Positions 1 to 64,000 of a stretch of 64,000 nucleotides of DNA are shown here, in pieces. The notes under the pieces were generated by a model. That model was given only the letters and a program-made list of their open reading frames with translations. It was not told where the DNA came from and searched no databases. The stretch covers positions 434,001 to 498,000 of the forward strand of contig NZ_JARUMJ010000001.1 of assembly GCF_036898465.1 (NCBI RefSeq). Reading direction: 5' to 3'. Every line of letters begins with the position of its first letter. Within the stretch, counting starts at the first letter, position 1. This DNA is from Streptomyces sp. B21-105. GTDB lineage: Bacteria; Actinomycetota; Actinomycetes; Streptomycetales; Streptomycetaceae. The translations under genes were made by a program, and so were the position numbers.

Positions 1-267
1 TGCGGCGACTGCGGTGAGCGGTTCCGGCGGGACGTGGTGCTGGAGAACGTCACGGCCACCGCCCCCGGCGGCCAACTCGTGGGCATCAACAGCGACTTCG
101 GTGACACCGCCCGGCTGAGCGGCGTCACCGTGGTCGGCGACCCGGGCCGGGACGTCGTGCCCTGCCAGAAGTTCGCGGGGGCGACCGGCGGCGAGCCGGT
201 GAGGCTCGGTGCCGGGCCCGACGGGGTGAACTGCCTCTTCGAGGAGTCCGACGTCACCTTCCGGTGA
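1..267 (+). CDS. Pectate lyase (PL3-like), C-terminal end
   Basis: The frame is open from the first base and ends in TGA, so only the last 88 residues are present. They read as the end of a right-handed parallel beta-helix: two cysteines near the left edge (C-G-D-C), then repeated short strand/turn units with VVLENVTA and LVGINSDFGDTARL. This pattern matches polysaccharide lyase family 3 secreted pectate lyases, which cleave polygalacturonate by beta-elimination with calcium. The family assignment rests on resemblance of the tail only; the catalytic residues and signal peptide lie outside the window. The gene converges with the sigma-CAP gene, separated by a tandem repeat. Confidence 0.6.
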   Translation, partial: CGDCGERFRRDVVLENVTATAPGGQLVGINSDFGDTARLSGVTVVGDPGRDVVPCQKFAGATGGEPVRLGAGPDGVNCLFEESDVTFR

Positions 268-304
268 GCACGCGGTCACGGCCCGCCGGACACCCGGACA
301 CCCC

Positions 305-376
305 GTCACCGGGTCACCGGGTCACCGGGTCACCGGGTCACCGGGTCACCGGGTCACCGGGTCACCGGGTCACCGC
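305..376. repeat. 8-bp tandem array (GTCACCGG), about nine copies
   Basis: Eight perfect copies of GTCACCGG and one variant (GTCACCGC) run head to tail. The array lies between two convergent genes and its last copies include the stop codon of the minus-strand sigma-CAP gene (370-372), so copy-number change beyond the stop would alter only the 3' untranslated region. The unit is a typical slippage substrate. Confidence 0.9.
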
Positions 377-2040
377 TTGGCGCCGAAGTTCTGCGTCCAC
401 CACGGGCCGCCGGCGCCGTCGTGGATGCCCACGCCGATGTTCTTGAAGTCGCAGTTGAGGATGTTGGCGCGGTGGCCGGGACTGTTCATCCAGGACGTCA
501 TCACCGACTCGGCCGTCTGCTGCCCCATGGCGATGTTCTCGCCGTAGGTGGACCAGCGGTAGCCGGCGGCCGTGATGCGCACGCCGGGGTCGGCGCCGTC
601 GGGGTTGGTGTGGTCGAAGAAGTCGCGGGCGGCCATGTCGTCGGAGTGCCCCTGGGCGGACTTGCGCAGCAGCGGGTCGCCCGTGAGGGGACCGCAGCCC
701 GCGGCCGCCCGTTCCTTGTTGACCAGGGCGATCACCTGACTCTCGCGGTCGGACGGCCCCGACTGCGGGAGTGGCGCCTTCGAGGCGGACCGCCGCGCGC
801 CGGCGGCCGGCTTCGCCGGCGTCTTGGCCGGGGCGCTGCGGGAGGCCCTGGCGCTCGGCGAGGTGCTCGCGGTCGGTGACTTCGACGCCGACGGCGAGGC
901 CGAGACCGACGGGGACGGCGAAGGCGACGCACTCGCGGCGCCGGCGTCCGGGGAGGGCCGGTCGGCGGCGAGGGCGTCGTTCGCGGGCTGCACCGCGGTG
1001 CTCTCCCCCGACCCCGGGTCCGTTTGCGCCCCGAAGTAGTAGAGCCCGCCGCCCGCCACGCACGCGGCCACCACCGCTCCGCCGACCACGCGCCGCCGTG
1101 TGCGCCGGCGGCGGCGAGCCGCCGTGCGGGAGACGGTGCGATCCCCGGCGCGGCGCCCCGTCCGCGTGATCACGGTGGGGTCCCCGTCCCCGTCCCCGCC
1201 CCCGTTCGCGGACGGGGAGGTGGCCGAGACGGCCAGGGCGACGGTGTCGGCGGCGCCGGGCGTCCTCGCCAGGAGCGCGGACGACACCGCGACCAGCGCC
1301 AGCCCGGCCAGCAGGCCCTCCGCGGGCAGCAGTCCGCTCCACAGGCCCGAGCACCGGGCGCAGCCGCGGGCGTGGCGGGCTATGCGCTTGCGCCACAGCG
1401 CCGAGGGCCGGCCGTCGAAGCCCGCGAGCGCGTCCCGCAGCTCCGGGCACGGCGGCTGCGCGTCCAGCGCCCGCACCACGACCCGTGCCGCCTCCAGCTG
1501 CGCCTTCATCCGCTGCACGCGCACGGCCGTGTGCTGCGGTGTCAGTGTCAGGGCGTCGGCGATCTCGGCGCGGGTCAGCTCGCCCGCGCACTCCAGCCAC
1601 CACAGGGACAGCAGGCCGCGGTCGTCGGGCTCCAGCCAGCGTGTGGCGCGCGCGGTCTCCTGCCGCTGGCCGGACAACTGCAGCTGGACGATGGTCAGGT
1701 CCACGAAGTCGGCGCCCGGATCGGCCACCTCGTCGGCCTCCTCCATGCCGCCCTGCGCGGGCTGGAGACGGTTGAAGTGCGCGCGGACCTGGTTCATCGC
1801 GATGGCCACCAGCCAGGAGCGGAAGCTCTCGGGCGACCTGAGCGTGCTCAGCGAGTCGAGGGCGCGCAGCATGGTGTCCTGCACGACGTCGTCCACGTCC
1901 ACCGACCCGTTCAACGCCCGGCCCACGATGTTGTAGACCAGCGGGAGGTAGGCGCCGACGAGCGCGTCCTGAGCCGCCTGGTCGCCCGCCCGGGCGGCCC
2001 TCACCAGCTCTGTCGCGTCCACCGTGTGCCGTTCGCTCAT
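370..2040 (-). CDS. ECF sigma factor fused to CAP domain
   Basis: A 556-residue multidomain protein. Residues about 10-95 form sigma-70 region 2 and 122-194 region 4 (promoter recognition); residues 198-230 carry a zinc-anti-sigma-like pattern (C198, H223-x3-C227-x2-C230). A hydrophobic stretch follows at 237-258, then an arginine-rich run (309-317) directly before a clear transmembrane helix (318-337), a Ser/Pro/Ala-rich linker (360-425) and a CAP/SCP domain (433-553) with HSDDM (H465), YGEN (499-502) and GHR (522-524). By the positive-inside rule the sigma part is cytoplasmic and the CAP domain outside. Actinobacterial ECF groups with C-terminal extensions are known; the CAP version is inferred here to be a membrane-tethered sigma factor that senses the envelope. 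The ATG start has no strong ribosome site. No separate anti-sigma gene is adjacent. Confidence 0.85.
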   Translation of the reverse strand: MSERHTVDATELVRAARAGDQAAQDALVGAYLPLVYNIVGRALNGSVDVDDVVQDTMLRALDSLSTLRSPESFRSWLVAIAMNQVRAHFNRLQPAQGGMEEADEVADPGADFVDLTIVQLQLSGQRQETARATRWLEPDDRGLLSLWWLECAGELTRAEIADALTLTPQHTAVRVQRMKAQLEAARVVVRALDAQPPCPELRDALAGFDGRPSALWRKRIARHARGCARCSGLWSGLLPAEGLLAGLALVAVSSALLARTPGAADTVALAVSATSPSANGGGDGDGDPTVITRTGRRAGDRTVSRTAARRRRRTRRRVVGGAVVAACVAGGGLYYFGAQTDPGSGESTAVQPANDALAADRPSPDAGAASASPSPSPSVSASPSASKSPTASTSPSARASRSAPAKTPAKPAAGARRSASKAPLPQSGPSDRESQVIALVNKERAAAGCGPLTGDPLLRKSAQGHSDDMAARDFFDHTNPDGADPGVRITAAGYRWSTYGENIAMGQQTAESVMTSWMNSPGHRANILNCDFKNIGVGIHDGAGGPWWTQNFGAKR

Positions 2041-2306
2041 TGCTGCTTCCCTGTCCTCGACTCCGAACGATGCTGTCCCTCGCTTCGGGGATCACCGCGG
2101 GAGCACCGGATAACAGTTCCTCGTAAAAACGTGCGAGGAGAGAGTCGCCGCTGTGGCGGCGTCGGCGCAATGGACGCGGTCACACCGGCGCACCGAAGCG
2201 CGACGGAGAAAACATGGCGAACTCACCGGAAACGGACGGTGGGACGCAACGGGCGGGCAGCCGGGCGATTGACCGGCGAAGGGTGCTGGCACCGACGGTG
2301 AAATGA

Positions 2307-2567
2307 AGGGCGCTCGCCGCCGACGCGCCGGTCCTCGTCCTGCACGAGCCCACGACGGCCGTCGACGCCGTCACGGAGGTCCGCATCGCCGGCGGCATCA
2401 GGGAGATCCGCGCGGGCCGCACCACCGTGCTGGTCACCAACAGCGCCGCCCTGCTCGCCGTCACCGACCGGGTCGTCCTCCTCGACGGCGGCCGGCTCGC
2501 CGCGAGCGGCGGCCACGACCAGCTCGTGCGCGCCTGCGCCCCCTACCGGACGGCGGTCCTGTCATGA
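2307..2567 (+). pseudogene. ABC exporter ATPase domain, C-terminal fragment
   Basis: The frame begins abruptly at RALAADAPVLVLHEPTTAVD (a Walker B/D-loop segment in which the usual LDEP reads LHEP) and runs to a natural stop through the H-loop region. The Walker A, signature motif and whole membrane domain are missing, and an in-frame TGA lies immediately upstream at 2304-2306. It is the tail of a half-size ABC exporter. Its stop overlaps the ATG of the next exporter fragment (ATGA), the usual arrangement of paired half-exporters in siderophore clusters. The left breakpoint is near 2306. Confidence 0.7.
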
Positions 2568-3013
2568 CCGGTTCCCCGGCGGCCCCCGACCGGCCCGGGA
2601 CGGCGGCGGACGCGCCCGCGCTGCTGCCCGTCGCCTCGCCCGCCCGCACCCGCGCGGCCGTCGTGGCACTCCTGCGGCCACAGCGACGACTGGCCCTGGC
2701 CGCGCTCGCCGTGATGGTGGCCGCGACCGCCGTCGGACTGCTCGTGCAGCCGCTGCTGGGCCGGATCGTGGACCTCGCCGCCGACCGCGGCTCCGCGAAC
2801 GCCATCACCGTCACCGCGGCGCTGCTCGCCGCCGTCGCCGTCGTGCAGGGCGTAGCGACCGGGCTGGGTCTCTCGCTGATCTCCCGGCTCGGCGAGACGA
2901 CGCTGGCCCGGTTGCGCGAGCGGTTCGTCGAACGGGCCCTGGACCTGCCGCTGGAGCGGGTCGAGAAGGCCGGCGCCGGCGACCTCACCGCCCGCGTCAC
3001 CGCAGACGTGTCA
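2564..3013 (+). pseudogene. ABC exporter membrane domain, N-terminal fragment
   Basis: Starts with ATG overlapping the stop of the preceding fragment and encodes the first 150 or so residues of a second half-exporter: two membrane helices (about residues 45-68 and 80-105) and the coupling-helix region ending GDLTARVTADVSL. At about 3013 the homology stops and an ornithine monooxygenase continues in another frame. The remaining helices and the ATPase domain are deleted. It is therefore a breakpoint relic, not a functional transporter. Confidence 0.7.
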
Positions 3014-3991
3014 CTCACCTCGTCGAGTACTCCGCCGAGGTCATGTCCGTGCTGCCGGTCGTCGAGGACGGCGAGGTACGCGCGTTCGACGTCGCCTCCC
3101 ACGACCCTGCCGCTCCGGGCGCGCCGACGGTCCGCCGCACCCGCACCCTCTGTGTCGCCACCGGCCTGGAACCGCACCTGCCGCCGGGCATCGCACCCTC
3201 CGAACGGGTCTGGCACACCAGTGAGTTGCTGCCCCGCGTCGAACAACTGGCGCGCTCCGGCGGGCCGGTGCGCCGTGCCGTCGTGCTCGGCGCGGGCCAG
3301 AGCGCCGCCGAAGCCGTCGACTACCTCCACCGCAGCTTCCCCGAGGCCGAGATCTGCTCCGTCTTCGCCAAGTACGGCTACACCCCCGCGGACGACAGCC
3401 CGTTCGCCAACCGGATCTTCGACCCGGAGGCCGTCGACGTCTACTACGGGGCGCCGTCCGCGGTGAAGCAGTCGCTGCACGACTACCACCGCAGCACCAA
3501 CTACTCCGTGGTGGACATGGACTTGATCGAGTCCCTGTTCCCGGACCATGTACCGGGAGAAGGTGCAGGGCAGGCAGCGGATCCGGATGCTCAACGTCTC
3601 CCGGCTGCGCGAGGTCGCCCCGGCTGCGGACGGGGTGCGGGTCACCGTGGAGTTCCTGCCCACCGGCGAGGAGGCGGTGCTCGACTCGGACCTGCTCGTG
3701 TACGCCACCGGTTACCAGCCGCGCGGCCTGGGCGAGAACCTCGGCGAGATCGCCAAGGTCTGCCTGCGCGACGAGGAGGACGCGCTGCTCGTCGGCCGCG
3801 ACCACCGGGTCGAGACCGCCGCCCACGTGTCCGCGGACGTCTACCTCCAGGGCGGCACCGAGCACAGCCACGGACTGACCTCGACACTGCTGTCCACCAC
3901 CGCCGTCCGCGCCGGGGAGATCCTCAGCTCGCTCCTCGCCCGCCACGCCGCCCGGCGGACCGCCCCGGCGGACAGTTCGGCGCATCGGTGA
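3014..3991 (+). pseudogene. Ornithine/lysine N-monooxygenase remnant
   Basis: Resembles the C-terminal two thirds of flavin-dependent ornithine N5-monooxygenases (SidA/PvdA/CchB), which hydroxylate ornithine for hydroxamate siderophores. Visible parts are the CVATGLEPHLPP segment, the NADPH-binding motif VVLGAGQSAAE, the DDSPFANRIFDPE substrate region and the ATGYQPRGL motif near the end. The N-terminal FAD-binding fold is missing. At 3541-3543 a run of three C shifts the frame: reading two C restores LF-R-TMYREK. Order and content resemble a coelichelin-type cluster reduced by deletion. Confidence 0.75.
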
Positions 3992-4123
3992 GAACCGTGC
4001 GGTACGTCGTCGGACAGGACCGCGGACACCCCGGCTGACACCTCGACGGAGCCGCCCCCGAGCCACCCCCGAGACTGACCGCGCCGGTGCGCGCCGGTCG
4101 GTCGCCGGCGCGGCGCACGGCGT

Positions 4124-4136
4124 TACTGTCGCCGGC
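4124..4136 (+). promoter_or_regulatory. Leaderless -10 box for MFS gene
   Basis: TACTGT (4124-4129) fits TANNNT and lies 7 nt before the ATG at 4137. There is no purine-rich ribosome site between them, which implies a leaderless mRNA. Confidence 0.5.
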
Positions 4137-5327
4137 ATGGACCGTGAACGCCGAGGCCGGCTCCCGTGTCTGCTCGGCGGCGCCGTGTTCGCCGTGTGCA
4201 TGGCCGGCACCACGCTGCCGACCCCTCTCTACGGCCTCTACCAGGAGAAATTCGGCTTCTCCGAGCTGACGGTCACCGTCGTGTACGCCGTGTACGCCTT
4301 CGGCGTCATCGGGATCCTGCTGCTGGCGGGCAACGCCTCGGACACCGTCGGCAGACGTCCGGTGCTGCTGTGGGCCCTGGGCTTCGCGGCCGCGAGCGCC
4401 GTCTGCTTCCTGTGCGCCACCGGGCTGAGCTGGCTGTACGCGGGGCGGCTGCTGTCGGGACTGTCGGCCGGACTGTGCACCGGGGCCGCCACGGCGTACG
4501 TGATGGACCTCGCCCCGCCGGGCGGCGCCACCCGGGCCACCCTCGTGGCGACGGCCGCCAACATGGGCGGCCTCGGCTGCGGTCCGCTGCTGGCCGGGGT
4601 GCTCGCGCAGTACGCGGACGGGCCGCTGTACCTGCCGTTCGCCGTGCACCTCGTCCTGATCGCCGGCTCGGCCGCCGTGCTCGCGCTCCTTCCGGAGACC
4701 GTGGCGGACCGGGGACCGGTCGGCGCGGTGCGTCCGCAGCGGCCCGGGCTGCCCCCGCGGGTGCGGACGGTGTTCGGGCCCGCGGCCGCCGCCTCCTTCG
4801 CCGGGTTCGCCCTGTTCGGCGTGTTCACCTCGATCAGCCCGGCGTTCCTCGCCCGGTCACTGGACGTCGGCAACCATGCGGTGAGCGGGCTCGTCGTCGC
4901 GCTGGCCTTCTTCGCCTCCATCGCCGGGCAGACGGCCGTCGGCCGCCTCGGCGTCGCGCGGTCGCTGCCGCTGGGCTGCGCCGTGCTCCTGGCCGGCCTC
5001 GCGCTGCTCGCTGGCGCGCTGGCCTGGGACCTGCTCGCGCTGGTCGTGCTCAGTGCGGTCGTCGGCGGGACCGGTCAGGGGATGACGTTCCGCGGCTCGC
5101 TGTCCGCGGTGGCCGCGGCGTCCCCGCCGGAGCAGCGCGCGGCGGTGATCTCGACGCTCTTCGTGGTGGCCTACACGGGCATCTCGGTGCCGGTGATCGG
5201 TGTGGGCGTGCTGGTCGGTCCCCTCGGACTCGAGGGCGCCGGCCTGGTGTTCATCGCCTGCATGGCCGGCCTCGTCTCGCTGGCTGCGGCCTACCTGCTG
5301 CGGCGACCGGTGCCGGCGAATCGCTGA
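4137..5327 (+). CDS. MFS transporter, 12-TM type
   Basis: A 396-residue integral membrane protein with twelve predicted helices. The first helix is followed by TLPTPLYGLYQEKFGFS, and the loop between helices 2 and 3 has the MFS motif NASDTVGRRPVLL. It belongs to the drug/sugar-efflux-like major facilitator group; the substrate cannot be read from sequence. It follows the siderophore-cluster relic by 145 bp and could once have served that locus, but it is intact and has its own leaderless promoter. Start chosen at ATG 4137 because of the -10 spacing. Confidence 0.8.
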   Translation: MDRERRGRLPCLLGGAVFAVCMAGTTLPTPLYGLYQEKFGFSELTVTVVYAVYAFGVIGILLLAGNASDTVGRRPVLLWALGFAAASAVCFLCATGLSWLYAGRLLSGLSAGLCTGAATAYVMDLAPPGGATRATLVATAANMGGLGCGPLLAGVLAQYADGPLYLPFAVHLVLIAGSAAVLALLPETVADRGPVGAVRPQRPGLPPRVRTVFGPAAAASFAGFALFGVFTSISPAFLARSLDVGNHAVSGLVVALAFFASIAGQTAVGRLGVARSLPLGCAVLLAGLALLAGALAWDLLALVVLSAVVGGTGQGMTFRGSLSAVAAASPPEQRAAVISTLFVVAYTGISVPVIGVGVLVGPLGLEGAGLVFIACMAGLVSLAAAYLLRRPVPANR

Positions 5328-5493
5328 CCGCGAACGGCTGACCGGACGGCGGGGTTCGACGTCGCCCGCGCGCCGCGTGCCCGCCTGGGCGCGTCCGTAC
5401 GGGTGGGTTCGGCCCCGCGGCGAAGCGGGACGGGGCGGATCCGCGTTGTGCAGACCCCATTCGTCTTCACGTCATCACGGGAAAGGCCCTTCG

Positions 5494-5583
5494 ATGCGAC
5501 GTACCGCTCTTCTCGCCGTCTGCGCCCTGGTCAGCGCCGCGGCCACGGGATTCTTCACCACCAGCGCCCTGCGCAGCCGCTGA
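5494..5583 (+). CDS. Small hydrophobic peptide, 29 aa
   Basis: ATG is preceded by GGAAAGG at good spacing and followed by a 29-residue frame: MRRT, a 12-15 residue hydrophobic core (ALLAVCALVSAAATGFF), then a short polar tail ending LRSR. This is a minimal signal-anchor or secreted peptide. Length and codon use do not prove expression, and no family is recognised. A 14-bp repeat array begins 44 bp downstream. Confidence 0.3.
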   Translation: MRRTALLAVCALVSAAATGFFTTSALRSR

Positions 5584-5626
5584 CAGCGCGGCCGGGGCGG
5601 CTTCTCACGGCTTCCCCGGCCCGGTC

Positions 5627-5717
5627 CGTACGGCCCGGCCCGTACGGCCCGGCCCGTGCTCTCCGCCCTGCGTTGTCCGCCCTGCGTTGTCCGCCCTGCG
5701 TTGTCCGCCTTGCGTTC
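5627..5717. repeat. Two 14-bp tandem arrays
   Basis: Two perfect copies of CGTACGGCCCGGCC (5627-5654) are followed by four copies of TCCGCCCTGCGTTG (5662-5717, the last with two changes). Both units are 14 bp. They adjoin the 3' end of the decayed minus-strand MFS gene and precede no obvious gene. Confidence 0.85.
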
Positions 5718-6080
5718 TCGACGCCGTACCAGCGGCTCCTGCGGCGCCATTTCGGGCTGTGCCGCGCCGCCCGGGTGCCGGCTCGCGCACAGGAAGCCGA
5801 TCCCCAGGGCGACGGCCCTCCCGTAGAACACCCACTGGTTGGCCTGGGCGAAGTCCATGCGGATCGCGGACATCGACTCGCGCACCGTGTTCGCGACCGG
5901 CCCGTCCCCACTGGGCTGCCGGTTGTCGGCGTTGCCGGTCACCGCTTCCGCGACTCCGCGCGCCGCGTCGCCCGCCGCCCCGGACGGCACCCCCGCGCGA
6001 TTCGAGGGTGTCCCGCACGTTGTCGGTCATGGCGTGGGTCGGCAGCGTGCTGAAGAGCGCCAGGCCGACGCTGGCTCGTC
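5718..6080 (-). pseudogene. MFS (EmrB/QacA-like) transporter, C-terminal relic
   Basis: On the minus strand about 110 codons in two frames resemble the end of a 14-TM drug exporter: SVGLALFSTLPTHAMTDNVRD, then after a frameshift near 5995 a stretch with VANTVRESMSAIRMDFAQAN and a last membrane helix WVFYGRAVALGIGFLCA. No start or N-terminal part exists, because the homology breaks at about 6080 where an oppositely oriented integrase fragment begins. The tail runs into the 14-bp repeats. Confidence 0.5.
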
Positions 6081-6415
6081 TCATCGAACGACAGATCGCT
6101 GAAGGCCGGAGACACTCGGCGGTGGGAGCCCTGCCCGACAGCGAGCACCAGGAGCTTCTTCTCCCGGGCCGTCTCGCCGGCCGCCCACGAAGCCCTGGTG
6201 GCCTGTCGGCGCAGCTCGCGAAGCACGGTCTGCCCACCCGCGCGGCCCGCAACACGGCCTTGTTCGGCATGGCCGGTGAACTTCCGCCGATCATCATGTG
6301 CGACCTGTTCGGAATCCACAGGAACACCGCCACGCAGTGGGCGGCTTTGGCCCAAGACAGCTGGGCTGGCTACCTCGCGGCTCTCGCGACTCAGAACAAA
6401 ATGTCGCAGCAGTAG
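6065..6415 (+). pseudogene. Integrase/recombinase C-terminal relic
   Basis: About 116 codons with the pattern TLARLIERQIAEGRRHS, PDSEHQELLLPGRLAGRP, LPTRAARNTALFGMAGELPP and LFGIHRNTATQWAALAQDSW. This resembles the C-terminal part of phage-integrase-like proteins common in Streptomyces, with a helix-turn-helix-like end. It starts abruptly against the MFS relic and has no ribosome site or start. It is probably debris of an integrated element. Confidence 0.5.
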
Positions 6416-6424
6416 GGCGCAGCC

Positions 6425-7171
6425 TCACATCCGGGATCGCAGCACGTCGACCTCGCAACCTGGCGCGAACGGGTCGAAACCGTGCTCGACCAGCCAACGA
6501 ACCGCCAGCAGGCTTCGCAACGACCACCACGCGTGGATCACATCGAGGTCGATGTCAGTGCCGTAGCCGGCGATGACGTCGTCAAGGTGCTCCTCGTGTC
6601 CGAGCGTGAAGGTGGCGAGGTCGTACAGGGCATCGCCCTGGCCCGCCTCGGACCAGTCGATCATGCCCGTGACCTCGTCGCCGTCGACGAAGACGTGCGC
6701 GATCTGCAGGTCGCCGTGCGTGAACGACGGAGTCCACGGCCGGAGCGCGGCCTCGGCGACCAGGCGGTTGCGGGTGACCAGGTCGGCGGGCAGGATGCCG
6801 TTCGTCACGAGCAACTCGCACTCGTCGTCGAGTTCCGTCGCCAGCGCGGCGATGCTCCGGCCGGCCCCGCCCGGCCGGGGCGGCAGCGGCGCGTCGTGCA
6901 GCTTCCGGATGACGGCGCCCGCCGCGGCCCACGCCGCCGGCGACCCTGTCGACGGCCCGCCGAGGCGCCCAAGCGTCGTCCCCGGGAGTGCGGCGACCGC
7001 AAGCACGGGCGGCTTGCGCCACAGGACCTCCGGGGTCGGGACCGGCGCGAGGGACATCGCCTCGACCTCGACGTCGATGCGCGCCTGATCGGCGTCCACC
7101 TTCAAGAACACGTCGCCGACGCGCAGAGTCGCACGCTCGGAATGGGCGACGACGACTTCGATCTCATCCAT
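6425..7171 (-). CDS. Aminoglycoside phosphotransferase-family protein
   Basis: A 248-residue APH/choline-kinase-fold protein. It has the Brenner-type catalytic motif HGDLQIAH (H152, D154) and the DFG-like metal motif IDWSEAG about 18 residues later, followed by DLATFTLGHEEHL. The position normally Asn in HxDxxxxN is His159. N-terminal ATP-binding strands are present but short. Substrate is unknown; members phosphorylate small hydroxyl compounds or confer resistance, which cannot be claimed here. It stands alone between recombinase debris and a small membrane-protein gene. Confidence 0.7.
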   Translation of the reverse strand: MDEIEVVVAHSERATLRVGDVFLKVDADQARIDVEVEAMSLAPVPTPEVLWRKPPVLAVAALPGTTLGRLGGPSTGSPAAWAAAGAVIRKLHDAPLPPRPGGAGRSIAALATELDDECELLVTNGILPADLVTRNRLVAEAALRPWTPSFTHGDLQIAHVFVDGDEVTGMIDWSEAGQGDALYDLATFTLGHEEHLDDVIAGYGTDIDLDVIHAWWSLRSLLAVRWLVEHGFDPFAPGCEVDVLRSRM

Positions 7172-7339
7172 GGGCGACCAGTATCCCGGGGCTGATCGCC
7201 GACGTCGCCGGGTTCATCGCGTGCGATTACGTGGCTGGCCGCATCCCTCTACCGGCGGCCTCGTGCACGACACCGACCTCAGACCAGGTCGAGCAGTCCT
7301 CAGAGCCGCTGAATAGCGCACTACCAGAACACTGCCTCT

Positions 7340-7450
7340 TCACCAGTAGATGAACGTCATCGCCACCGCGAACATCATGGCCGCGAGAGCCACCGAAGGC
7401 GAGGGCACGCCCTGGCCCGCCGACGTCCCCGCCCGCCGCTTGGTGTACAT
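7340..7450 (-). CDS. Small C-terminally anchored membrane protein, 36 aa
   Basis: Encodes MYTKRRAGTSAGQGVPSPS followed by a hydrophobic helix (VALAAMMFAVAMTFIYW) ending in Trp at the stop. A GAGGTG ribosome site is well spaced for the ATG at 7450; an in-frame ATG at 7459 sits too close to it. The positively charged N-terminus predicts a cytoplasmic N-terminus. No family recognised. Confidence 0.45.
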   Translation of the reverse strand: MYTKRRAGTSAGQGVPSPSVALAAMMFAVAMTFIYW

Positions 7451-7540
7451 GCCAGTCATCACCTCAGTCTGCGCCCGGACACGCGGTGCCGCATGCGCGG
7501 ACAGGCGGGAGGGGGCGCGCGACGGAACGGGACGCACGGC

Positions 7541-7608
7541 GGGACGGGCTGCACGGCGGGAGGAATGCGCGGCGGGACGGGCTGCACGGCGGGAGGAATG
7601 CGCGGCGG
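7541..7608. repeat. 33-bp direct repeat, two copies
   Basis: A 33-bp unit beginning GGGACGGGCTGCACGGCGGG is repeated perfectly (7541-7573 and 7574-7606). It lies 40 bp upstream of the coiled-coil gene. The unit itself contains shorter CACGGCGGGA echoes, so the region may have grown by slippage. Confidence 0.8.
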
Positions 7609-7649
7609 CCGGGGTGCGCGGCGGGCCGGTCGGGGGGAAGCTGACGATC

Positions 7650-8582
7650 ATGGCAGGCAAGCGGGTGGGACCGGTCGAGGAGGACGGCGTGGAGCACGTG
7701 CTCGACGCCCTCTACGCCACGCCGCCGTCCGATTTCGTCTCCCGGCGCGAACAGGAGGCCTTCGCGGCCCGGTCCGACGGGCGGGCGGCCGACGCCCGCC
7801 GGATTCGGGCTGCCCGCCGCCCGACGCCGGCGGCCTGGGCGGCGAACCTGCTGCTGCGCGCCCAGCCGCAGGAGTGCCGCCGGTTCCTCGAACTGGGGCG
7901 GGCGCTGCGCGAGGCCTACCGCACGCTGGACGCCGACGGCGTCAAGGAGCTGTCCGAGCAGCGCCGCGGCATCGTCTCGGCGCTGTCCCGGCAGGCAGCC
8001 GAGCTGGCGCACGAGGCCGGGCACCGGTTGTCGGACGCGGCCCGGCAGGACGTCGACGCCACCCTGCGCGCCGTCCTCGCCGACCAGGACGCGGCGGACC
8101 GCTGGGCGGCGGGTCGCCTGGAGAGCGCCCTCACCCCGCCCACCGACTTTCCGGCCCGCTCGGCCGACACGGCGGCGGGCGGCCGGACCGAGCGGGCCCG
8201 GGTGGAGGCGCCGCGCCCGTCGTCGCACGCACGGAAGAAGGACGAGCTCGCCGAGCGGCGCCGACGGCGTCAGGAGCAGCTCGACGCGGCCCGGCGGGCG
8301 GCCGAGGAGGCCGGGCGCCTGCTGCACGACCTGAGTGCCGCCCGGGCGGACGCCGCGCCGGCGCTCCAGCAGGCCCGCGACCGCCACGATCAGGCCGCGC
8401 GACGGCGTGCCACGGCCGAGGAGGAGCTGCGCCGGGCGGACGAGGAGCTGGCGAGAGCCGACCGGGAACGGCAGGAGGCCGAGGAAGCGCTGCGGGCGGC
8501 CGGCGACGCCGTGAAACGGGCCGAACGCACGGCACGGGACGCCGAGAAGGAGGCGGCACGCCTGGCCGGACCGAACAGCTAG
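7650..8582 (+). CDS. Coiled-coil protein, function unknown
   Basis: A 310-residue soluble protein. Residues 1-160 are helical and include DFVSRREQEAFAARSDG and RRPTPAAWAANLLLRAQPQE. Residues about 190-305 form a very long charged coiled coil rich in Ala, Arg and Glu. The ATG at 7650 is chosen because GGGGGGAAG lies 9 nt upstream; the frame is open further 5' but crosses the 33-bp repeat. Similar proteins occur widely in streptomycetes without assigned function. A scaffold-like role is only a guess from the coiled coil. Confidence 0.7.
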   Translation: MAGKRVGPVEEDGVEHVLDALYATPPSDFVSRREQEAFAARSDGRAADARRIRAARRPTPAAWAANLLLRAQPQECRRFLELGRALREAYRTLDADGVKELSEQRRGIVSALSRQAAELAHEAGHRLSDAARQDVDATLRAVLADQDAADRWAAGRLESALTPPTDFPARSADTAAGGRTERARVEAPRPSSHARKKDELAERRRRRQEQLDAARRAAEEAGRLLHDLSAARADAAPALQQARDRHDQAARRRATAEEELRRADEELARADRERQEAEEALRAAGDAVKRAERTARDAEKEAARLAGPNS

Positions 8583-8709
8583 GCACGGCTGGGGCCCAGC
8601 GCGGAATCGGGTGCGGTGGAGGCGACCGGGATGCCGCCTGGTGAGGGTCGTCCGGTGGTGCGACGCTGGAGGCGAGAGGCGTCCGAGAAGGGACGCGCCG
8701 GGAGGGCCG

Positions 8710-10188
8710 ATGGGACGCGACGTCCCGGCGCTGGTCTTCACCCGCGAGGACCGCCGCCGGTACCGGATCAAGATGCAGGAGTGCCTCGAGGTGTTCGCGC
8801 AGATGCTGCGCGAGTCGCGGTTCGAGTCCGAGCGGCCCCAGGTCGGCCTGGAGATCGAGCTGAACCTGGTCGACGCCGAGGCCGAGCCGGCGATGCGCAA
8901 CACCGACGTCCTCAAGGCGATCGCAGACCCCGCCTGGTCCACCGAGCTGGGACGGTTCAACCTCGAGATCAACGTCCCGCCCCGCCGGCTGACGCAGGGC
9001 GGACCCGACGCCTGGGCATCCGAGATCCGGGCCGCGCTCAACCATGCCGAACAGCGCGCCGGCTCGGTCGGCGCCCGACTGATCATGGTCGGCATCCTGC
9101 CGACCCTGCGGCAGGAGAACGTCGGAGCGTCCTCGCTGTCGGAGAACGCCCGGTACCGGCTGCTCAACGACCAGGTGTTCGCGGCCCGCGGCGAGGACCT
9201 GCACATCGAGATGGACGGTGTCGACCGGCTGCGCACCTACGCGGACACGATCACCCCGGAGGCCGCCTGCACCAGCACCCAGTTCCATCTCCAGGTCTCC
9301 CCCGACGAGTTCGCCGCCTACTGGAACGCGGCCCAGGCGATCGCCGGCGTCCAGGTCGCGCTCGCGGCCAACTCGCCGTTCCTGTTCGGCAAGGAGCTGT
9401 GGCACGAGACCCGCATCCCGCTGTTCGAGCAGACCACCGACACCCGCCCACAGGAGATCAAGGCGCAGGGCGTACGCCCCCGGGTGTGGTTCGGAGAACG
9501 GTGGATCACCAGCGTCTTCGACCTGTTCGAGGAGAACCTGCGCTACTTCCCGGCGCTGCTCCCCCTGTGCGACGAACAGGACCCGCGCGAGACCCTGGCG
9601 GAAGGGGACGTCCCCGAACTCGCCGAGCTGACCCTTCACAACGGCACCATCTACCGGTGGAACCGTCCGGTCTACGCCGTCGCCCACGACCGGCCGCACG
9701 TACGGGTGGAGAACCGCTGTCTGCCGGCCGGCCCGACCGTGGCGGACACCCTCGCCAACGGCGCGTTCTACTACGGCCTCACCCGCGCCCTGGTGGAGGA
9801 GGAGCGGCCGGTGTGGTCGCGGATGTCCTTCCGGACCGCCGAGGACAACCTGCACGCCGCCGCCCGGCACGGCATCGAGGCCCGGCTGTACTGGCCCGGC
9901 ATGGGCGAGGTCACGGTGCCCGAGCTCGTCCTGCGGCGACTGCTGCCGCTGGCCCACCAGGGTCTGGAGCTGTCCGGGATGGACGCGGCCTGGCGGGAGC
10001 CGCTGCTCGGCGTCATCGAGCAGCGGTGCGTCACCGGCCGCAACGGGGCGGTCTGGCAGAAGGAGATGTTCCACCGCATCACCGCCTCCGCCCACGCGGG
10101 CCGGCACGAGGCCCTGCGGCGGATGACGCAGCTCTACATCGACTACATGCACCTCAACGCGCCCGCCCACACCTGGCCGGTCGACTGA
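8710..10188 (+). CDS. Glutamate-cysteine ligase (GCS2 family)
   Basis: A 492-residue protein of the GCS2 family, ATP-grasp-like carboxylate-amine ligases related to plant and actinobacterial glutamate-cysteine ligase and EgtA. Visible features are [11 protein letters not shown] (metal/glutamate-binding strand), [22 protein letters not shown], the [10 protein letters not shown] segment and [12 protein letters not shown]. The family joins glutamate and cysteine; streptomycetes use mycothiol rather than glutathione, so the product may serve ergothioneine synthesis or another pathway, but no egtBCDE genes are nearby. GGAGGG precedes the ATG at 8710. A cyclophilin gene follows after 136 bp. Confidence 0.75.
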
Positions 10189-10324
10189 CCGACACGCCGA
10201 CACGCCGACACGCCGCCCCGATCACGCCGCGCACCCTTGCACACCCCGCACACGAACCACGACACAAGGGGCAACACGGGACGTTCAGTGCGACAGCGCT
10301 CCGAGGAGCGTGCAGGATAGTCCT

Positions 10325-10822
10325 ATGGCGATCAAGGTTTACTTCGACATCACCATCAACAACGAGCCCGCCGGGCGGATCAACTTCAACCTGTTCGACG
10401 ACGTCGTGCCCAAGACCGCGGAGAACTTCCGCGCGCTCGCCACCGGCGAGAAGGGATTCGGCTACGCCGGTTCCTCCTTCCACCGGGTCATCCCCGCCTT
10501 CATGCTCCAGGGCGGAGACTTCACCCGCGGCGACGGAACCGGCGGCAAGAGCATCTACGGCGAGAAGTTCGCCGACGAGAACTTCACGCTCAAGCACGAC
10601 CGGCCGGGCCTGCTGTCCATGGCCAACGCGGGCCCGAACAGCAACGGCTCGCAGTTCTTCGTCACCACGATCGTGACCGACTGGCTCGACGGCAAGCACG
10701 TGGTGTTCGGCGAGGTCGCCGACGACGACAGCATGGCCCTCGTCAAGAGGATCGAGGCGCTCGGCTCCCGTAGCGGCTCGACCTCGGCGAAGATCACCAT
10801 CGCGGCCTCCGGCCAGCTCTGA
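10325..10822 (+). CDS. Peptidyl-prolyl isomerase, cyclophilin A-like
   Basis: A complete 165-residue single-domain cyclophilin without signal peptide, hence cytoplasmic. The catalytic segment [25 protein letters not shown], then [12 protein letters not shown], the [16 protein letters not shown] motif and [13 protein letters not shown], including the Trp used for cyclosporin A binding, are all present. The loop after the catalytic Arg is the long divergent type typical of eukaryotic cyclophilin A and a subset of Streptomyces cyclophilins. It catalyses proline cis-trans isomerisation in protein folding. Confidence 0.92.
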
Positions 10823-10925
10823 TCCGGACTTCCCGACCGCCCGCCCGGCCGGGGCGCCGTCCGGCGCGGCGCGGTGACGCCGTACTGTGCGACATCCCGT
10901 GAGTTCTTCTTGAGCCTCGCTGAGT

Positions 10926-10945
10926 CCCTGGCCACGTGGCCAGGG
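10926..10945. promoter_or_regulatory. 20-bp perfect palindrome
   Basis: CCCTGGCCACGTGGCCAGGG is its own reverse complement. It lies between the cyclophilin gene and the decayed integrase, 20 bp before an 8-bp repeat array. There is no T-run, so it is not an obvious terminator. It could be an operator or recombination-associated site; nothing else in the sequence decides. Confidence 0.6.
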
Positions 10946-10964
10946 GATTCTCCCTCCTTCGAGC

Positions 10965-10996
10965 GCCTTGTGGCCTTGTGGCCTTGTGGCCTTGTG
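10965..10996. repeat. 8-bp tandem array GCCTTGTG x4
   Basis: Four perfect head-to-tail copies of GCCTTGTG lie between the 20-bp palindrome and the integrase start. The rest of the gap (10823-11074) shows no gene. Confidence 0.85.
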
Positions 10997-11074
10997 ACGT
11001 AACTTCGGGATTCTTGAAGCGTTCTCACCTCGTCCGACCGATCCACAGTCGGGCCGAAGGCGAGGAGGCTCGGG

Positions 11075-11880
11075 TTGGCGGCGCTGGCAGTCGTACGGGA
11101 CCTGCGTGGGCACTGGGCACCCGTGTCGGCGGAGGAGCTGGAACGGTTCGAGACCGACGTGCTGTCGGGGTTTGTGCTTGCGCGGGCCTCGGCTGGCCTG
11201 GCGGACGGCACGATCCGTGGGGACGTCGGGCACCTGGACCAGATCAGGACCTGGTTCGGCCGGCCCCTGTGGGACATGGAGCCCGCTGACGCTGACGCGT
11301 ACTTCGGGAAGGTGCTGCGGAACTCGCCCAGCGGCACCCGGCTGGCCCGGTCGCAGGCGCTGACTACGTACTTCATGTTCCTGGAGCTGCGGCACAAGGT
11401 CGAGCTCCACCGGATGACCGGCCGGGTCGTCGAGTGCCCGATCGACGAGATGAACCGGCCGCGTGGAGCCAAGGACGCCCACCTACGGATCCCACCGAGC
11501 GAGCCGGAGGTCGGGACACTGTTCACGGGCTGGGGCGGCGGGCTGGCGACGTGCCGCAAGTTCGCCCCTACGGCCAGGAACTACACCGCCTCGAAGCTGA
11601 TGTCCCAGGTCGGCCTGCGGGTGAGCGAGGCATGCAAGCTCGACCTGGCCGACATCAAGTGGGACCTGGGCCGCTTCGGCAAGCTCCACGTTCGCCACGG
11701 CAAGGGTGCCCGTGGATCGGGGCCACGTGAGCGGATGGTGCCGCTGATCAACGGCGCTGATCCAGTTCGACGACGATCACACACGCCCTGGTGCCCCGCT
11801 GTTTCCCTCCGAGCGCAAGAGCACCGACGGCTCCTCCCGCCAGGTGGGCGACGACGCCCTGCGAAGCGGGCTCGAGGATC
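11075..11880 (+). pseudogene. Tyrosine recombinase, frameshifted and truncated
   Basis: A TTG start with a strong CGAGGAGG ribosome site begins a tyrosine-recombinase-like protein: an N-terminal SAM-like core-binding domain, then GLRVSEACKLDLADIKW containing the first catalytic Arg, and RHGKGARGSGPRERMVPLI. After about 11758 the frame breaks; the expected continuation (QFDDDHTRPGAPLFPSERK) lies in another frame with sequence missing. The H-x-x-R and Tyr motifs are absent. At about 11880 it gives way to permease sequence. It cannot be an active recombinase. Confidence 0.75.
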
Positions 11881-11889
11881 GGCGGGGGT

Positions 11890-12535
11890 GGGCCTGTCGG
11901 GGTGATGCTTCCTGTGCGCTGATGATCGCACCGGCCGCGCCGGGACGAGCAACTGGCCGTACGTGCTACTCCTCCGTCGCCATCGCCGTCCTGGCCGTCC
12001 TCGGCCCGAAGAGCTGGCGGAGGCTGCCGCACCGTTGTCGGACGCGGCCAGGGCGACAGGCGCCGACTGGCTGACACCGGTCGTACGTGTCGGTGCTGCC
12101 GTGGCCGCGCTCGGCTCACTGCTCGCGTTGTTCCTCGGCGTCTCCCGCACCACGCTGGCCATAACCCGTGATGGGCACCTGCCACGTGCTGTGACCGCGG
12201 TGCACCTGCGGGGCAAGGTGCCGCACCGCGCCGAGTTGGTGGTCGGCGCGGTGGTGGCGCTGCTGGCGGCGACCACGGACGTACGCGGGGCGATCGGGTT
12301 CTCCTCGTTCGGTGTGCTGGCGTACTACGCCGTCGCCAACGCCTGCGCCTGCGCCTGGACCCTGCGGCCGCAGGAGGGCCGTCCCGCGCGGATCATCCCC
12401 GTGGTCGGGCTTGCCGACCGCCTGCTCCTGGCCTTCGCTCTGCCGCTGTCCTCGGTGCTCTCCGGGGCTACGGCGCTGGCCGTCGGTGCCTCCGCCTACG
12501 GGGTCCGGCGCGCGGTGGCCACACGCACGCCGTGA
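11890..12535 (+). pseudogene. Amino-acid permease (APC family), C-terminal relic
   Basis: The last five or six membrane helices of an APC-superfamily transporter: GLY-poor helix VAIAVLAVLGP, then after a frameshift near 12008 GADWLTPVVRVGAAVAALG, LFLGVSRTTLAITRDGHLP, ELVVGAVVALLAAT and FGVLAYYAVANACACAW. The N-terminal half is missing at the junction with the integrase relic. The natural stop at 12533-12535 is retained. The loss probably came with the recombinase insertion or its decay. Confidence 0.65.
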
Positions 12536-12546
12536 CCCGGTGGCGG

Positions 12547-12921
12547 TCAGACGGTCATCCGATCGATCGGCCGGTCGGCGCCGCGGAAGCGGGTCAACGC
12601 CCGGCGGCCGAGGAGCACGGCGCCCAGCCCCAGCGGGACGGCGACGATGGCGCCGACGAGCCCGTTGCCGGTGCCGGGACCGCCGCTGGAGGTGGCCAGG
12701 TGCAGCACCGCGAGGGCCGTGCCGGCCAGACCCACCGCGATGGCCGACATCCCGCCGGTGCGCGCGTTGCCGATGCTGATCCGGCCGCCGGCGCGGGCCA
12801 GGGCCAGCCAGCCGATAGCCAGGCCGAGCAGCCCTACCCCCAGGGCCAGGTTGGCCCCGGTCCGCCCGTCGCCGATGATCCCGCCCTCGGCGGCCACCAT
12901 CAGCGCTGCTGAAGCACTCAT
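12547..12921 (-). CDS. DUF6223-family membrane protein
   Basis: A 124-residue protein with three to four hydrophobic helices (LALGVGLLGLAIGWLALA, AIAVGLAGTALAVLHLA, VGAIVAVPLGLGAVLLG). The glycine-rich connecting segments GRISIGNARTGGMS and SGGPGTGNGLVGA are characteristic of DUF6223 proteins of streptomycetes. Function is unknown. A GGAGGAG ribosome site supports the ATG at 12921. It is transcribed away from the neighbouring two-component system, with a 40-bp palindrome between them, so the response regulator may control it. Confidence 0.8.
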   Translation of the reverse strand: MSASAALMVAAEGGIIGDGRTGANLALGVGLLGLAIGWLALARAGGRISIGNARTGGMSAIAVGLAGTALAVLHLATSSGGPGTGNGLVGAIVAVPLGLGAVLLGRRALTRFRGADRPIDRMTV

Positions 12922-13022
12922 GCCGCTCTCCTCCTTCTCCGTCGCTGACTGCGAGGTTCGATGCATCTTGAGCATGCGCGCCGGCCCCCTGCCGATCGTC
13001 CAGCAGACGCAGGCACTTTCCA

Positions 13023-13062
13023 CTGCCGCATCCGCGGCATCCGGATACCGCGGATGCGGCAG
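13023..13062. promoter_or_regulatory. 40-bp near-perfect palindrome, divergent promoter
   Basis: The arms CTGCCGCATCCGCGG (13023-13037) and CCGCGGATGCGGCAG (13048-13062) are perfect reverse complements. The ten bases between them are also palindromic except one pair. It sits between the DUF6223 gene and the histidine-kinase gene and is a candidate operator for the adjacent LuxR-type regulator. The repeated half-site is GCATCCG/CGGATGC. Confidence 0.7.
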
Positions 13063-13137
13063 GCGGCGCGCCGGTACCGCACACGCGGTAGCCGATCACT
13101 CGTCCAAGAGCCGGACTCGCCCACAACCGAGCCCGGT

Positions 13138-13143
13138 TACGGT
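13138..13143 (+). promoter_or_regulatory. Leaderless -10 box for histidine kinase
   Basis: TACGGT lies 6 nt before the ATG at 13150 with no ribosome site between, consistent with a leaderless transcript. Confidence 0.5.
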
Positions 13144-13149
13144 GCACCC

Positions 13150-14277
13150 ATGGACAAAGGACGGTTCGCTCTCCCGGCGCCGGTCACCGACTGGGCGATC
13201 GCCGTGGGCGTGGCGGCGCTGCTGCTGGGCACCGGGTTGTCCGGGCCAGCCCCGGCCGGGGGCTGCGAGTTGCCCGGGTCCGTGCTACTGGCGGCCGGCG
13301 GGCTGGGGCTGGCCGCGCGCCGCCGGGCACCGCTCGTGGTCCTGGCCGTCACCGGGCTGTCCGCGGTGGGCTATCTGGCGGCCGGGTTCGAGGTGCTCGC
13401 CGTCTCCTACCTGGTCGCCGTCTACGGCGCGGTACGTGCCGGACACCGCGCCGTCGCAGTGGTCGCATCCGTGGGCCTGGTGGCCGTGCTCCACCTCACC
13501 GCCCTGGTCTTCCACGACGGGCCCGCGCGCGAGGTCGTGGCGCAGGCCCGGAACACCCTTGAGATCGCCTGGCTGATCGCCGCCTTCGCCGCGGGGGAGG
13601 CGGTGCGGCAGGCCGAACGGCGGGCGGACGAAGCCGAGCGCACCCGCGAGGAGGCCGCCAGGCGCCGGGCCGACGAGGAGCGGCTGCGCATCGCGCGGGA
13701 GCTGCACGACTCGCTCACCCACCAGATCTCGGTCATCAAGGTGCAGTCCGAGGTCGCCGTCCACGTGGCCCGGCGGCGGGGCGAGCAGGTGCCGGAGTCC
13801 CTGCTGGCGATCCAGGAAGCCGGCCGGGAGGCGAGCCGGGAGCTGCGCGCGACCCTTGAGGCGCTGCGCGACGACGACACCACCCCGCCGCACGGACTCG
13901 ACCACATCTCAAACCTGGTGAAAGGGTTCCAAACAACCGGCCTGGAGACGACGCTGACGATCGAAGGACATCCGCACGCCGTGCCGGCCGCAGTGGGCCG
14001 TACCGCTTACCGGATCGTTCAGGAGTCGCTCACCAACGTCGCCCGGCACGCCGCCGCAACCACTGCCTCGGTGCTCATCGACTACCGGCCGGACGCCCTC
14101 GCCATCCGCGTCGACGACAACGGAAAGGCCACCCCGCACCCCGCGCCGGCGCCCGGCCTCGGCCTGCTCGGCATGCGCGAACGCGTCACGGCCCTGGGCG
14201 GCCGATTGCGCACCGGGCCGCGCAGCGCCGGCGGCTTCACCGTCCAGGCCGAACTCCCCACGAATGGAGCGTCGTGA
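13150..14277 (+). CDS. Sensor histidine kinase (NarL/DesK type)
   Basis: A 375-residue membrane kinase. About five membrane helices fill residues 14-155, then a short coiled coil (160-178) and the HisKA_3 dimerisation domain with RELHDSLTHQISVIKVQ (phospho-acceptor H186). The HATPase domain follows: YRIVQESLTNVARHA (N box), RVDDNG (G1) and GLGLLGMRERVTALGG (G2). It has no extracellular sensor domain of note, so it may sense the membrane. Its stop overlaps the GTG of the response regulator by four bases, giving a coupled two-gene operon. Confidence 0.92.
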   Translation: MDKGRFALPAPVTDWAIAVGVAALLLGTGLSGPAPAGGCELPGSVLLAAGGLGLAARRRAPLVVLAVTGLSAVGYLAAGFEVLAVSYLVAVYGAVRAGHRAVAVVASVGLVAVLHLTALVFHDGPAREVVAQARNTLEIAWLIAAFAAGEAVRQAERRADEAERTREEAARRRADEERLRIARELHDSLTHQISVIKVQSEVAVHVARRRGEQVPESLLAIQEAGREASRELRATLEALRDDDTTPPHGLDHISNLVKGFQTTGLETTLTIEGHPHAVPAAVGRTAYRIVQESLTNVARHAAATTASVLIDYRPDALAIRVDDNGKATPHPAPAPGLGLLGMRERVTALGGRLRTGPRSAGGFTVQAELPTNGAS

Positions 14278-14936
14278 TCCGGGTCCTGCTGGTCGACGAC
14301 CAGCCGCTCATCCGCAGCGGCTTCCGCGCGCTACTCGACCTCGAAGACGACATCGAGGTCGTGGCCGAGGCCGCCGACGGCCAAGAAGGCCTGGCGCTCA
14401 TCAAGGAGCAGCTGCCCGACGTCGTGCTCATCGACATCCAGATGCCCGTCATGGACGGCATCGAAGCGACCCGGCGCATCGCCGCAGACCCGGCCCTGGC
14501 CGGCGTACACGTCGTCGTGCTGACCAACTACGGCATGGACGAGTACGTCTTCGACGCGCTGCGCGCCGGCGCCGCCGGGTTCCTTGTCAAAGACATCGTG
14601 CCGGAGGACTTCCTGCACGCCGTACATGTCGCCGCCCGCGGCGACGCCCTGCTCGCGCCCGCGATCACCCGCAAGCTCATTGACCGGTACGTCACCCAGC
14701 CGCCCCCCGCCCGCGCCGGCAGCGGGCTGGAGGAGCTGACCAGCCGCGAACGCGAGGCCGTCGCCCTGGCCGCACAGGGCCTGTCCAACGACGAGATCGC
14801 CGACCGCCTGGTCATCAGCCCGTTGACCGCCAAGACCCACATCAACCGGGCCATGGCCAAGCTCCATGCCCGTGATCGCGCCCAGCTCGTAGTCCTTGCC
14901 TACGAATCCGGCCTGGTAGCTCCGCGCAACTCCTGA
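14274..14936 (+). CDS. LuxR/NarL-family response regulator
   Basis: A 220-residue two-domain regulator. The receiver domain has the acidic pair D8-D9, phospho-acceptor D54 (LIDIQMP), the T/S position VVLTNYG and K in FLVKDIVPED. The C-terminal LuxR helix-turn-helix (about 150-210) contains LTSREREAVALAAQGLSNDEIA and SPLTAKTHINRAMAKL. It starts with GTG overlapping the kinase stop. Its DNA target is likely the palindrome upstream of the operon, but this is inferred from position. Confidence 0.93.
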   Translation: MIRVLLVDDQPLIRSGFRALLDLEDDIEVVAEAADGQEGLALIKEQLPDVVLIDIQMPVMDGIEATRRIAADPALAGVHVVVLTNYGMDEYVFDALRAGAAGFLVKDIVPEDFLHAVHVAARGDALLAPAITRKLIDRYVTQPPPARAGSGLEELTSREREAVALAAQGLSNDEIADRLVISPLTAKTHINRAMAKLHARDRAQLVVLAYESGLVAPRNS

Positions 14937-15440
14937 CCCCAGCGCGCCGTTGACTGGCCAGGACGCTACGGCGCCTCGTCGACCGGCCGGCCGCCCGGTG
15001 CGCCGGGAAACGACCGCCGACGGCCGGAGGCAGCCCGCCGAAAGCGGGACGTCGGCCGCAGACGGTGCGACCGCCCGCGCCGCAGGACGCGATCCGGTCC
15101 TCTCCCGGCCGACCGCCTGCGCCGCCGTTGCCGGCTCTCGTCGACTTCGAGGTCTGGCTCACCAGCCTCACGGCCCAACTCGCCGGTGCCGAAAGAGGTC
15201 TGTCGGGCATGCCCCACCACCGCACCGCCGGCGAACGGCGAGACCACCCCTGACCGCACCGGCCTGACCGCACCGAACGCCCGCCGGGAACCGTTGCCGA
15301 GGCGTCAGCCGCACCACCGGCGCACCACTGGCGCTCCGCGTTCCCGGACGCACCCCACAGAGGGCGTGAGACAGCGCAACCTTTCGGTCATTCAGGTTGT
15401 CTCAGTTGATGTCCGACACACGACTCCTTCGGGGGAGATC
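14937..15440. other. Intergenic gap of 504 bp
   Basis: No convincing gene. Short open frames on both strands lack ribosome sites and family resemblance. The right end holds the inverted repeat and candidate promoter described next. Confidence 0.5.
15368..15403 (+). promoter_or_regulatory. Inverted repeat / ECF-like promoter candidate
   Basis: GAGACA-gcgc-AACCT (15368-15382) and AGGTTGTCTC (15394-15403) form an interrupted inverted repeat. Within it, AACC (15378-15381) and GTCT (15399-15402) are 17 nt apart, resembling ECF sigma promoters of the AACC/GTCT type. It lies 38 bp upstream of the secreted-protein gene. Confidence 0.35.
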
Positions 15441-16013
15441 ATGGTGCGAAACAGAACCGTCTGGGCCACCGCGGCCCTCATGACCGCCACCCTGGCCGTT
15501 GCCGTGGCTCCGGCCGAAGCCGCCCCGGCGACCGCCGCCCGGGCCGCCGCCGCCTGTCCCACCGGCTGGGGCAGTCTGGCCGAAAGCTATGTCACCAGCA
15601 CGGCGACCCCCTTGACCGACGTCCGGACCGGCCGCCACGACTGCTACGACCGGTTCGTCATCGACGTGCCCGGTGCGAGCGCCTCCCAGCTCGGCTTCTT
15701 TGTCGGATACGTCGACCAGCTCTACCAGGACGGCTCGGGCCGGCCCATCCCGGTCGGCGGCGGCGCGATCCTGGAGGTGCGGGTCAACGCCCCGGCCTAC
15801 AACCCGGAGACCGGCACGCCCACCTACCCGGGGCGGCCGGCCCAGACCCTGCCGGGCGTCAACCTCGCCGGATACAGCACCTTCCGGGACACCCGGTACG
15901 GCGGGAGCTTCGAAGGCGTCACGCAGTTCGGGCTCGGCGTGCGTGCCCGTCTGCCCTTCCGGGTGCTGCGCCTGACCGACCACGTCGTGGTGGACGTCGC
16001 GCACACCTGGTGA
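15441..16013 (+). CDS. Secreted AMIN-like domain protein
   Basis: A 190-residue exported protein. It has a Sec signal peptide (residues 1 to about 30, cleavage after AEAAPA), then a single beta-rich domain with CPTGWGSLAE, GRHDCYDRFVIDVPG, GFFVGYVDQLYQDGSG and VVVDVAHTW at the end. Two Cys could form a disulfide. This matches the AMIN-like domain found in many actinobacterial exported proteins, thought to bind cell-wall glycans; no enzyme activity is suggested. GGGGGAG precedes the ATG. Confidence 0.75.
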   Translation: MVRNRTVWATAALMTATLAVAVAPAEAAPATAARAAAACPTGWGSLAESYVTSTATPLTDVRTGRHDCYDRFVIDVPGASASQLGFFVGYVDQLYQDGSGRPIPVGGGAILEVRVNAPAYNPETGTPTYPGRPAQTLPGVNLAGYSTFRDTRYGGSFEGVTQFGLGVRARLPFRVLRLTDHVVVDVAHTW

Positions 16014-16185
16014 CACCCGCCGACCCCGCACCGCCGTACTGCCGTTCCCTGCGCGGACGTTGCCGCGTTGCGTCGCCGAACGCCCGCAGAATTGTCCGTG
16101 GTCGGTAACAGCGGGATCCCACGGCCGCTCTTCTCCGTCCTGTCATCTGCACGGATTCCACCGGGACGACAAGGGCAGGGCAGAC

Positions 16186-16962
16186 ATGGCGCGGCATGGT
16201 GGGCGGGGTTGGTACGGCCGGGTGATCGCGGCGGCGGTCGGGGTCACCGCGATGGCCGCGGTCACCTCGGTGTGGACCGCACAGGCCGACGGCAGCGGCG
16301 CGGGGACAAAAGCGGAGGCGTCCGCGCCTCCCTCCGCGTCGGCGTCCGCCCCGGCGCGGGTCGCCGTGGACATCGCGCACGCGTCCGACCACGGGCCGCG
16401 GGGCGTCAACATCACCATCGACGACGGCCCTGATCCCGCCTGGACTCCCCAAGTCCTCGACGTGCTGCGGGAGAACGGGGTGAAGGCGACCTTCTGCATG
16501 GTGGGCACCCAGGCGCAGGCGCATCCGGACCTGGTCAAGGCCGTGGTGGCGGCAGGTCACCGGCTGTGCGACCACACCGTCTCGCACGACACGTCCATGG
16601 ACGCCAAGTCGCAGGCCTACCAGTCGCAGCAGATCCTGGACGCCGAACGCATGATCACCAAGGCTTCCGGGGGCGTCCGCCCGCTGTACTACCGGGCGCC
16701 GGGCGGCGCGTTCACCCCCTACAGCCGCGATCTCGCCGCTTCCCGCGGGATGCGACCGCTGGGCTGGAACGTAGACACCAAGGACTTCGAGCGGCCGGGC
16801 GCGGCCGCGATCGTCGCCACCGTCAAGAGCGAGGTGGGCAACGGTCCGACCATTCTGTTCCACGACGCCGGCGGTGACCGCGCACAGACCGTGACGGCGC
16901 TGCGCGAGGTCCTGCCCTGGTTGAAGCAACAGGGCTACTCCTTCGGCTTCCCGGTGCGCTGA
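16186..16962 (+). CDS. Secreted polysaccharide deacetylase (NodB, CE4)
   Basis: A 258-residue protein with a signal peptide or anchor (residues 10-35), an Ala/Ser-rich spacer and a NodB domain. Motif 1 is ITIDDGPDPAW (catalytic base and metal Asp), motif 2 HTVSHDT (the two zinc-binding His), motif 3 YYRAPGGAF (Arg), motif 4 GWNVDTKDF and motif 5 ILFHDAGG. All catalytic residues are present, so it should remove N- or O-acetyl groups from peptidoglycan, chitin or xylan outside the cell. The ATG is preceded by AAGGGCAGGG. Confidence 0.9.
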   Translation: MARHGGRGWYGRVIAAAVGVTAMAAVTSVWTAQADGSGAGTKAEASAPPSASASAPARVAVDIAHASDHGPRGVNITIDDGPDPAWTPQVLDVLRENGVKATFCMVGTQAQAHPDLVKAVVAAGHRLCDHTVSHDTSMDAKSQAYQSQQILDAERMITKASGGVRPLYYRAPGGAFTPYSRDLAASRGMRPLGWNVDTKDFERPGAAAIVATVKSEVGNGPTILFHDAGGDRAQTVTALREVLPWLKQQGYSFGFPVR

Positions 16963-17140
16963 GCGATCCGGAGTTCGATGTCGCCGGCGTGGAACAGGGG
17001 GTAACCGCACCCGGCGGCTTCCCGCGCCCCCGGGGTTCGGGCGTCGGAGATCGACGCCGGGAACCGGCCACCGGCGGGCGGCGGGCGGGCGTCGGAGGCC
17101 AGCCTGGCACGGCCCAGGTCGCAGCCACGGCTGCGGGAGG

Positions 17141-17623
17141 TCAGATCCGGCCGCCGGTGAGCCGGGTGAGGGGACCGTGCGTGTGGCGGGCCGAACGGCG
17201 CCCGACGGCGTACGAGGCGGCCGTCAGCGCCGACAGCCCCGCGCCCACGCCGGCCGCGATCAGCTTTCGGTGCGCGACGACCGTCCAGGCCGTCTTCGCG
17301 GTCGCGGCCACCTGGCCCGAGGTCGTGACGATCGCCTGACGGCTCGCCTCGACGCCCCGCGCGGCGCTGTGGGCCGCGCTCTGCACGGCGCCGGTCGTCG
17401 CCTCGGCCGTGCGCCGGACGCCGGTCCTGGTGACCTCGGCGGCGTCGTCGGTCTTCGTCGCGGCGTCACGCGCGGCGCGTGCGGCCGGAGCCGTCGCCTT
17501 CGCGGTGGTCTGGCGGGCCTTGGCCGCGGTCGCCCGCTTCGCCGCGGACCCGTCGCCCGCGGTCGCCTTTCCGGAAGAGTTCGTGTGGGTGCTCGTCTTC
17601 TTGTTCGGTTCACTCATGGACAT
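17141..17623 (-). CDS. Ala/Thr-rich hypothetical protein
   Basis: A 160-residue protein of low complexity: a polar N-terminus (SEPNKKTSTHTNSSG), a long Ala/Thr/Arg-rich helix-forming region like histone-tail or phasin-like sequences, and one possible membrane helix (KLIAAGVGAGLSALTAASYAVG) before a basic C-terminus. GAGGGG lies 6 nt upstream of ATG 17623; an in-frame ATG six bases downstream is possible. Function unknown; 36 bp separate it from the oxidoreductase gene, which is transcribed toward it in the same direction. Confidence 0.55.
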   Translation of the reverse strand: MSMSEPNKKTSTHTNSSGKATAGDGSAAKRATAAKARQTTAKATAPAARAARDAATKTDDAAEVTRTGVRRTAEATTGAVQSAAHSAARGVEASRQAIVTTSGQVAATAKTAWTVVAHRKLIAAGVGAGLSALTAASYAVGRRSARHTHGPLTRLTGGRI

Positions 17624-17659
17624 CGCGTTGCCCCTCACTCCGGCGGCAAACCCGTCCGC

Positions 17660-18532
17660 TCACCCCTCGTGAGGGTCGCGCTCGACCAGGTCGGCGATCA
17701 GCTGCGCGCCGGTGACGGCCGGATCGTCCTTGTGGGCCTCCCACCGGGCGAACGTCCGCGCCGCCGCCTCGGCGAGCCCGGCCGGCGCGCCCACGGCCCG
17801 CCAGGCGCCGGCGATCTCGTGCATCTCCGGTTCCCATCGCCAGGCCCGCGACCCGGCGGCGGCCCACCGGTCCTTCGCCGCCAGCGGCGTTCCGGGCAGC
17901 AGGTGGTCCGCCAGGTCGAGCAGATCGTCCAGCACACCGTGGCCGTCGGCCAGCGCGCAGGCCTGGGCGGCCAGAGCGTACGAGATCTTGTTGTACGCGG
18001 CGAAGGACAGCTTGAGCGCCGACGCCCGCCCGATCGGGCCCGGCAGGGCGACCGGGGTGAGCGCGGTGCCGTCGAACACGTCGGCGACGCGGGCCACGGC
18101 GGCGGCGTCGCCCGAGAGGTACAGCCGGGTCATGCCCGCCCGGCGCGGCGGCGGTCCGGTGATTCCTCCGTCGACCACCGTGACGTCGGCCCCCTCGAAC
18201 ACCGCGGCGATCTCGGTCATCCGCTCGGGACTCACCGCGTTGGCGTCGACGTACACGCCGCTGAAGCCGGCCGACGCCACCTGTTCGGCGACGTCGAGCG
18301 CGGCGGCCGGCGGGCACACGCTCAGCACGAGCCGGCACGTCCCGGTCAGTTCCTCGATGCCGGAAGCGGACCGCAGACCGGAGGCGGCGGCCCGCTCCCG
18401 TGTCGCCGCCGAGCGTCCGCGCGGCAGCCACCAGACCTCGGCTCCCGCGGCCACGGCCGCCGCCGCGACAGTCGCTCCCATCTCCCCCGGATGCAGGATT
18501 CCCACGCCTCGATGCCCCATGGGGTGGACCAT
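17660..18532 (-). CDS. NAD(P)-dependent beta-hydroxyacid dehydrogenase-like
   Basis: A 290-residue Rossmann-fold protein of the 6-phosphogluconate-dehydrogenase superfamily. The N-terminal dinucleotide site is GILHPGEMGATVA, followed by VLSVCPPAAA and YVDANAVSPERM. The second half is the helical DUF1932-type domain with GPIGRASALKLSFAAYNK (the conserved Lys region). Substrate is unknown. The ATG at 18532 is used; ATG at 18520 is equally plausible since neither has a good ribosome site. An MFS exporter gene lies 44 bp upstream in the same direction. Confidence 0.8.
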   Translation of the reverse strand: MVHPMGHRGVGILHPGEMGATVAAAAVAAGAEVWWLPRGRSAATRERAAASGLRSASGIEELTGTCRLVLSVCPPAAALDVAEQVASAGFSGVYVDANAVSPERMTEIAAVFEGADVTVVDGGITGPPPRRAGMTRLYLSGDAAAVARVADVFDGTALTPVALPGPIGRASALKLSFAAYNKISYALAAQACALADGHGVLDDLLDLADHLLPGTPLAAKDRWAAAGSRAWRWEPEMHEIAGAWRAVGAPAGLAEAAARTFARWEAHKDDPAVTGAQLIADLVERDPHEG

Positions 18533-18576
18533 ATCCCCGGCGGACCGGGCGGGTGCCGGCCGCCGGTGGGCGACGG

Positions 18577-20127
18577 TCAGACTCCGCCCGGGACCGTGCC
18601 GCCCTTGAGGCGTTCCAGGTCCGACGGACGGACCTGGATGACCAGCACCGCGATCAGAGCGGCGAGGACCGTGAAGATCGCCGCCATGACGAAGGCCGCC
18701 GAGACGCCGGAGGTGAGCACCTCGTCACCCCAGGGGTCGGGGAGCACCCCGGTCTGCCGGAAGCGCAGGCGTTCGGCGGGAGTCGCCTGCGCCAGGAAGT
18801 CGGACACCTGCTGGTCCGCCTCGTTCCGGCTGGCCGTGCCGTACATGGTGACCAGGATGGACAGGCCCAGCGAACCGCCCACCTGCTGGGTGGCGTTGAG
18901 CAGGCCGGAGGCGGCACCGGTCTCCTGCGGGGTGACGTCGGAGAGCGCCATGAGGGTGAGGGAGACGAACTCCATGCCCATGCCGAGGCTGAAGACGAGC
19001 ATCGGGCCGAGGACGCTGCCCGCGTACGTGGAGTGCACGTCCGTGAGGGTCAGCCAGGACAGCCCGGCCGCCGCGAGGACCGCGCCCCCCACCATGAACG
19101 GTTTCGGGCCGTACTTCGGCAGGAACCGTGAGGCCAGTCCGGCGCCGACCGCGATGACCGCGCTCACCGGCAGGAAGGCGAACCCGGCGGCCAGCGGGCT
19201 GAAGCCGAGCACGTTCTGCACGAAGAGCGTGAGGAAGAAGAACATGCCGAAGATCGCGGCGGCGAGGCACAGCATGATGCCGTACGTGCCCGCTCGGTTG
19301 CGGTCGGCGAACATGTGCAGCGGCGTGATGGGCTGCCGGGAACGCCGCTCGATCAGGACGAACGCGGCGAGGACGACGACGGCCGCGGCGAACGAGACCA
19401 GCGTGATGGTGTCCCGCCACCCTTCCTGGGCGGCTCTGATGAACCCGTACACCAGCAGGACCATGCCCACGGTGGAGGTCAGCGCCCCCGTGAGGTCGAA
19501 GCGGCCGGGATGGCGCTCGGACTCCTTGATGTAGCGGGGGGTGGCCAGCGCGATGAGCAGGCCGATGGGGACGTTGACGAAGAGCACCCACCGCCAGTTC
19601 AGCCATTCGACGAGCATGCCGCCGGCGAGCAGACCGATCGCGCCGCCGCCCGCCGAGACCGCGGCGAAGACGCCGAACGCCCGGTTGCGTTCGGGGCCTT
19701 CACGGAACGTCGTGCTGACGAGGCTGAGCGCGGTCGGCGACGCCACGGCCCCGCCGACGCCCTGCAGGGCGCGCGCGGCGAGGAGTTGGGGTTCGTTCTG
19801 GGCGAGACCGCCCAGCAGTGAGGCGACCACGAACAGCAGCACGCCGAAGACGAACACGCGCCGCCGGCCGAGGATGTCGCCGGTTCGGCCGCCGAGCAGC
19901 AGCAGACCGCCGAAGGTGAGGGTGTAGGCGTTGACCACCCAGGCCAGGCTCGTCGTGGAGAAGCCCAGGGAGCGTTGGATGTCCGGCAGCGCGATGTTCA
20001 CGATGGTGATGTCGAGGACCACCATCAGCTGGCACGAGGCGATGACCAGCAGCGCCATCGCGTTGCCGCCGCCGTCCTTTCGGGCGGCGGCCTGGGCTGC
20101 TGAGGTCGGCTGGGGAACGCTGCTCAT
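18577..20127 (-). CDS. MFS drug exporter, DHA2 (EmrB/QacA) family
   Basis: A 516-residue transporter with 14 predicted membrane helices. The motifs are LDITIVNIALPDIQ (motif D1), GGRTGDILGRRRVF (motif A), ALQGVGGAVASPTALSLV (motif B-like) and GGAIGLLAGGMLVEWLNWRWVLFVNVPIG (motif C). These proton-driven pumps export drugs or secondary metabolites. The frame continues far upstream, but the ATG at 20127, with GAGG before it and D1 at the usual distance, is the natural start. It follows the AraC gene on the same strand after 332 bp. Confidence 0.88.
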   Translation of the reverse strand: MSSVPQPTSAAQAAARKDGGGNAMALLVIASCQLMVVLDITIVNIALPDIQRSLGFSTTSLAWVVNAYTLTFGGLLLLGGRTGDILGRRRVFVFGVLLFVVASLLGGLAQNEPQLLAARALQGVGGAVASPTALSLVSTTFREGPERNRAFGVFAAVSAGGGAIGLLAGGMLVEWLNWRWVLFVNVPIGLLIALATPRYIKESERHPGRFDLTGALTSTVGMVLLVYGFIRAAQEGWRDTITLVSFAAAVVVLAAFVLIERRSRQPITPLHMFADRNRAGTYGIMLCLAAAIFGMFFFLTLFVQNVLGFSPLAAGFAFLPVSAVIAVGAGLASRFLPKYGPKPFMVGGAVLAAAGLSWLTLTDVHSTYAGSVLGPMLVFSLGMGMEFVSLTLMALSDVTPQETGAASGLLNATQQVGGSLGLSILVTMYGTASRNEADQQVSDFLAQATPAERLRFRQTGVLPDPWGDEVLTSGVSAAFVMAAIFTVLAALIAVLVIQVRPSDLERLKGGTVPGGV

Positions 20128-20459
20128 GACGCCTCGTCCGCTCGGGAGGCGGGCCCTCGGCGAGAGGTCGGTGGACGGGTGCGTCCTGCGTCCACCGCCG
20201 GGTCCACCGTTTGACCGTACGCCCGTGGCAGAGCCCTCACCACTCGGGCCGTGCCAGGGCTCCCCTGTAGTCCTGGCACGGCTTCCGCAGGTCGCGGGCG
20301 GTGCCGCGCGTGACCAGGATGCAGGAGAGACGCCCGGTGTGTCGTTGGCGGACCGTCCACTTCCGCTTGGCACAGCGTCCACAGCTGACGACAGGACCGG
20401 ACCGGAACGGCGGCCGGAGGTACCGGATCGCCCCGGAGGCCCCCGGATCGTCCGGAGGG
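20128..20459. other. Intergenic gap between MFS and AraC genes
   Basis: The 332 bp hold no supported gene and no clear hairpin. They must contain the MFS promoter; no confident -10/-35 pair stands out. Confidence 0.4.
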
Positions 20460-21449
20460 TCAGGGCTCGGTGAGCGCCTGTTCGCGCAGTTCGCTGGGCG
20501 GGATGCCGTAGGCGGTGCGGAACGCCCGGGTGAACTCGGCGGCGCGGGGAAAGCCCCAGCGGGCGGCCACGGCGTGGACGGGCAGGGAGCGCAGCCGGGG
20601 GTCGGCGAGGTCGCGGCGGGCGTGTTCGAGGCGCTGGTCGCGGATGTAGGAGGCGACGGTGAGGCCTTCGGCCTGGAAGAGGCGGTACAGGTAGCTGCGG
20701 GAGATGTGGTGCGCGGCGGCGATGGCGGCGGGGGTCAGGTCCGGGTCGCCGAGTCGCCCGCGGATGAACGTCTTGATCTGGAGGGCGAGGGTGCGGCCGT
20801 GGCTCTCCGGCGAGAGCCTGGGGTCGGCGTCCGCGGCGTGCGCGAAGACGGCCGTGACCAGGTCGGCGGCGACCGTGCCCAACCGGGGCGCGTCCGAGGG
20901 CTGATAGGCGGACGTGTCCGACACCAGGCGCAGGAGGAACTGTGCGAGCAGTGCGCCGATGCCTTCGCGGCCCGATATGTGGCGTCCGATGACCTGGTCG
21001 GCGTGGTGCCCGGGCACGGCCACCAGCGACCGCGGGATCTCGACGCCGACCATGGTGACCGGCTCGGGGCCGGTGTGGATGTCGTAGCTCCGGGAGGAGG
21101 AGTTGGTGTGGAACTCGTTGATGCGGTAGGCGGCCTGCTGCCGCCCCCAGTCGGCGGCGCCCTCGCCCTTCAGCAGGAGGGAGAGGTGATAGACCTCGGG
21201 ATCGGACTGGCGGACGAGCTTGGGGGTGCGGCGGAAGACCAGGTGGTCGAAGGTGGCAGGCCACACGGTCACGTCGCCCAGGGGGATGACGCGTTGCCGG
21301 CCCCGGTAGTCCGCGGCGCGGTCGCTGGAGAGCTGCATGGGCGCGTGCGTACGGCCCATGCGCTCCGCCCACGCCTCGAACCGGGCGTCCACCGGCAGGT
21401 CGGTGGTGCGGAAGACCGACTCGTGCAACACGGGCGTAGTCAACCACAC
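20460..21449 (-). CDS. AraC-family regulator (AraC_binding_2)
   Basis: A 329-residue regulator. Residues 20-190 form the AraC-binding-like sensor domain (WAERMGRTHAPMQL, YHLSLLLKGEG). Residues 215-320 hold two helix-turn-helix motifs: TPAAIAAAHHISRSYLYRLF and LPVHAVAARWGFPRAAEFTRAFR followed by the typical YGIPPSELRE. This architecture is common in streptomycete activators. Start GTG 21449. Upstream of and co-directional with the DHA2 exporter, so control of that gene is a reasonable inference. Confidence 0.88.
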   Translation of the reverse strand: MWLTTPVLHESVFRTTDLPVDARFEAWAERMGRTHAPMQLSSDRAADYRGRQRVIPLGDVTVWPATFDHLVFRRTPKLVRQSDPEVYHLSLLLKGEGAADWGRQQAAYRINEFHTNSSSRSYDIHTGPEPVTMVGVEIPRSLVAVPGHHADQVIGRHISGREGIGALLAQFLLRLVSDTSAYQPSDAPRLGTVAADLVTAVFAHAADADPRLSPESHGRTLALQIKTFIRGRLGDPDLTPAAIAAAHHISRSYLYRLFQAEGLTVASYIRDQRLEHARRDLADPRLRSLPVHAVAARWGFPRAAEFTRAFRTAYGIPPSELREQALTEP

Positions 21450-21480
21450 CGCCCATACAGGCCGTTCGGCGGCGCTCGGG

Positions 21481-22128
21481 TCACTTCAGGTGGGCCGTGT
21501 CGACGGTGACGGAGTCGTTGTCGTTGGCGGTGACCGAGATGTAGCCGGGGTCGCCGTTGCGGTCGAGGTAGCACGTGACGTAGGCGACGCCGACCGCGGT
21601 CCTGCGCACGGGGTGCTCGGTGACGGCCTTGCGGCAGCCCTGAGCGGTGGGCGGCTCGGACGATCCCCACTCGGCCAGTTTGCCGGCGGTGGACAGCAGG
21701 TATCCGCCCTGCGCGTAGACGGCGTCCGTGCCGGCGTCGGCCACCGCGGGCGGGGATTGGGTGAAGTCGTAGCCCGTGGGCACCGTCCGGCCGTCCGCGT
21801 TCTTCATGACGAACCCGCGGACCACGGCGGTGGACGGCGAGGGCGTCGAGTCGGGCAGGGCGGCCGACACCGCCGCGCCGCCTCCCCCGACGACCGCCAC
21901 GGCCGTGAGGCCTGCGATCACGGGATGGGCGAAGGCCAGACTGAGCAATGGCCCGACGACCGGGACCGAGAATTTCATCTGGGTGTTCTTCTGCGTGATC
22001 CTGGCGTTGTCGCCCGCGGTCACCGTCTGTGTCGGGGAGTGGTGGGCGCCGGGCGGGGGCGGCACGTCGGTGTCGTCGTGCGGGGCGGGGCCGCCGGGTC
22101 GCGCGCCGCGCATACGGTCGGTGTTCAT
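21481..22128 (-). CDS. Membrane-anchored hypothetical protein
   Basis: A 215-residue protein: a polar, Pro-rich cytoplasmic N-terminus, a membrane helix (PVIAGLTAVAVVGGGGAAVSAA, about residues 67-90) and an extracytoplasmic domain of about 120 residues. That domain has two Cys (GCRKAV, TCYLDRNGD) and ends VTVDTAHLK. Start chosen at ATG 22128; ATG 22188 further upstream adds residues of poor quality. No family recognised. It ends 31 bp before the AraC gene start on the same strand. Confidence 0.6.
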   Translation of the reverse strand: MNTDRMRGARPGGPAPHDDTDVPPPPGAHHSPTQTVTAGDNARITQKNTQMKFSVPVVGPLLSLAFAHPVIAGLTAVAVVGGGGAAVSAALPDSTPSPSTAVVRGFVMKNADGRTVPTGYDFTQSPPAVADAGTDAVYAQGGYLLSTAGKLAEWGSSEPPTAQGCRKAVTEHPVRRTAVGVAYVTCYLDRNGDPGYISVTANDNDSVTVDTAHLK

Positions 22129-22469
22129 GACTCGGGACGCTAGCGACGTGGCGTCCACCGGTCTTGTTTTGTCAGCGATTGTCGCCAACAGGCCATTTGT
22201 GGACGCTCTGAGCGACGAGCGTGACCGGCGCGACGAAGAGTTCGGACATGCTACCGCGCAGTCATATTACTGAACCGTAACCTACCGACCGCTACCCGAG
22301 GTAACCGTGCCCTCGCTACGGTCCTGACAGTTCGTCTAAGAGCGGTACCGGGCAGCGGAGGCGACCGCGGCTCCGGGCCGCTCGGTCGTCACGGTCCGCA
22401 CCCCACCGGACCGTCCTTTGTCCGAGCCGCAGACGAAGGCTCGGCCTCCCTCTCCCCCGGAGGTCCGCC
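22129..22469. other. Divergent intergenic region, 341 bp
   Basis: Separates the minus-strand anchored protein from the plus-strand lipase. It is locally AT-richer around 22260-22290 (CATATTACTGAACCGTAACC), probably promoter DNA. No gene or clear operator found. Confidence 0.4.
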
Positions 22470-23795
22470 ATGCCCACCCCCACCCGCATGCTGGCCGCGG
22501 CCGTCACCGCCGCCGCCTGCCTCGGCGTCACCACGGTACCGGCCGACGCCGCGTCCGAGCCGGGGGCCGTGGTCTCCCGCGGCGTCACGATCCCCGCCTT
22601 CTACACCCCGCCCGCCGCGCTTCCCGCGGCCGACGGCGCGCTGATCCGCTCCGAGCCGCTCCCCCTGGCGCTCAGCCTGCCGGGGATCGACGGACCGCTG
22701 CCGGGCACCGCGACCCGCCTCATGTACAAGTCCACCGACTCCGCCGGCCGGCCCATGGCGGTCACCGGCGCCTACCTCGAGCCGTCCGCCCGCTGGAAGG
22801 GCAAGGGTCCACGGCCGCTGGTCGCCCTGGCCCCCGGCACCATGGGCCAGGGCGACCAGTGCGCGGCCTCGCTCGGCCTCGAACGCCCGCTCCTGGTCAA
22901 CGGGCAGACGCTGTCCGTCGGTTACGAGGACCTGGCGATCTACCGCCTCCTCGCCCGCGGCATCGCCGTCGTCGTCACCGACTACGCCGGCCTCGGCGGC
23001 ACGGACCGGCTGCACACCTACGTCAACCGGGTCGACGAGGCGCACGCCGTCCTCGACGCCGTCCGCGCCGTCCGCGCGTTCCCCGGCGCCTCGCCGACTG
23101 CGGGCTCCCGGATCGCGCTGTACGGATACAGCCAGGGCGGCGGGGCCACGGCCGCCGCCGCCGAACTCCAGCCCTCCTACGCACCGGACGTCACCCTCGC
23201 CGGCACCTACAGCGGCGCGCCGCCCGCCGATCTGGCCGCCGTCACCAAGGCCATCGACGGCAGCGACCTGGCCGGCGCGCTGGGCTGGTCCGTCAACGGC
23301 TTCCTGCAGTCCGACCCCGAGCTCGAGCCGATCGCCCGGGCGCACCTGAACGACGCGGGCCGGGCCGCCCTCGAGGACCTGTCGACGATGTGCGTCGGCG
23401 ACGCCCTCCTCGCCTACAACTCGGCGCGCAGCAACGCCTGGACCGCCGACGGGCGTTCCCTCAGCGCCGTCGTCGAGTCGGAGCCGAAGCTCGAGGCGTT
23501 CCTGGCCGACCAGCGCATCGGCGCCCGCGCACCGGCGTCCCCGGTACGGGTGGCGACCGGCACCGCCGACGACCTGGTGCCGCACGCGCAGGCGCGCGGC
23601 CTCGCCGTCGCCTGGTGCGCCAAGGGCGTCTCCGTCACCTACAAGCCGGTGATCCTGCCCGGTCTCGGCCGGGCGCTGATCAACCACTTCACGCCGTTGA
23701 TCGTCGACCAGGGCGAGGCGATCTCCTGGCTGACGGACCGACTCGACGGGAAGCCCGCCGCGTCCGACTGCGCCACGCTCCCGCTGCGCCCCTGA
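22470..23795 (+). CDS. Secreted lipase (LIP family)
   Basis: A 441-residue alpha/beta hydrolase with signal peptide (cleavage after VPADAAS). The nucleophile elbow is LYGYSQGGGAT (S221); the acid is likely in GTADDLVPH and the His in LINHFTPL near the end. LAPGTMGQGDQCAAS supplies the oxyanion region. Length and order match secretory lipases related to Candida lipases and actinobacterial triacylglycerol lipases. CCGGAGG precedes the ATG. A strong hairpin follows the stop. Confidence 0.85.
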   Translation: MPTPTRMLAAAVTAAACLGVTTVPADAASEPGAVVSRGVTIPAFYTPPAALPAADGALIRSEPLPLALSLPGIDGPLPGTATRLMYKSTDSAGRPMAVTGAYLEPSARWKGKGPRPLVALAPGTMGQGDQCAASLGLERPLLVNGQTLSVGYEDLAIYRLLARGIAVVVTDYAGLGGTDRLHTYVNRVDEAHAVLDAVRAVRAFPGASPTAGSRIALYGYSQGGGATAAAAELQPSYAPDVTLAGTYSGAPPADLAAVTKAIDGSDLAGALGWSVNGFLQSDPELEPIARAHLNDAGRAALEDLSTMCVGDALLAYNSARSNAWTADGRSLSAVVESEPKLEAFLADQRIGARAPASPVRVATGTADDLVPHAQARGLAVAWCAKGVSVTYKPVILPGLGRALINHFTPLIVDQGEAISWLTDRLDGKPAASDCATLPLRP

Positions 23796-23808
23796 CCCCG
23801 CCCAGGAC

Positions 23809-23851
23809 GGCGGCGGCCGGTGCGCGCCTCGCGGACGCGCCGGCCGCCGCC
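23809..23851. terminator. Bidirectional hairpin terminator
   Basis: GGCGGCGGCCGG (23809-23820) pairs perfectly with CCGGCCGCCGCC (23840-23851) and further TGCGCG/CGCG pairs extend the stem. It lies between convergent genes. Confidence 0.7.
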
Positions 23852-23904
23852 ACGGCCCTTCCCGCTCCCCACGGCGTCTCGCATCAGCAGCCCCGGAACC
23901 GGTC

Positions 23905-24243
23905 TCAGAACCACCACTGAATGAAGAGGGAGCTCAGGAAGACCGTGAGGCCGATGTGGAAGATGACCAGGTAGATCCACTGCGACACGCGCATGCGCCA
24001 GGCGGTCGACTTGAGGATCTCCCACTCGCTGACGGCGTAGGCGGCCAGGCCGAGCGCCAGCACCTCCCACACCACGAGCCACCAGCCCGACGGGTGCTCC
24101 CCCGTCGTCGCGGCCATCGCGGCCGGGATCCGGGCCACGCGCCCCAGGATGACGAGGGCGATGAGGAGCTTGTGCCAGCCATGACGGACCGCCGGTGCGG
24201 CCGTGACGTGAGGGGCGGAGATGGATCCTGTGGACATTCGCAC
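23905..24243 (-). CDS. Small integral membrane protein
   Basis: A 112-residue protein with three predicted helices (KLLIALVILGRVARIPAAMA, WLVVWEVLALGLAAYAVSEW, QWIYLVIFHIGLTVFLSSLF) ending QWWF. No family recognised. GAGGGTG is 8 nt upstream of GTG 24243; ATG 24237 is an alternative two codons in. Confidence 0.55.
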   Translation of the reverse strand: MRMSTGSISAPHVTAAPAVRHGWHKLLIALVILGRVARIPAAMAATTGEHPSGWWLVVWEVLALGLAAYAVSEWEILKSTAWRMRVSQWIYLVIFHIGLTVFLSSLFIQWWF

Positions 24244-24329
24244 ATTTGATCACCCTCGCGCGACGGAATCCACCGTTCCTCCTGTCTGCGCGGCAACGGA
24301 CTCACCGCCCGGCCCGGTCGGCGGGCTGC

Positions 24330-24677
24330 TCAGTCGGCGGCCGGGGCGTCGCCCCGCCAGTCGAGACGGCGGCCGTCGGCGCCGCGTCGCCCGTACAGGG
24401 CGCGGCCGCCGGGCCCGTAGCGTCCGATCTCCGTGGTCAGCGCCACCTCGCGCAGGTCATGGTCGGGCCGGTCCGTGACGTCCAGCAACAGCCCGTCCAG
24501 CGGGCCGCCCACCAGTTGTGCGTACGCGCGGCCCGGGCGGGGGCCCGCGTCGTCGTGGTCGGCGCCGTACACCCGGCCCCGCAAGAACTCAGCCTCGTCC
24601 ATGACCGACAGCGTGGCATCCACCACTGACAACGCCCCGCTCGCCGACGGGTCCGCGCCGAAGGGGTCGACACCCAT
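24330..24677 (-). CDS. Hypothetical protein, 115 aa
   Basis: A soluble acidic protein with a central segment YAQLVGGPLDGLLLDVTDRPD, a pattern seen in several uncharacterised streptomycete proteins. It has no membrane helix or Cys. A terminator-like hairpin lies just upstream, serving the M4 protease gene behind it, so it is probably transcribed separately. Confidence 0.55.
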   Translation of the reverse strand: MGVDPFGADPSASGALSVVDATLSVMDEAEFLRGRVYGADHDDAGPRPGRAYAQLVGGPLDGLLLDVTDRPDHDLREVALTTEIGRYGPGGRALYGRRGADGRRLDWRGDAPAAD

Positions 24678-24704
24678 GTGTCCCTGACGGGCTGATCCGG
24701 ACGC

Positions 24705-24740
24705 ACCGCCGCTCGGGTCTCGAAGGACCCGGGCGGCGGT
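24705..24740 (-). terminator. Hairpin terminator for M4 protease gene
   Basis: ACCGCCGCTCGGGTC (24705-24719) and GACCCGGGCGGCGGT (24726-24740) form a long GC-rich stem with a six-base loop, 16 bp after the protease stop. Confidence 0.7.
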
Positions 24741-24755
24741 GTGGGGCGGTCGGCG

Positions 24756-27026
24756 TCAGGGGGTGAGCTGCCAGCTCTGGACGTATCCGACGTCGATCGC
24801 CGCACGGTCCTGGACGCGCAGCTTCCAGGTTCCGTTCACGGGCTGGGCGGAGGCGTCGACGGTGAAGGTCTGGTCGACGTTGTCGGCGGAGCCGCCGCTG
24901 CGGTTGAGAAGGGAGTGGACGGCGCCGTCGGGGCCGACGAGGTCGACGGTCAGGTCACCGCGGTACGTGTGGACGATGTTGACGTGGACCGACGTGGTGG
25001 CGGAGGCGTTGCCGTCGCGGCCGGTGATGGTGACCGGGGACTCCACGGCAGCGCCGTTGTCGGGGATGTCCACCCGGTCGGCGTTGGCGTAGATGTACGC
25101 GATCCGCCAGGTGAAGTCGTCCGAGACGGAGGCACCCGTGCTGTCCGTGACCTCGACGGTGACATCGCTGCTGCCCACGGCGGTGGGCGTCCCGGTGATG
25201 AGGCCGCTCGGGCTGATGCTCAGACCGTCGGGCAGTCCGGTCGCCTCGTAGGTGAGACCCGCGCCGGAGTTGGTGGTGTAGGCGTCCACCTGGAGGCTGA
25301 CCGCCTGGCCGACGCCGCTGGTCTGGTCCGTGATCGGGGCGACATTGACGCCGAGGGCTATCCGGCTGCCGACGTTGACGGCGGCCCAGGAGTCGGCCAC
25401 GGCGAGGTAGGTCGGGCTGTAGGCGCCGAAGAGGTCGCTCGCGGCCTGGAGGGTGGCGGTGCGGGCGCCGGCGTAATCGGTCGACGAGATCATGTACGTC
25501 GTCAGCGCCCGGTACCAGACGGCGGCGGCGTTCTCGATGCCGATGCCGGCGACCGGCCGCCCGTCGTAGGTCGGGCTGTCGTAGTCGACGCCGTTGACGG
25601 TCTTCGCGCCGCTGCCCTCGGAGAGCAGGTAGAAGAAGTGGTTCGCGGGACCCGAGGAGTAGTGCACGTCGACGCCGCCGAGGGTGGAGCTCCAACTGTC
25701 GCGGGAGGAGCCGTCCTTGGAGGGTTTGTCCATGTAACGCAGCGGGGTGCCGTCGCCGTTGATGTCGATCTTCTCGCCGACGAGGTAGTCGCCGGGGTCG
25801 GCGGCGAGGCCCGCGTGGAACTCGACGGCCGCGGCGAAGATGTCGGAGGTCGCCTCGTTGAGGCCGCCGGACTCTCCCGCGTAGGTGAGGTCGGCGGTGG
25901 CCGCGGTGACTCCGTGGCTCATCTCGTGGGCGGCCACGTCGAGGGCGGTGAGTGGGTGGGTGTTGCCCGACCCGTCGCCGTAGGTCATGCAGAAGCAGCT
26001 GTCCTGCCAGAACGCGTTGACGTAGTTGCTGCCGTAGTGGGCGCGGCTGTAGGCGGCGACGCCGTCGTTGCGGATGCCGTTGCGGCCGAACACGTCCTTG
26101 TAGTAGTCCCAGGTGGCGGCGGCGCCGAAGGCCACGTCGACGCCCGCGGTCTGACGGTCGGACGGCAGACCGTTGCCCCAGACATCGTTGTCGTCCGTGA
26201 AGAGCGTTCCGGTGCCGGACGTGCCCTGGTTCAGGTCGTACGTCTTGTGCCCGGCGCGGTCGCCGTCGACGAGCTGGTACGTCGATCCCGACAGCGTGGT
26301 GCCGAGCGGGACCGTGCCGCTGAACTGGCCGGTGCCGGTGCCGGTGTGGACCTTCTCGGCGGCGAGGATCTGCTTGCCCGTGGCCGCGTCGGTCACGACC
26401 TGGAGTTCGCTGGGGGTGCCGTCCTGCTGCACGCCCTCGACGACGGTCTCCCAGGCGAGGACGGGCTTCGCCGCTGCGGCCCACACGACCAGACGTGGCG
26501 CGCGTTCCGTCTCGGAGCCCTTGACCCGTGCGTTCTTCGCGGCCGCGAGAGCCTTGCCGGCGGCCTGGGAGGCGGCGAGCTTCGGGGTGAGTGAAGGCAG
26601 TGTGAGCGTCGCCCCGCTCGCCCTGGTCACGGTGGTCCGGCCGCTCTTGAGTTGGACGACCAGGTCGCCGCCGAGGACGGGAAGTCCGGCGTAGGTGCGT
26701 TCGTAGCGGGTGTGGGTGGTGCCGTCGGCGTCCCGGACGACGTCCTTGACGAGGAGTTTCTCCTGGGTTCCGAGGGCGAGCCGACGGGCCTCGGCGCCTG
26801 CCGTGGCCTGCGCGCTCTTGATCAGCGAGGCGCGGGCGGCCGGTGCGAGGGGCGTCGCCGCGGCGCCCGCGCGGGGCGTCTCGGTGATGCCGGCCGCGCC
26901 GGGGCCGGGGGTGGGCGCCGCGACGCCGGTGCCCGTCTGGACCCCGAGGGTCAGCAGGGTGGCGGCGGTGAGGGCGAGTGCGGTGGCGCGTCTGCGCCGG
27001 AGGACGGGGAGGTGTCGCCGGGGCAA
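24756..27026 (-). CDS. Secreted M4 (thermolysin-like) metalloprotease with P-domain
   Basis: A 756-residue preproenzyme. A TTG at 27026, 5 nt after AAGGAGA, starts a signal peptide (RRRRATALALTAATLLTLG). The FTP/PepSY propeptide contains THTRYERTYAGLPVLGGDLVV. The peptidase domain has the zinc motif HEMSH (H367, E368, H371) and the third ligand E391 in GGLNEATSD, with YSSGPANHFFYLLSEG near the active site. Next come a putative Ig-like domain (about 545-645, TYEATGLPDGLSISP) and a C-terminal P/Homo B domain ending VQSWQLTP. It digests extracellular protein. A paralogue lies at 44386-46785 and an emfourin-like lipoprotein at 28794-29387. Confidence 0.93.
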   Translation of the reverse strand: MPRRHLPVLRRRRATALALTAATLLTLGVQTGTGVAAPTPGPGAAGITETPRAGAAATPLAPAARASLIKSAQATAGAEARRLALGTQEKLLVKDVVRDADGTTHTRYERTYAGLPVLGGDLVVQLKSGRTTVTRASGATLTLPSLTPKLAASQAAGKALAAAKNARVKGSETERAPRLVVWAAAAKPVLAWETVVEGVQQDGTPSELQVVTDAATGKQILAAEKVHTGTGTGQFSGTVPLGTTLSGSTYQLVDGDRAGHKTYDLNQGTSGTGTLFTDDNDVWGNGLPSDRQTAGVDVAFGAAATWDYYKDVFGRNGIRNDGVAAYSRAHYGSNYVNAFWQDSCFCMTYGDGSGNTHPLTALDVAAHEMSHGVTAATADLTYAGESGGLNEATSDIFAAAVEFHAGLAADPGDYLVGEKIDINGDGTPLRYMDKPSKDGSSRDSWSSTLGGVDVHYSSGPANHFFYLLSEGSGAKTVNGVDYDSPTYDGRPVAGIGIENAAAVWYRALTTYMISSTDYAGARTATLQAASDLFGAYSPTYLAVADSWAAVNVGSRIALGVNVAPITDQTSGVGQAVSLQVDAYTTNSGAGLTYEATGLPDGLSISPSGLITGTPTAVGSSDVTVEVTDSTGASVSDDFTWRIAYIYANADRVDIPDNGAAVESPVTITGRDGNASATTSVHVNIVHTYRGDLTVDLVGPDGAVHSLLNRSGGSADNVDQTFTVDASAQPVNGTWKLRVQDRAAIDVGYVQSWQLTP

Positions 27027-27541
27027 CGGGTTCTCCTTCAGTGCGACGGTCGGCCGGTGATGGGGCCGAGGTGGGGCGGACCGGCGGGATGGGGCCGGTC
27101 CGGAGCGCTGCACGATTGGGGGGGTGGAAGGAGGTGGGGGGTGGGTGACAGGTGCTCCGCATGATGCGGACGTGAAGGAATGGTGAACGTCGGCAGCAGC
27201 GTGGCACCGGGTGCACAGTTTTGTCATGTGACTGCCAAGACAACGGCTTGAAATGACCATGTGCGGCTGGGGATTCCGCCTGCTCGGCACGATTTCAGCC
27301 GTCGGCGCCTCCGGATCACCCTGACCTACCGGGGGACCGGCCGGAGCAGTTCGGACGGGTAGCCCCTTGCCCCTTGCCCTCCTGTCCCCTGTCCCCTGTC
27401 CCCTGTCCCCTGTCCCCTGTGGAGCCGACCGGAACGGACTCTGCGATCCCGCGATCCCGCGATCCCGCGATCCCGCCATCCCCCGACAGCCCCGACATCC
27501 CTGCCGCCCGCCCTGTCGTGGGCGCCTGCCATCATCCTTGG
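27027..27541. other. Divergent intergenic region with two repeat arrays
   Basis: Contains the M4 protease promoter side and, near the right end, a 7-bp array (CCTGTCC, five perfect copies plus part, 27381-27420, preceded by degenerate CCCCTTG units) and an 8-bp array (GCGATCCC, four perfect copies plus one variant, 27443-27482). Both arrays are within 170 bp of the lipoprotein start. No gene seen. Confidence 0.75.
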
Positions 27542-28111
27542 ATGACACGGGCACAGACACAGGCACAGATACGGCGCCTCGTCGGCGCTCCGGTTCTTCT
27601 CGCTCTGCTCTTCCTCACCGCCGGGTGCGCGAATCCCTCGGACGATCCCCGGGCGGCCGGTTCGGCCCCTGCGCCGGCCTCGCGCTCGCCGAAGGGGTTC
27701 TGTCCGCCGCCGGAGGACACGCAGGCCGTTCCGTCGCCGTGCATCTCCGCCGACTGGGACCAGCGGGTGGCGGAAAACCACGCCTACCGTCAGCAGCAGC
27801 CCATCACCGCGGAGCAGAAGCGCGAGACCCGGCCCCGGGCGACGGCCCTCGCCGCGGTCCTGCAGAGACTCGCGGACTCGGGCACCACCGCGGACGCTCT
27901 GCGGACCGCCGCCGCCACGGCGATCGGCCTTGCGCCGGACGGGATCGAGATCCAGGGCGAGGTCCTGAAACCGTTGCACAACGTGCTCGTGGGCGGCGGC
28001 GAGGGCCGGGTGTGCGTCAACGGGGCCGTCGACGACCGCGGTCACGCCACCGCCGAGGTCGTCGGCCGCACCCTCGACGGAGCCTGCCTGCCGGGGCGGG
28101 GCGGTCACTGA
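27542..28111 (+). CDS. Lipoprotein of unknown function
   Basis: A 189-residue protein with a lipoprotein signal peptide (LLALLFLTAGC, lipidated C29). The mature part has a Cys-containing FCPPPEDTQAVPSPCIS segment, a helical middle (RPRATALAAVLQRLADSG) and GEGRVCVNGAVDD with a final GACLPG, so four Cys could form two disulfides outside the membrane. No family recognised. It sits between an M4 protease and an emfourin-like lipoprotein, so a role in the same surface system is possible but only positional. Confidence 0.6.
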   Translation: MTRAQTQAQIRRLVGAPVLLALLFLTAGCANPSDDPRAAGSAPAPASRSPKGFCPPPEDTQAVPSPCISADWDQRVAENHAYRQQQPITAEQKRETRPRATALAAVLQRLADSGTTADALRTAAATAIGLAPDGIEIQGEVLKPLHNVLVGGGEGRVCVNGAVDDRGHATAEVVGRTLDGACLPGRGGH

Positions 28112-28141
28112 CGAACGACGGTCACCGACGTACGACGCCCC

Positions 28142-28594
28142 TCACGCCGTCAGTCCGGCCGCCACTGTCGCGCCCAGTTCCCAGCAGGCCGCCAGCTCCG
28201 CCTTGTCCGGTTCCCCGGTGACGGTCACCGGCTCGGCAGCCCGGCGCCAGCCCAGACCCGTGGTGACGGCCTCGATGCCGCGCACCGCGCCGGTCACGTC
28301 GTTGCCGCCATGCACGTAGTAGCCGAAGGGACGGCCCTGGGTGGCGTCGAGGCACGGGTAGTAGATCTGGTCGAAGAAATGCTTGAGCGCCCCGGACATG
28401 TAGCCGAGGTTGGCCGGGGTGCCCAGCAGGAAGGCGTCGGAGGCCAGGACGTCGGAGGCGGTCGCGGCGAGGGCCGCTCGCCGTTCGACGCGGACGCCCT
28501 CGATCTCGGGCGCCGTCGCGCCCGCGACCACCGCTTCGAAAAGCGCCTGGCAGTGCGGCGACGGGGTGTGATGGACGATCAGCAAGGTGGGCAC
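28142..28594 (-). CDS. Flavodoxin-like NAD(P)H-dependent oxidoreductase
   Basis: A 150-residue flavodoxin fold. The phosphate-binding loop is LLIVHHTPSPHCQALFEAV, then LGTPANLGYMSGALKHFFDQ (isoalloxazine loop) and GYYVHGGNDVTGAVRGIE. This matches the FMN-dependent NADPH reductase/WrbA-like group. Start GTG 28594 places the P-loop at the usual N-terminal position. It converges with the lipoprotein gene (30-bp gap). Cytoplasmic redox role; partner unknown. Confidence 0.8.
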   Translation of the reverse strand: MPTLLIVHHTPSPHCQALFEAVVAGATAPEIEGVRVERRAALAATASDVLASDAFLLGTPANLGYMSGALKHFFDQIYYPCLDATQGRPFGYYVHGGNDVTGAVRGIEAVTTGLGWRRAAEPVTVTGEPDKAELAACWELGATVAAGLTA

Positions 28595-28793
28595 GGCACA
28601 AGACCCTGCCCGCTCCCCCGACCCCGCCGCAAGCCAGGACGCGACGGAGCCCGGCCGCGCGCGTCTCGTCCGTCCCGGCCTCCCTGGGCACCGCACGCCC
28701 GAAGCCCCCGTCCGGGCGGACCGGTTACGGTCGACGCCGTCCGGGGCACTCTGATACGACGACTGCCCGACTGTCCAGACGCGGGGGTGCGGG

Positions 28794-29387
28794 ATGCTCG
28801 CTCGGAGTGCGGCGACGATGTGCGCGGCCGGTGTGCTGGTCCTGGTCGGCTGCTCGCCCGGGGACGACGGACGCAACGCGGAGCCGGCGCACACGGCGTC
28901 CGGGACGGCGACCGCCTCTCCCGCCTCTTCGTCGTCCGCCGCGCCCACGGCCTCCCCGTCCGTTCCTTCCCCGCCCGCCTCCTCCCCGTCCCCCTCCTCT
29001 TCCGCATCGGCTGCCGCGTCCGCGCGTCCCTCGCCGGTGCCCGTCACCGGACCGGACCAGAAGCTGGTGGTGATGACCGTCAGCGGCGGGTTCGCCGGGG
29101 TGAACCAGGAGGTGACGCTCCGGGGCGACGGCAGCGTCCGTACGACCGACAAGGGCCGGTCCGCGGTGCGCGACACGACCGCGTCGCAGTTCACGCAGCT
29201 GCGCACGCTGCTCGGCGACCCCGCGCTCGACGACGTCCCCGCGTTCACGAGGGACATGGGCTCCGCGGACAGGTTCCAGTACGCCCTCCGGTTCGACGGC
29301 CGCACGGTCATGACGGACCGCTCCGCCGACGAGCCCGCCCTCGACCGTCTCATCGGCGCCCTGGAGAAGTGGCTGCCGAAGAACTGA
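28794..29387 (+). CDS. Lipoprotein with emfourin-like (M4 protease inhibitor) domain
   Basis: A 197-residue lipoprotein: signal peptide with lipobox LVLVGC (C20), a 60-residue Ser/Pro/Ala linker (30-85), then a compact domain (88-195). The domain starts VVMTVSGGFAGVNQEVTLRG (SGGFAG at 97-102) and has LRTLLGDPALDDVPAF, ADRFQYALRFDGRTV and ALDRLIGALEKWLP. This strand-GGFAG-helix-strand layout resembles emfourin, the protein inhibitor of protealysin-type M4 metalloproteases usually encoded beside its protease. Here an M4 protease gene lies 1.8 kb away. Inference: a membrane-tethered inhibitor that guards the producer's surface. Start is ATG 28794 after GGGGGTGCGGG. Confidence 0.65.
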   Translation: MLARSAATMCAAGVLVLVGCSPGDDGRNAEPAHTASGTATASPASSSSAAPTASPSVPSPPASSPSPSSSASAAASARPSPVPVTGPDQKLVVMTVSGGFAGVNQEVTLRGDGSVRTTDKGRSAVRDTTASQFTQLRTLLGDPALDDVPAFTRDMGSADRFQYALRFDGRTVMTDRSADEPALDRLIGALEKWLPKN

Positions 29388-29499
29388 CGCCCGTCCCGAG
29401 CCCGCGCGTGTCCCCGGAGTGCGCCTGGCAGACCTCGTCGCCGGTCAGGTCCTCGGGTCTGGCATCATCGGTTCGCATCCAAGGCCACGAGGGGACACC

Positions 29500-30585
29500 A
29501 TGCAGCGGGCGACGGGACGAGGAGCAGCCGCCGCTGCGCCGCGGAGCGTGGACGTGGCCCGCCTCGCCGGCGTCTCCCAGAAGACGGTCTCGCGGGTCTT
29601 CAACGACGAGCCGTACGTCTCCGCGGAGGTGCGCCGACGCGTCCTCGAAGCCGCCGAGGAGCTCGGTTACCGGCGCAACAACGCCGCCCGGGCGCTGGCC
29701 TCCGGACGGACCCGGGCCATCGGCGTGGTGACGCTGGGCACCGCCCTCTACGGTCCCGCCTCCCTGCTGATGGGCGTCGAGCGGGCCGTCCGGGACACCG
29801 GATACGCGCTCCGCGTGGTCAACACGGTGGAAGGCGATCCCGCGGGCGTCGCGGGCGCCGTCGGCTCACTCCTCGAGCAGGGCGTGGACGGCATCGTCGT
29901 CTCCGAACCGATCGACGAGCGCAGCGGCGAGGACACACAGGACGGGCAGGGCGGTGACCTCCGCCTCCGCGTCGGTGTGCCGGTGCTGGTGCTCAGTGCC
30001 CCGTCACCCGTCGTCGCCCCCAGCGTGCTGACCGCCGGACACGGCGCCGACCGGATGGCCCGGGCGGCCACCGAACACCTGCTGCGACTGGGCCATGCGA
30101 CGGTCCATCACCTCGCGGGCCCGCAACGCTGGTACGCCGCGCGGGACCGAATGGAGGGCTGGCGGACGGCACTCAGGGCCCACGGCAGAGCCGTGCCACC
30201 GGTCGTCGAGGGCGACTGGTCCGCCGCGTCCGGGTACGCGGCGGGCCGTACGTTCGCCGCGGACGGTGACGTCACCGCCGTGTTCGCCGCCAATGACGAC
30301 ATGGCGATCGGCCTGATCCGCGCGCTGACGGAGGCCGGCCTGCGGGTACCGCAGGACGTCAGCGTCGTCGGCTTCGACGACATCCCGGTCGCCGCGTTCG
30401 TGACGCCTCCCCTCACCACGGTGCCGCAACCGTTCGACGCGGTGGCGCAGGAGGGCCTCAAGCGTCTCGTGCACGCCATCGAGAACCCGGACGCGCCGCC
30501 GCTGCCCGCGAGCGACCCTCCGGTCGGCCTCGCCGTCCGCGCCTCGACCGCGGCCCCGCCCGCGCGTCGGAACCCGGCCCGCTGA
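29500..30585 (+). CDS. LacI-family transcriptional repressor
   Basis: A 361-residue regulator: N-terminal helix-turn-helix VDVARLAGVSQKTVSRVFNDE with the hinge helix NNAARALASGR, then a periplasmic-binding-like sugar domain (GVVTLGTALYGPASLLMGVE, VFAANDDMAIGLIRAL, VVGFDDIPVAAFVTPPLTTV). It is typical of repressors of carbohydrate genes. An unusual Asp/Gln/Gly-rich insertion (RSGEDTQDGQGGD) occurs in the ligand domain. No sugar genes are adjacent, so its target is not evident. It converges with the esterase gene. Confidence 0.9.
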   Translation: MQRATGRGAAAAAPRSVDVARLAGVSQKTVSRVFNDEPYVSAEVRRRVLEAAEELGYRRNNAARALASGRTRAIGVVTLGTALYGPASLLMGVERAVRDTGYALRVVNTVEGDPAGVAGAVGSLLEQGVDGIVVSEPIDERSGEDTQDGQGGDLRLRVGVPVLVLSAPSPVVAPSVLTAGHGADRMARAATEHLLRLGHATVHHLAGPQRWYAARDRMEGWRTALRAHGRAVPPVVEGDWSAASGYAAGRTFAADGDVTAVFAANDDMAIGLIRALTEAGLRVPQDVSVVGFDDIPVAAFVTPPLTTVPQPFDAVAQEGLKRLVHAIENPDAPPLPASDPPVGLAVRASTAAPPARRNPAR

Positions 30586-30599
30586 CCGTCCGGCCCGCC

Positions 30600-30630
30600 T
30601 CGGCCGACCGGCCATTTCGGCCGACCGGCC
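30600..30630. terminator. Duplicated hairpin between convergent genes
   Basis: TCGGCCGACCGGCC occurs twice (30600-30613 and 30617-30630), and each copy contains the self-complementary arms GGCCG/CGGCC. It lies just after the LacI stop and 33 bp before the esterase stop, so it could end transcription from both sides. Confidence 0.45.
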
Positions 30631-30662
30631 CTCATCGGTGACCCGGTGGAACCGCAGTCGCG

Positions 30663-31559
30663 TCAGCCGGCGGCCAGCGCCGAGCGCAGCGTGGCAGCCA
30701 TCAGCGCGATGGCCTCCTTCGCGGCCGGCACGGGGCCCGTGTGGGTGAAGTAGTGGTCGACGTCCGCGAACACGCGGTGGGTGACGGGCACACCCGCGGC
30801 CTCCAGAGCCCTGGCGTAGGCGTCGCCCTCGTCGCGGAGGCGGTCGTTCTCCGCGACGACCACCAGGGCGGGCGGCAGTCCGGCGAGGTCGTCGGCCAGA
30901 CCCGGCGAGACGAGCGGGTCGGCGCGGTCGGCGGGATCGGGTACGTAGGCGCCGGTGAACACGCGCATGAGCCTCGGGGTGAGCAGCGGCTTTGCCGTGC
31001 GCGCGATCTTGGCCGCCGGGTCGGTGACCATGTCGAGCGGCGCGGAGTCGATGATCTGCAGGCGCGGCGAGAAGGCGCCGCGGTCCCTGGCCGTGCGGCA
31101 CACCGCGGCGGTCAGGTTGGCGCCGGCGCTGTGCCCGCCGACGGCCAGCCGGGATCCGTCCCAACCGTGCGCCTCGCCGTTCGCGGCGACCCACGCGGTC
31201 ACGTCGTAGGCCTGGGTGACGGCGGCGGGGTAGGGCCGCTGCGGAGCGACGGCGTAGTCGACGTTGACCACGACGCAGCCCGCCGTGGCGGCTATGCAGC
31301 GGCACAGATGGTCGTCCTGCTCCGCACGCGCCACGACGAAGCCGCCGCCGTGGAAGTTGACGTAGACGGGGGCCGGTGGGCCGGTGACGACCGGCGGCCG
31401 GTAGACGGTGCAGGCCACCGGCCCCGCGCCGGTCTCCACCCGGAGTGTCTGCGTGTTCCTGGGCACATCGGAGAAGCGCAGGTCCTGGTGCACTCGGGAC
31501 ATCATCCCGCCGAGCAGCAACTGGACGGCCCTGGCCTGGATGCGGGGGCTGAGCGGCAT
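30663..31559 (-). CDS. Alpha/beta hydrolase (HSL-type esterase)
   Basis: A 298-residue cytoplasmic esterase of the hormone-sensitive-lipase group. It has the oxyanion motif NFHGGGF, the nucleophile elbow GGHSAGAN (S144), the acid region VVAENDRLRDEGDAYA and the His in FADVDHYFTH. Start ATG 31559 places HGGGF at the family's usual position. These enzymes hydrolyse short acyl esters. Transcribed toward the LacI gene and away from the roadblock gene, with a 19-bp operator-like palindrome 50 bp upstream. Confidence 0.88.
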   Translation of the reverse strand: MPLSPRIQARAVQLLLGGMMSRVHQDLRFSDVPRNTQTLRVETGAGPVACTVYRPPVVTGPPAPVYVNFHGGGFVVARAEQDDHLCRCIAATAGCVVVNVDYAVAPQRPYPAAVTQAYDVTAWVAANGEAHGWDGSRLAVGGHSAGANLTAAVCRTARDRGAFSPRLQIIDSAPLDMVTDPAAKIARTAKPLLTPRLMRVFTGAYVPDPADRADPLVSPGLADDLAGLPPALVVVAENDRLRDEGDAYARALEAAGVPVTHRVFADVDHYFTHTGPVPAAKEAIALMAATLRSALAAG

Positions 31560-31609
31560 GGTCGCTCCCGTTCTCGCGGTGAGGAATCGGGGACGCCGGC
31601 GGCATCCGA

Positions 31610-31628
31610 TTGACAGGATTCCTGTTAA
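31610..31628. promoter_or_regulatory. 19-bp operator-like palindrome upstream of esterase
   Basis: TTGACAGGATTCCTGTTAA has arms TTGACAGGA/TCCTGTTAA that match except one base. It lies in the divergent esterase-roadblock gap, as expected for a TetR/MarR-type operator. The rest of the gap (31560-31936) shows no gene. Confidence 0.55.
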
Positions 31629-31936
31629 TGAAGGTACATCCTGCACCCGGGCGCGCGAACGCGCCACCCTCCGGGCTGGAGGAGTCGGAGCACCGGGTCC
31701 GGGCGGCCGTCACGAAGGGTCTTCGATCGACGTCGAGCCCGCGTTCCCACCGCCCACCGCGCAACCGTTCACTTGCCCTGCCTGCGCGGTCGATTGCGTG
31801 CACAGACCTTCGCGTTCCGAAGCCACTTGGGCCAGTCCCGGAGCAACGTCACCCGGTAGGAGGACGTCCTTCGTACGGTCGGGGCACCAGCGGAGCCGGA
31901 GGAGCCCGGACCCGCGCAACCGGCAGGAGGAGCGCC

Positions 31937-32311
31937 ATGGCGAACGTGGAGATCTCGATGAAGGAGACGATGACCGCGATCGAGGGGGCATTGGGGGTCG
32001 CCCTCGTGGACTACACCAGCGGCATGGCACTCGGCACGCTCGGCGGGGGCAAGGATCTCGACCTGACCGTCGCCGCGGCGGGGAACACCGACGTGATCCG
32101 CGCCAAGGTGCGCACCATGGAGCACCTGGGGCTCAAGGGCGAGATCGAGGACGTCCTGATCTCCCTCGCGAACCAGTACCACCTCATCCGGCTGCTCAAG
32201 GGCCGTGGCGGCAGCGGCTTGTTCATGTACCTGGTGCTGGACCGCGAACGGTCCAACCTGGCGATGGCCCGCCACCAGCTCAAGCGGATCGAGGCCGAGC
32301 TCGAGGTCTAG
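31937..32311 (+). CDS. Stand-alone roadblock/LC7-like protein
   Basis: A 124-residue single-domain protein: [27 protein letters not shown], then strand-rich middle and [20 protein letters not shown]. It resembles roadblock/LC7 (MglB-like) proteins, which regulate small GTPases; CvnB of conservons belongs to the same fold. GGAGGAG precedes the ATG at 31937. It lies 1.7 kb before a complete conservon but is not part of that operon. A GTPase partner is inferred, not shown. Confidence 0.65.
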
Positions 32312-32369
32312 GCGGCCGGACACCCCGACCTCACGGGCCGGACGGCCACGGCTTCGCACACCGTCGAAT

Positions 32370-32383
32370 TGAAGATGTCTTCA
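32370..32383. promoter_or_regulatory. Palindrome upstream of ArsR gene
   Basis: TGAAGATGTCTTCA has six-base perfect arms around TG. It sits 159 bp before the ArsR start in the 231-bp gap after the roadblock gene and may be its operator. Confidence 0.4.
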
Positions 32384-32542
32384 TCTCGACACATCCAGAT
32401 CAGCGCATCACGCGGGTGTGCGGAGCCCGCAACCACCAGGATCGAGGCGCGGCACCTCGCGCGCGGCTGCGCACGGACAGCCTGGCGGCCGCCGCGCCTT
32501 CGAGATCCACACCCCACCGAACGCGGCAGGGAGCGAGCGACC

Positions 32543-32944
32543 ATGCAGGTTCCCCTCTACCAGGCCAAGGCCGAGTTCTTCCGCATGCTCGGGCACCCCG
32601 TGCGGATCAGGGTCCTCGAACTGCTGCAGGGCGGGCCCGTCGCCGTACGGGACCTGCTCGCCGAGATCGAGATCGAGCCCTCCAGCCTGTCCCAGCAGCT
32701 GGCGGTGCTGCGCCGGTCGGGGATCGTCGTGTCGATCCGGGAGGGCTCGACCGTCAGCTACGCGCTGGCGGGCGGCGACGTGGCGGAACTGCTGCGGGCC
32801 GCCCGCCGCATCCTCACCGAACTCCTGGCCGGGCAGAACGAACTGCTGGCCGAGCTGCGCCAGTCCGAGCAGCCGCTGCCGACGCCGGCGCCCCACGCCC
32901 GTGCGGGGCTGCCGGCGCCACGGAGCGGCGCCGGACGGACGTGA
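32543..32944 (+). CDS. ArsR-family winged-helix regulator
   Basis: A 133-residue protein with a winged helix-turn-helix: ILHPVRIRVLELLQ-like start (FFRMLGHPVRIRVLELLQ), recognition region IEPSSLSQQLAVLRRSGIV and wing SIREGSTVSYAL. No Cys cluster of metal-sensing ArsR proteins (ELCVCD) is present, so it probably senses something other than As/Cd/Zn by that site. C-terminal 30 residues are Pro/Ala rich. Start ATG 32543 after GGGAGCGAGCGA. Confidence 0.85.
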   Translation: MQVPLYQAKAEFFRMLGHPVRIRVLELLQGGPVAVRDLLAEIEIEPSSLSQQLAVLRRSGIVVSIREGSTVSYALAGGDVAELLRAARRILTELLAGQNELLAELRQSEQPLPTPAPHARAGLPAPRSGAGRT

Positions 32945-33064
32945 GGGCCGAGCGCAAGACGTCCGTCCGCCCTGCCGGGGCGGGAGCGGAGGCGGGCCCG
33001 AACAGTGGCGCGGGGCTCGAACGAAACAGACCGAAACGCCAGGGTCCGCCACCCCTTCCGCCAC

Positions 33065-33078
33065 GTAGAAATATCTAC
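33065..33078. promoter_or_regulatory. Palindrome GTAGA-N4-TCTAC
   Basis: GTAGAAATATCTAC is an AT-rich inverted repeat in a GC-rich background, 120 bp after the ArsR gene and 77 bp before the next start. It resembles ArsR-family operators containing ATATTTCTAC-like half-sites. Confidence 0.45.
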
Positions 33079-33154
33079 AAGCATGCAGCTGGGCGGGCGG
33101 CATGCGGTCGCCGGTGGAGTCACACGGAGCCGACATGAGCGATGCGATGCCGAC

Positions 33155-33622
33155 ATGATCGATGCGATGTGGATGCGCGGCGTGGAGTGGCTCGCCGCCG
33201 CCGCGACGAATCCGCGGTCGTGCAAGCGGGAATGGGACCAGGGCGACGGGATCACCCTGCTGGAAGCGGGCCGTTACTGGGACGTGCTGAGCGTGCCCGA
33301 CCGGCTGGGACTGCTCACCCTGGACCTGCTGTGGCAGGCCTCGCGTCCCGCGCCGGGGCCCACGCTCGTGGACACCGCCGCCCACCGCGTCGGCTTCTTC
33401 CTGCCCCCCGACCCCGGCAGCCGCTGGATCGGGGCGGGACTGCGGCACGCCGGCCGGGGCTCCTGGGTCGCGGTGCCGCCGCCCTACCGGGCCGCCCGGT
33501 TCCTGGAGTGGCTGGTCCCGCCGGACGGGAGCGGCGCGCTGCACACGCCGGCCACTCTGGAGCTGGCGTTGCGTCAGGCCAACGGCACACTGGCCGTGCT
33601 GAGGCCGGTGTGCGGACCGTAG
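33155..33622 (+). CDS. Conserved hypothetical protein, 155 aa
   Basis: A soluble protein found in streptomycetes, related in layout to the N-terminal part of bifunctional primase/polymerase-like hypotheticals: GVEWLAAAATNPRSCKREWDQ, VLSVPDRLGLLTLDLLW, VGFFLPPDPGSRWIGAGLRH, WLVPPDGSGALHTPATLELAL. No catalytic motif can be named. A 20-bp near-direct repeat (CGACATGA-K-CGATGCGATG at 33131-33150 and 33151-33170) covers the start region; ATG 33155 or ATG 33173 are possible starts. Confidence 0.55.
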   Translation: MIDAMWMRGVEWLAAAATNPRSCKREWDQGDGITLLEAGRYWDVLSVPDRLGLLTLDLLWQASRPAPGPTLVDTAAHRVGFFLPPDPGSRWIGAGLRHAGRGSWVAVPPPYRAARFLEWLVPPDGSGALHTPATLELALRQANGTLAVLRPVCGP

Positions 33623-34028
33623 TGCCGCACGGCCGCGGCGGCCCGGCGTCGCCCTGTCGCGGACCACGCGGGAGCGTCCGGCGCAGTCCGGAGTAGACGA
33701 GCGCACCACAGCAGCGTCCCCGTTCGGCGGTCCGAGCGGTCGCCGGGCTGCGCCCCCCTTCGACGGGATCCGCCGTGCCGCCGCAGCACGACGACCGAAC
33801 GGCGAGCCAACTCCACGACGGCGTGCGGCAATTCCGACAGTCGACGCAGAAGCCAACAGATGACGGGCACTTTGGGGCCGAAGTCTCGCTCAACCGTGCG
33901 GGATCGATCAATGACGGTGTGTACTGTGCTGCGAGTGCCCGTTCGAACACATCGGACGCACTCCCGCCCCCGCAACCGAGGACGACGATCCCCACCCGCA
34001 CCCGCCCGACCCCCACTGGACCGAATCG
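33623..34028. other. Intergenic region upstream of conservon
   Basis: 406 bp without a supported gene. The conservon promoter should lie here; a candidate TACTGT -10 box at 33922-33927 is preceded by a weak -35 match. No long inverted repeat seen. Confidence 0.4.
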
Positions 34029-35513
34029 ATGATCGAATTGCCGGACCTGGTGGCCGGCGGCCTGACCGCCGGCACACTGTCCGCGCTCGCCCTGGGCGGC
34101 GCGCTGCTGCGCGCACGGCGGCGGCAGACCCGTCAGCGCGCGGAGATCGCCGCGCTGCGCACCCGACTCGACGGCTCCCTCAAGGCGTGCACGGCGGAGG
34201 TGGAGCACCTGGCGAGCCGCCGCGTGCCCGCCGCCGCCCGCCGGGTCGCCCATCCGCACGTCCCCGTGCCGGGCCCGCTCCAGCCGCTGACCGTCGGCAC
34301 CCCGCTGGGCATCGCCCTGGAGAACGTGGTGCTGGCGCTGCAGGCCGAGACCGCCGCCCAGCGCACCACCGTCGACGCCGCGGCGCAGGCCGGGATGCGC
34401 GGCGCCGTCCGGGAGATCCAGGCGGCCCTGTACCGGCTGCAGGACGCGCTGCGCGGGCTCCAACAGCGCTACGACGAACCGGAGTTGGCGCAGATCCTGT
34501 TCCGTCTCGACCATGAGAACGAGCAGTCGCTGCGGCGCGCGCAGGTCACCGCCGTGGTGTGCGGCGCCTGGGTCGGGCTGGCCCGCGAGGAGTCCCACCT
34601 GGTGGACGCGGTGACCGGCGGCCAGGCCCGGCTCGCCGGCTACCACCGGGTCCGGGTCCACAACCACCTCGAGCCCGGCACCGCCCTGGTCTCGCACGCT
34701 GTAGAACCGGTCGCCATCATCGTCGCCGAGCTGCTCGACAACGCGCTCAGGCACTCCTCCCCGGACACCGACGTCGTGGTCGGCCTGGAACACGTGGCCC
34801 ACGGCGTGTGCGTCACCATCGACGACGCGGGCCTCGGCATGACCCGGGACGAACGCGACCTCGCCCAGCGGCTGGTGGCCGGCGACGACCCCATCCTGCT
34901 GACCGACCTCGGCGACCCGCCCCGCATGGGACTGGCCGCGATCGGCCGGCTGACCCGCCAGTTCGACCTGCGCGTGGACGTCTCCTCGGCCTCCCCGTAC
35001 GGCGGTGTGCGGGCGGTGCTGCGGGTCGACACCCACCTGCTCAGCCACCTCGACCCGCTCGAGCGGCCGCCCGCCGCGAGCGCCCCGCGCACGACACGCA
35101 CCGCGCGAGGCGCCCTCCCCGACCTTCCCCGCCCCGCCCACGCGTACGGCGCCGAGACCGGCGCCGCGGAGCAGGAGCCGGCGCCGGGACATCACGAGCC
35201 CCGGCACGAGGACGACGGCCTGCCGCAGCGCAGACGCCGCACCCGGCCCGCAGCGTCGGCACAGGCGCCGCAACCGACGCCGGCCCGGTCCCCGGAGCCT
35301 CGTCCGGCGCGCAGCCCGCAGGACGCAGCCGCCGCGCTCGGCGCACTGCAGTCCGGCACCGCCGCGGCCCGCGCCGCCGCTGCCGCGGACACCCCCGTCG
35401 TGGACACCGCTGCCGCGGACACCGCTGCCGCGGACACCGCTGCCGGCGCCCCGGGGGAGGCGCCCGCCGACCACATCGACCAGACCGACGACGAAGAGGG
35501 AGCGGCCCGATGA
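34029..35513 (+). CDS. cvnA: Conservon sensor histidine-kinase-like protein CvnA
   Basis: A 494-residue protein: short N-terminal membrane segment (LVAGGLTAGTLSALALGGALL), a helical dimerisation-like region with RLDHENEQSLRRAQ (the position where conservon kinases keep a His), an HATPase domain (AIIVAELLDNALRHSSPDT, VTIDDAGLGM, GLAAIGRLTRQF) and a 140-residue Ala/Pro-rich tail with an 18-bp AGACACCGCTGCC-type repeat near its end. CvnA proteins sit at the membrane and are thought to act with CvnB-D as a GTPase-linked signalling complex. Its stop overlaps the cvnB start (ATGA). Confidence 0.9.
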   Translation: MIELPDLVAGGLTAGTLSALALGGALLRARRRQTRQRAEIAALRTRLDGSLKACTAEVEHLASRRVPAAARRVAHPHVPVPGPLQPLTVGTPLGIALENVVLALQAETAAQRTTVDAAAQAGMRGAVREIQAALYRLQDALRGLQQRYDEPELAQILFRLDHENEQSLRRAQVTAVVCGAWVGLAREESHLVDAVTGGQARLAGYHRVRVHNHLEPGTALVSHAVEPVAIIVAELLDNALRHSSPDTDVVVGLEHVAHGVCVTIDDAGLGMTRDERDLAQRLVAGDDPILLTDLGDPPRMGLAAIGRLTRQFDLRVDVSSASPYGGVRAVLRVDTHLLSHLDPLERPPAASAPRTTRTARGALPDLPRPAHAYGAETGAAEQEPAPGHHEPRHEDDGLPQRRRRTRPAASAQAPQPTPARSPEPRPARSPQDAAAALGALQSGTAAARAAAAADTPVVDTAAADTAAADTAAGAPGEAPADHIDQTDDEEGAAR

Positions 35514-35932
35514 CCAGCCGCAACACGAGTGACACCGCATGGGTGCTGGAACCGATCCTGCAAGTGCCGCACGTGGTGGCCGCCGTCATGCTGACCCGGG
35601 ACGGGCTCGTGACCGGATACACCGACGCCCTGTCCCAGCCGTCGGCCGAGCGGGTGGCCGCCATCACCAGCACCGTGCAGGGCGCCTGCCGGACCGCGGC
35701 GGCCGCCTTCGCCGACCGGGAGACGGCCGACGTACGGCAGATCGTCATCGAGTCCGACCACGGGTACGTGCTGATCGTGCCGACCGACCACGGCACGTGC
35801 GTGGCCGCCTACGGCGACGGCGAGGTGCGGCTGGACCTGCTGGCGCACCGCGTGCACTCCCAGGTGGCCCGGCTGGGCGAGAAGGCGATGACGGCCCCGT
35901 CCCGAGGAGCCGACGACACCCCGCCGGCATGA
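35510..35932 (+). CDS. cvnB: Conservon roadblock/LC7 protein CvnB
   Basis: A 140-residue roadblock/LC7 domain protein: WVLEPILQVPHVVAAVMLTRDGLVTGY, then helix with SAERVAAITSTVQGACRTAA and strand-rich YVLIVPTDHGTCVAAYGD. In conservons this is the regulatory partner of the CvnD GTPase. ATG overlaps the cvnA stop and the gene's own stop overlaps cvnC, so translation is coupled. Confidence 0.92.
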   Translation: MTSRNTSDTAWVLEPILQVPHVVAAVMLTRDGLVTGYTDALSQPSAERVAAITSTVQGACRTAAAAFADRETADVRQIVIESDHGYVLIVPTDHGTCVAAYGDGEVRLDLLAHRVHSQVARLGEKAMTAPSRGADDTPPA

Positions 35933-36294
35933 CCGGCCGCCCCGCCGGGCGCCCCCTGGTTCCCGCGTATCTGTCGACCGGCGGCGTGGCCCGGCCCAGT
36001 CGCCCCCACCTGGAGCGGCTGTCGGTGCTCACCCGCAGCGACGCACCGCTGCCCGCCGGGCTCCCGGCCGCCGAACTCGCCCTGCTGGACGCCCTCGAGG
36101 GCGGTTCCCTGGCGGTGGTGGAGGCGGCGGCGCTGCTGAGACTGCCGTTCTCCGCGGTGCGGGTGCTGGCGGCCGGTCTCGTCGACCGGGATCTGGTCCT
36201 CGCCCGCGCGCCGATCCCGCCCGCCGAACGGTTCGACCCCGACCTGCTGAAGAGAGTGGCCGATGGCCTCCGCGCCCTCAGACTCCGCGCCTAG
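35929..36294 (+). CDS. cvnC: Conservon DUF742 protein CvnC
   Basis: A 121-residue DUF742 protein with a winged-helix-like core: VPAYLSTGGVARPSR, LPAAELALLDALEGGSLAVVEAAALLRLPFSAVRVLAAGLVDRDLV. It is the third conserved conservon component. Its start overlaps cvnB by four bases and its end overlaps cvnD by 32 bases. Confidence 0.9.
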   Translation: MTGRPAGRPLVPAYLSTGGVARPSRPHLERLSVLTRSDAPLPAGLPAAELALLDALEGGSLAVVEAAALLRLPFSAVRVLAAGLVDRDLVLARAPIPPAERFDPDLLKRVADGLRALRLRA

Positions 36295-36913
36295 CGCGTG
36301 CCGCGAAACACGCCCCGGCACCGCCGGACCCGGTTCCGTCCATCTGCCCGACACCGCCCGTGACCTGGTGAAGATCCTGGTCGCCGGCCCGTTCGGGGTG
36401 GGCAAGACGACCCTGATCGACTCCGTCTCCGAGATCCGCCCGCTGCACACCGAGGAACCGCTCTCCGAGGCGTCCGCGCAGGTCGACGAGCTGGACGGGG
36501 TGCGGGAGAAGACGACGACCACCGTCGCCATCGACTTCGGCCGGATCAGCCTGCCCGGCGGCGTCGTGCTGTATCTGTTCGGCACGCCCGGTCAGGAGCG
36601 CTTCCGGAGCCTGTGGGACGACATCGCCTACGGGGCATTAGGGGCGCTCGTGCTCGTGGACAGCCGCCGGCTGGACGCCTCGTTCGACGTGCTGGGTCTG
36701 GTGGAGGAGAGCGGCCTGCCGTACGCGGTCGCCTTCAACGCCTTCCCCGACGCGCCCCGGCACCACGGCGAGGAGCGGCTGCGCCGGGCGCTGGACCTGG
36801 AGCCCACGACACCGCTGGTCACCTGCGACGCCAGGGACCGCGACTCCTCGATCGACGCGCTGCTCGCGCTCGTGGACCATCTGATCGGCCGTGACCCCGT
36901 GGAGGCCCGGTGA
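36263..36913 (+). CDS. cvnD: Conservon small GTPase CvnD (with TTA codon)
   Basis: A 216-residue Ras-like GTPase. It has the P-loop GPFGVGKTT (K48), switch region TTTTVAIDFG, the G3-like FGTPGQERF motif and the degenerate base-specificity segment AFNAFPD in place of NKxD, as usual for conservon GTPases. Leucine 126 is encoded by TTA (36638-36640), the only in-frame TTA noticed in an intact gene here. In Streptomyces this codon needs the bldA tRNA, so CvnD should be made mainly in differentiating cells. Four-base overlap (GTGA) with the downstream P450. Confidence 0.93.
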   Translation: MASAPSDSAPSACRETRPGTAGPGSVHLPDTARDLVKILVAGPFGVGKTTLIDSVSEIRPLHTEEPLSEASAQVDELDGVREKTTTTVAIDFGRISLPGGVVLYLFGTPGQERFRSLWDDIAYGALGALVLVDSRRLDASFDVLGLVEESGLPYAVAFNAFPDAPRHHGEERLRRALDLEPTTPLVTCDARDRDSSIDALLALVDHLIGRDPVEAR

Positions 36914-38178
36914 CCGCCCCTACCCCGGACCGGATCGACTTCGCCCGCTCCGTGCCCGTGCGGCTGTGGGAGGACGGCTTCGCTCCGGATCCGCAGCGCT
37001 ACTACGACGCGCTGCGCGCGCAAGGACCCGTCGGCTGGGCCGAGTTGGCACCGGGCATACCGGCGTACGTGGTCACCGACCGGCGGGCGGCGCTGGACGT
37101 GCTGCGCGACGAGGAGACCTTCTCGCACGACCCACGGGCGTGGGAGGCGACCGTCCCCGTCGACGCGCCGGTGCTGGGCATGATGCGGTGGCGGCCCAAC
37201 GCCCTGTTCGCCGACGGTCCCGCGCACCTGCGCTACCGGACCACGCTCATCGACGTCTTCGACCTGGTGGAACCGCACGACCTGCGCGGGCGGGTGCACC
37301 GGGCGGTGCGGCTGCTGGCCGAGCGCATGGGTCCGCGCGGCGAGGCCGATCTGGTCGCGGACTTCGCGCGCCCGCTGCTGGCGCTGGTGCTCAACGACCT
37401 GTTCGGGCTCCCGGACAGCCAGGGTGAGCGGCTCAACGAGGGTCTGGGCAAGATGATGGAGGGCGGCGCGCACGCTGTCGAGGGCGAGGCGCAGTACGCG
37501 CAGTACGTGCTGGAGCTCATCGCCGCCAAGGCCGAGAAGCCCGGCGACGACCTGCCCAGCCGGCTGCTGGAACACCCGGCGGGACTGACCCGTGAGGAGG
37601 TCACCTGGCAGGTGTTCCTCACTCTCGGCGCGGGGTACGAGCCGACCGCGAACCTGCTGTCCAACACGCTGTCCCGGGTGCTGGGCAATCCGGCGTACTA
37701 CTCCACGCTCACCAGCGGCGCCCGGCCGGTCATGGACGCGGTGGTGGAGGTGCTGCACCACGAGACGCCGCTGGCGAACTACGGCGTCTACTACGCGCGC
37801 AGGCCGGTGGCCTTCCACGGGGTGTGGCTGCGCGACGCGGTGCCGGTGGTGGTGTCGTACGGGTCGCTGGGGCTCCCCGACCGTACGGACGGCGCCCCGG
37901 CCGGTCAGCGCACGGCGGCCGGCGGCCGGCGTCCGCACGACGCCTCGCACCTGTCGTGGGGCGCCGGACCGCACGCCTGCCCGGTCAGACAGCACACCCT
38001 GCTGCTGGTCACCGAGGCGATCGAACGGCTCACCCAGTGGCTGCCCGACCTCGACCCCGTCGTGCCCCGAGACCGGCTCGCCTGGCGGCCGGGGCCGTTC
38101 CACCGGTCGCTGACCGCGCTGCCCGTGCGCTTCAGCCCCCGCTCCCCCGCTTCCGACCCCTCAGGAGTCCGTTCGTGA
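36910..38178 (+). CDS. Cytochrome P450 lacking ExxR (CYP157-like)
   Basis: A 422-residue P450 in the conservon operon. The I-helix segment TLGAGYEPTANLL lacks the usual acid-Thr pair, and the K-helix reads VVEVLHHETPL, so the ExxR motif is E280-V-L-H283 instead of E-x-x-R. The haem-ligand loop is present as LSWGAGPHACPVRQ (C357) with Trp in place of Phe. Such loss is known for the CYP157 family of Streptomyces, which is paired with CYP154 genes in conservons. Substrate unknown; activity may be altered. GTG overlaps the cvnD stop. Confidence 0.88.
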   Translation: MTAPTPDRIDFARSVPVRLWEDGFAPDPQRYYDALRAQGPVGWAELAPGIPAYVVTDRRAALDVLRDEETFSHDPRAWEATVPVDAPVLGMMRWRPNALFADGPAHLRYRTTLIDVFDLVEPHDLRGRVHRAVRLLAERMGPRGEADLVADFARPLLALVLNDLFGLPDSQGERLNEGLGKMMEGGAHAVEGEAQYAQYVLELIAAKAEKPGDDLPSRLLEHPAGLTREEVTWQVFLTLGAGYEPTANLLSNTLSRVLGNPAYYSTLTSGARPVMDAVVEVLHHETPLANYGVYYARRPVAFHGVWLRDAVPVVVSYGSLGLPDRTDGAPAGQRTAAGGRRPHDASHLSWGAGPHACPVRQHTLLLVTEAIERLTQWLPDLDPVVPRDRLAWRPGPFHRSLTALPVRFSPRSPASDPSGVRS

Positions 38179-39404
38179 CCGTGACCGACCGCATCGTCCT
38201 CGACCCGTTCGGCGCCGATGTGCACGCCGAGAGCGCCCGGCTGCGCGCCCTCGGCCCGATCGTGCCCGTCGAGCTGCCCGGCGGCATCCCCGCGTGGGCG
38301 CCCACGGGGTACGACACCCTCAAGGCGCTGATCCTGGACCCGCAGGTCAGCAAGGACCCGCGGCGGCACTGGCGGCAGTGGCCGGAACTGGGCGAGCACC
38401 CGTCCTGGGGCTGGATCCTGGGCTGGGTCGGCGTCGTCAACATGCTCTCCACGTACGGCGCCGACCACGCCCGGCTGCGCAAGCTGGTCGCGCCGAGCTT
38501 CACCCACCGGCGCACCGAGTCGCTGCGGGAGCGGGTGGAGGCGATCACCGCGGAGCTGCTCGACGCGCTGGAGGAGCGGGCCGAGGCCGGTGCCGCCGTC
38601 GATCTGAAGGCCGAGTTCGCGCATCCGCTGCCGATGCGGATCATCTGCGAACTCTTCGGTGTCCCCGAGGAGTTGCAGGGCGCCACCGGACGGCTCATCG
38701 CAGCGATCATGGACACTTCCGACCCGAGTCCGGAGCACGCCGCGTTCGTGCAGGAGCAGATCGGGACGGTGCTGGGCTCCCTCATCGCCCACAAGAGCGA
38801 GCACCCCGGCGACGACATGACGACCGAGCTGATCCGGGTGCGGGACGAGGACGGCGACCGGCTCAGCGACGAGGAGCTGCTGTACACGCTGCTCCTCGTC
38901 ATCGGCGCCGGCTTCGAGACGACGGTGAACCTCATCGGCAACGCGGTGGTGGCGCTGCTGCGCCGGCCGGAGCAGCTGGCGGCGGTGCGGCGCGGCGAGA
39001 TCGGCTGGGACGGGGTGGTGGACGAGACGCTGCGGCTGTACCCGTCGATCGCCACGCTGCCGCTGCGGTTCGCGGTCAGCGACCTGAAGGTGGGCGATGT
39101 GACGATCCCGGCCGGCGACGCCATCATCACGACGTACGCGGCGGCCAACGTGGACCCGGTCCGGTACGGGCCGGACGCGGAGGTGTTCGACGCGGCGCGC
39201 GCGGCCGACGATCACCTGGCCTTCGGCATCGGGGTGCACCGGTGCATCGGTTCCCCGCTGGCCCGGATGGAGGCGCTGACGGCGCTGCCCGCGCTCTTCG
39301 ACCGGTTCCCCGGGCTGCGGCCGGCCGAGGCGGAGGGGGAGCTGCGGCAGGTGCCGTCGTTCATCGCGAGCGGCTGGCAGGAGATCCCGGTGCGGCTGCG
39401 CTGA
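38175..39404 (+). CDS. Cytochrome P450 (CYP154-like)
   Basis: A canonical 409-residue class I bacterial P450. It shows the I-helix VIGAGFETTVNLI, the K-helix DETLRLYPS with ExxR (E284, R287), and haem loop FGIGVHRCIGSPLARME (C357). Substrate not readable. It is the last gene of the conservon operon, overlapping the ExxR-less P450 by four bases, so both should be made together and could act on the same compound. Ferredoxin genes are not in the window. Confidence 0.93.
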   Translation: MTVTDRIVLDPFGADVHAESARLRALGPIVPVELPGGIPAWAPTGYDTLKALILDPQVSKDPRRHWRQWPELGEHPSWGWILGWVGVVNMLSTYGADHARLRKLVAPSFTHRRTESLRERVEAITAELLDALEERAEAGAAVDLKAEFAHPLPMRIICELFGVPEELQGATGRLIAAIMDTSDPSPEHAAFVQEQIGTVLGSLIAHKSEHPGDDMTTELIRVRDEDGDRLSDEELLYTLLLVIGAGFETTVNLIGNAVVALLRRPEQLAAVRRGEIGWDGVVDETLRLYPSIATLPLRFAVSDLKVGDVTIPAGDAIITTYAAANVDPVRYGPDAEVFDAARAADDHLAFGIGVHRCIGSPLARMEALTALPALFDRFPGLRPAEAEGELRQVPSFIASGWQEIPVRLR

Positions 39405-39411
39405 CACCGCT

Positions 39412-39453
39412 GCGGGGGTGCGACCGGTCCCCCGTTCCGGTCGTACCCCCCGC
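39412..39453. terminator. Bidirectional terminator, end of conservon operon
   Basis: GCGGGGGTGCGACCGG (39412-39427) pairs with CCGGTCGTACCCCCCGC (39437-39453). It separates the convergent conservon operon and PucR-type gene. Confidence 0.8.
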
Positions 39454-39526
39454 GGCTCCTCAGAAAATACGGGCCTGTCGCGCGGCTTGGGAATCGTGCC
39501 GATGCCCGCCCAGGGGGCCGGAGGAC

Positions 39527-41062
39527 TCACCTGTGCACAGGTGAGTCCGGATGGCCCGATTCCGCCCGGTCGCCGCTTCCGTGCAGGTCGGGCTGGTCGA
39601 GGTCGCCTGCCGCCACATGGGCGAGGACGACCTCGTAGAGGTCGCTGCCCGCGGCGAGCAACTGGCGTTCCAGGACGGGTTCGGAGCTGCGGACATGGTC
39701 GCGGACGGTCTGCGCGTGGACGCCCAGCAGGTGGGCGGCCCGCTCGGCGTTCCCGCCGGCCACGATCCAGGCGCGCAGGGTGCGCCGCAGGTCCCGGCCG
39801 TCGGTGTCGAGGCGGGCCAGCAGCTCCAGTGCCCAGGAGCGCAGCGCGGGGCCGGTGAGCAGTTCACCGAGCCGCACCGGGGCCGCCGGGGGCCCCGGGC
39901 GGTCGTCGGCGATGCCGAACTGGGTGTGCAGGGCGAGGTGGACGCCGGCCCGGACGGTGAGGTCGGAGAAGTCGGCGCGCAGCAGGTTCTCGACGCGCTC
40001 CATGCGGGCGCGGACCGTGTTGCGGCTGACGCCGAGCACCTTCGCCGCGCTGACGGCCGTGAACTCCAGGCCCAGCCGGGTGGTGGCGAGGAGTTCCGCG
40101 CGGGTGTGGTGCGGCAGGGTGTCCAGGGGGCGCAGCAGACGGGTCGTCCAGGTGCGCAGCATGTCGGGGTCCATCAGCCGCTCGGGGTGGGTGCGCTCGG
40201 CGTAGACGGCCGTCCTGCCGGGGCGGAAACGGGCCACGGCCAGGGCGCTGACGGCCTGTCCGTAGGCGGTGGCGGTACGGGCGAGGCTCTGGCGCGCGCT
40301 GCCGCCGAGGTACACCTCGGGGTAGCCGCCGCACAGGGCGCGCAGCGCGGGTCCGGCGACGTCGTCCGGGACGACGACGATGACATGCCCGTCCATGGCG
40401 GGGCAGCGTACGACGAGGGCCTCCTCGTGGGTCGCCGCCAGACAGGCCGCGGCGAGGCGGTCGCGTTCCTCGGGGCTGCTCTCGACGACGTAGACGCAGG
40501 CGGTCTCGGTGTCGAGGAGGCGGGGCCACAGGCCGGCGGCGACCCGGCGGGCGGCGACGACGTCCTCGACCATGAGCAGTTGCAGGATGGCCAGCCGGAG
40601 GTCGGCGGTGGCGCGGGCCAGGCGGCGTCCGGTCGCCGCGGTCTCCTGCGCCCGCAGGAGGAGTTCGAGGACGCCCACGGTGTGCGTGACGATGTCGAAG
40701 GCGCGTCGGTCGAAGGGGCTCGTCCGGCTCACCGCGAGCACCCCGACCGAGGCGGGCCCCGGGAGTTCGACCCGGACCAGGCGCGCGTAGCGGCCCTCGC
40801 CCTCCCAGGCTGCGGAGGCCAGGCGGCCGCCGGCGATGTCGGCCGCCAGGGTCTCGTCGACGGGGATGGGCGGTCCGGCGACCAGGGTGCCGTCGCCGTC
40901 GTGCAGGGAGACGGACGCGTCGACGGTCGCCGACAGCCACTCGACGACCCTCGGGACATCCCGTCCGGTGGGGCGCAGATGGTCGAGGAGTGCCTGGGCC
41001 CATGCCGGTCCGGCGTCGTCCGGCGCACCGGAGCGGAGGTTGTCGTCATCCCGGCCGGCCAT
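39527..41062 (-). CDS. PucR/CdaR-type transcriptional regulator
   Basis: A 511-residue regulator. An N-terminal GAF-like half (residues 30-150, LVAGPPIPVDETLAADIAGG, VGVLAVSRTSPF) is followed by a GGDEF-like/CdaR middle (VYVVESSPEERDRLAA, GHVIVVVPDDVAGP) and two helix-turn-helix regions: EFTAVSAAKVLGVSRNTVRARMERVENLL and NAERAAHLLGVHAQTVRDHVR. Two PucR-type DNA-binding segments in one chain are unusual. It may control the neighbouring conservon, but they only share a terminator region. Start ATG 41062. Confidence 0.8.
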   Translation of the reverse strand: MAGRDDDNLRSGAPDDAGPAWAQALLDHLRPTGRDVPRVVEWLSATVDASVSLHDGDGTLVAGPPIPVDETLAADIAGGRLASAAWEGEGRYARLVRVELPGPASVGVLAVSRTSPFDRRAFDIVTHTVGVLELLLRAQETAATGRRLARATADLRLAILQLLMVEDVVAARRVAAGLWPRLLDTETACVYVVESSPEERDRLAAACLAATHEEALVVRCPAMDGHVIVVVPDDVAGPALRALCGGYPEVYLGGSARQSLARTATAYGQAVSALAVARFRPGRTAVYAERTHPERLMDPDMLRTWTTRLLRPLDTLPHHTRAELLATTRLGLEFTAVSAAKVLGVSRNTVRARMERVENLLRADFSDLTVRAGVHLALHTQFGIADDRPGPPAAPVRLGELLTGPALRSWALELLARLDTDGRDLRRTLRAWIVAGGNAERAAHLLGVHAQTVRDHVRSSEPVLERQLLAAGSDLYEVVLAHVAAGDLDQPDLHGSGDRAESGHPDSPVHR

Positions 41063-41408
41063 GTCGGCGCTCTCCTCGTCCCTTCACGGCCCGCGCGGGC
41101 CGAACCAGTCATATCGGTCAGGGACGTTACCTCACCCGGCTCGGAACGAGCGGCGCCGGCGACAAAGCGGCACGGATCCGGCACATCGATGGCTGCCCCG
41201 GCCTCCCCGGCCCGCGGCCGGCCGAGGCGACCGAGCCCGGCCGCCGAGCCGGTCACCGGGCAGGGTGACCAGGGCGGGACGACTGGGCACGGTGACCGGG
41301 CGGGACGACCCGGCAGGTCACCGTGCGGGGTCACCGGGCTGGGACACCGGCGGGCGGTGCGACGGCCCTGCGCGGGCTCCCGCCGGGCGGACGGCATAAG
41401 CTCGGCCA
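41063..41408. other. Divergent intergenic region with inverted repeat
   Basis: GCACGGTGACC (41287-41297) and GGTCACCGTGC (41316-41326) are perfect arms. Several other GTCACCGGG/GGTGACC copies lie at 41251-41335, echoing the 8-bp array at the left end of the window. TAAGCT (41397-41402) lies 6 nt before the YciO-family ATG and suggests a leaderless start. No gene seen. Confidence 0.6.
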
Positions 41409-42029
41409 ATGGCGAAGTACTACGACGTGCACCCCGACAACCCCCAGCCGCGCACCATCTCCCAGGTCGCGGCCGCCATCCGGTCGGACGCGCTGATCGC
41501 GTACCCGACGGATTCCTGCTACGCGCTGGGCTGCCGCCTGGGCAGCAAGGACGGCATCGACCGGATCCGGGCCATCCGCGAGCTGGACGACCGACACCAC
41601 TTCACCCTGGTGTGCCAGGACTTCGCGCAGCTCGGCCAGTTCGTGCGGGTGGACAAGGACGTGTTCCGGGCGATCAAGGCGTCGACGCCCGGCAGCTACA
41701 CCTTCATCCTCCCGGCGACGAAGGAGGTGCCGCGCATGCTCCAGCATCCGAAGAAGAAGACGGTGGGCGTGCGCATCCCGGACCATGTCGTCACCCAGGC
41801 GCTGCTCGCCGAGCTCGGGGACCCGCTGCTGTCCAGCACCCTGCTGCTGCCCGGCGAGGACGAGCCGATGACGCAGGGCTGGGAGATCAAGGACCGGCTC
41901 GACCACGTGGTGGACGGTGTGCTCGACTCCGGCGAGTGCGGCACCGAGCCCACGACCGTGATCGACTTCTCCGAGGGCGAGGCGCAGATCGTCCGGTACG
42001 GGGCGGGCGACGCCTCCCGGTTCGAGTAG
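41409..42029 (+). CDS. YciO/Sua5-family protein (L-threonylcarbamoyladenylate synthase-like)
   Basis: A 206-residue protein of the YrdC/Sua5/YciO fold: the nucleotide-binding entry LIAYPTDSCYALGCRLGSKDGIDRI, then PGSYTFILPATKEVPRML, KKKTVGVRIPDH and LLSSTLLLPGE. YrdC members make threonylcarbamoyl-AMP for tRNA t6A; YciO members share the fold with less certain function, and this protein looks closer to YciO. Its last codons and TAG stop lie inside a 42-bp palindrome. Probable leaderless start. Confidence 0.85.
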   Translation: MAKYYDVHPDNPQPRTISQVAAAIRSDALIAYPTDSCYALGCRLGSKDGIDRIRAIRELDDRHHFTLVCQDFAQLGQFVRVDKDVFRAIKASTPGSYTFILPATKEVPRMLQHPKKKTVGVRIPDHVVTQALLAELGDPLLSSTLLLPGEDEPMTQGWEIKDRLDHVVDGVLDSGECGTEPTTVIDFSEGEAQIVRYGAGDASRFE

Positions 42030-42060
42030 CGGTCCCGGGCCCGGGACCGCTACTCGAACC
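42019..42060. terminator. 42-bp perfect palindrome covering a stop codon
   Basis: The arms (42019-42039, GGTTCGAGTAGCGGTCCCGGG) are exactly reverse-complementary to 42040-42060 with no loop. The left arm includes the last codons and stop of the YciO-family gene. It could terminate transcription on both strands, though there is no T-run. Confidence 0.75.
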
Positions 42061-42090
42061 CCCGGTTCGAGTAGCGGTCCCGGGCCCGGG
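42061..42090 (+). repeat. 30-bp direct repeat of the palindrome's left half
   Basis: The 30 bases at 42016-42045 recur exactly at 42061-42090, so the gap before the dienelactone hydrolase gene contains three arms of the same sequence. This probably arose by local duplication. Confidence 0.85.
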
Positions 42091-42193
42091 GCCCTCGGTC
42101 GCGGACGGACGGCGCGTGCAACGATGGGCGCCGCCCGGCCCCCACCGGGCCGACCGCACGCTCGCCGCCGTGCATCGCGCTGAGGAGCCCCCC

Positions 42194-42949
42194 ATGACCT
42201 CCGTACAGGGAACAGCACTGGACATCCCCACCGGGGACGGTGTGGCCGACGCCTATCTGGCGCATCCCGGTGACGGCGCGCCCCGCCCGGGCGTTCTGCT
42301 CTACCAGGACGCGTTCGGCCTCCGGCCGCAGCTGCGGTCGATGGCCGACCGGCTCGCCGAAGCCGGCTACGCGGTGCTGGTTCCCAACCTGTTCTACCGT
42401 CACGGGCGCGCCCCCGTCATGGAGTTGCCCGCGTTCATCGACCCGGCCGCGCGGCCGGAGATCTTCGAGACGCTGTACCCGCTCGTGCTGGCGCTGACGC
42501 CCGAGCTGATCGTCCGGGACGCCGACGCCTATCTGCGGTGGATGGAGCAGAGCGCGCTGGTCGCGGACGGCCCGGTCGCGGTGACCGGATACTGCATGGG
42601 CGCCCGGCTCGTCCTGGCGACCGCCGGCGCGCATCCGGACCGGGTCGCGGCGGCGGCGGGCTTCCACGGCAGCCGGCTGGTGACCGACGCGCCGGACAGC
42701 CCCCACCTGGCCGCCGGACGTGTCACGGCCGAGGTCTACTTCGGCCACGCCGACGACGACCCGGGTCTGCCGCCCGAGCAGATCGAGCGCTTCGAGGAGG
42801 CCCTGACCGCGGCCGGGGTCCGGCACACCTGTGAGGTCTACGCCGGGGCCCCGCACGGTTACACGCAGGCCGACACGTCGTCGTACGACGAGCAGGCCTC
42901 GGAGCGGCACTGGGTCGCGCTGCTGGATCTGCTGAAGCGGACTCTCTGA
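42194..42949 (+). CDS. Dienelactone hydrolase family protein
   Basis: A 251-residue cytoplasmic alpha/beta hydrolase. The nucleophile is Cys in VTGYCMGARLV, as in dienelactone hydrolase; the conserved acidic loop is LYQDAFGLRPQ, and the catalytic His lies in GAPHGYTQ near the C-terminus with Asp in FGHADDDPG. It opens lactone or ester bonds in aromatic breakdown or detoxification, but no pathway genes are adjacent. GAGGAG precedes the ATG; a strong terminator follows. Confidence 0.88.
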   Translation: MTSVQGTALDIPTGDGVADAYLAHPGDGAPRPGVLLYQDAFGLRPQLRSMADRLAEAGYAVLVPNLFYRHGRAPVMELPAFIDPAARPEIFETLYPLVLALTPELIVRDADAYLRWMEQSALVADGPVAVTGYCMGARLVLATAGAHPDRVAAAAGFHGSRLVTDAPDSPHLAAGRVTAEVYFGHADDDPGLPPEQIERFEEALTAAGVRHTCEVYAGAPHGYTQADTSSYDEQASERHWVALLDLLKRTL

Positions 42950-42967
42950 GCCTGCGTCGACGACCGG

Positions 42968-42999
42968 GACGCCCGCGGCCGGGACGAGCCGCGGGCGTC
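42968..42999 (+). terminator. Hairpin terminator after dienelactone hydrolase gene
   Basis: GACGCCCGCGGC (42968-42979) pairs perfectly with GCCGCGGGCGTC (42988-42999), followed by GTCTTT, 19 bp after the stop. Confidence 0.85.
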
Positions 43000-43047
43000 G
43001 TCTTTCACGGACATCGTTTTTGCGGACATCGTTTTTTGCGGGACTCG

Positions 43048-43089
43048 TTGACATGAGCACAACCCGGTGCAACGTTGAGAGCGCTCTCA
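43048..43089 (+). promoter_or_regulatory. Promoter with LacI-type operator for GH64 gene
   Basis: TTGACA (43048-43053) and AACGTT (43071-43076) are 17 bp apart. TGAGAGCGCTCTCA (43076-43089) is a perfect 14-bp palindrome overlapping the -10 end. The GAGAGCGCTCTC core is typical of LacI-family repressor sites for glycoside hydrolase genes (compare CebR sites with GGAGCGCTCC). Confidence 0.75.
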
Positions 43090-43136
43090 GCATGGTACGG
43101 ACCAACCCCACAGGCCTACCCGCACGGAGGTGGAGA

Positions 43137-44321
43137 GTGCGCACAAGGACCGCCCTCAGACTGGTGGGAGCCGTCGCCCTCGTCGGCGCGCTGCTCACCT
43201 TCGGCCCACCGGCCGGGGCCGCCGTCTCCGACACCGTCCCCCTGAAGATCACCAACAACTCGGGCCGCGCCGAACAGCTCTACGTCTACAACCTCGGCAC
43301 CCTGCTGACGACCGGCCGGCAGGGCTGGGCGGACGCGGGCGGAGGCTTCCACGCGTGGCCCGCCGGGGGCACGCCCCCCGCCCCGGCGCCCGACGCGTCG
43401 ATCGCCGGCCCCGCGGCAGGCGGGTCGGCCACGATCCGCATTCCCAGGTTCTCCGGGCGGATCTACTTCTCCTACGGCCACAAGCTCGACTTCAGGCTCA
43501 CCACCGGCGGGCTGGTCCAGCCGGCCGTGCAGAATCCCGCCGACCCCAACCGCAACATCCTGTTCAACTGGTCGGAGTACACGCTCAACGACTCGGGACT
43601 CTGGCTGAACAGCACCCAGGTCGACATGTTCTCCGCGCCGTACGCGGTCGGCGTGCAGCGCGCCGACGGCAGCACGCTCAGCACCGGGCATCTCAAGGCG
43701 GGCGGCTACAACGGGTTCTTCAACGCCTTGCGCGGACAGCCCGGCGGCTGGGCGAACCTCGTCCAGACCCGCTCCGACGGCACGGTCCTGCGCGCCCTCT
43801 CCCCGCTGTACGGGGTGGAGACGGGCGCCCTCCCGGCGAACGTCGTGGCGGACTACGTCGACCGCGTCTGGCGGAAGTACGCGATGACGACGCTGACCGT
43901 CACCCCGTTCGCCGACCGGCCGGGCACGAAGTACTACGGCCGGGTCTCCGGTGGGGTCCTGCACTTCACCGACGCCTCGGGAGCGGTCGTGACCAGCTTC
44001 CAGAAGCCGGACGCGTCCAGCGTCTTCGGCTGCCACCGGCTGCTGGACGCCCCCAACGACGCGGTGCGCGGACCGATCTCCCGCACCCTGTGCGCGGGCT
44101 TCAACCGCTCCACCCTGCTGGTGAACCCCGATCAGCCGGACACCACGACGGCCGCCTTCTATCAGGACCCGGTGACCAACCACTACGCGCGCAAGATCCA
44201 TGCGCAGATGGCCGACGGGAAGGCGTACGCGTTCGCCTTCGACGACGTCGGGCGGCAGGAGTCCCTCGTCCACGACGGGTCGCCGCGCCAGGCCTACCTG
44301 ACGCTCGACCCGTTGAGCTGA
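43137..44321 (+). CDS. Secreted beta-1,3-glucanase (GH64)
   Basis: A 394-residue exported enzyme: signal peptide (RTALRLVGAVALVGALLTFG, cleavage after GAA), then a single GH64/thaumatin-like domain with VPLKITNNSGRAEQLYVYNLG, SGRIYFSYGHKLDF, NWSEYTLNDSGLWLNSTQVDMFSAPY and GFFNALRGQPGGWANL. The conserved Glu and Asp in NWSEYT and STQVDMFS match laminaripentaose-producing glucanases, which attack fungal cell-wall glucan. No carbohydrate-binding module. GTG 43137 follows GGAGGTGGAGA. Likely repressed by a LacI protein through the operator upstream. Confidence 0.92.
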   Translation: MRTRTALRLVGAVALVGALLTFGPPAGAAVSDTVPLKITNNSGRAEQLYVYNLGTLLTTGRQGWADAGGGFHAWPAGGTPPAPAPDASIAGPAAGGSATIRIPRFSGRIYFSYGHKLDFRLTTGGLVQPAVQNPADPNRNILFNWSEYTLNDSGLWLNSTQVDMFSAPYAVGVQRADGSTLSTGHLKAGGYNGFFNALRGQPGGWANLVQTRSDGTVLRALSPLYGVETGALPANVVADYVDRVWRKYAMTTLTVTPFADRPGTKYYGRVSGGVLHFTDASGAVVTSFQKPDASSVFGCHRLLDAPNDAVRGPISRTLCAGFNRSTLLVNPDQPDTTTAAFYQDPVTNHYARKIHAQMADGKAYAFAFDDVGRQESLVHDGSPRQAYLTLDPLS

Positions 44322-44335
44322 GCGGACACGGCGGC

Positions 44336-44367
44336 GTCCCGCACCCGAGGGAGACCGGGTGCGGGAC
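44336..44367. terminator. Bidirectional hairpin terminator
   Basis: GTCCCGCACCC (44336-44346) and GGGTGCGGGAC (44357-44367) form a perfect 11-bp stem between the convergent GH64 and M4 protease genes. Confidence 0.8.
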
Positions 44368-44385
44368 GTCGCCTGCGGGGACGGG

Positions 44386-46785
44386 TCAGCCGGTGATGAC
44401 GGCCGTGTCGTCCACCACGAAGCTGGTCTGCAGCGAGGAGTCCTCGACGCCGGAGAACTTCAGCGTCACGGTGGACCCCGCGAAGGACCCGAGGCTGAAG
44501 GACTTCTGCACGTAGCCGGAGGCCGCGTTGAGGTTGGAGTACGTGGCCAGGGTCGTGGACCCGGCGGTGACCGTCAGCTTGTCGTACTGGGTGCTGCTGG
44601 TGGTCTCGGCCGTGTCGACGTGCAGGTAGAAGGTGAACGTGGTGTTGGTGCAGCCGCTCGGGATCGTCACCGACTGCGAGAGCGTGTCGGTGTGGGTCGA
44701 GCCGTAGCCGTCGAGCCAGGCCTTGTAGGAGCCGGTGCGGGCCGCCTGGCTGCTGGAGTTGGTGACGACGCCGCTGGACGCGGTCCAGGTGGTGTTGCCC
44801 GACTCGAAGCCCGCGTTGCCCAGCAGTTGCGTGGCGGTGCAGCCGCCGCCGGTGGCGTTGACCGTCCAGGTGAAGGACGCGCTGCCGGTGGCGCCCGTCG
44901 AGTCGGTCACCGTGACGGTGGTGCTGGAGGAGCCGGCCGTGGTCGGCGTGCCGGAGATCAGCCCGGTCGAGCTGCTGATCGACAGGCCGGCGGGCAGCCC
45001 GGTCGCCGCGTACGTCAGGGAGCCGCTGTTGGTGCTGCTCGCCGAGATCTGCAGGTTCACCGCCGTGCCGACCGTGGCGGTGCGGCTGCCCGGGTTGGTG
45101 ACCGTGACGCCCGTCGACGGGACCGTGATGTGCCCGCCGACGTTGATGCCCGCGAACGCGTTGCCCACCCCGGCGTACTGGGTGGAGTTGGAGCCGTACA
45201 GCGCGGCTGCCGCGTTGAGGGCGGCGGTGCGGGCGCCCGCGTAGTTGGTGCTGGACGTCATGTACGTCGTCAGCGCCTTGTACCAGATCTGCAGTGCGGC
45301 GGCCCGGCCGATGCCCGCGACGGCGACACCGTCGGAGGTCGGGCTGTTGTAGGTCACGCCGTTGATCGTCTTGGTGCCGCTGCCCTCGGAGAGCAGGTAG
45401 AACATGTGGTTCGCCGGACCCGACGAGTAGTGCACGTCGAGGTTGCCGACACCGGAGTACCAACTGTCGGCGGAGCCGCCGTCCTTGCTGGGCTTGTCCA
45501 TGTACCGCAGCGGCGTGCCGTCGCCGTTGATGTCGATCTTCTCGCCGATGAGGTAGTCGCCCACGTCGGAGGAGTTGCCGGCGGAGAACTCGACGCCGGT
45601 GCCGAAGATGTCGGAGGTGGCCTCGTTGAGGCCGCCGGGCTCGCCGGAGTAGTTCAGTCCGGCCGTGTTCGAGGTGACGCCGTGGCTCATCTCGTGGCCG
45701 GCCACGTCCAGCGAGGTCAGCGCGTGGGTGCTGCCGGAACCGTCGCCGTACGTCATGCAGAAGCAGTCGTCGTCCCAGAAGGCGTTGACGTACGACGTGC
45801 TGTAGTGGACGCGGGAGTAGGCGGCGACGCCGTCGTTCTTGATGCCGCTGCGCCCGAAGGTGTTCTTGTAGAAGTCCCACGTCACCTGGGCGCCGTAGTG
45901 GGCGTCGACGCCGGCGGTCTGCGTGTTGGAGCCGGAGCCGGTGCCCCAGGTGTCGTCGGCGTCCGTCATCAACGTGCCGGTGCCGGACGTGCCGTTGTTG
46001 AGGCTGTACGTCTTGTGCGTGCCGCGCGCGGTGTCGTTCAGCTGGTACGTCGAGCCTGACAGCGTGGTGCCGATGGAGACGGTCCCGCTGTACTGGCTGT
46101 TGCCGGTGCCGGTCTCGACGCCCTCGAACTGGGCGAGCTTCGCGCCGGTGGCGGCGTCGGTGATCACGTGCAGCTTGCTCGGGGTGCCGTCGTCCTGGAG
46201 GCCGCTGACCACGGTCTCCCAGGCGAGCTTCGGCGTGCCCTCCCCGGCCCAGATCACCTTGCGGGCGCTCTGCGCCGCCGGATCCTTCGCGTCGAGCGCC
46301 TCGGCGGCCGTCAGGGCCTTGGCCTGCGCGGCGGCCTTGCTGTACGTCGCGGTCGTGGAGCCGACGGAGACGGTACGGCGGTTGTTGTTGAAGGTCGTGC
46401 TCACGGTGCCGGCGGCGAGCGAGGCCGGGGGCGTGTGCACGACGAGGTCGCCGCCCAGGACGGGCAGACCGGCGAAGGTGCGCTCGTAGCGCGTGTGCAC
46501 GGTGCCGTCGTTGTCCTTCACGACGTCCTTGACGACCAGTTTCTCCTGGGCGCCGAGACCGAGGGTCTCGGCCGTCTGCGTCGTCCTCGCCTCGGCGCCC
46601 TTGATCAGCGTGGTGCGCTGGGCGGGCGTCAGGTCGGCCGGCAGAGCGCCGGTGCGCACGGGACCGGGGTGGGGGGCCGCGGGCTTCGCGGCTGCCGGGA
46701 CCGCCGAGACGCCGACGGCCAGGAGGGCTGCGGTGGAGAGCAGGGCCGCTCCGACCGCGGTCCGCTTGCGGGGGTTGGGTCTCAC
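44386..46785 (-). CDS. Secreted M4 metalloprotease with C-terminal beta-sandwich
   Basis: A 799-residue paralogue of the enzyme at 24756-27026. GTG 46785 follows GGAGAACGA; signal peptide AVGAALLSTAALLAVGVSAVPAAA; propeptide THTRYERTFAGLPVLGGDLVV-type segment; M4 domain with HEMSH (H364, E365, H368) and E388 in GGLNEATSDIF; then an Ig-like domain (LTYAATGLPAGLSIS). The C-terminus differs: a Cys-containing beta-sandwich (about 645-799, LLGNAGFESGNTTW, VTIPSGCTNTTFTFYLHVDTAE) like a carbohydrate- or surface-binding module rather than a P-domain. Both proteases should be secreted zymogens with the same cleavage type but different targeting. Confidence 0.93.
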   Translation of the reverse strand: MRPNPRKRTAVGAALLSTAALLAVGVSAVPAAAKPAAPHPGPVRTGALPADLTPAQRTTLIKGAEARTTQTAETLGLGAQEKLVVKDVVKDNDGTVHTRYERTFAGLPVLGGDLVVHTPPASLAAGTVSTTFNNNRRTVSVGSTTATYSKAAAQAKALTAAEALDAKDPAAQSARKVIWAGEGTPKLAWETVVSGLQDDGTPSKLHVITDAATGAKLAQFEGVETGTGNSQYSGTVSIGTTLSGSTYQLNDTARGTHKTYSLNNGTSGTGTLMTDADDTWGTGSGSNTQTAGVDAHYGAQVTWDFYKNTFGRSGIKNDGVAAYSRVHYSTSYVNAFWDDDCFCMTYGDGSGSTHALTSLDVAGHEMSHGVTSNTAGLNYSGEPGGLNEATSDIFGTGVEFSAGNSSDVGDYLIGEKIDINGDGTPLRYMDKPSKDGGSADSWYSGVGNLDVHYSSGPANHMFYLLSEGSGTKTINGVTYNSPTSDGVAVAGIGRAAALQIWYKALTTYMTSSTNYAGARTAALNAAAALYGSNSTQYAGVGNAFAGINVGGHITVPSTGVTVTNPGSRTATVGTAVNLQISASSTNSGSLTYAATGLPAGLSISSSTGLISGTPTTAGSSSTTVTVTDSTGATGSASFTWTVNATGGGCTATQLLGNAGFESGNTTWTASSGVVTNSSSQAARTGSYKAWLDGYGSTHTDTLSQSVTIPSGCTNTTFTFYLHVDTAETTSSTQYDKLTVTAGSTTLATYSNLNAASGYVQKSFSLGSFAGSTVTLKFSGVEDSSLQTSFVVDDTAVITG

Positions 46786-46845
46786 TCGTTCTCCTACTGC
46801 GACGGCCGTGGGGAACGGCCGGTGACAGACCGGACAGACGGATGT

Positions 46846-46970
46846 GCTGTCCGGGACGAGCCGAGCTGAACTGCATGTGCTGTGCTGTGCGGGACGAGCT
46901 GAGCTGTGCGGGACGAGCTGAGCTGTGCGGGACGAGCTGAGCTGTGCGGGGTGAGCCGAGCTGTGCGGGG
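46846..46970. repeat. 19-bp tandem array upstream of M4 protease
   Basis: Units of GCTGTGCGGGACGAGCTGA recur every 19 bp: three perfect copies (46884-46940), one variant each side (46846-46864, 46941-46959), a degenerate one (46865-46883) and a partial last copy. The array begins 60 bp upstream of the protease start. The remaining gap to 47254 holds a GC-rich inverted repeat near 46990-47020 and no supported gene. Confidence 0.85.
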
Positions 46971-47254
46971 ACCGTGCGCCGGTGAAGGCACCGTGCCGCC
47001 GGCGTGCGGCGGTTGGCGAGGAGAATGACAGGCTTGTCGGTTGCATGTCAGCTGCTGCGAGAGGCTTCGAGGGTTATCCCTCGGTGCCGGAGATCCTCAG
47101 GCCGTCCCACCCCCGAAGAACTGTGAACGACCTGTGCGTCAGCCGCCTCCCGCCCGGCCGACGCGAACCGACTTGCCGGAAAGGCTTGCGTCGACCGCCG
47201 CCGTACCCGTAGACATTCCTTCACGAACGTCCGTCACTCTGGGGGGAGTTGACG

Positions 47255-48082
47255 TTGGAAGGCACCATCGACGGGTTCCGGTACGGGGCGGTGACCCCGG
47301 TGGCCGCCTACGTGATGGCCTGCCTGGGCGGAGCCCTGGGGCTGCGCTGCATCGTGCGGACACTGCTCAACCCCGCGTCGTTCAAGCCCGGATGGCTGGC
47401 GCTGGGCGCCGCGTCGATCGGCTGCGGCATCTGGACCATGCACTTCATCGCCATGATCGGCTTCCAGGTAGCGGAGACCCGGGTCGGCTACCACGTCGGC
47501 CTCACGGTCCTCAGCCTCGCCGTGGCGGTCGTGGTGGTCGGCGTCGGCGTGTTCATCGTGGGCTACCGCGGCGCCGGCCGCACCGCGTTGTCCCTCGCGG
47601 GCGCCGTCACCGGTCTCGGGGTGGCCGCCATGCACTACCTGGGCATGGCCGCGATGCAGCTCAACGGGGAGGTGTCGTACGCCCCGTTGACGGTGGCGCT
47701 CTCCGTGGTGATCGCTGTCATCGCCGCGACCGCCGCCCTGTGGGCGGCGGTCACGATCCGCGGTTTCCTCACCAGCCTGGGCGCCAGTCTGGTGATGGGC
47801 CTGGCCGTGTCGGGCATGCACTACACGGGCATGGCCGCGGTCAGCGTCCACGTCCACGACACGACGGCGTCCTGGAGCGGCGACACGGCGACCTCGCTGC
47901 TGCTGCCGATGCTGCTCGGTCCGGTGATCTTCCTGCTGCTGGCCGGTGTGGTGGTGATGTTCGATCCGCTGCTCGTGCTGGGCGACGGCGAATGGAACCG
48001 GTCCGCCCGGGCGGACCGGACCGACGCGCCGGTGGAACCGGCCGAACGCCCGGCGACCGCCCGGTCGTGGAGCCGCGAGTGA
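47255..48082 (+). CDS. MHYT-domain integral membrane protein
   Basis: A 275-residue protein with seven predicted membrane helices. The MHYT motifs are visible as WTMHFIAMIGF, AAMHYLGMAAM and SGMHYTGMAAV, spaced as in the MHYT sensor domain proposed to bind copper and sense a diatomic gas. Unlike many MHYT proteins it has no GGDEF/EAL output, only a 35-residue polar tail, so it must signal through another protein or act otherwise. TTG 47255 is preferred because GGGGGGAG lies 6 nt upstream; TTG 47249 is too close. Confidence 0.88.
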   Translation: MEGTIDGFRYGAVTPVAAYVMACLGGALGLRCIVRTLLNPASFKPGWLALGAASIGCGIWTMHFIAMIGFQVAETRVGYHVGLTVLSLAVAVVVVGVGVFIVGYRGAGRTALSLAGAVTGLGVAAMHYLGMAAMQLNGEVSYAPLTVALSVVIAVIAATAALWAAVTIRGFLTSLGASLVMGLAVSGMHYTGMAAVSVHVHDTTASWSGDTATSLLLPMLLGPVIFLLLAGVVVMFDPLLVLGDGEWNRSARADRTDAPVEPAERPATARSWSRE

Positions 48083-48172
48083 GCGGTCCCGCACGGCCGC
48101 CGCGGACGACGTCGCCGCCGGTCACCCGGCTGCCGCCGGTCCCCCGACTGCCGTCGTGCTGCGGCGCATTGC

Positions 48173-48184
48173 TACGGTTCAGCG
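48173..48184 (+). promoter_or_regulatory. Leaderless -10 box for phosphoesterase gene
   Basis: TACGGT (48173-48178) lies 6 nt before GTG 48185, with no ribosome site. Confidence 0.5.
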
Positions 48185-49690
48185 GTGTCTGACTCCTCAC
48201 GCGATACCGCCGAAGGCGCCGGCTGGGGCGGTGCCGACCGAGGCGCGTACCGGCAGCTCATGCCGGGCCGGGTCGAGAAGATCTCGTGGCTGAACCCCCG
48301 GCTCCTGTGGGCCGCCCGCAACGGCGTGCTCGCCTCCTGGTTCGGCGACCCCACGGGCCGTACCCGCAGCCGCCTGGTGGCGCAGCGCACGGCGGCCGGC
48401 GCACCCGCCGACAAGGTGATCCGGCGCGCGGACCCGGACCGGTTCTCCTTCATGGTCATCGGCGACACGGGTGAGGGAGACGATCCCCAGTACGCCGTGG
48501 TGCCGGGCTTTCTGAGGGCGAGTCAGGGCACATCCTTCGCCGTCCTGGCCAGTGACGTCATCTACCCGGTCGGCAGCGCCGACGACTACGGCCCCAAGTT
48601 CTTCCGTCCGTACCGCGACTACCAGGCCCCCGTCTACGCGATACCGGGCAACCATGACTGGTACGAGGACCTCGGCGCGTTCATGCGGGTCTTCTGCGGC
48701 GACGTCCCGGCCCTGTCCGCCGAGCCCGCCGCACGTCCCCTGACCCGTGCCTGGCTGCGCTCCCTGCTGTGGCACCGGCCGCGCGCACACGACGGACGAC
48801 GGCTGGACGAGGCCCGCGCGTTGCGGTCCGGGGCGGTGCAGCAGGCCGTGCAGCCCGGCCCGTACTGGGCGATCGACGCGGGCCCCGTGCGGATCATAGG
48901 CATCGACACCGGACTCCTCGGCGGCCTCGACGCCGAACAGGGCGCCTGGCTGCGCGAGGTGTCCCGGGGCCCGCGGCCGAAGATCCTCGTCACGGGCTCG
49001 CCCCTGTACGTCGACGGCGAGCACCACCCGTGCCCCGTCGAGGGGGGCGGCACCGTCGACGACATCGTGAGCGCGCCGGAGCACCGCTACGTCGCCGCGA
49101 TAGGCGGCGACATCCACAACTACCAGCGCTACCCGGTGCGTCTGGCGGACGGCCGGACCCTGCAGTACGTCGTCGCCGGCGGCGGGGGCGCCTTCATGCA
49201 CGCCACGCACACCATTCCACGGGTCTGTGTCGCCGGCGTCACCGAGCAGGACTTCCGCTGCTATCCGCTGCGCGGCGACTCCCTGGCCTTCTACAGCAGG
49301 CTCTACGGGCGGCGGCTGCGGCTGCGGCGCTTCTTCGCCCTCACCGAGGAGGAGGGGCAGGCCGTCGTCGCCGAACGCCTAAGCATCCCGCCCACCCGCA
49401 CGCCGGGTCCGCAGGTCCGGGTGACGCGCCGGATCCGGCTGCTGGCCGGCCTGCTGGGGACGGGGAGCCGCCCGGAACGCCGCAAGCGGTTCCGGCTGCC
49501 GGTGCGCAAGATCTACACGCAGTTGTTCTCGCCGGGCTCGGCGACATACAGCCCGCCGTTCTTCAAGTGCTTCCTGCGGCTGGACGTCACACCGGATTCG
49601 GTGCGGCTGCGCTGCTTCGCCGCCACCGGAAACCTCGCGCAGGAACTGGACCCGCCGGTCGAGGACGAGATCACCATCCCGCTGGCCTGA
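48185..49690 (+). CDS. Calcineurin-like metallophosphoesterase
   Basis: A 501-residue cytoplasmic protein. The metal-binding motifs of the calcineurin-like fold appear in order: VIGDTGEGD, ASDVIYPVG (where D is kept), IPGNHDWYED, ILVTGSPLYV and GGDIHNYQRYP. The middle and the C-terminal 150 residues (basic segments RRLRLRRF and RPERRKRFRLPVRKIY) are specific to an actinobacterial subgroup. Substrate unknown; family members hydrolyse phosphodi- or monoesters. GTG start with leaderless promoter. Confidence 0.85.
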   Translation: MSDSSRDTAEGAGWGGADRGAYRQLMPGRVEKISWLNPRLLWAARNGVLASWFGDPTGRTRSRLVAQRTAAGAPADKVIRRADPDRFSFMVIGDTGEGDDPQYAVVPGFLRASQGTSFAVLASDVIYPVGSADDYGPKFFRPYRDYQAPVYAIPGNHDWYEDLGAFMRVFCGDVPALSAEPAARPLTRAWLRSLLWHRPRAHDGRRLDEARALRSGAVQQAVQPGPYWAIDAGPVRIIGIDTGLLGGLDAEQGAWLREVSRGPRPKILVTGSPLYVDGEHHPCPVEGGGTVDDIVSAPEHRYVAAIGGDIHNYQRYPVRLADGRTLQYVVAGGGGAFMHATHTIPRVCVAGVTEQDFRCYPLRGDSLAFYSRLYGRRLRLRRFFALTEEEGQAVVAERLSIPPTRTPGPQVRVTRRIRLLAGLLGTGSRPERRKRFRLPVRKIYTQLFSPGSATYSPPFFKCFLRLDVTPDSVRLRCFAATGNLAQELDPPVEDEITIPLA

Positions 49691-49763
49691 GGCCGCCGCC
49701 TGCGACAATCGGCGCACCACCGCCGAGCGGCCGCGCACACCGTCGGACCATGGAGGAGCCCCC

Positions 49764-50825
49764 GTGTCGTCGACCCCTCGCCCCTTGCGCAAGCTGGGCT
49801 TCCTCACCATCGGGCTGTTCGACGCGGACGATCCGGGACGGGGTCACGAGACCACGCTCGAGGTCATCGAGCTCGGCGAACGGCTCGGCTTCGACAGCGC
49901 CTGGGTGCGTCACCGTCATCTGCAGTACGGCATCTCCTCCCCCGTCGCCGTCCTGGCGGCCGCCTCGCAGCGCACCCGGCGCATCGAACTCGGCACCGCG
50001 GTCATCCCGCTGGGCTGGGAGAACCCGCTGCGCCTCGCGGAGGATCTGGCCACCGTCGACGTCCTCTCCGGGGGCCGGCTCAACCCGGGTGTGAGCGTCG
50101 GCCCACCGATGCACTACGGCCAGGTCAAGGAGGCCCTGTACCCGGACACCGCGGACGCGGAGGACTTCGGCTACGAACGGGTGCGCCGGCTGCTGGACTT
50201 CGTGCGCGGCAAGCCGGCCACCGACTTCAGCGGGGTGGAGGGCTTCGAGGCCACGCGGCGGCAGGCGCATACGGAATACAGCTCCGATGTGGTGCAGCCG
50301 CACTCCCCCGGTCTCGGCCGCCGCCTCTGGTACGGCGGGGGCAGCCTGAGCTCGGCGCGGTGGGCCGGGGAGCACGGCTTGAACTTCCTCACCAGCAGCG
50401 TCGTCAAGGCCGAAGGCCCGGACGACACACGGGACTTCGCCGAGATCCAGCTCTCCCACGTGCGGGCTTTCCGCGCAGCCCACCCCGACGGCGCGGCGGC
50501 CCGTGTCTCGCAGGGTCTCGTGGTCGTCCCCACCGACTCGGCCTCGCCGCAACAGCGTGCGAAGTACGAGGAGTTCGCGGCGAAGCGGCTCCCCCGCACG
50601 ACCTCGCCGCAGGGGCCGGCGAGGCTGCTCTTCGCGCCGGACCTGGTCGGCACGTCGGAGGAGATCGCCGAACGCCTGCACGCCCACGCGGCGTTCCCCG
50701 AGGTCGACGAGGTCGCCTTCGCCCTGCCGTTCACCTTCGGGCACGAGGACTACGTGCAGATTCTGACCGACATGGCGACTGAGCTCGGCCCGGCCCTGGG
50801 GTGGCGGCCCGGCGCGAGCGTCTGA
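49764..50825 (+). CDS. LLM-class flavin-dependent oxidoreductase
   Basis: A 353-residue TIM-barrel luciferase-like monooxygenase: GFLTIGLFDADDPGRGHE, AERLGFDSAWVRHRH-type helix, RIELGTAVIPLGWENPLRLAEDLATVDVLSGGRLNPGVSVG. This subgroup uses FMNH2 and oxygen; substrate unknown. GGAGGAG precedes GTG 49764. It converges with a TauD-type dioxygenase only 6 bp away. Both enzyme types occur in organosulfur scavenging, but no sulfonate transporter is present here. Confidence 0.85.
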   Translation: MSSTPRPLRKLGFLTIGLFDADDPGRGHETTLEVIELGERLGFDSAWVRHRHLQYGISSPVAVLAAASQRTRRIELGTAVIPLGWENPLRLAEDLATVDVLSGGRLNPGVSVGPPMHYGQVKEALYPDTADAEDFGYERVRRLLDFVRGKPATDFSGVEGFEATRRQAHTEYSSDVVQPHSPGLGRRLWYGGGSLSSARWAGEHGLNFLTSSVVKAEGPDDTRDFAEIQLSHVRAFRAAHPDGAAARVSQGLVVVPTDSASPQQRAKYEEFAAKRLPRTTSPQGPARLLFAPDLVGTSEEIAERLHAHAAFPEVDEVAFALPFTFGHEDYVQILTDMATELGPALGWRPGASV

Positions 50826-50831
50826 GGGCGC

Positions 50832-51812
50832 TCACCAGAGGCCGGGCTCGGTTCCCGTCACCGCCCGCGACGGCTCGCCGTCCACCCCGACGGGGATGTC
50901 ACCGGTGAGCATCACCCGGTGCATGGTGCGCTCGAAGCCCAGATGCGCGTTGTCGCTCGGCGCGAGGTGGATGGTGGCGCGGTTGTCCCAGAAGGCCACG
51001 CTGCCCGGTTCCCAGCGGAAGCGGACCGTGTACTCGGGGCGGGTCGCCTCCTCCAGCAGCATGTCCAGGATCGCCCGGCTCTCCGCGCGGGAGAGATCGG
51101 CGATCTGCTCGAGGTAGTAGCCGTTGACGTACAGCACCCGCTCGCCGGTCTCCGGGTGGACGCGTACCAGGGGGTGGACGGAGGCGACCTGGTGGTCGAG
51201 CAGGTGGCGGACGTAGGCATCGTCGCCGGGGCGGGGCTGGTAGCCGACGCCGAGCCGGTGCTCGGCGCGCAGCCCGGCCACGAACTCCCCTACCGGCGCG
51301 GAGAGTCCGGCGTAGGCCGCGGCGAGGTTGGACCAGGTCGTGTCGCCGCCGTAGGGCGGCACGGTCTCGGCGCGCAGGATCGTCGCGGCCGGCGGGTCGA
51401 TACGGGCGCCGTGGTCGCAGTGCCAGCCGCGCAGCAGGGTGTGCCGTCGGCGCCGGAGCCACTCCTCGTGCTCCATGCCGAACCTGCCGCCCAGTTCGAG
51501 CCGGTCGGCGGTCGTCTCGATCTCCGGGAAGTCCGGCGGTGAGGCGCTGCCGCGCCGGCGCGGTACGACGGGTTCGCCGAACCGTCGGGCGAACGCGACA
51601 TGCGCCGTGTGGTCCAGGCGCTGCCCGCGGAAGAACACCACCTTCCAGCGCAGCATCGCCGCCCGGATCGCGGCGGTCTGCGCGTCGTCGAGGCCTGCGG
51701 CCAGGTCGACGCCGTCGATCTCGGCGCCGATGTGCCCGGCGACGGGTCGCACCCGCACGCCGGCCGCTCTCGCGGCCTCATCGCCCGTCCGGCTGTCGAA
51801 GTCCGTCGTCAT
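50832..51812 (-). CDS. TauD/TfdA-family dioxygenase
   Basis: A 326-residue Fe(II)/2-oxoglutarate-dependent dioxygenase. The fold markers are IGAEIDGVDLAAGLDD near the start, LRWKVVFFRGQ, the iron ligands H-C-D in GWHCDHGARID and the distal His in NRATIHLAPSD, and the 2-oxoglutarate Arg in FERTMHRVML. Substrate could be taurine, another sulfonate or an unrelated alkyl compound. ATG 51812 has a weak ribosome site. Shares its 3' end with the LLM gene. Confidence 0.88.
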   Translation of the reverse strand: MTTDFDSRTGDEAARAAGVRVRPVAGHIGAEIDGVDLAAGLDDAQTAAIRAAMLRWKVVFFRGQRLDHTAHVAFARRFGEPVVPRRRGSASPPDFPEIETTADRLELGGRFGMEHEEWLRRRRHTLLRGWHCDHGARIDPPAATILRAETVPPYGGDTTWSNLAAAYAGLSAPVGEFVAGLRAEHRLGVGYQPRPGDDAYVRHLLDHQVASVHPLVRVHPETGERVLYVNGYYLEQIADLSRAESRAILDMLLEEATRPEYTVRFRWEPGSVAFWDNRATIHLAPSDNAHLGFERTMHRVMLTGDIPVGVDGEPSRAVTGTEPGLW

Positions 51813-52008
51813 GCCCGCTCCGCTCGTCGTCGGCTACCGCTCCAGGGAAGATCGTGACAGCGAAACAGCGGTGTGGCGACAGTGCCCCGGACCGGACCGG
51901 ACCCGGGCGGGACGGGGCGGACGGCGGGCCGGCTCCGGTTGATCGACCCGGCCCCCGTCCGTGAGGCTGGGGGGAGCACGCACGACCCGGTCGAGGGAAG
52001 GCTCCATC

Positions 52009-52839
52009 GTGATCGACATCCCGGAGTACACGCTCAACGACGGCACGACGCTCCCCGCCCTGGGGCTGGGCACCTGGCCGATGGACGACGCGGAGGCGAC
52101 GGAGGCGGTGGCCGAGGCGCTGGAACTGGGCTACCGCCTCGTCGACACAGCGACGAACTACCGCAACGAGACGGGTGTCGGCCGTGGTGTCGCCCGGGCC
52201 GGGGTGCCGCGCGAGGAGATCGTGGTGACGACCAAACTGCCCGGCCGCCATCACGGGTACGAGGAGACGCTCGCCTCCTTCGAGGAGTCCCGCGGGCGGC
52301 TCGGGCTCGACTATGTGGACCTGTACCTGATCCACTGGCCGCTGCCCCGGGTCGACAGGTTCGTCGACTCCTGGCGGGCCATGATCAAGCTCCGCGACGA
52401 CGGCCTGGTCCGGTCGATCGGCGTATCCAACTTCACCGCCGCGCATCTGGCGCGGCTGGAGAAGGAGACCGGGGTGCTGCCGTCCGTCAACCAGATCGAG
52501 CTGCACCCGCTCTTCCCGCAGGACGAGCTGCGCGCCTTCCACGAGGCGAAGGGCGTCCGCACGCAGAGCTGGAGCCCGCTGGGCCGTGGCTCCACGCTGC
52601 TGGCGGACCCGGCCGTCGTCATGGTCGCCGAGGCGCTGGGCGTGACCCCCGGCCAGGTGGTGCTGCGCTGGCACCTCCAGCTCGGCGCGGTCCCCATCCC
52701 GAAGTCCTCCAGCCCCGAGCGCCGGCGCGCCAATCTCGACGTCGTCGGCTTCGAGCTCAGCCCCGCGCAGATGGCGGCCGTGGCCGGCCGGGCCCACCGG
52801 CGGCTCGGCGGCGACCCCGAGGTCCACGAGGAGTTCTGA
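52009..52839 (+). CDS. Aldo/keto reductase
   Basis: A 276-residue NADPH-dependent oxidoreductase of the AKR superfamily. Catalytic residues are visible: D in YRLVDTATNYRNE (Asp and Tyr), K in VVTTKLPGRHHG, and H in YLIHWPLPR; the cofactor end contains PIPKSSSPERRRANL. It reduces small aldehydes or ketones, in the 2,5-diketo-D-gluconate reductase group. GTG 52009 follows CGAGGGAAGG with 8-nt spacing. Confidence 0.9.
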   Translation: MIDIPEYTLNDGTTLPALGLGTWPMDDAEATEAVAEALELGYRLVDTATNYRNETGVGRGVARAGVPREEIVVTTKLPGRHHGYEETLASFEESRGRLGLDYVDLYLIHWPLPRVDRFVDSWRAMIKLRDDGLVRSIGVSNFTAAHLARLEKETGVLPSVNQIELHPLFPQDELRAFHEAKGVRTQSWSPLGRGSTLLADPAVVMVAEALGVTPGQVVLRWHLQLGAVPIPKSSSPERRRANLDVVGFELSPAQMAAVAGRAHRRLGGDPEVHEEF

Positions 52840-52929
52840 GCACGTACATCCGCCCCCGACACCCGCCGCACCCCGCACGGGGCGAGCCGGGCGGAGCTCA
52901 CCGCCCCGGGCGGGAGGTGGTCGGCTGTG

Positions 52930-55305
52930 TCAGCCGGGGTCGAGCGACTGCTCCGCCCAGATCGTCTTGCCCCGGTCGGTCTGCCGGCTGCCCCAGCGCT
53001 GGGTGAGCTGCGCGACGAGCAGCAGGCCGCGTCCGCCCTCGTCGAAGGCGTGGGCGCGGCGCAGATGGGGCGAGGTGGAGCTGCCGTCGGAGACCTCGCA
53101 GATGAGGCTGCGGTCGCGGATCAGACGGAGCTGGATGGGCGTCGCGCCGTAGCGGATGGCGTTGGTGACGAGTTCGCTGACCACGAGTTCGGTGACGAAG
53201 GCGGCCTCCTCCAGACCCCAGGCGGTCAGCTGTTCGGTGGCGGCCTGCCGGGTCTCGGCCACATGGGCGGGATCCGGGACGACGTCCCAGGTCGCCACCC
53301 GGTCCGCGCCGAGGGCGCGGGTGCGGGCGAGCAGGAGGGCGACGTCGTCGCCGGGCTCCTCCGGCAGGATCGCCTTGAGCACGCTGTCGCAGAGCGCGTC
53401 GAGCGAGGCGGTGGGCGCGGTGAGGGCGCTGCACAGTTCGCCGGTGGCACGGTCGACGTCACGGTCGCGGCCCTCGATCAGGCCGTCCGTGTAGAGGGCG
53501 ACGACCGAGCCCTCGGGCAGTTCCAGCTCGACGGCCTCGAAGGGCAGGCCACCCACGCCGAGTGGAGGGCCCGGCGTCATACGGACCAGCTGCGCGGTGC
53601 CGTCGGGCAGGACGACGGCGGGCGCGGGATGGCCTGCGGCGGCGACGGTGAGGCGGCGGCTGACGGGGTCGTATACGGCGTAGAGGCACGTGGCGCCGAG
53701 TTCGGCGACGTCGTCGCCGCCTTCGTCGTAGGCCGCCAGATGGGTGACGAGGTCGTCGAGATGCGTCAGCAGTTCGTCGGGCGGCAGATCCACGTCGGCC
53801 AGGGTGCGCACGGCCATGCACAGCCGTCCCATGGTCGCCGAGGAGGGGATGCCGTGTCCGACGACGTCCCCCACGACCAGGGCGACCCGGCTGCCGGACA
53901 GCGGGATGACGTCGAACCAGTCGCCGCCGATGCCGGCCGTGGAGCCGCTCGGCAGATAGCGGTGGGCCACCTCGACGGCGGCCTGGCCGGGCAGGCCGCG
54001 GGGCAGCAGGCTGTGCTGGAGGGCGAGGGCGGTGGTGCGTTCGCGGGCGAAGCGGCGGGCGTTGTCGATGCAGACCGCGGCGCGGCTCGCGAGTTCCTCG
54101 GCGAAGACGGCGTCGTCGTCCTCGTAGTCGTCGGGATGGGCGATGCGGACGCCGACCAGGACACCCAGGGTGGTGCCGCGGGCCCGCAGGGGCACCGAGA
54201 TCACCGAGTGGACGCCGCTGCGGAAACGGCGGCCCTCGGGAGCGCGCGCGTTGCGTTCGACGAGCCAGTGCATGAAATCGGGCTCGCCCGCCTGGATGCG
54301 CACGGCACGTCCCTCCCGCAGGGCGCGGGCGGGCGGGCTGAAGGGCGGATGGACGTCGGTCTCGCCGAGCCGGACGGCGGCCTCGGGGGTGCCCTCGTGG
54401 GCGGAGCCGTGGGCGACCCGGCGCAGCACGACCTCGCCGGTCGGAACGGGTGGCGGCTCGTCGGCGCCCAGCACCCAGTCCAGGAGGTCGACGCTGACGA
54501 AGTCGGCGAACCGGGGGACGAGGAGCTCGACCACTTCCTCGGTGGTGCGGACCACGTCCAGGGTGGTCCCGATGGAGGCCGCGGCCTCGTTCAGCAGGGT
54601 CAGCCGCTGGCGGGCCAGGTACTGCTCGGTGCTGTCGAACGCGGCCAGAGCGACCGCCGTGACCGCGCCGGACGTGTCCTTCACGGGCCACATCTCGGTG
54701 GTCCAGGCGTGCTCGCGGTTGAGGGAGGGGGCCCCGGTGAAGCTCTCGTAGCGGATCGGGCGGCCGGTCTCGGCGACGTGGCGCAGGTGCCAGTTGAAGC
54801 CCCGGCTGTGCACGGCCTCCTCGACGGTGTCCGGGAAGTGGCGGCCGAGCAGGACGTCCTCGGAGACGCCCATGACCTTGCAGGCGACGTCGTTCAGCCG
54901 CAGATAGTGCTGCTGGGGGTCGAAGACGGACATCGACATGGAGGCCTGCTGGAAGGCCCGCCCGGCCAGCGTCGGCTCGGGGACTGCGGGCCGCTGGGCG
55001 CTGAGGGTGTACCCGGTGCGCAGGCCGTCGGGGCCGAGCACCGGGCAGGCCGTGACGGTGAGGGTGACGGGGTGGCCGTCGCGGTGGCGCACGACGACCG
55101 GGCCGGTCCACTCGCCGTCCGCGCGCCGTGGCAGCTCCTCGGCGAGCAGGTCGACCGCCGTCCGGCCCACGGCCTCCTCGGCCGGATGGCCCGTCAGCAG
55201 ACGGGCACCCTCGCTCCAGGCCGTCACGATGCCGTCGGCATCGATGACCGCCGCAGCGACGACTTGCTCCATGTCGTCCAGAATGGTCCCTTTGGCCCGG
55301 CGCAT
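52930..55305 (-). CDS. PAS-GAF-SpoIIE phosphatase-HATPase signalling protein
   Basis: A 791-residue cytoplasmic protein. Domains in order: PAS (about 12-105, DADGIVTAWSEGARLLTGHPAEE), second PAS (115-230, MSVFDPQQHYLRLNDVACKVMG), GAF (245-420), PP2C/SpoIIE phosphatase (440-640, GIGGDWFDVIPLSG, VGDVVGHG, YTDGLIEGRD) and a C-terminal HATPase_c anti-sigma kinase-like domain (ELVVSELVTNAIRYG, GRGLLLVAQL). Streptomycetes have many such proteins; they act on anti-sigma-factor antagonists in SigB/F-type partner switching. The SigB/F-type gene at 61886 is a possible distant target. ATG 55305 or 55272 possible. Confidence 0.9.
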   Translation of the reverse strand: MRRAKGTILDDMEQVVAAAVIDADGIVTAWSEGARLLTGHPAEEAVGRTAVDLLAEELPRRADGEWTGPVVVRHRDGHPVTLTVTACPVLGPDGLRTGYTLSAQRPAVPEPTLAGRAFQQASMSMSVFDPQQHYLRLNDVACKVMGVSEDVLLGRHFPDTVEEAVHSRGFNWHLRHVAETGRPIRYESFTGAPSLNREHAWTTEMWPVKDTSGAVTAVALAAFDSTEQYLARQRLTLLNEAAASIGTTLDVVRTTEEVVELLVPRFADFVSVDLLDWVLGADEPPPVPTGEVVLRRVAHGSAHEGTPEAAVRLGETDVHPPFSPPARALREGRAVRIQAGEPDFMHWLVERNARAPEGRRFRSGVHSVISVPLRARGTTLGVLVGVRIAHPDDYEDDDAVFAEELASRAAVCIDNARRFARERTTALALQHSLLPRGLPGQAAVEVAHRYLPSGSTAGIGGDWFDVIPLSGSRVALVVGDVVGHGIPSSATMGRLCMAVRTLADVDLPPDELLTHLDDLVTHLAAYDEGGDDVAELGATCLYAVYDPVSRRLTVAAAGHPAPAVVLPDGTAQLVRMTPGPPLGVGGLPFEAVELELPEGSVVALYTDGLIEGRDRDVDRATGELCSALTAPTASLDALCDSVLKAILPEEPGDDVALLLARTRALGADRVATWDVVPDPAHVAETRQAATEQLTAWGLEEAAFVTELVVSELVTNAIRYGATPIQLRLIRDRSLICEVSDGSSTSPHLRRAHAFDEGGRGLLLVAQLTQRWGSRQTDRGKTIWAEQSLDPG

Positions 55306-55473
55306 CAACCGCGACGGGCCGGTGGGACGGGACGGCCCCGGCGGCCTTCCGCCCCGGGCCCCGGCGCTCGCCCGCACCGCCTGTGCCGTCCGTACCGCTT
55401 GTGCTACCCGCGCCGCCCTCAGCGTGAAGGCGGCCCGGCGCGCCCCGCCGCCCCGTCGGCTCCGCGGGCCCTG

Positions 55474-55941
55474 TCAGGCCCGGCGGGCGCGCAGCGCGTC
55501 GAGGGCGCGGTCGGCGTGGGTGTTCATGCGCAGTTCGCTGCGCACGACCTCCAGGACGGTGCGGTCCTGCCCGATGACGTAGGTGACCCTCTTGTTCGGC
55601 GCCAGCGAGAAGCCGCGCTTCACACCGAACCGCTCCCGCACCGCCCCGTCCTCGTCGGACAGCAGCGGCATGCCGAGGGTGTGCCGGTCGGCGAACTCCT
55701 GCTGGCGGTCGACGGAGTCCCCGCTGACGCCGACGGGCTGCGCCCCGACGGCGGCGAACTCCGCGGCGAGGTCGCGGAAGTGGCAGGCCTCGGCCGTGCA
55801 GCCCGGGGTCAGGGCGGCGGGGTAGAAGAAGAGGACCACCGGCCCGTCGGCGAGCAGCCCGGTCAGGCTGCGCAGGGTGCCGGTCTCGTCCTTCAGGGCG
55901 AAGTCCTCGACGAGGTCGCCCGTCTCCGGAGCCTTGCTCAT
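55474..55941 (-). CDS. bcp: Peroxiredoxin, Bcp/PrxQ type
   Basis: A 155-residue thiol peroxidase. The peroxidatic Cys is in YPAALTPGCTAEACHFRD (C48), with a resolving Cys five residues later (C53), the PrxQ/Bcp pattern; GVSGDSVDRQQEFADRHTL and the Arg in VKRGFS follow. It reduces organic peroxides using thioredoxin. Note LFFYPAALTPGC, where YP-x-A-x-TPGC replaces the usual YPKDMTPGC. Its ATG overlaps the stop of the DoxX-like gene, so the two form an operon. Confidence 0.93.
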   Translation of the reverse strand: MSKAPETGDLVEDFALKDETGTLRSLTGLLADGPVVLFFYPAALTPGCTAEACHFRDLAAEFAAVGAQPVGVSGDSVDRQQEFADRHTLGMPLLSDEDGAVRERFGVKRGFSLAPNKRVTYVIGQDRTVLEVVRSELRMNTHADRALDALRARRA

Positions 55942-56318
55942 GCCTGTCCCTCCGTGCCGTTCGCGACGCTGCGGGCCCACATCACGAGCGGGGCCTGCAG
56001 CGGCAGCCGCCCGACGGCGGCGGCCTTGAGCGCGGTGGGACGGTGCCGCCAGTCCCACGCCATCTTGACGTTCGCCGGGAAGACGCCGACGAAGAACGCG
56101 GCCGTGGCGAGCGCCGCCGCCTTGCGGGTCCGCGGCAGGGCCACTCCCGCCGCCAGGGCCAGCTCGGCCACGCCGCTGGCGTACGTCCAGGCCCTGGGCG
56201 AACCGGGCAGCGCGCGCGGGACGGTCGCGTCGAAGGAGCGCGGCGCGGCGAAGTGCGCGACACCGGCGGTGGCGAGCAGGCCCGCCAGCAGCAGGGGTGA
56301 GCGTTCGGACCTGGACAC
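55938..56318 (-). CDS. DoxX-like membrane protein
   Basis: A 126-residue protein with four predicted membrane helices (LLLAGLLATAGVAHFAAP, WTYASGVAELALAAGVALP, AAALATAAFFVGVFPANVKM, and a weaker last one). It belongs to the DoxX/MauE-like group of small membrane proteins. GAGGAGG lies 5 nt upstream of GTG 56318. Four-base overlap with the peroxiredoxin gene suggests a shared role in peroxide or envelope redox stress. Confidence 0.8.
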   Translation of the reverse strand: MSRSERSPLLLAGLLATAGVAHFAAPRSFDATVPRALPGSPRAWTYASGVAELALAAGVALPRTRKAAALATAAFFVGVFPANVKMAWDWRHRPTALKAAAVGRLPLQAPLVMWARSVANGTEGQA

Positions 56319-56532
56319 GGTTCCTCCTCGGACGACCTGGCGGCCGACATTACTGGACGGTAGACCGTGGTCCGGCATCGGGGTCACCGAAGCGCGGCAC
56401 CCCAACCGGCCCTGGCGAGAACGAGGTTGACGGCCGGGCCAGGTGCGCGCCCAAGGGGAGCCCGGCACGTCGGCCCTCGGCACGCCTCCCAGCCGGTTCC
56501 CGCCGCCGCCGGGCCGGTCGCGCGCCCGGGCG

Positions 56533-57060
56533 TCAGGCGCGCAGGGCCTGTCCGGACTGTTCGCTCTCGTCGTCGGCGGCGTACGAGAGGAAGTCGTCGG
56601 CCATCCGGTGGAAGAGGGCGGCGAGGCGGCCCAGGTCCTCCCGGTCCCAGTCGCTCAGCGCCAGCTGCAGCCCCCGGGCGCCGGCGTCACGGACCCGGGC
56701 GACGGCGGCGCGGCCGGTCTCGGTGAGCTGGATGCGCTGGGCGCGGCGGTCGTCGGGGTCGGGCACCCGGGTGACGTATCCGGCCTTCTGGAGCTGCTGC
56801 ACGGTGCGGGTCACGTGGGAGGCCTCGACGCCCAGGCGCTGGGCCAGCTCCCCCGGCCGCTGCGGCTCGGATTCGGCGACCTGCCGCAGCACAGCCACGG
56901 CCGCGCGGTCCAGGGGGATGCCCGCGATCGCCATGAGCCGGTCGTGCGCGCGGGCTCGGGTGCTCAGATAGGTGACGCGAGTGAGCGCACGCTCGATCTC
57001 GATCACCTCCGGGGACGCGACGGAAGGCGGCTGGAGCGGTTCGGTGGGCATGGGATCCAC
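56533..57060 (-). CDS. MarR-family regulator
   Basis: A 175-residue winged-helix regulator. The DNA-binding domain has IPLDRAAVAVLRQVAE, RPGELAQRLGVEASHVTRTVQQLQKAGYV and the wing RVPDPDDRRAQRIQLTETG. No redox Cys pair is present, so it is not of the OhrR type. GTG 57060 or ATG 57051 may be the start; neither has a good ribosome site. A palindrome lies immediately upstream. Confidence 0.88.
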   Translation of the reverse strand: MDPMPTEPLQPPSVASPEVIEIERALTRVTYLSTRARAHDRLMAIAGIPLDRAAVAVLRQVAESEPQRPGELAQRLGVEASHVTRTVQQLQKAGYVTRVPDPDDRRAQRIQLTETGRAAVARVRDAGARGLQLALSDWDREDLGRLAALFHRMADDFLSYAADDESEQSGQALRA

Positions 57061-57072
57061 TTTACCATATTG

Positions 57073-57085
57073 TTGCGTAACTCAA
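57073..57085. promoter_or_regulatory. MarR-type operator
   Basis: TTGCGTAACTCAA has imperfect TTGnG/CnCAA arms and lies 13 bp upstream of the MarR gene in AT-rich DNA, the expected place for autoregulation. Confidence 0.5.
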
Positions 57086-57251
57086 GTAAATGTGCGCGGG
57101 CGGGAGCTGGAGACGGGCTCCGCGCGCGGGACAGCGATCCCCTCGATCCCCCTTGACCCCCAGCGACCGGCCCGGCGCCGGCGCAGCGCCGTTCGGGCGA
57201 AACCGGCGCGGCTTTCGCGTGCGGCGGTCCGTACGCGTCCACACCTCACCC

Positions 57252-58232
57252 GTGAGCCTCCCGCGCATCGCCCCCATGCTCGCCACCCCGGGCCGGCTGC
57301 CGCCCGCCGCCCAGGACGCCCGGTGGGCCTACGAGACCAAGCAGGACGGCCAGCGAGCCGTGGCGTACCTCGCCGGCGACGGGAGCATCGTCCTGCGGGC
57401 CCGTTCGGGTGAGGACATCACCGGCGCGTATCCGGAGCTGTGGCCGCTGGGCGAGGCGCTCGGCCGCACGCCGGCGGTGCTGGACGGGGAGGTGCTCGCC
57501 CTGGACGAAGGGGGCCGCGCCGACTTCCAGTTGCTGCAGTCCCGGATGGGGCTGGTGCAGGCGCCGGGGAAGGCCGCGCGGCTGGCCGCGGCGGCGCCCG
57601 TCCACCTGGTCCTGTTCGACGTGCTGCATCTCGGCGGGCGCTCGCTGCTGCCCCTGCCGTACACCCGGCGCCGGGCCCGCCTCGAGGCGCTCACGCTGGA
57701 CGGGCCCTGCTGGTCGACGCCCGGCGCACTGGTGGGCCACGGGCGCGAGGCCCTGGAGGCGACCCGGGCGCACGGCCTCGAGGGACTGGTCTGCAAACGG
57801 CTGGACTCCCCCTACGAGCCGGGTGTGCGCTCCCGGGCGTGGATCAAGATCCGGAACATGCGTGTCGCGGACGTCCTGGTGGGCGGCTGGCTCCCCGGCA
57901 AGGGCCGGCTGACCGGACTGCCCGGCGCCGTCCTCGTCGGGCAGCGCGCCGCGACGGGGCTGCGCTACGTGGGCGGGGTGGGCACCGGCTGGAGCGAGGC
58001 CGAGCGCGCCGAACTCGCCGCGCTGCTGCGGGCCGCCGCGACCGACGCCTGCCCCTTCGACGCCGTGCCGCAGGCGCCGGGCGCGCACTGGGTCGTGCCC
58101 CGACTGGTCGGCGAGGTCCGCTACAGCACCCGTACCCGGGCCGGGCTGCTGCGCCAGCCGTCCTGGCTGCGGCTGCGACCGGACCTGACGCCGCAGGAGT
58201 CGGCGGCCGATCTTCCGGACACTTCCGCCTGA
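57252..58232 (+). CDS. ATP-dependent DNA ligase, LigD-lig type
   Basis: A 326-residue ligase with adenylation domain and OB fold only. Motif I is YETKQDGQRAV (nucleophile K30), motif III VLDGEVLALDEGG with DFQLLQSR, motif IV GLEGLVCKRLDSPYEPG and motif V AWIKIRNMR. It resembles the ligase module of LigD or stand-alone LigC used in non-homologous end joining, but no Ku, polymerase or nuclease domain is adjacent. GTG 57252 begins 39 nt before the conserved core; ribosome site weak. Confidence 0.88.
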   Translation: MSLPRIAPMLATPGRLPPAAQDARWAYETKQDGQRAVAYLAGDGSIVLRARSGEDITGAYPELWPLGEALGRTPAVLDGEVLALDEGGRADFQLLQSRMGLVQAPGKAARLAAAAPVHLVLFDVLHLGGRSLLPLPYTRRRARLEALTLDGPCWSTPGALVGHGREALEATRAHGLEGLVCKRLDSPYEPGVRSRAWIKIRNMRVADVLVGGWLPGKGRLTGLPGAVLVGQRAATGLRYVGGVGTGWSEAERAELAALLRAAATDACPFDAVPQAPGAHWVVPRLVGEVRYSTRTRAGLLRQPSWLRLRPDLTPQESAADLPDTSA

Positions 58233-58376
58233 CCCGCACCGGACGCCCGGCCGCGCGGCCGTCCTCCGCCACGAACACCTTGCGCACCTCTTGGCGCGGA
58301 ACTCAAAACCGAGGAAGCTGAACTCCCTTTTCCCCCACAGCCGTTCGGCTGCGCCCGCATACCGAGGGAGAACTCC

Positions 58377-59153
58377 GTGCCGTCACGCAGATTCAAGGCC
58401 CACCGCGGGAGATGGCTCACCGGACTCGCCGGTGCCGCCGCACTCGTCCTCGCCGTCCCCGCCACCGCGTTCGCCGCGCCTCCCCCGGCGCTGCCGCAGA
58501 ACGCCGAGGCCGGCGAACTGGCGTACCAGCCCGCCTTCGACTACGACACGGACGGGTGCTACTCCACCGCCGCGATCGGCCCGGACGGCACGGTCAACGG
58601 CGGGCTGAAGCCGACGGGCGCGCTCAACGGCAACTGCCGCGACGCCTCCGACCTCGCCTCCACCAACGCCTATTCGCGCCACAAGTGCGACAACGGCTGG
58701 TGCGCCTACCTCTACGGGCTGTACTTCGAGAAGGACCAGGCCCTCCCGGGCGTCAGCCTCGGCGGGCACCGGCACGACTGGGAGCACGTCGTGGTCTGGG
58801 TGCGAGACGGCCTGGTCCAGTACGTATCGACGTCCAACCACGGCTCGTTCACCGTGCACGCGGCGTCCTCGGTGCGTTTCGAGGGCGCCCACGCGAAGGT
58901 CGTCTACCACAAGGACGGCATCAGCACGCACTGCTTCCGGACCGCGGGCTCGGGCGACGAGCCGCCGGAGAACCACCGGGGCACCTGGCAGTACCCGCCG
59001 CTGGTCGGCTGGAACGGCTACCCGGCGGGCCTGCGCGACAAGCTCGCCTCCTACGACTTCGGCAGCGCCCACTTCGGCCTGCGGGACGACAGCTTCGCCG
59101 GTCACCTGACGAAGGCCCTGCCCCCGGGGATCGCCTTCGACCCCGACGCATAG
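58377..59153 (+). CDS. Secreted NPP1/NLP family protein
   Basis: A 258-residue secreted protein with a signal peptide (LTGLAGAAALVLAVPATAFAAP) and an NPP1 domain. The hallmark heptapeptide G130-H-R-H-D-W-E136 is intact, as are NAYSRHKCDNGWCAYLYGLYFEKDQ (with paired Cys). NLPs from oomycetes, fungi and bacteria bind plant sphingolipids and damage dicot membranes; bacterial homologues in saprophytes have unclear roles. GAGGGAG precedes GTG 58377. It stands alone, with a terminator behind it. Confidence 0.93.
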   Translation: MPSRRFKAHRGRWLTGLAGAAALVLAVPATAFAAPPPALPQNAEAGELAYQPAFDYDTDGCYSTAAIGPDGTVNGGLKPTGALNGNCRDASDLASTNAYSRHKCDNGWCAYLYGLYFEKDQALPGVSLGGHRHDWEHVVVWVRDGLVQYVSTSNHGSFTVHAASSVRFEGAHAKVVYHKDGISTHCFRTAGSGDEPPENHRGTWQYPPLVGWNGYPAGLRDKLASYDFGSAHFGLRDDSFAGHLTKALPPGIAFDPDA

Positions 59154-59181
59154 GACGTTTCGAAAGTCCCCCGACAGGGTT

Positions 59182-59208
59182 CGGCCCCGGATGTGGCGTC
59201 CGGGGCCG
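59182..59208 (+). terminator. Hairpin terminator after NPP1 gene
   Basis: CGGCCCCGGA (59182-59191) and TCCGGGGCCG (59199-59208) form a perfect 10-bp stem 29 bp after the stop. Confidence 0.75.
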
Positions 59209-59230
59209 TCCGGGCGGGCATGATGACCGG

Positions 59231-59335
59231 ATGGATCTTCATGAGGAACTCCCCACGGTGGTATCCGCGCAGGCGCCGCACGCCCCCGCCCGGCATCCGA
59301 TGAGGGCGGACACGGCCGAGGGGACGGTCAGGTGA
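59231..59335 (+). CDS. Possible 34-aa leader coupled to acetyltransferase
   Basis: ATG 59231 opens a 34-residue frame (MDLHEELPTVVSAQAPHAPA...) whose TGA overlaps the GTG of the acetyltransferase gene (GTGA). This is the same four-base coupling seen at true gene junctions in this window. No ribosome site or family supports it, so it may be chance. Confidence 0.25.
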   Translation: MDLHEELPTVVSAQAPHAPARHPMRADTAEGTVR

Positions 59336-59796
59336 TCGCCGCCCGGGTGCGGCACGCCGAACGGGCCGATCTGCCGCGGGTCGCCGAACTCACGGCCCAG
59401 CACGCCGAGTACGAGCGGGCCGACCCTCCGGTGCCCGACCTCGCCCAGCGCCTCGCGGGACTCCTCTTCGACGCGACGCCGCCCCGCCTTTGCTGTCTCG
59501 TCGCCGAACTGCCCGACGGCGAGATCGTCGGCTACGCCACCTGCGCGCCCGAACTCTCCACCTGGGAGGGCCGCGAGTACCTGCACATGGACTGCCTGTT
59601 CCTGACGCCCGACCGTCGGGGCCTGGGCATCGGCGCCCTGCTGATGGACGCGGTCGCGGCCGAGGCCCGCAGCAGAGGACTGGCCGAGGTGCAGTGGCAG
59701 ACGCCCGTCTGGAACGAAGGGGCGATCCGCTTCTACGCCAGGCGCGGCGCCCTCGGCGCGGACAAGCGGCGCTTCAGTCTGCGGGTGAACCCCTGA
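59332..59796 (+). CDS. GNAT-family N-acetyltransferase
   Basis: A 154-residue GNAT protein. The acetyl-CoA site is in YLHMDCLFLTPDRRGLGIGALLMDAVAAEA (R-R-G-x-G-x-G/A), and the C-terminal motif B region is WNEGAIRFYARRGA. Substrate unknown; the spermidine-acetyltransferase-like and stress-linked subgroups look similar. GTG 59332 lacks its own ribosome site, so coupling to the short frame upstream is possible. Confidence 0.85.
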   Translation: MIAARVRHAERADLPRVAELTAQHAEYERADPPVPDLAQRLAGLLFDATPPRLCCLVAELPDGEIVGYATCAPELSTWEGREYLHMDCLFLTPDRRGLGIGALLMDAVAAEARSRGLAEVQWQTPVWNEGAIRFYARRGALGADKRRFSLRVNP

Positions 59797-59855
59797 CGCC
59801 GGGCGGAGCCGCCGGGCGAAACCGCGAGTTTAGCGGGGCATGAGCCGTGAGGGTC

Positions 59856-59868
59856 TATCGTGTCCCGC
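59856..59868 (+). promoter_or_regulatory. Leaderless -10 box for hemC paralogue
   Basis: TATCGT (59856-59861) is 7 nt before ATG 59869, with no ribosome site. Confidence 0.5.
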
Positions 59869-60804
59869 ATGTCCGTTCCGGAACTGATCCGCATCGTCTC
59901 CCGCGACTCGCCCATGGCATTGGCCCAAGTGGAGCGGGTGCGTGCGGAGTTGACCACTCTCCACCCCGGTGTGCGCACCGAGGTCGTACCCGTGAGGACC
60001 ACCGGCGACAAGTGGATGGGAGACCTGTCCCTGGTCGAGGGGAAGGGCGCGTTCACCAAGGAGGTCGACGCCGCACTGCTGGCCGGCGAGGCCGACCTCG
60101 CGGTGCACTGCGTCAAGGACGTCCCCGCCGACCGGCCGCTGCCCGCGGGCACCGTGTTCGCCGCGTTCCTGCGGCGCGACGACATCCGCGACGCCCTGAT
60201 CCACCCCGGCGGCCTCACCCTGGACGAACTGCCGGACGGGACGCGCGTCGGCACCTCGTCGGTGCGCCGGATCGCCCAGCTCGCCGCCACCCACCCGCAC
60301 CTGGAGTGCGTGCCGTTCCGCGGCAACGCCAACCGGCGCCTGGAGAAGCTCGCGGCGGGCGAGGCGGACGCGCTGCTGCTCGCGGTCTCCGGCCTGGAGC
60401 GCATCGGCCGGTGCGACGTGATCAGCGAGGTGCTGTCGACGGAGACGATGATGCCGCCGATCGGCGCGGGCATCCTCGCCCTGCAGTGCCGCGAGGGCGA
60501 CGCCGACCTCATCGACGCGGTGAGCGGACTGGGCGATCCGGCCACCCACCGGGAGGCCACGGCGGAACGGATGTTCCTGCATGTGCTCCAGGGGCACTGC
60601 AACAGCCCGATCGCGGGCTTCGCCCGGGTGGACCGTAGCGGTGAACTGTCCCTGCGGGCCTGCGTGTTCACTGCGGACGGCAAGACCCGGCTGAACGCCC
60701 ACGAGTGGGCGGGCCGTCTCGACCCGGCGACGCTCGGCACGTCGGTGGCGGTGGCGCTGCTGCGCCAGGGCGCCCGGGAGATCATCGACGGCATCCCGCA
60801 CTGA
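59869..60804 (+). CDS. hemC: Hydroxymethylbilane synthase (porphobilinogen deaminase)
   Basis: A 311-residue enzyme that polymerises four porphobilinogens to hydroxymethylbilane in haem/cobalamin synthesis. Conserved parts are [54 protein letters not shown] and the dipyrromethane-cofactor loop [19 protein letters not shown] (C244). Several signature positions differ from typical HemC: VHSLKD is VHCVKD, and RGNVxTR is RGNANRR. No other hem genes are adjacent, so it is probably a second, stand-alone copy beside the main hem operon elsewhere. Confidence 0.88.
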
Positions 60805-60880
60805 CCGCACGACGACCGGAGCGCGGGAGACGGCCGAAGCGCGGCACGGGGGCGGCGGCCGGAGCGGAGGGCTGCGGCCG

Positions 60881-61402
60881 TCAGGCGGTGCCCTCTTCGG
60901 CCTGGTCGCGCAGGAAGTTGCTGACCTGACGGGCCAGGCTCTCGCGTCCCGCGCCGGGCGCGGCGCCGCCGGAGCCCTCCTGCAGTCCGATGCCGCCGCT
61001 CCACAGCCGGCGGTCGGCCCAGTCGTCGTCCACCCGCAGCTGGATCTGGACGTCCACCTGCTTCAGGGACGCCTCGGCTCCCGCCGCGTACAGCACGGCG
61101 GTGGCCCGGCGCAGGGGGTAGACGTCGAAGCCCTCGATGAACTGCGAGTTGCGCCAGTCGATGAACGCGCTCTCGCCGTCCGGGCCGAGCCGTACGTCGA
61201 TCTGGCCGTCCTCGAGGTGGATCGTCGAGTGGCCTTCGCCGCGGTTCTCGACCGTCACCCGCAGACAGAAGTACGTCAGGCCCTCGGCGGCGTCGTCGCG
61301 CCCCCGCGGCGGCTCGCTCTGCTCCAGGCGGTGGACGCGGACCCGCAGACCGGCATGCTCGTCGTACTCCTGCCAGTCCCCGACCACGTTCGGCTCGTAC
61401 AC
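60881..61402 (-). CDS. Hypothetical protein, 173 aa
   Basis: A soluble protein with a beta-rich N-terminal two thirds (CLRVTVENRGEGHSTIHLEDGQIDVRLG, IDWRNSQFIEGFDVYPLRRATAVLYAAGAE), similar in pattern to immunoglobulin-like DUF4352-type folds but without signal peptide. The C-terminus is Gly-rich and ends in an amphipathic helix (ESLARQVSNFLRDQAEE). Start GTG 61402. Not recognised as a family. Divergent from the sigma-factor gene. Confidence 0.55.
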   Translation of the reverse strand: MYEPNVVGDWQEYDEHAGLRVRVHRLEQSEPPRGRDDAAEGLTYFCLRVTVENRGEGHSTIHLEDGQIDVRLGPDGESAFIDWRNSQFIEGFDVYPLRRATAVLYAAGAEASLKQVDVQIQLRVDDDWADRRLWSGGIGLQEGSGGAAPGAGRESLARQVSNFLRDQAEEGTA

Positions 61403-61885
61403 GGTGCACCTCTCGACTTCTACCGGCTGCTTCCTATCCGTGCGCCGATCGCACTGTCAAATGAGCGGAATGCGCTGTGGCCAGGGGGTTCACCCCCTTT
61501 GATCGCTGATCAAGCCGTGCGCAGGCACTATCCGCCGACGGGTCCGAAAGGGCTTGCCGACGGCGTGCCGCACATCACGTCGCGGACAAGATCAGCGGGT
61601 CCGCCGGCCCGGCGGGACGACCGGCAGGAGCCCGTGGCGATGCCGGGCGCGACGGCCGCCAGGAGCCCCGGAGATGAGCTGCCATATATTGCTACAAATG
61701 GGGTAAAACTGTTTAAGGAGTTTCATCGCGGGCATCAGCAGGTCAGTGCTTCGGACTGGAGGCACGTCCGTGGGGCTCGCCGCGAGGTCGGCCCGGTCCC
61801 GGGTGCTTTCCGGCCGCCCGCCCGAGTACGCGATTCCCACGATGTCCGCCCTTTCACCGGCATCCTCGTGAGGGAGGTGCGCCTG
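61403..61885. other. Divergent region with SigB-type promoter candidate
   Basis: 483 bp without a supported gene. An AT-rich island at 61681-61725 is conspicuous in this DNA. GTTT (61711-61714) and GGGCAT (61730-61735) are 15 nt apart, close to the SigB/F-type consensus GTTT-N14/15-GGGTAY, upstream of the sigma-factor gene, suggesting autoregulation. Confidence 0.45.
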
Positions 61886-62683
61886 ATGCGTACCACCGTC
61901 CGAACCAAGCAGCACCCCCATGACGACGCCCCGGACACGGGCGAGTCCTTCGCACGGCTCGCCGGACTGCCCGACGGGCCCGAGCGCCGGGCGCTCAGGG
62001 ACGAACTGGTCACCCTCTGGCTTCCCATGGCCGAGCGGATCGCCGTCCGCTTCCGCGGCCGCGGCGAGGCCCTCGAGGACCTCTACCAGGTCGCGGCGCT
62101 GGGGCTGGTCAAGGCGGTCGACCACTACGACCCCGACCGCGGGCGCGCCTTCGAGGCGTACGCGGTGCCCACGATCACCGGCGAGATCAAACGTCACTTC
62201 CGCGACCACATGTGGACGCTGCACGTGCCGCGCCGGGTCCAGGACCTGCGCAACCGGGTACGGCACGCCGGCAAGGAGCTGTCGCAGACCATTCCCGGCC
62301 GGCCGCCGACGATCGCCGAGATCGCCGCGTACGCCCAGCTGACCGAGGACGAGGTGCGCACCGGCGCCGAGGCCCTGGAGTGCTTCTCCGCGCTGTCACT
62401 GGAGGCCGAGCTGCCCGGCACCGACGGCTACGCGCTCGAGGACGCGCTCGGCGACCCCGACCCCGGCTACGACACGGTCGTCGACCGGGTGGCCGCGGCG
62501 CCCTGCCTGCGGGCCCTGCCGGAACGCGAACGGACCATCCTGTACCTGCGGTTCTTCGTGGGGATGACGCAGAGCAGCATCGCGGAACAGCTCGGCATCT
62601 CCCAGATGCACGTCTCCCGCCTGCTGAGCGGCTGCTTCGAGCGGCTGCGCGAGGAGATCAGCGCCGAGGCGGAGGCCGCCTGA
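61886..62683 (+). CDS. SigB/SigF/SigG-family RNA polymerase sigma factor
   Basis: A 265-residue sigma-70 factor with regions 2, 3 and 4. Region 2 contains LEDLYQVAALGLVKAVDHYDPDRGRAFEAYAVPTITGEIKRHFRDH (core binding and -10 recognition); region 3 PGRPPTIAEIAAYAQLTEDEV; region 4 LPERERTILYLRFFVGMTQSSIAEQLGISQMHVSRLL (-35 recognition). Members are normally held by an anti-sigma factor and released by stress partner switching; no anti-sigma gene is adjacent. GGGAGG lies 8 nt before ATG 61886. Its 3' end overlaps the convergent ANTAR gene by 26 bp. Confidence 0.92.
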   Translation: MRTTVRTKQHPHDDAPDTGESFARLAGLPDGPERRALRDELVTLWLPMAERIAVRFRGRGEALEDLYQVAALGLVKAVDHYDPDRGRAFEAYAVPTITGEIKRHFRDHMWTLHVPRRVQDLRNRVRHAGKELSQTIPGRPPTIAEIAAYAQLTEDEVRTGAEALECFSALSLEAELPGTDGYALEDALGDPDPGYDTVVDRVAAAPCLRALPERERTILYLRFFVGMTQSSIAEQLGISQMHVSRLLSGCFERLREEISAEAEAA

Positions 62684-63068
62684 CCCGGCGCACGGGAGAG
62701 GGCGACCGACCCCGCGCGCGGGCGGGCCCGTCTTGCTCCGACGGGGGAGCGCCGGGGACCTGGGTGGGGCCGTGCCGGTCCAGGACGTCCTCCAGTACGG
62801 CCCGGATGTCCGGAGGCAACTCCCCCCGGCGCCCCCACAGGAGGATCAGCTCGGCCACGCTGCGCAGCTTGACGTTGGTGTGCTGGGAGACCTCTTTGAG
62901 CACGACCCACCCCTCGTCGGGGGTCAGCCGCCCCAGCGCCACGACCACTCCGATGGCCTGGTCGACCACCGCGTGGGAGGCGACGGCCTCCTTCAGCTGC
63001 TCGACCTCCTCCTGAAGCGCGAAGATCAGGGCCGTTTCGTCACGGGATGTGCGCGGTACTCGTCCCAT
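62658..63068 (-). CDS. ANTAR-domain protein
   Basis: A 136-residue protein with a short coiled coil (FALQEEVEQLKEAVASHAVVDQ) leading into an ANTAR RNA-binding domain: IGVVVALGRLTPDEGWVVLKEVSQHTNVKLRSVAELILLWG. ANTAR proteins bind paired RNA hairpins and antiterminate transcription. There is no attached GAF or receiver sensor, so input would come from another protein. The basic C-terminus (RARGRSPSPVRRVRRPPPRR) crosses into the end of the sigma-factor gene. Start ATG 63068. Confidence 0.85.
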   Translation of the reverse strand: MGRVPRTSRDETALIFALQEEVEQLKEAVASHAVVDQAIGVVVALGRLTPDEGWVVLKEVSQHTNVKLRSVAELILLWGRRGELPPDIRAVLEDVLDRHGPTQVPGAPPSEQDGPARARGRSPSPVRRVRRPPPRR

Positions 63069-63240
63069 CACTCCATCGTGCCACCGGGTCGCTCGGCAGG
63101 CGGCCGGGACCGGGTCGGCCGGACACTGGTAACAGAACCGCACGCCCGGAACCGCCCGCCCGGAGCCGCCCGCCACGCGACCCGCTCCCCGGCGGCCCGC
63201 GCGACCGACCCGCCGCCGACAGACCAGGAACGCGAGTGCC

Positions 63241-64000
63241 ATGAACCGTCGTCCGACATCCGCCCCCGGCGCTCGGGGAACCGTCACCACACACTCCGTG
63301 TTCGGTGCTCCCTGCTGGGTGAGCCTGACCAGCCGGGACCTGGAGGCCACCCAGGACTTCTACGGGGCGGTGCTGGGCTGGAAGTGGCTGCGGGGCACGC
63401 TGGGCGACCACTTCCGTACCGCCCTGGTCGGCGGCGTGCCGGTCGCGGGGATCGCGGCGGTCGCCTCGATGTGGCAGATGGCGGTCGCGTGGACGCCGTA
63501 CTTCGCGGTGCCCAGCGCGGACGAGGCCGCCTCCCGGGCCCGCGAGCGGGGCGGGACGGTGGCCGTGGGGCCCATCTCGCTCCCACCGGGCCGGGCGGCG
63601 CTGCTGGCCGACCGGGACGGCGCGACGTTCGGCGTCTGGGAGGGCGAGCTGATCGGCAACTGGGAGGCCTGGCGGCAGGCGGCGCCCGCCTTCATCAGGC
63701 TGCACACGCGCGACGCCTTCGACTCCGCCATCTTCTACGGCGAGATCCTCGACTGGGCCACCGACCGCCCCGGCGCCTGCCAGGTCCACTACGAGTCCGG
63801 CGAGGTCTGGCTGCGCAACCGCGGCGACGTCGTCGCCCGCATCGAGTCCGGGGCGCTCGAGGCGGCGCCGGACCCGACCATCCGCCCGCACTGGCAGGTC
63901 CACTTCGCCGTGGCGGACGTGTCGGCCTGCGCGCGCGCCGCGGAGAAGCACGGCGGCTCGGTGCTGCGCGAGAAGGCCGAGGAAGCGGTGCTGCGGGACC
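63241..64000 (+). CDS. VOC/glyoxalase-family protein, 3' truncated by window
   Basis: An open frame of at least 253 residues runs off the right edge. It contains two VOC modules: PCWVSLTSRDLEATQDFYGAVLGWKW with PYFAVPSADEAASRARERGG, and FIRLHTRDAFDSAIFYGEILDWA with WQVHFAVADVSACARAAEKHGG. Paired modules of this kind occur in the Cfp30B-like glyoxalase-fold proteins of actinobacteria, function unknown. ATG 63241 chosen; weak ribosome site. Confidence 0.8.
   Translation, partial: MNRRPTSAPGARGTVTTHSVFGAPCWVSLTSRDLEATQDFYGAVLGWKWLRGTLGDHFRTALVGGVPVAGIAAVASMWQMAVAWTPYFAVPSADEAASRARERGGTVAVGPISLPPGRAALLADRDGATFGVWEGELIGNWEAWRQAAPAFIRLHTRDAFDSAIFYGEILDWATDRPGACQVHYESGEVWLRNRGDVVARIESGALEAAPDPTIRPHWQVHFAVADVSACARAAEKHGGSVLREKAEEAVLRD

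Follow-up and report, generated by a model that had tools for sequence, protein, structure and literature searches.

What does an emfourin-like domain do when it is carried outside the cell on a lipid anchor, near the gene of a secreted M4 metalloprotease? This question is raised by a locus of Streptomyces sp. B21-105 within the 64,000-nucleotide stretch of DNA analysed here (the window). The emfourin of Serratia is soluble and has no signal peptide, and it is said to carry two flexible loops, one of them with a zinc-coordinating Asp. Emfourin (M4in) of Serratia proteamaculans inhibits both protealysin and thermolysin, is encoded in one operon with its intracellular M4 protease, binds protealysin 1:1 at the active-site region, and is needed by the producer, which is harmed by its deletion (PMC9505478). 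The initial annotation of the window saw in the product of one gene a lipoprotein form of emfourin, held at the outer membrane face as a self-protection partner of the neighbouring protease.

The gene, whose product we call lipo-emfourin, has two in-frame alternative starts (28818 and 28833) besides the ATG given in Table 1. The N-terminus of the protein, MLARSAATMCAAGVLVLVGC, matches the strict Gram-positive lipoprotein (G+LPP-type) pattern, and all features of a bacterial lipoprotein are present, namely an n-region, a hydrophobic stretch and a lipobox cysteine (LVGC, with the Cys20 codon at 28851-28853); lipidation is predicted. The annotation as a lipoprotein with a long Ser/Pro linker was borne out, the linker being 69 residues long instead of the 60 first given. 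Since the relatives are from Streptomyces, which is Gram-positive, the predicted location had to be corrected to the outer face of the cytoplasmic membrane.

Table 1. Features of the lipo-emfourin locus (positions in the window).
Feature	Position	Strand	Basis
M4a, secreted M4 metalloprotease	24756..27113	-	Pfam, HEMSH...NEATSD, start codons; signal peptide judged by eye
Small putative lipoprotein, between M4a and lipo-emfourin	27542..28111	+	ORF with Cys-terminated hydrophobic stretch
NADPH-dependent FMN-reductase-family gene	28142..28594	-	PF03358, 25.8 bits (cut-off 24)
Lipo-emfourin ORF (P0001)	28794..29387	+	ATG start, 197 aa, translation
Signal peptide, lipobox VLVGC	28794..28853	+	Translation and strict G+LPP-type pattern
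Linker, residues 21-89 (69 residues), low-complexity, mostly Ser/Pro/Ala/Thr	28854..29060	+	Translation
Emfourin-like domain, residues 90-197 (108 residues; modelled from residue 86)	29061..29384	+	Profiles, AlphaFold2 model
GGFAG turn, residues 98-102, kept in lipoprotein and canonical emfourins	29085..29099	+	Mixed alignments
D-x-F-x-Y block, residues 159-163	29268..29282	+	Mixed alignment of 82 sequences
LacI-family regulator, directly downstream of lipo-emfourin	29419..30585	+	NCBIfam matches under cut-offs but consistent
M4b, second secreted M4 metalloprotease	44386..46785	-	Pfam, HEMSH; likely start GTG 46785; signal peptide by eye

Both proteases reported for this region, a secreted M4 enzyme with HEMSH close to lipo-emfourin and a second M4 enzyme further on, were recovered. 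The M4a ORF spans 24756-27566 (minus strand), its likely start being GTG 27113 or TTG 27026, which places it 1.7-1.8 kb from the start of lipo-emfourin; Pfam assigns to it an FTP propeptide, both M4 domains, an Ig-like domain and a P-domain, while PepSY gave a weak match under the cut-off. The full M4b ORF covers 44386-47046. M4a and lipo-emfourin lie on opposite strands and are separated by two genes, the small putative lipoprotein, for which the Pfam search gave no match, and the FMN-reductase-family gene, whose start lies 199 bp from that of the divergently oriented lipo-emfourin. In the host genome (9.2 Mb) the C-terminal domain of M4 enzymes is matched six times; M4 genes were located by PF02868 and Pfam scans.

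We assessed the identity of the domain with profiles built at several levels of relatedness. The best Pfam match of the protein is PF20242, at 17.3 bits for the full length and 19.6 bits for the domain alone, both below the cut-off of 27. All 30 members of the near-relative family alignment (A1), on the other hand, match PF20242 (best E 2.5e-6), and these matches settle the emfourin identity although the single protein falls under the cut-off. A profile of 19 canonical emfourins, from which one doubtful sequence (L081, of G215) was excluded, matched 124 of the 135 listed near relatives and nine of 14 distant lipoproteins (E<=1e-3); of 2,980 shuffled domains it matched none, and the top-scoring one reached 15.2 bits. 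The near relatives were taken from the best 120 of 165 and the best 120 of 219 proteins, and 135 of the 137 so listed passed the motif and length filter to form the test set. In the reverse direction, 13 of the 19 canonical emfourins were found with the distant-lipoprotein profile, 11 with the combined profile and one with the narrow near-relative profile. The hhalign probability for A1 was middling (91%) against the narrow canonical alignment and 96-98% against wider ones.

Searches of the PDB gave a similar gradation. The first hit of the mixed profile A5 was 6zyg, the solved Serratia emfourin, and this was the only profile to find it: A1, A2 and A4 recovered no emfourin, nor did single-sequence searches with lipo-emfourin or with the canonical emfourin of the same genome. 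The top PDB matches of the A2 profile were repetitive designed proteins (E 0.0017). Among the matches listed, two close relatives (P0084 and P0086, 188 aa) are named 'protealysin inhibitor emfourin' by NCBI. Conservation is concentrated in a GG[FLIY]AG turn and a D-x-F-x-Y block, present in the 49 near, 14 distant and 19 canonical sequences. Gly98, Gly99 and Asp159 are invariant across these 82 aligned sequences, and Ala101, Gly102 and Tyr163 nearly so; Asp159, which lies in ADRFQY (residues 158-163), is D in 49/49, 14/14 and 19/19 of the respective groups and aligns in the mixed alignment with the Asp of GSGD in 6zyg. From these comparisons we conclude that the outer domain belongs to the emfourin family, the resemblance being far above chance, as the initial annotation had proposed from features such as VSGGFAG and the C-terminal helix, the latter also seen in the AlphaFold2 model.

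The Serratia protein (PF20242, 6zyg) is a homologous domain whose GGFA turn and Asp-containing loop align with those of lipo-emfourin; lipo-emfourin differs from it by its lipoprotein signal and long linker and by not sharing an operon with an M4 gene. The described emfourin lacks an export signal, whereas a signal peptide and a lipobox are found here, and the typical position directly beside a protealysin-like M4 gene is absent, the nearest M4 gene being M4a. For want of such an adjoining gene we use the label 'emfourin-domain lipoprotein' and not 'emfourin operon protein'. The same genome also encodes a canonical emfourin (P0121, L001:1489-1755), which shares with lipo-emfourin the family, GGFAG and D-x-F-x-Y, but is short (88 aa) and free of any signal, and its gene follows a protealysin-like M4 ORF at a distance of 21 bp. 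Among the 22 lipo-emfourin genomes identified first, the canonical gene was at most 0.33 kb from an M4 domain in 21/21 genomes having it. In another actinobacterium (L079), a protealysin-type M4 enzyme is naturally fused to an emfourin domain, which supports a connection between M4 enzymes and emfourin beyond operons of two genes.

Lipo-emfourin was found by the broad profile A4 in 31 of 121 genomes of the genus, with one match each, and by the narrower A1 search in 22 of 121; PF20242 itself matched in 111 of 121, mostly canonical emfourin. Elsewhere it is sparse: A4 gave matches in 8/296 genomes of the phylum sample, four of them from the same genus, and one of the four outside it (G186) holds a canonical-type emfourin already found by PF20242, which matched in 14/198 genomes of the phylum. 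The strict lipoprotein pattern fits 25 of the 31 lipo-emfourin genomes (G001, G062 and G063 were scored through loci L013, L012 and L022). In four of the rejected ones (G001, G034, G043, G085) inspection by eye shows a hydrophobic stretch that runs up to a Cys; in the remaining two the gene is cut by a contig end (G120) or the domain is incomplete (G041). When all loci are counted, the pattern fits 40/49 plus 8/12, once L040, L041 and L044, judged repeats of L022, L013 and L012, are left out of this count and of the neighbour clustering. The 13 misses comprise two contig-end cuts, two partial domains, eight near-lipoboxes by eye and one case, from another family of the phylum, with the appearance of a plain membrane anchor; in L034 and L072 the domain is without its N-terminal part. 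With 25 of 31 genomes fitting the strict pattern, the predicted lipoprotein anchoring marks a whole branch of emfourins.

In order to see how far the proximity to M4 genes extends, we compared the surroundings of lipo-emfourin among relatives. An M4 domain lies within 20 kb in five of the 31 genomes (G107, G000, G110, G013 and G062, at 3.1-12.2 kb); in 12 genomes the nearest one is 31-192 kb away, in three more than 480 kb, and 11 have no M4 gene on that contig, some of these contigs being short. Contig ends come closer than 20 kb to lipo-emfourin in at least six of the 31 (G001, G041, G046, G071, G085, G120), where an M4 gene may be missed. By chance, an M4 domain would be expected within 20 kb in about 2% per genome. 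The five linked genomes have one neighbourhood in common, partly rearranged in G062, where two M4 genes lie 12-14 kb from lipo-emfourin. Linkage to M4a recurs in G013, G110 and G107 and in loci L009, L017, L018 and L026, and tblastn alone revealed a fragment of M4a in L028, where it lies at the edge of the contig. An M4 gene is present in eight of 51 loci (seven M4a orthologues and one distant M4, in L037) and absent from the stretch examined in the other 43, the three repeats being included among the 51.

A search of 30 loci for the neighbours found in the window showed that M4 linkage is local. No more than part of the family shares this neighbourhood, and further relatives have stable neighbourhoods of their own; nine distant members lie beside Lon, 2-oxoglutarate dehydrogenase and a response regulator, one of them also with a distant M4 gene. 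On the tree, the M4-linked rows need four label changes, three of them forced by well-supported branches; a single origin of the linkage followed by losses is possible. The number of M4 genes does not differ with the presence of lipo-emfourin and is no higher in carriers (counts for G038 and G046 differed by one between two counts, and one count was used throughout this test). G120 carries lipo-emfourin on a contig that ends less than 20 kb from the gene, and no M4 match was found in this genome. General linkage of lipo-emfourin to M4 genes is lacking.

The AlphaFold2 model of the domain (from residue 86) has a pLDDT of 87.3. Its structural match to 6zyg is not above that of unrelated rows, and the order of secondary-structure elements is predicted to be the same as in the model of P0141, a near relative of the canonical P0121. 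Relative to the canonical Streptomyces emfourin, an extra hairpin is predicted. The modelled fold also resembles that of Mago nashi, a protein of the exon junction complex in eukaryotic RNA processing, but this likeness has no counterpart in sequence profiles: no Mago match appeared in Pfam among 23 A4 members at E<=10 with filters on, and none in the PDB profile search with the lipo-emfourin family.

How should these observations be read? A small lipoprotein domain that resembles emfourin by chance might explain why the protein alone stays under the Pfam cut-off and why a single-sequence PDB search finds no relative, yet it would leave the 30/30 PF20242 matches, the empty shuffle control, the mixed alignments with 6zyg and the NCBI naming of P0084 and P0086 without explanation, and we regard it as very improbable. 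The role first proposed, a cognate surface inhibitor of M4a (and M4b) that guards the producer from its own protease, draws on the presence of both enzymes in the neighbourhood, on the recurrence of the M4a linkage, with two M4 genes in G062, and on the low chance expectation. The opposite strands and two intervening genes speak against it, however, and so does the linkage itself, which reflects one shared neighbourhood and no repeated independent pairing, in a minority of genomes and loci and with the forced changes on the tree. Dedicated immunity is therefore unlikely, and this part of the initial annotation was not upheld. Somewhat less doubtful is that the scaffold was kept while M4 inhibition was lost, the domain now binding something else in the envelope (a regulator, a wall enzyme or a protease of another kind). 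The missing correlation with M4 number, the carrier devoid of an M4 match, the Lon-containing neighbourhood of the nine distant members and the predicted hairpin and Mago-like fold are in line with such a change, although a shared fold shows no function, and the best conserved positions are the two blocks common to canonical emfourin, which is unexpected if the binding face had drifted freely.

We favour, at a probability of slightly less than one half, the reading that lipo-emfourin is a surface-tethered, emfourin-type shield against M4 enzymes and not the dedicated partner of M4a. The protein would be exported and then lipidated on Cys20, and the flexible arm of 69 residues would hold the domain at the outer face of the cytoplasmic membrane. 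There it may capture and inhibit thermolysin-like (M4) metalloproteases reaching the membrane, either the cell's own secreted enzymes after propeptide removal or those of neighbours. The GG[F]AG turn and the loop ending in Asp159 would be inserted into the active site, as by soluble emfourin with protealysin; the conservation of turn and loop suggests that the exported domain keeps the protease-binding face. Action near the membrane, which the long tether would entail, suits a local envelope shield against several M4 enzymes more than the control of a single enzyme, and the shield also agrees with the gene having no constant partner. Should the missing M4 match in one carrier genome be genuine, the target would rather be foreign enzymes or something else. 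A wider version of the shield, in which an extracytoplasmic emfourin branch of Actinobacteria protects the membrane from self and rival thermolysin-like proteases and shares its fold with Mago nashi by descent, is decidedly improbable. If true, the single-copy lipo-emfourins in about a quarter of Streptomyces would represent a whole extracytoplasmic branch, and Mago nashi, a core protein of the exon junction, would have bacterial relatives among protease inhibitors.

Exported protease inhibitors are known from Streptomyces. SSI and sermetstatin are of about the same size as lipo-emfourin, and the Streptomyces metalloproteinase inhibitor SMPI (family I36, PF03995) is an exported protein inhibitor of thermolysin-like enzymes that is secreted and not lipid-anchored. 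The SMPI family is unrelated to that of lipo-emfourin, and the host genome has two PF03995 matches. SspA of Streptomyces coelicolor is a lipoprotein with two PepSY domains that acts in sporulation septation, and its authors hypothesise peptidase control (PMC4282423). SspA resembles lipo-emfourin in being a surface lipoprotein, while its PepSY domains, of the M4-propeptide type, are unrelated to the emfourin domain. Since PepSY lipoproteins such as SspA and the inhibitor SMPI are known in Streptomyces, the idea of a protein that restrains metalloproteases outside the cell has precedents in this genus. The extracytoplasmic emfourin branch itself is undescribed as far as our limited literature search shows; no surface-anchored emfourin was found in it, which lends slight support to the novelty first suggested. 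Common descent, if it underlies the Mago-like fold, would connect a bacterial family with a protein of eukaryotic RNA processing. A branch of surface-anchored emfourins would illustrate a way in which bacteria that make several thermolysin-like enzymes might protect their own envelope, and such protection would stand beside the secreted inhibitors of the SMPI type.

Among the listed relatives of the lipoprotein with an emfourin-like domain (lipo-emfourin), several are entered in public records as 116-aa proteins (e.g., P0030, P0050 and P0067). The annotated start of these entries lies at the end of the linker, and this placement conceals the lipoprotein signal. Distant lipo-emfourins have a common neighbourhood of Lon protease, 2-oxoglutarate dehydrogenase and a response regulator (loci L037, L046-L049, L051, L054, L056 and L057). 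A lipo-emfourin is also carried by G120, a genome of the same genus as the source, in whose fragmented assembly searches with PF02868 (the profile used to find M4 genes) and PF20242 (emfourin) gave no matches.

In the source genome itself, secreted M4 genes occur in pairs, and the I36 (SMPI-type) inhibitor family has two matches. Between the first M4 protease gene of the window and the NADPH-dependent FMN-reductase-family gene lies a small putative lipoprotein; a Pfam search of it returned no matches, and tblastn found relatives of it in loci L008 and L009.

Coordinates of the features discussed
Feature	Location	Remark
Small putative lipoprotein	window 27542-28111	
M4 pair 1	window 24756-47046	two genes ~20 kb apart
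M4 pair 2	G000:C1:6388840-6391715 (6.39 Mb)	two genes close together
I36-family match	G000:C1:334281-334490	
I36-family match	G000:C1:5732242-5732454	
M4-emfourin frame	L079:2-2167	actinobacterial genome G204

Finally, in locus L079 a protealysin-type M4 protease and a C-terminal emfourin domain, the latter preceded by a Ser/Thr/Gly linker, share a single reading frame. Both the protease and the emfourin domain exceed the Pfam cut-offs, and the frame is a natural fusion of a protease and an inhibitor.
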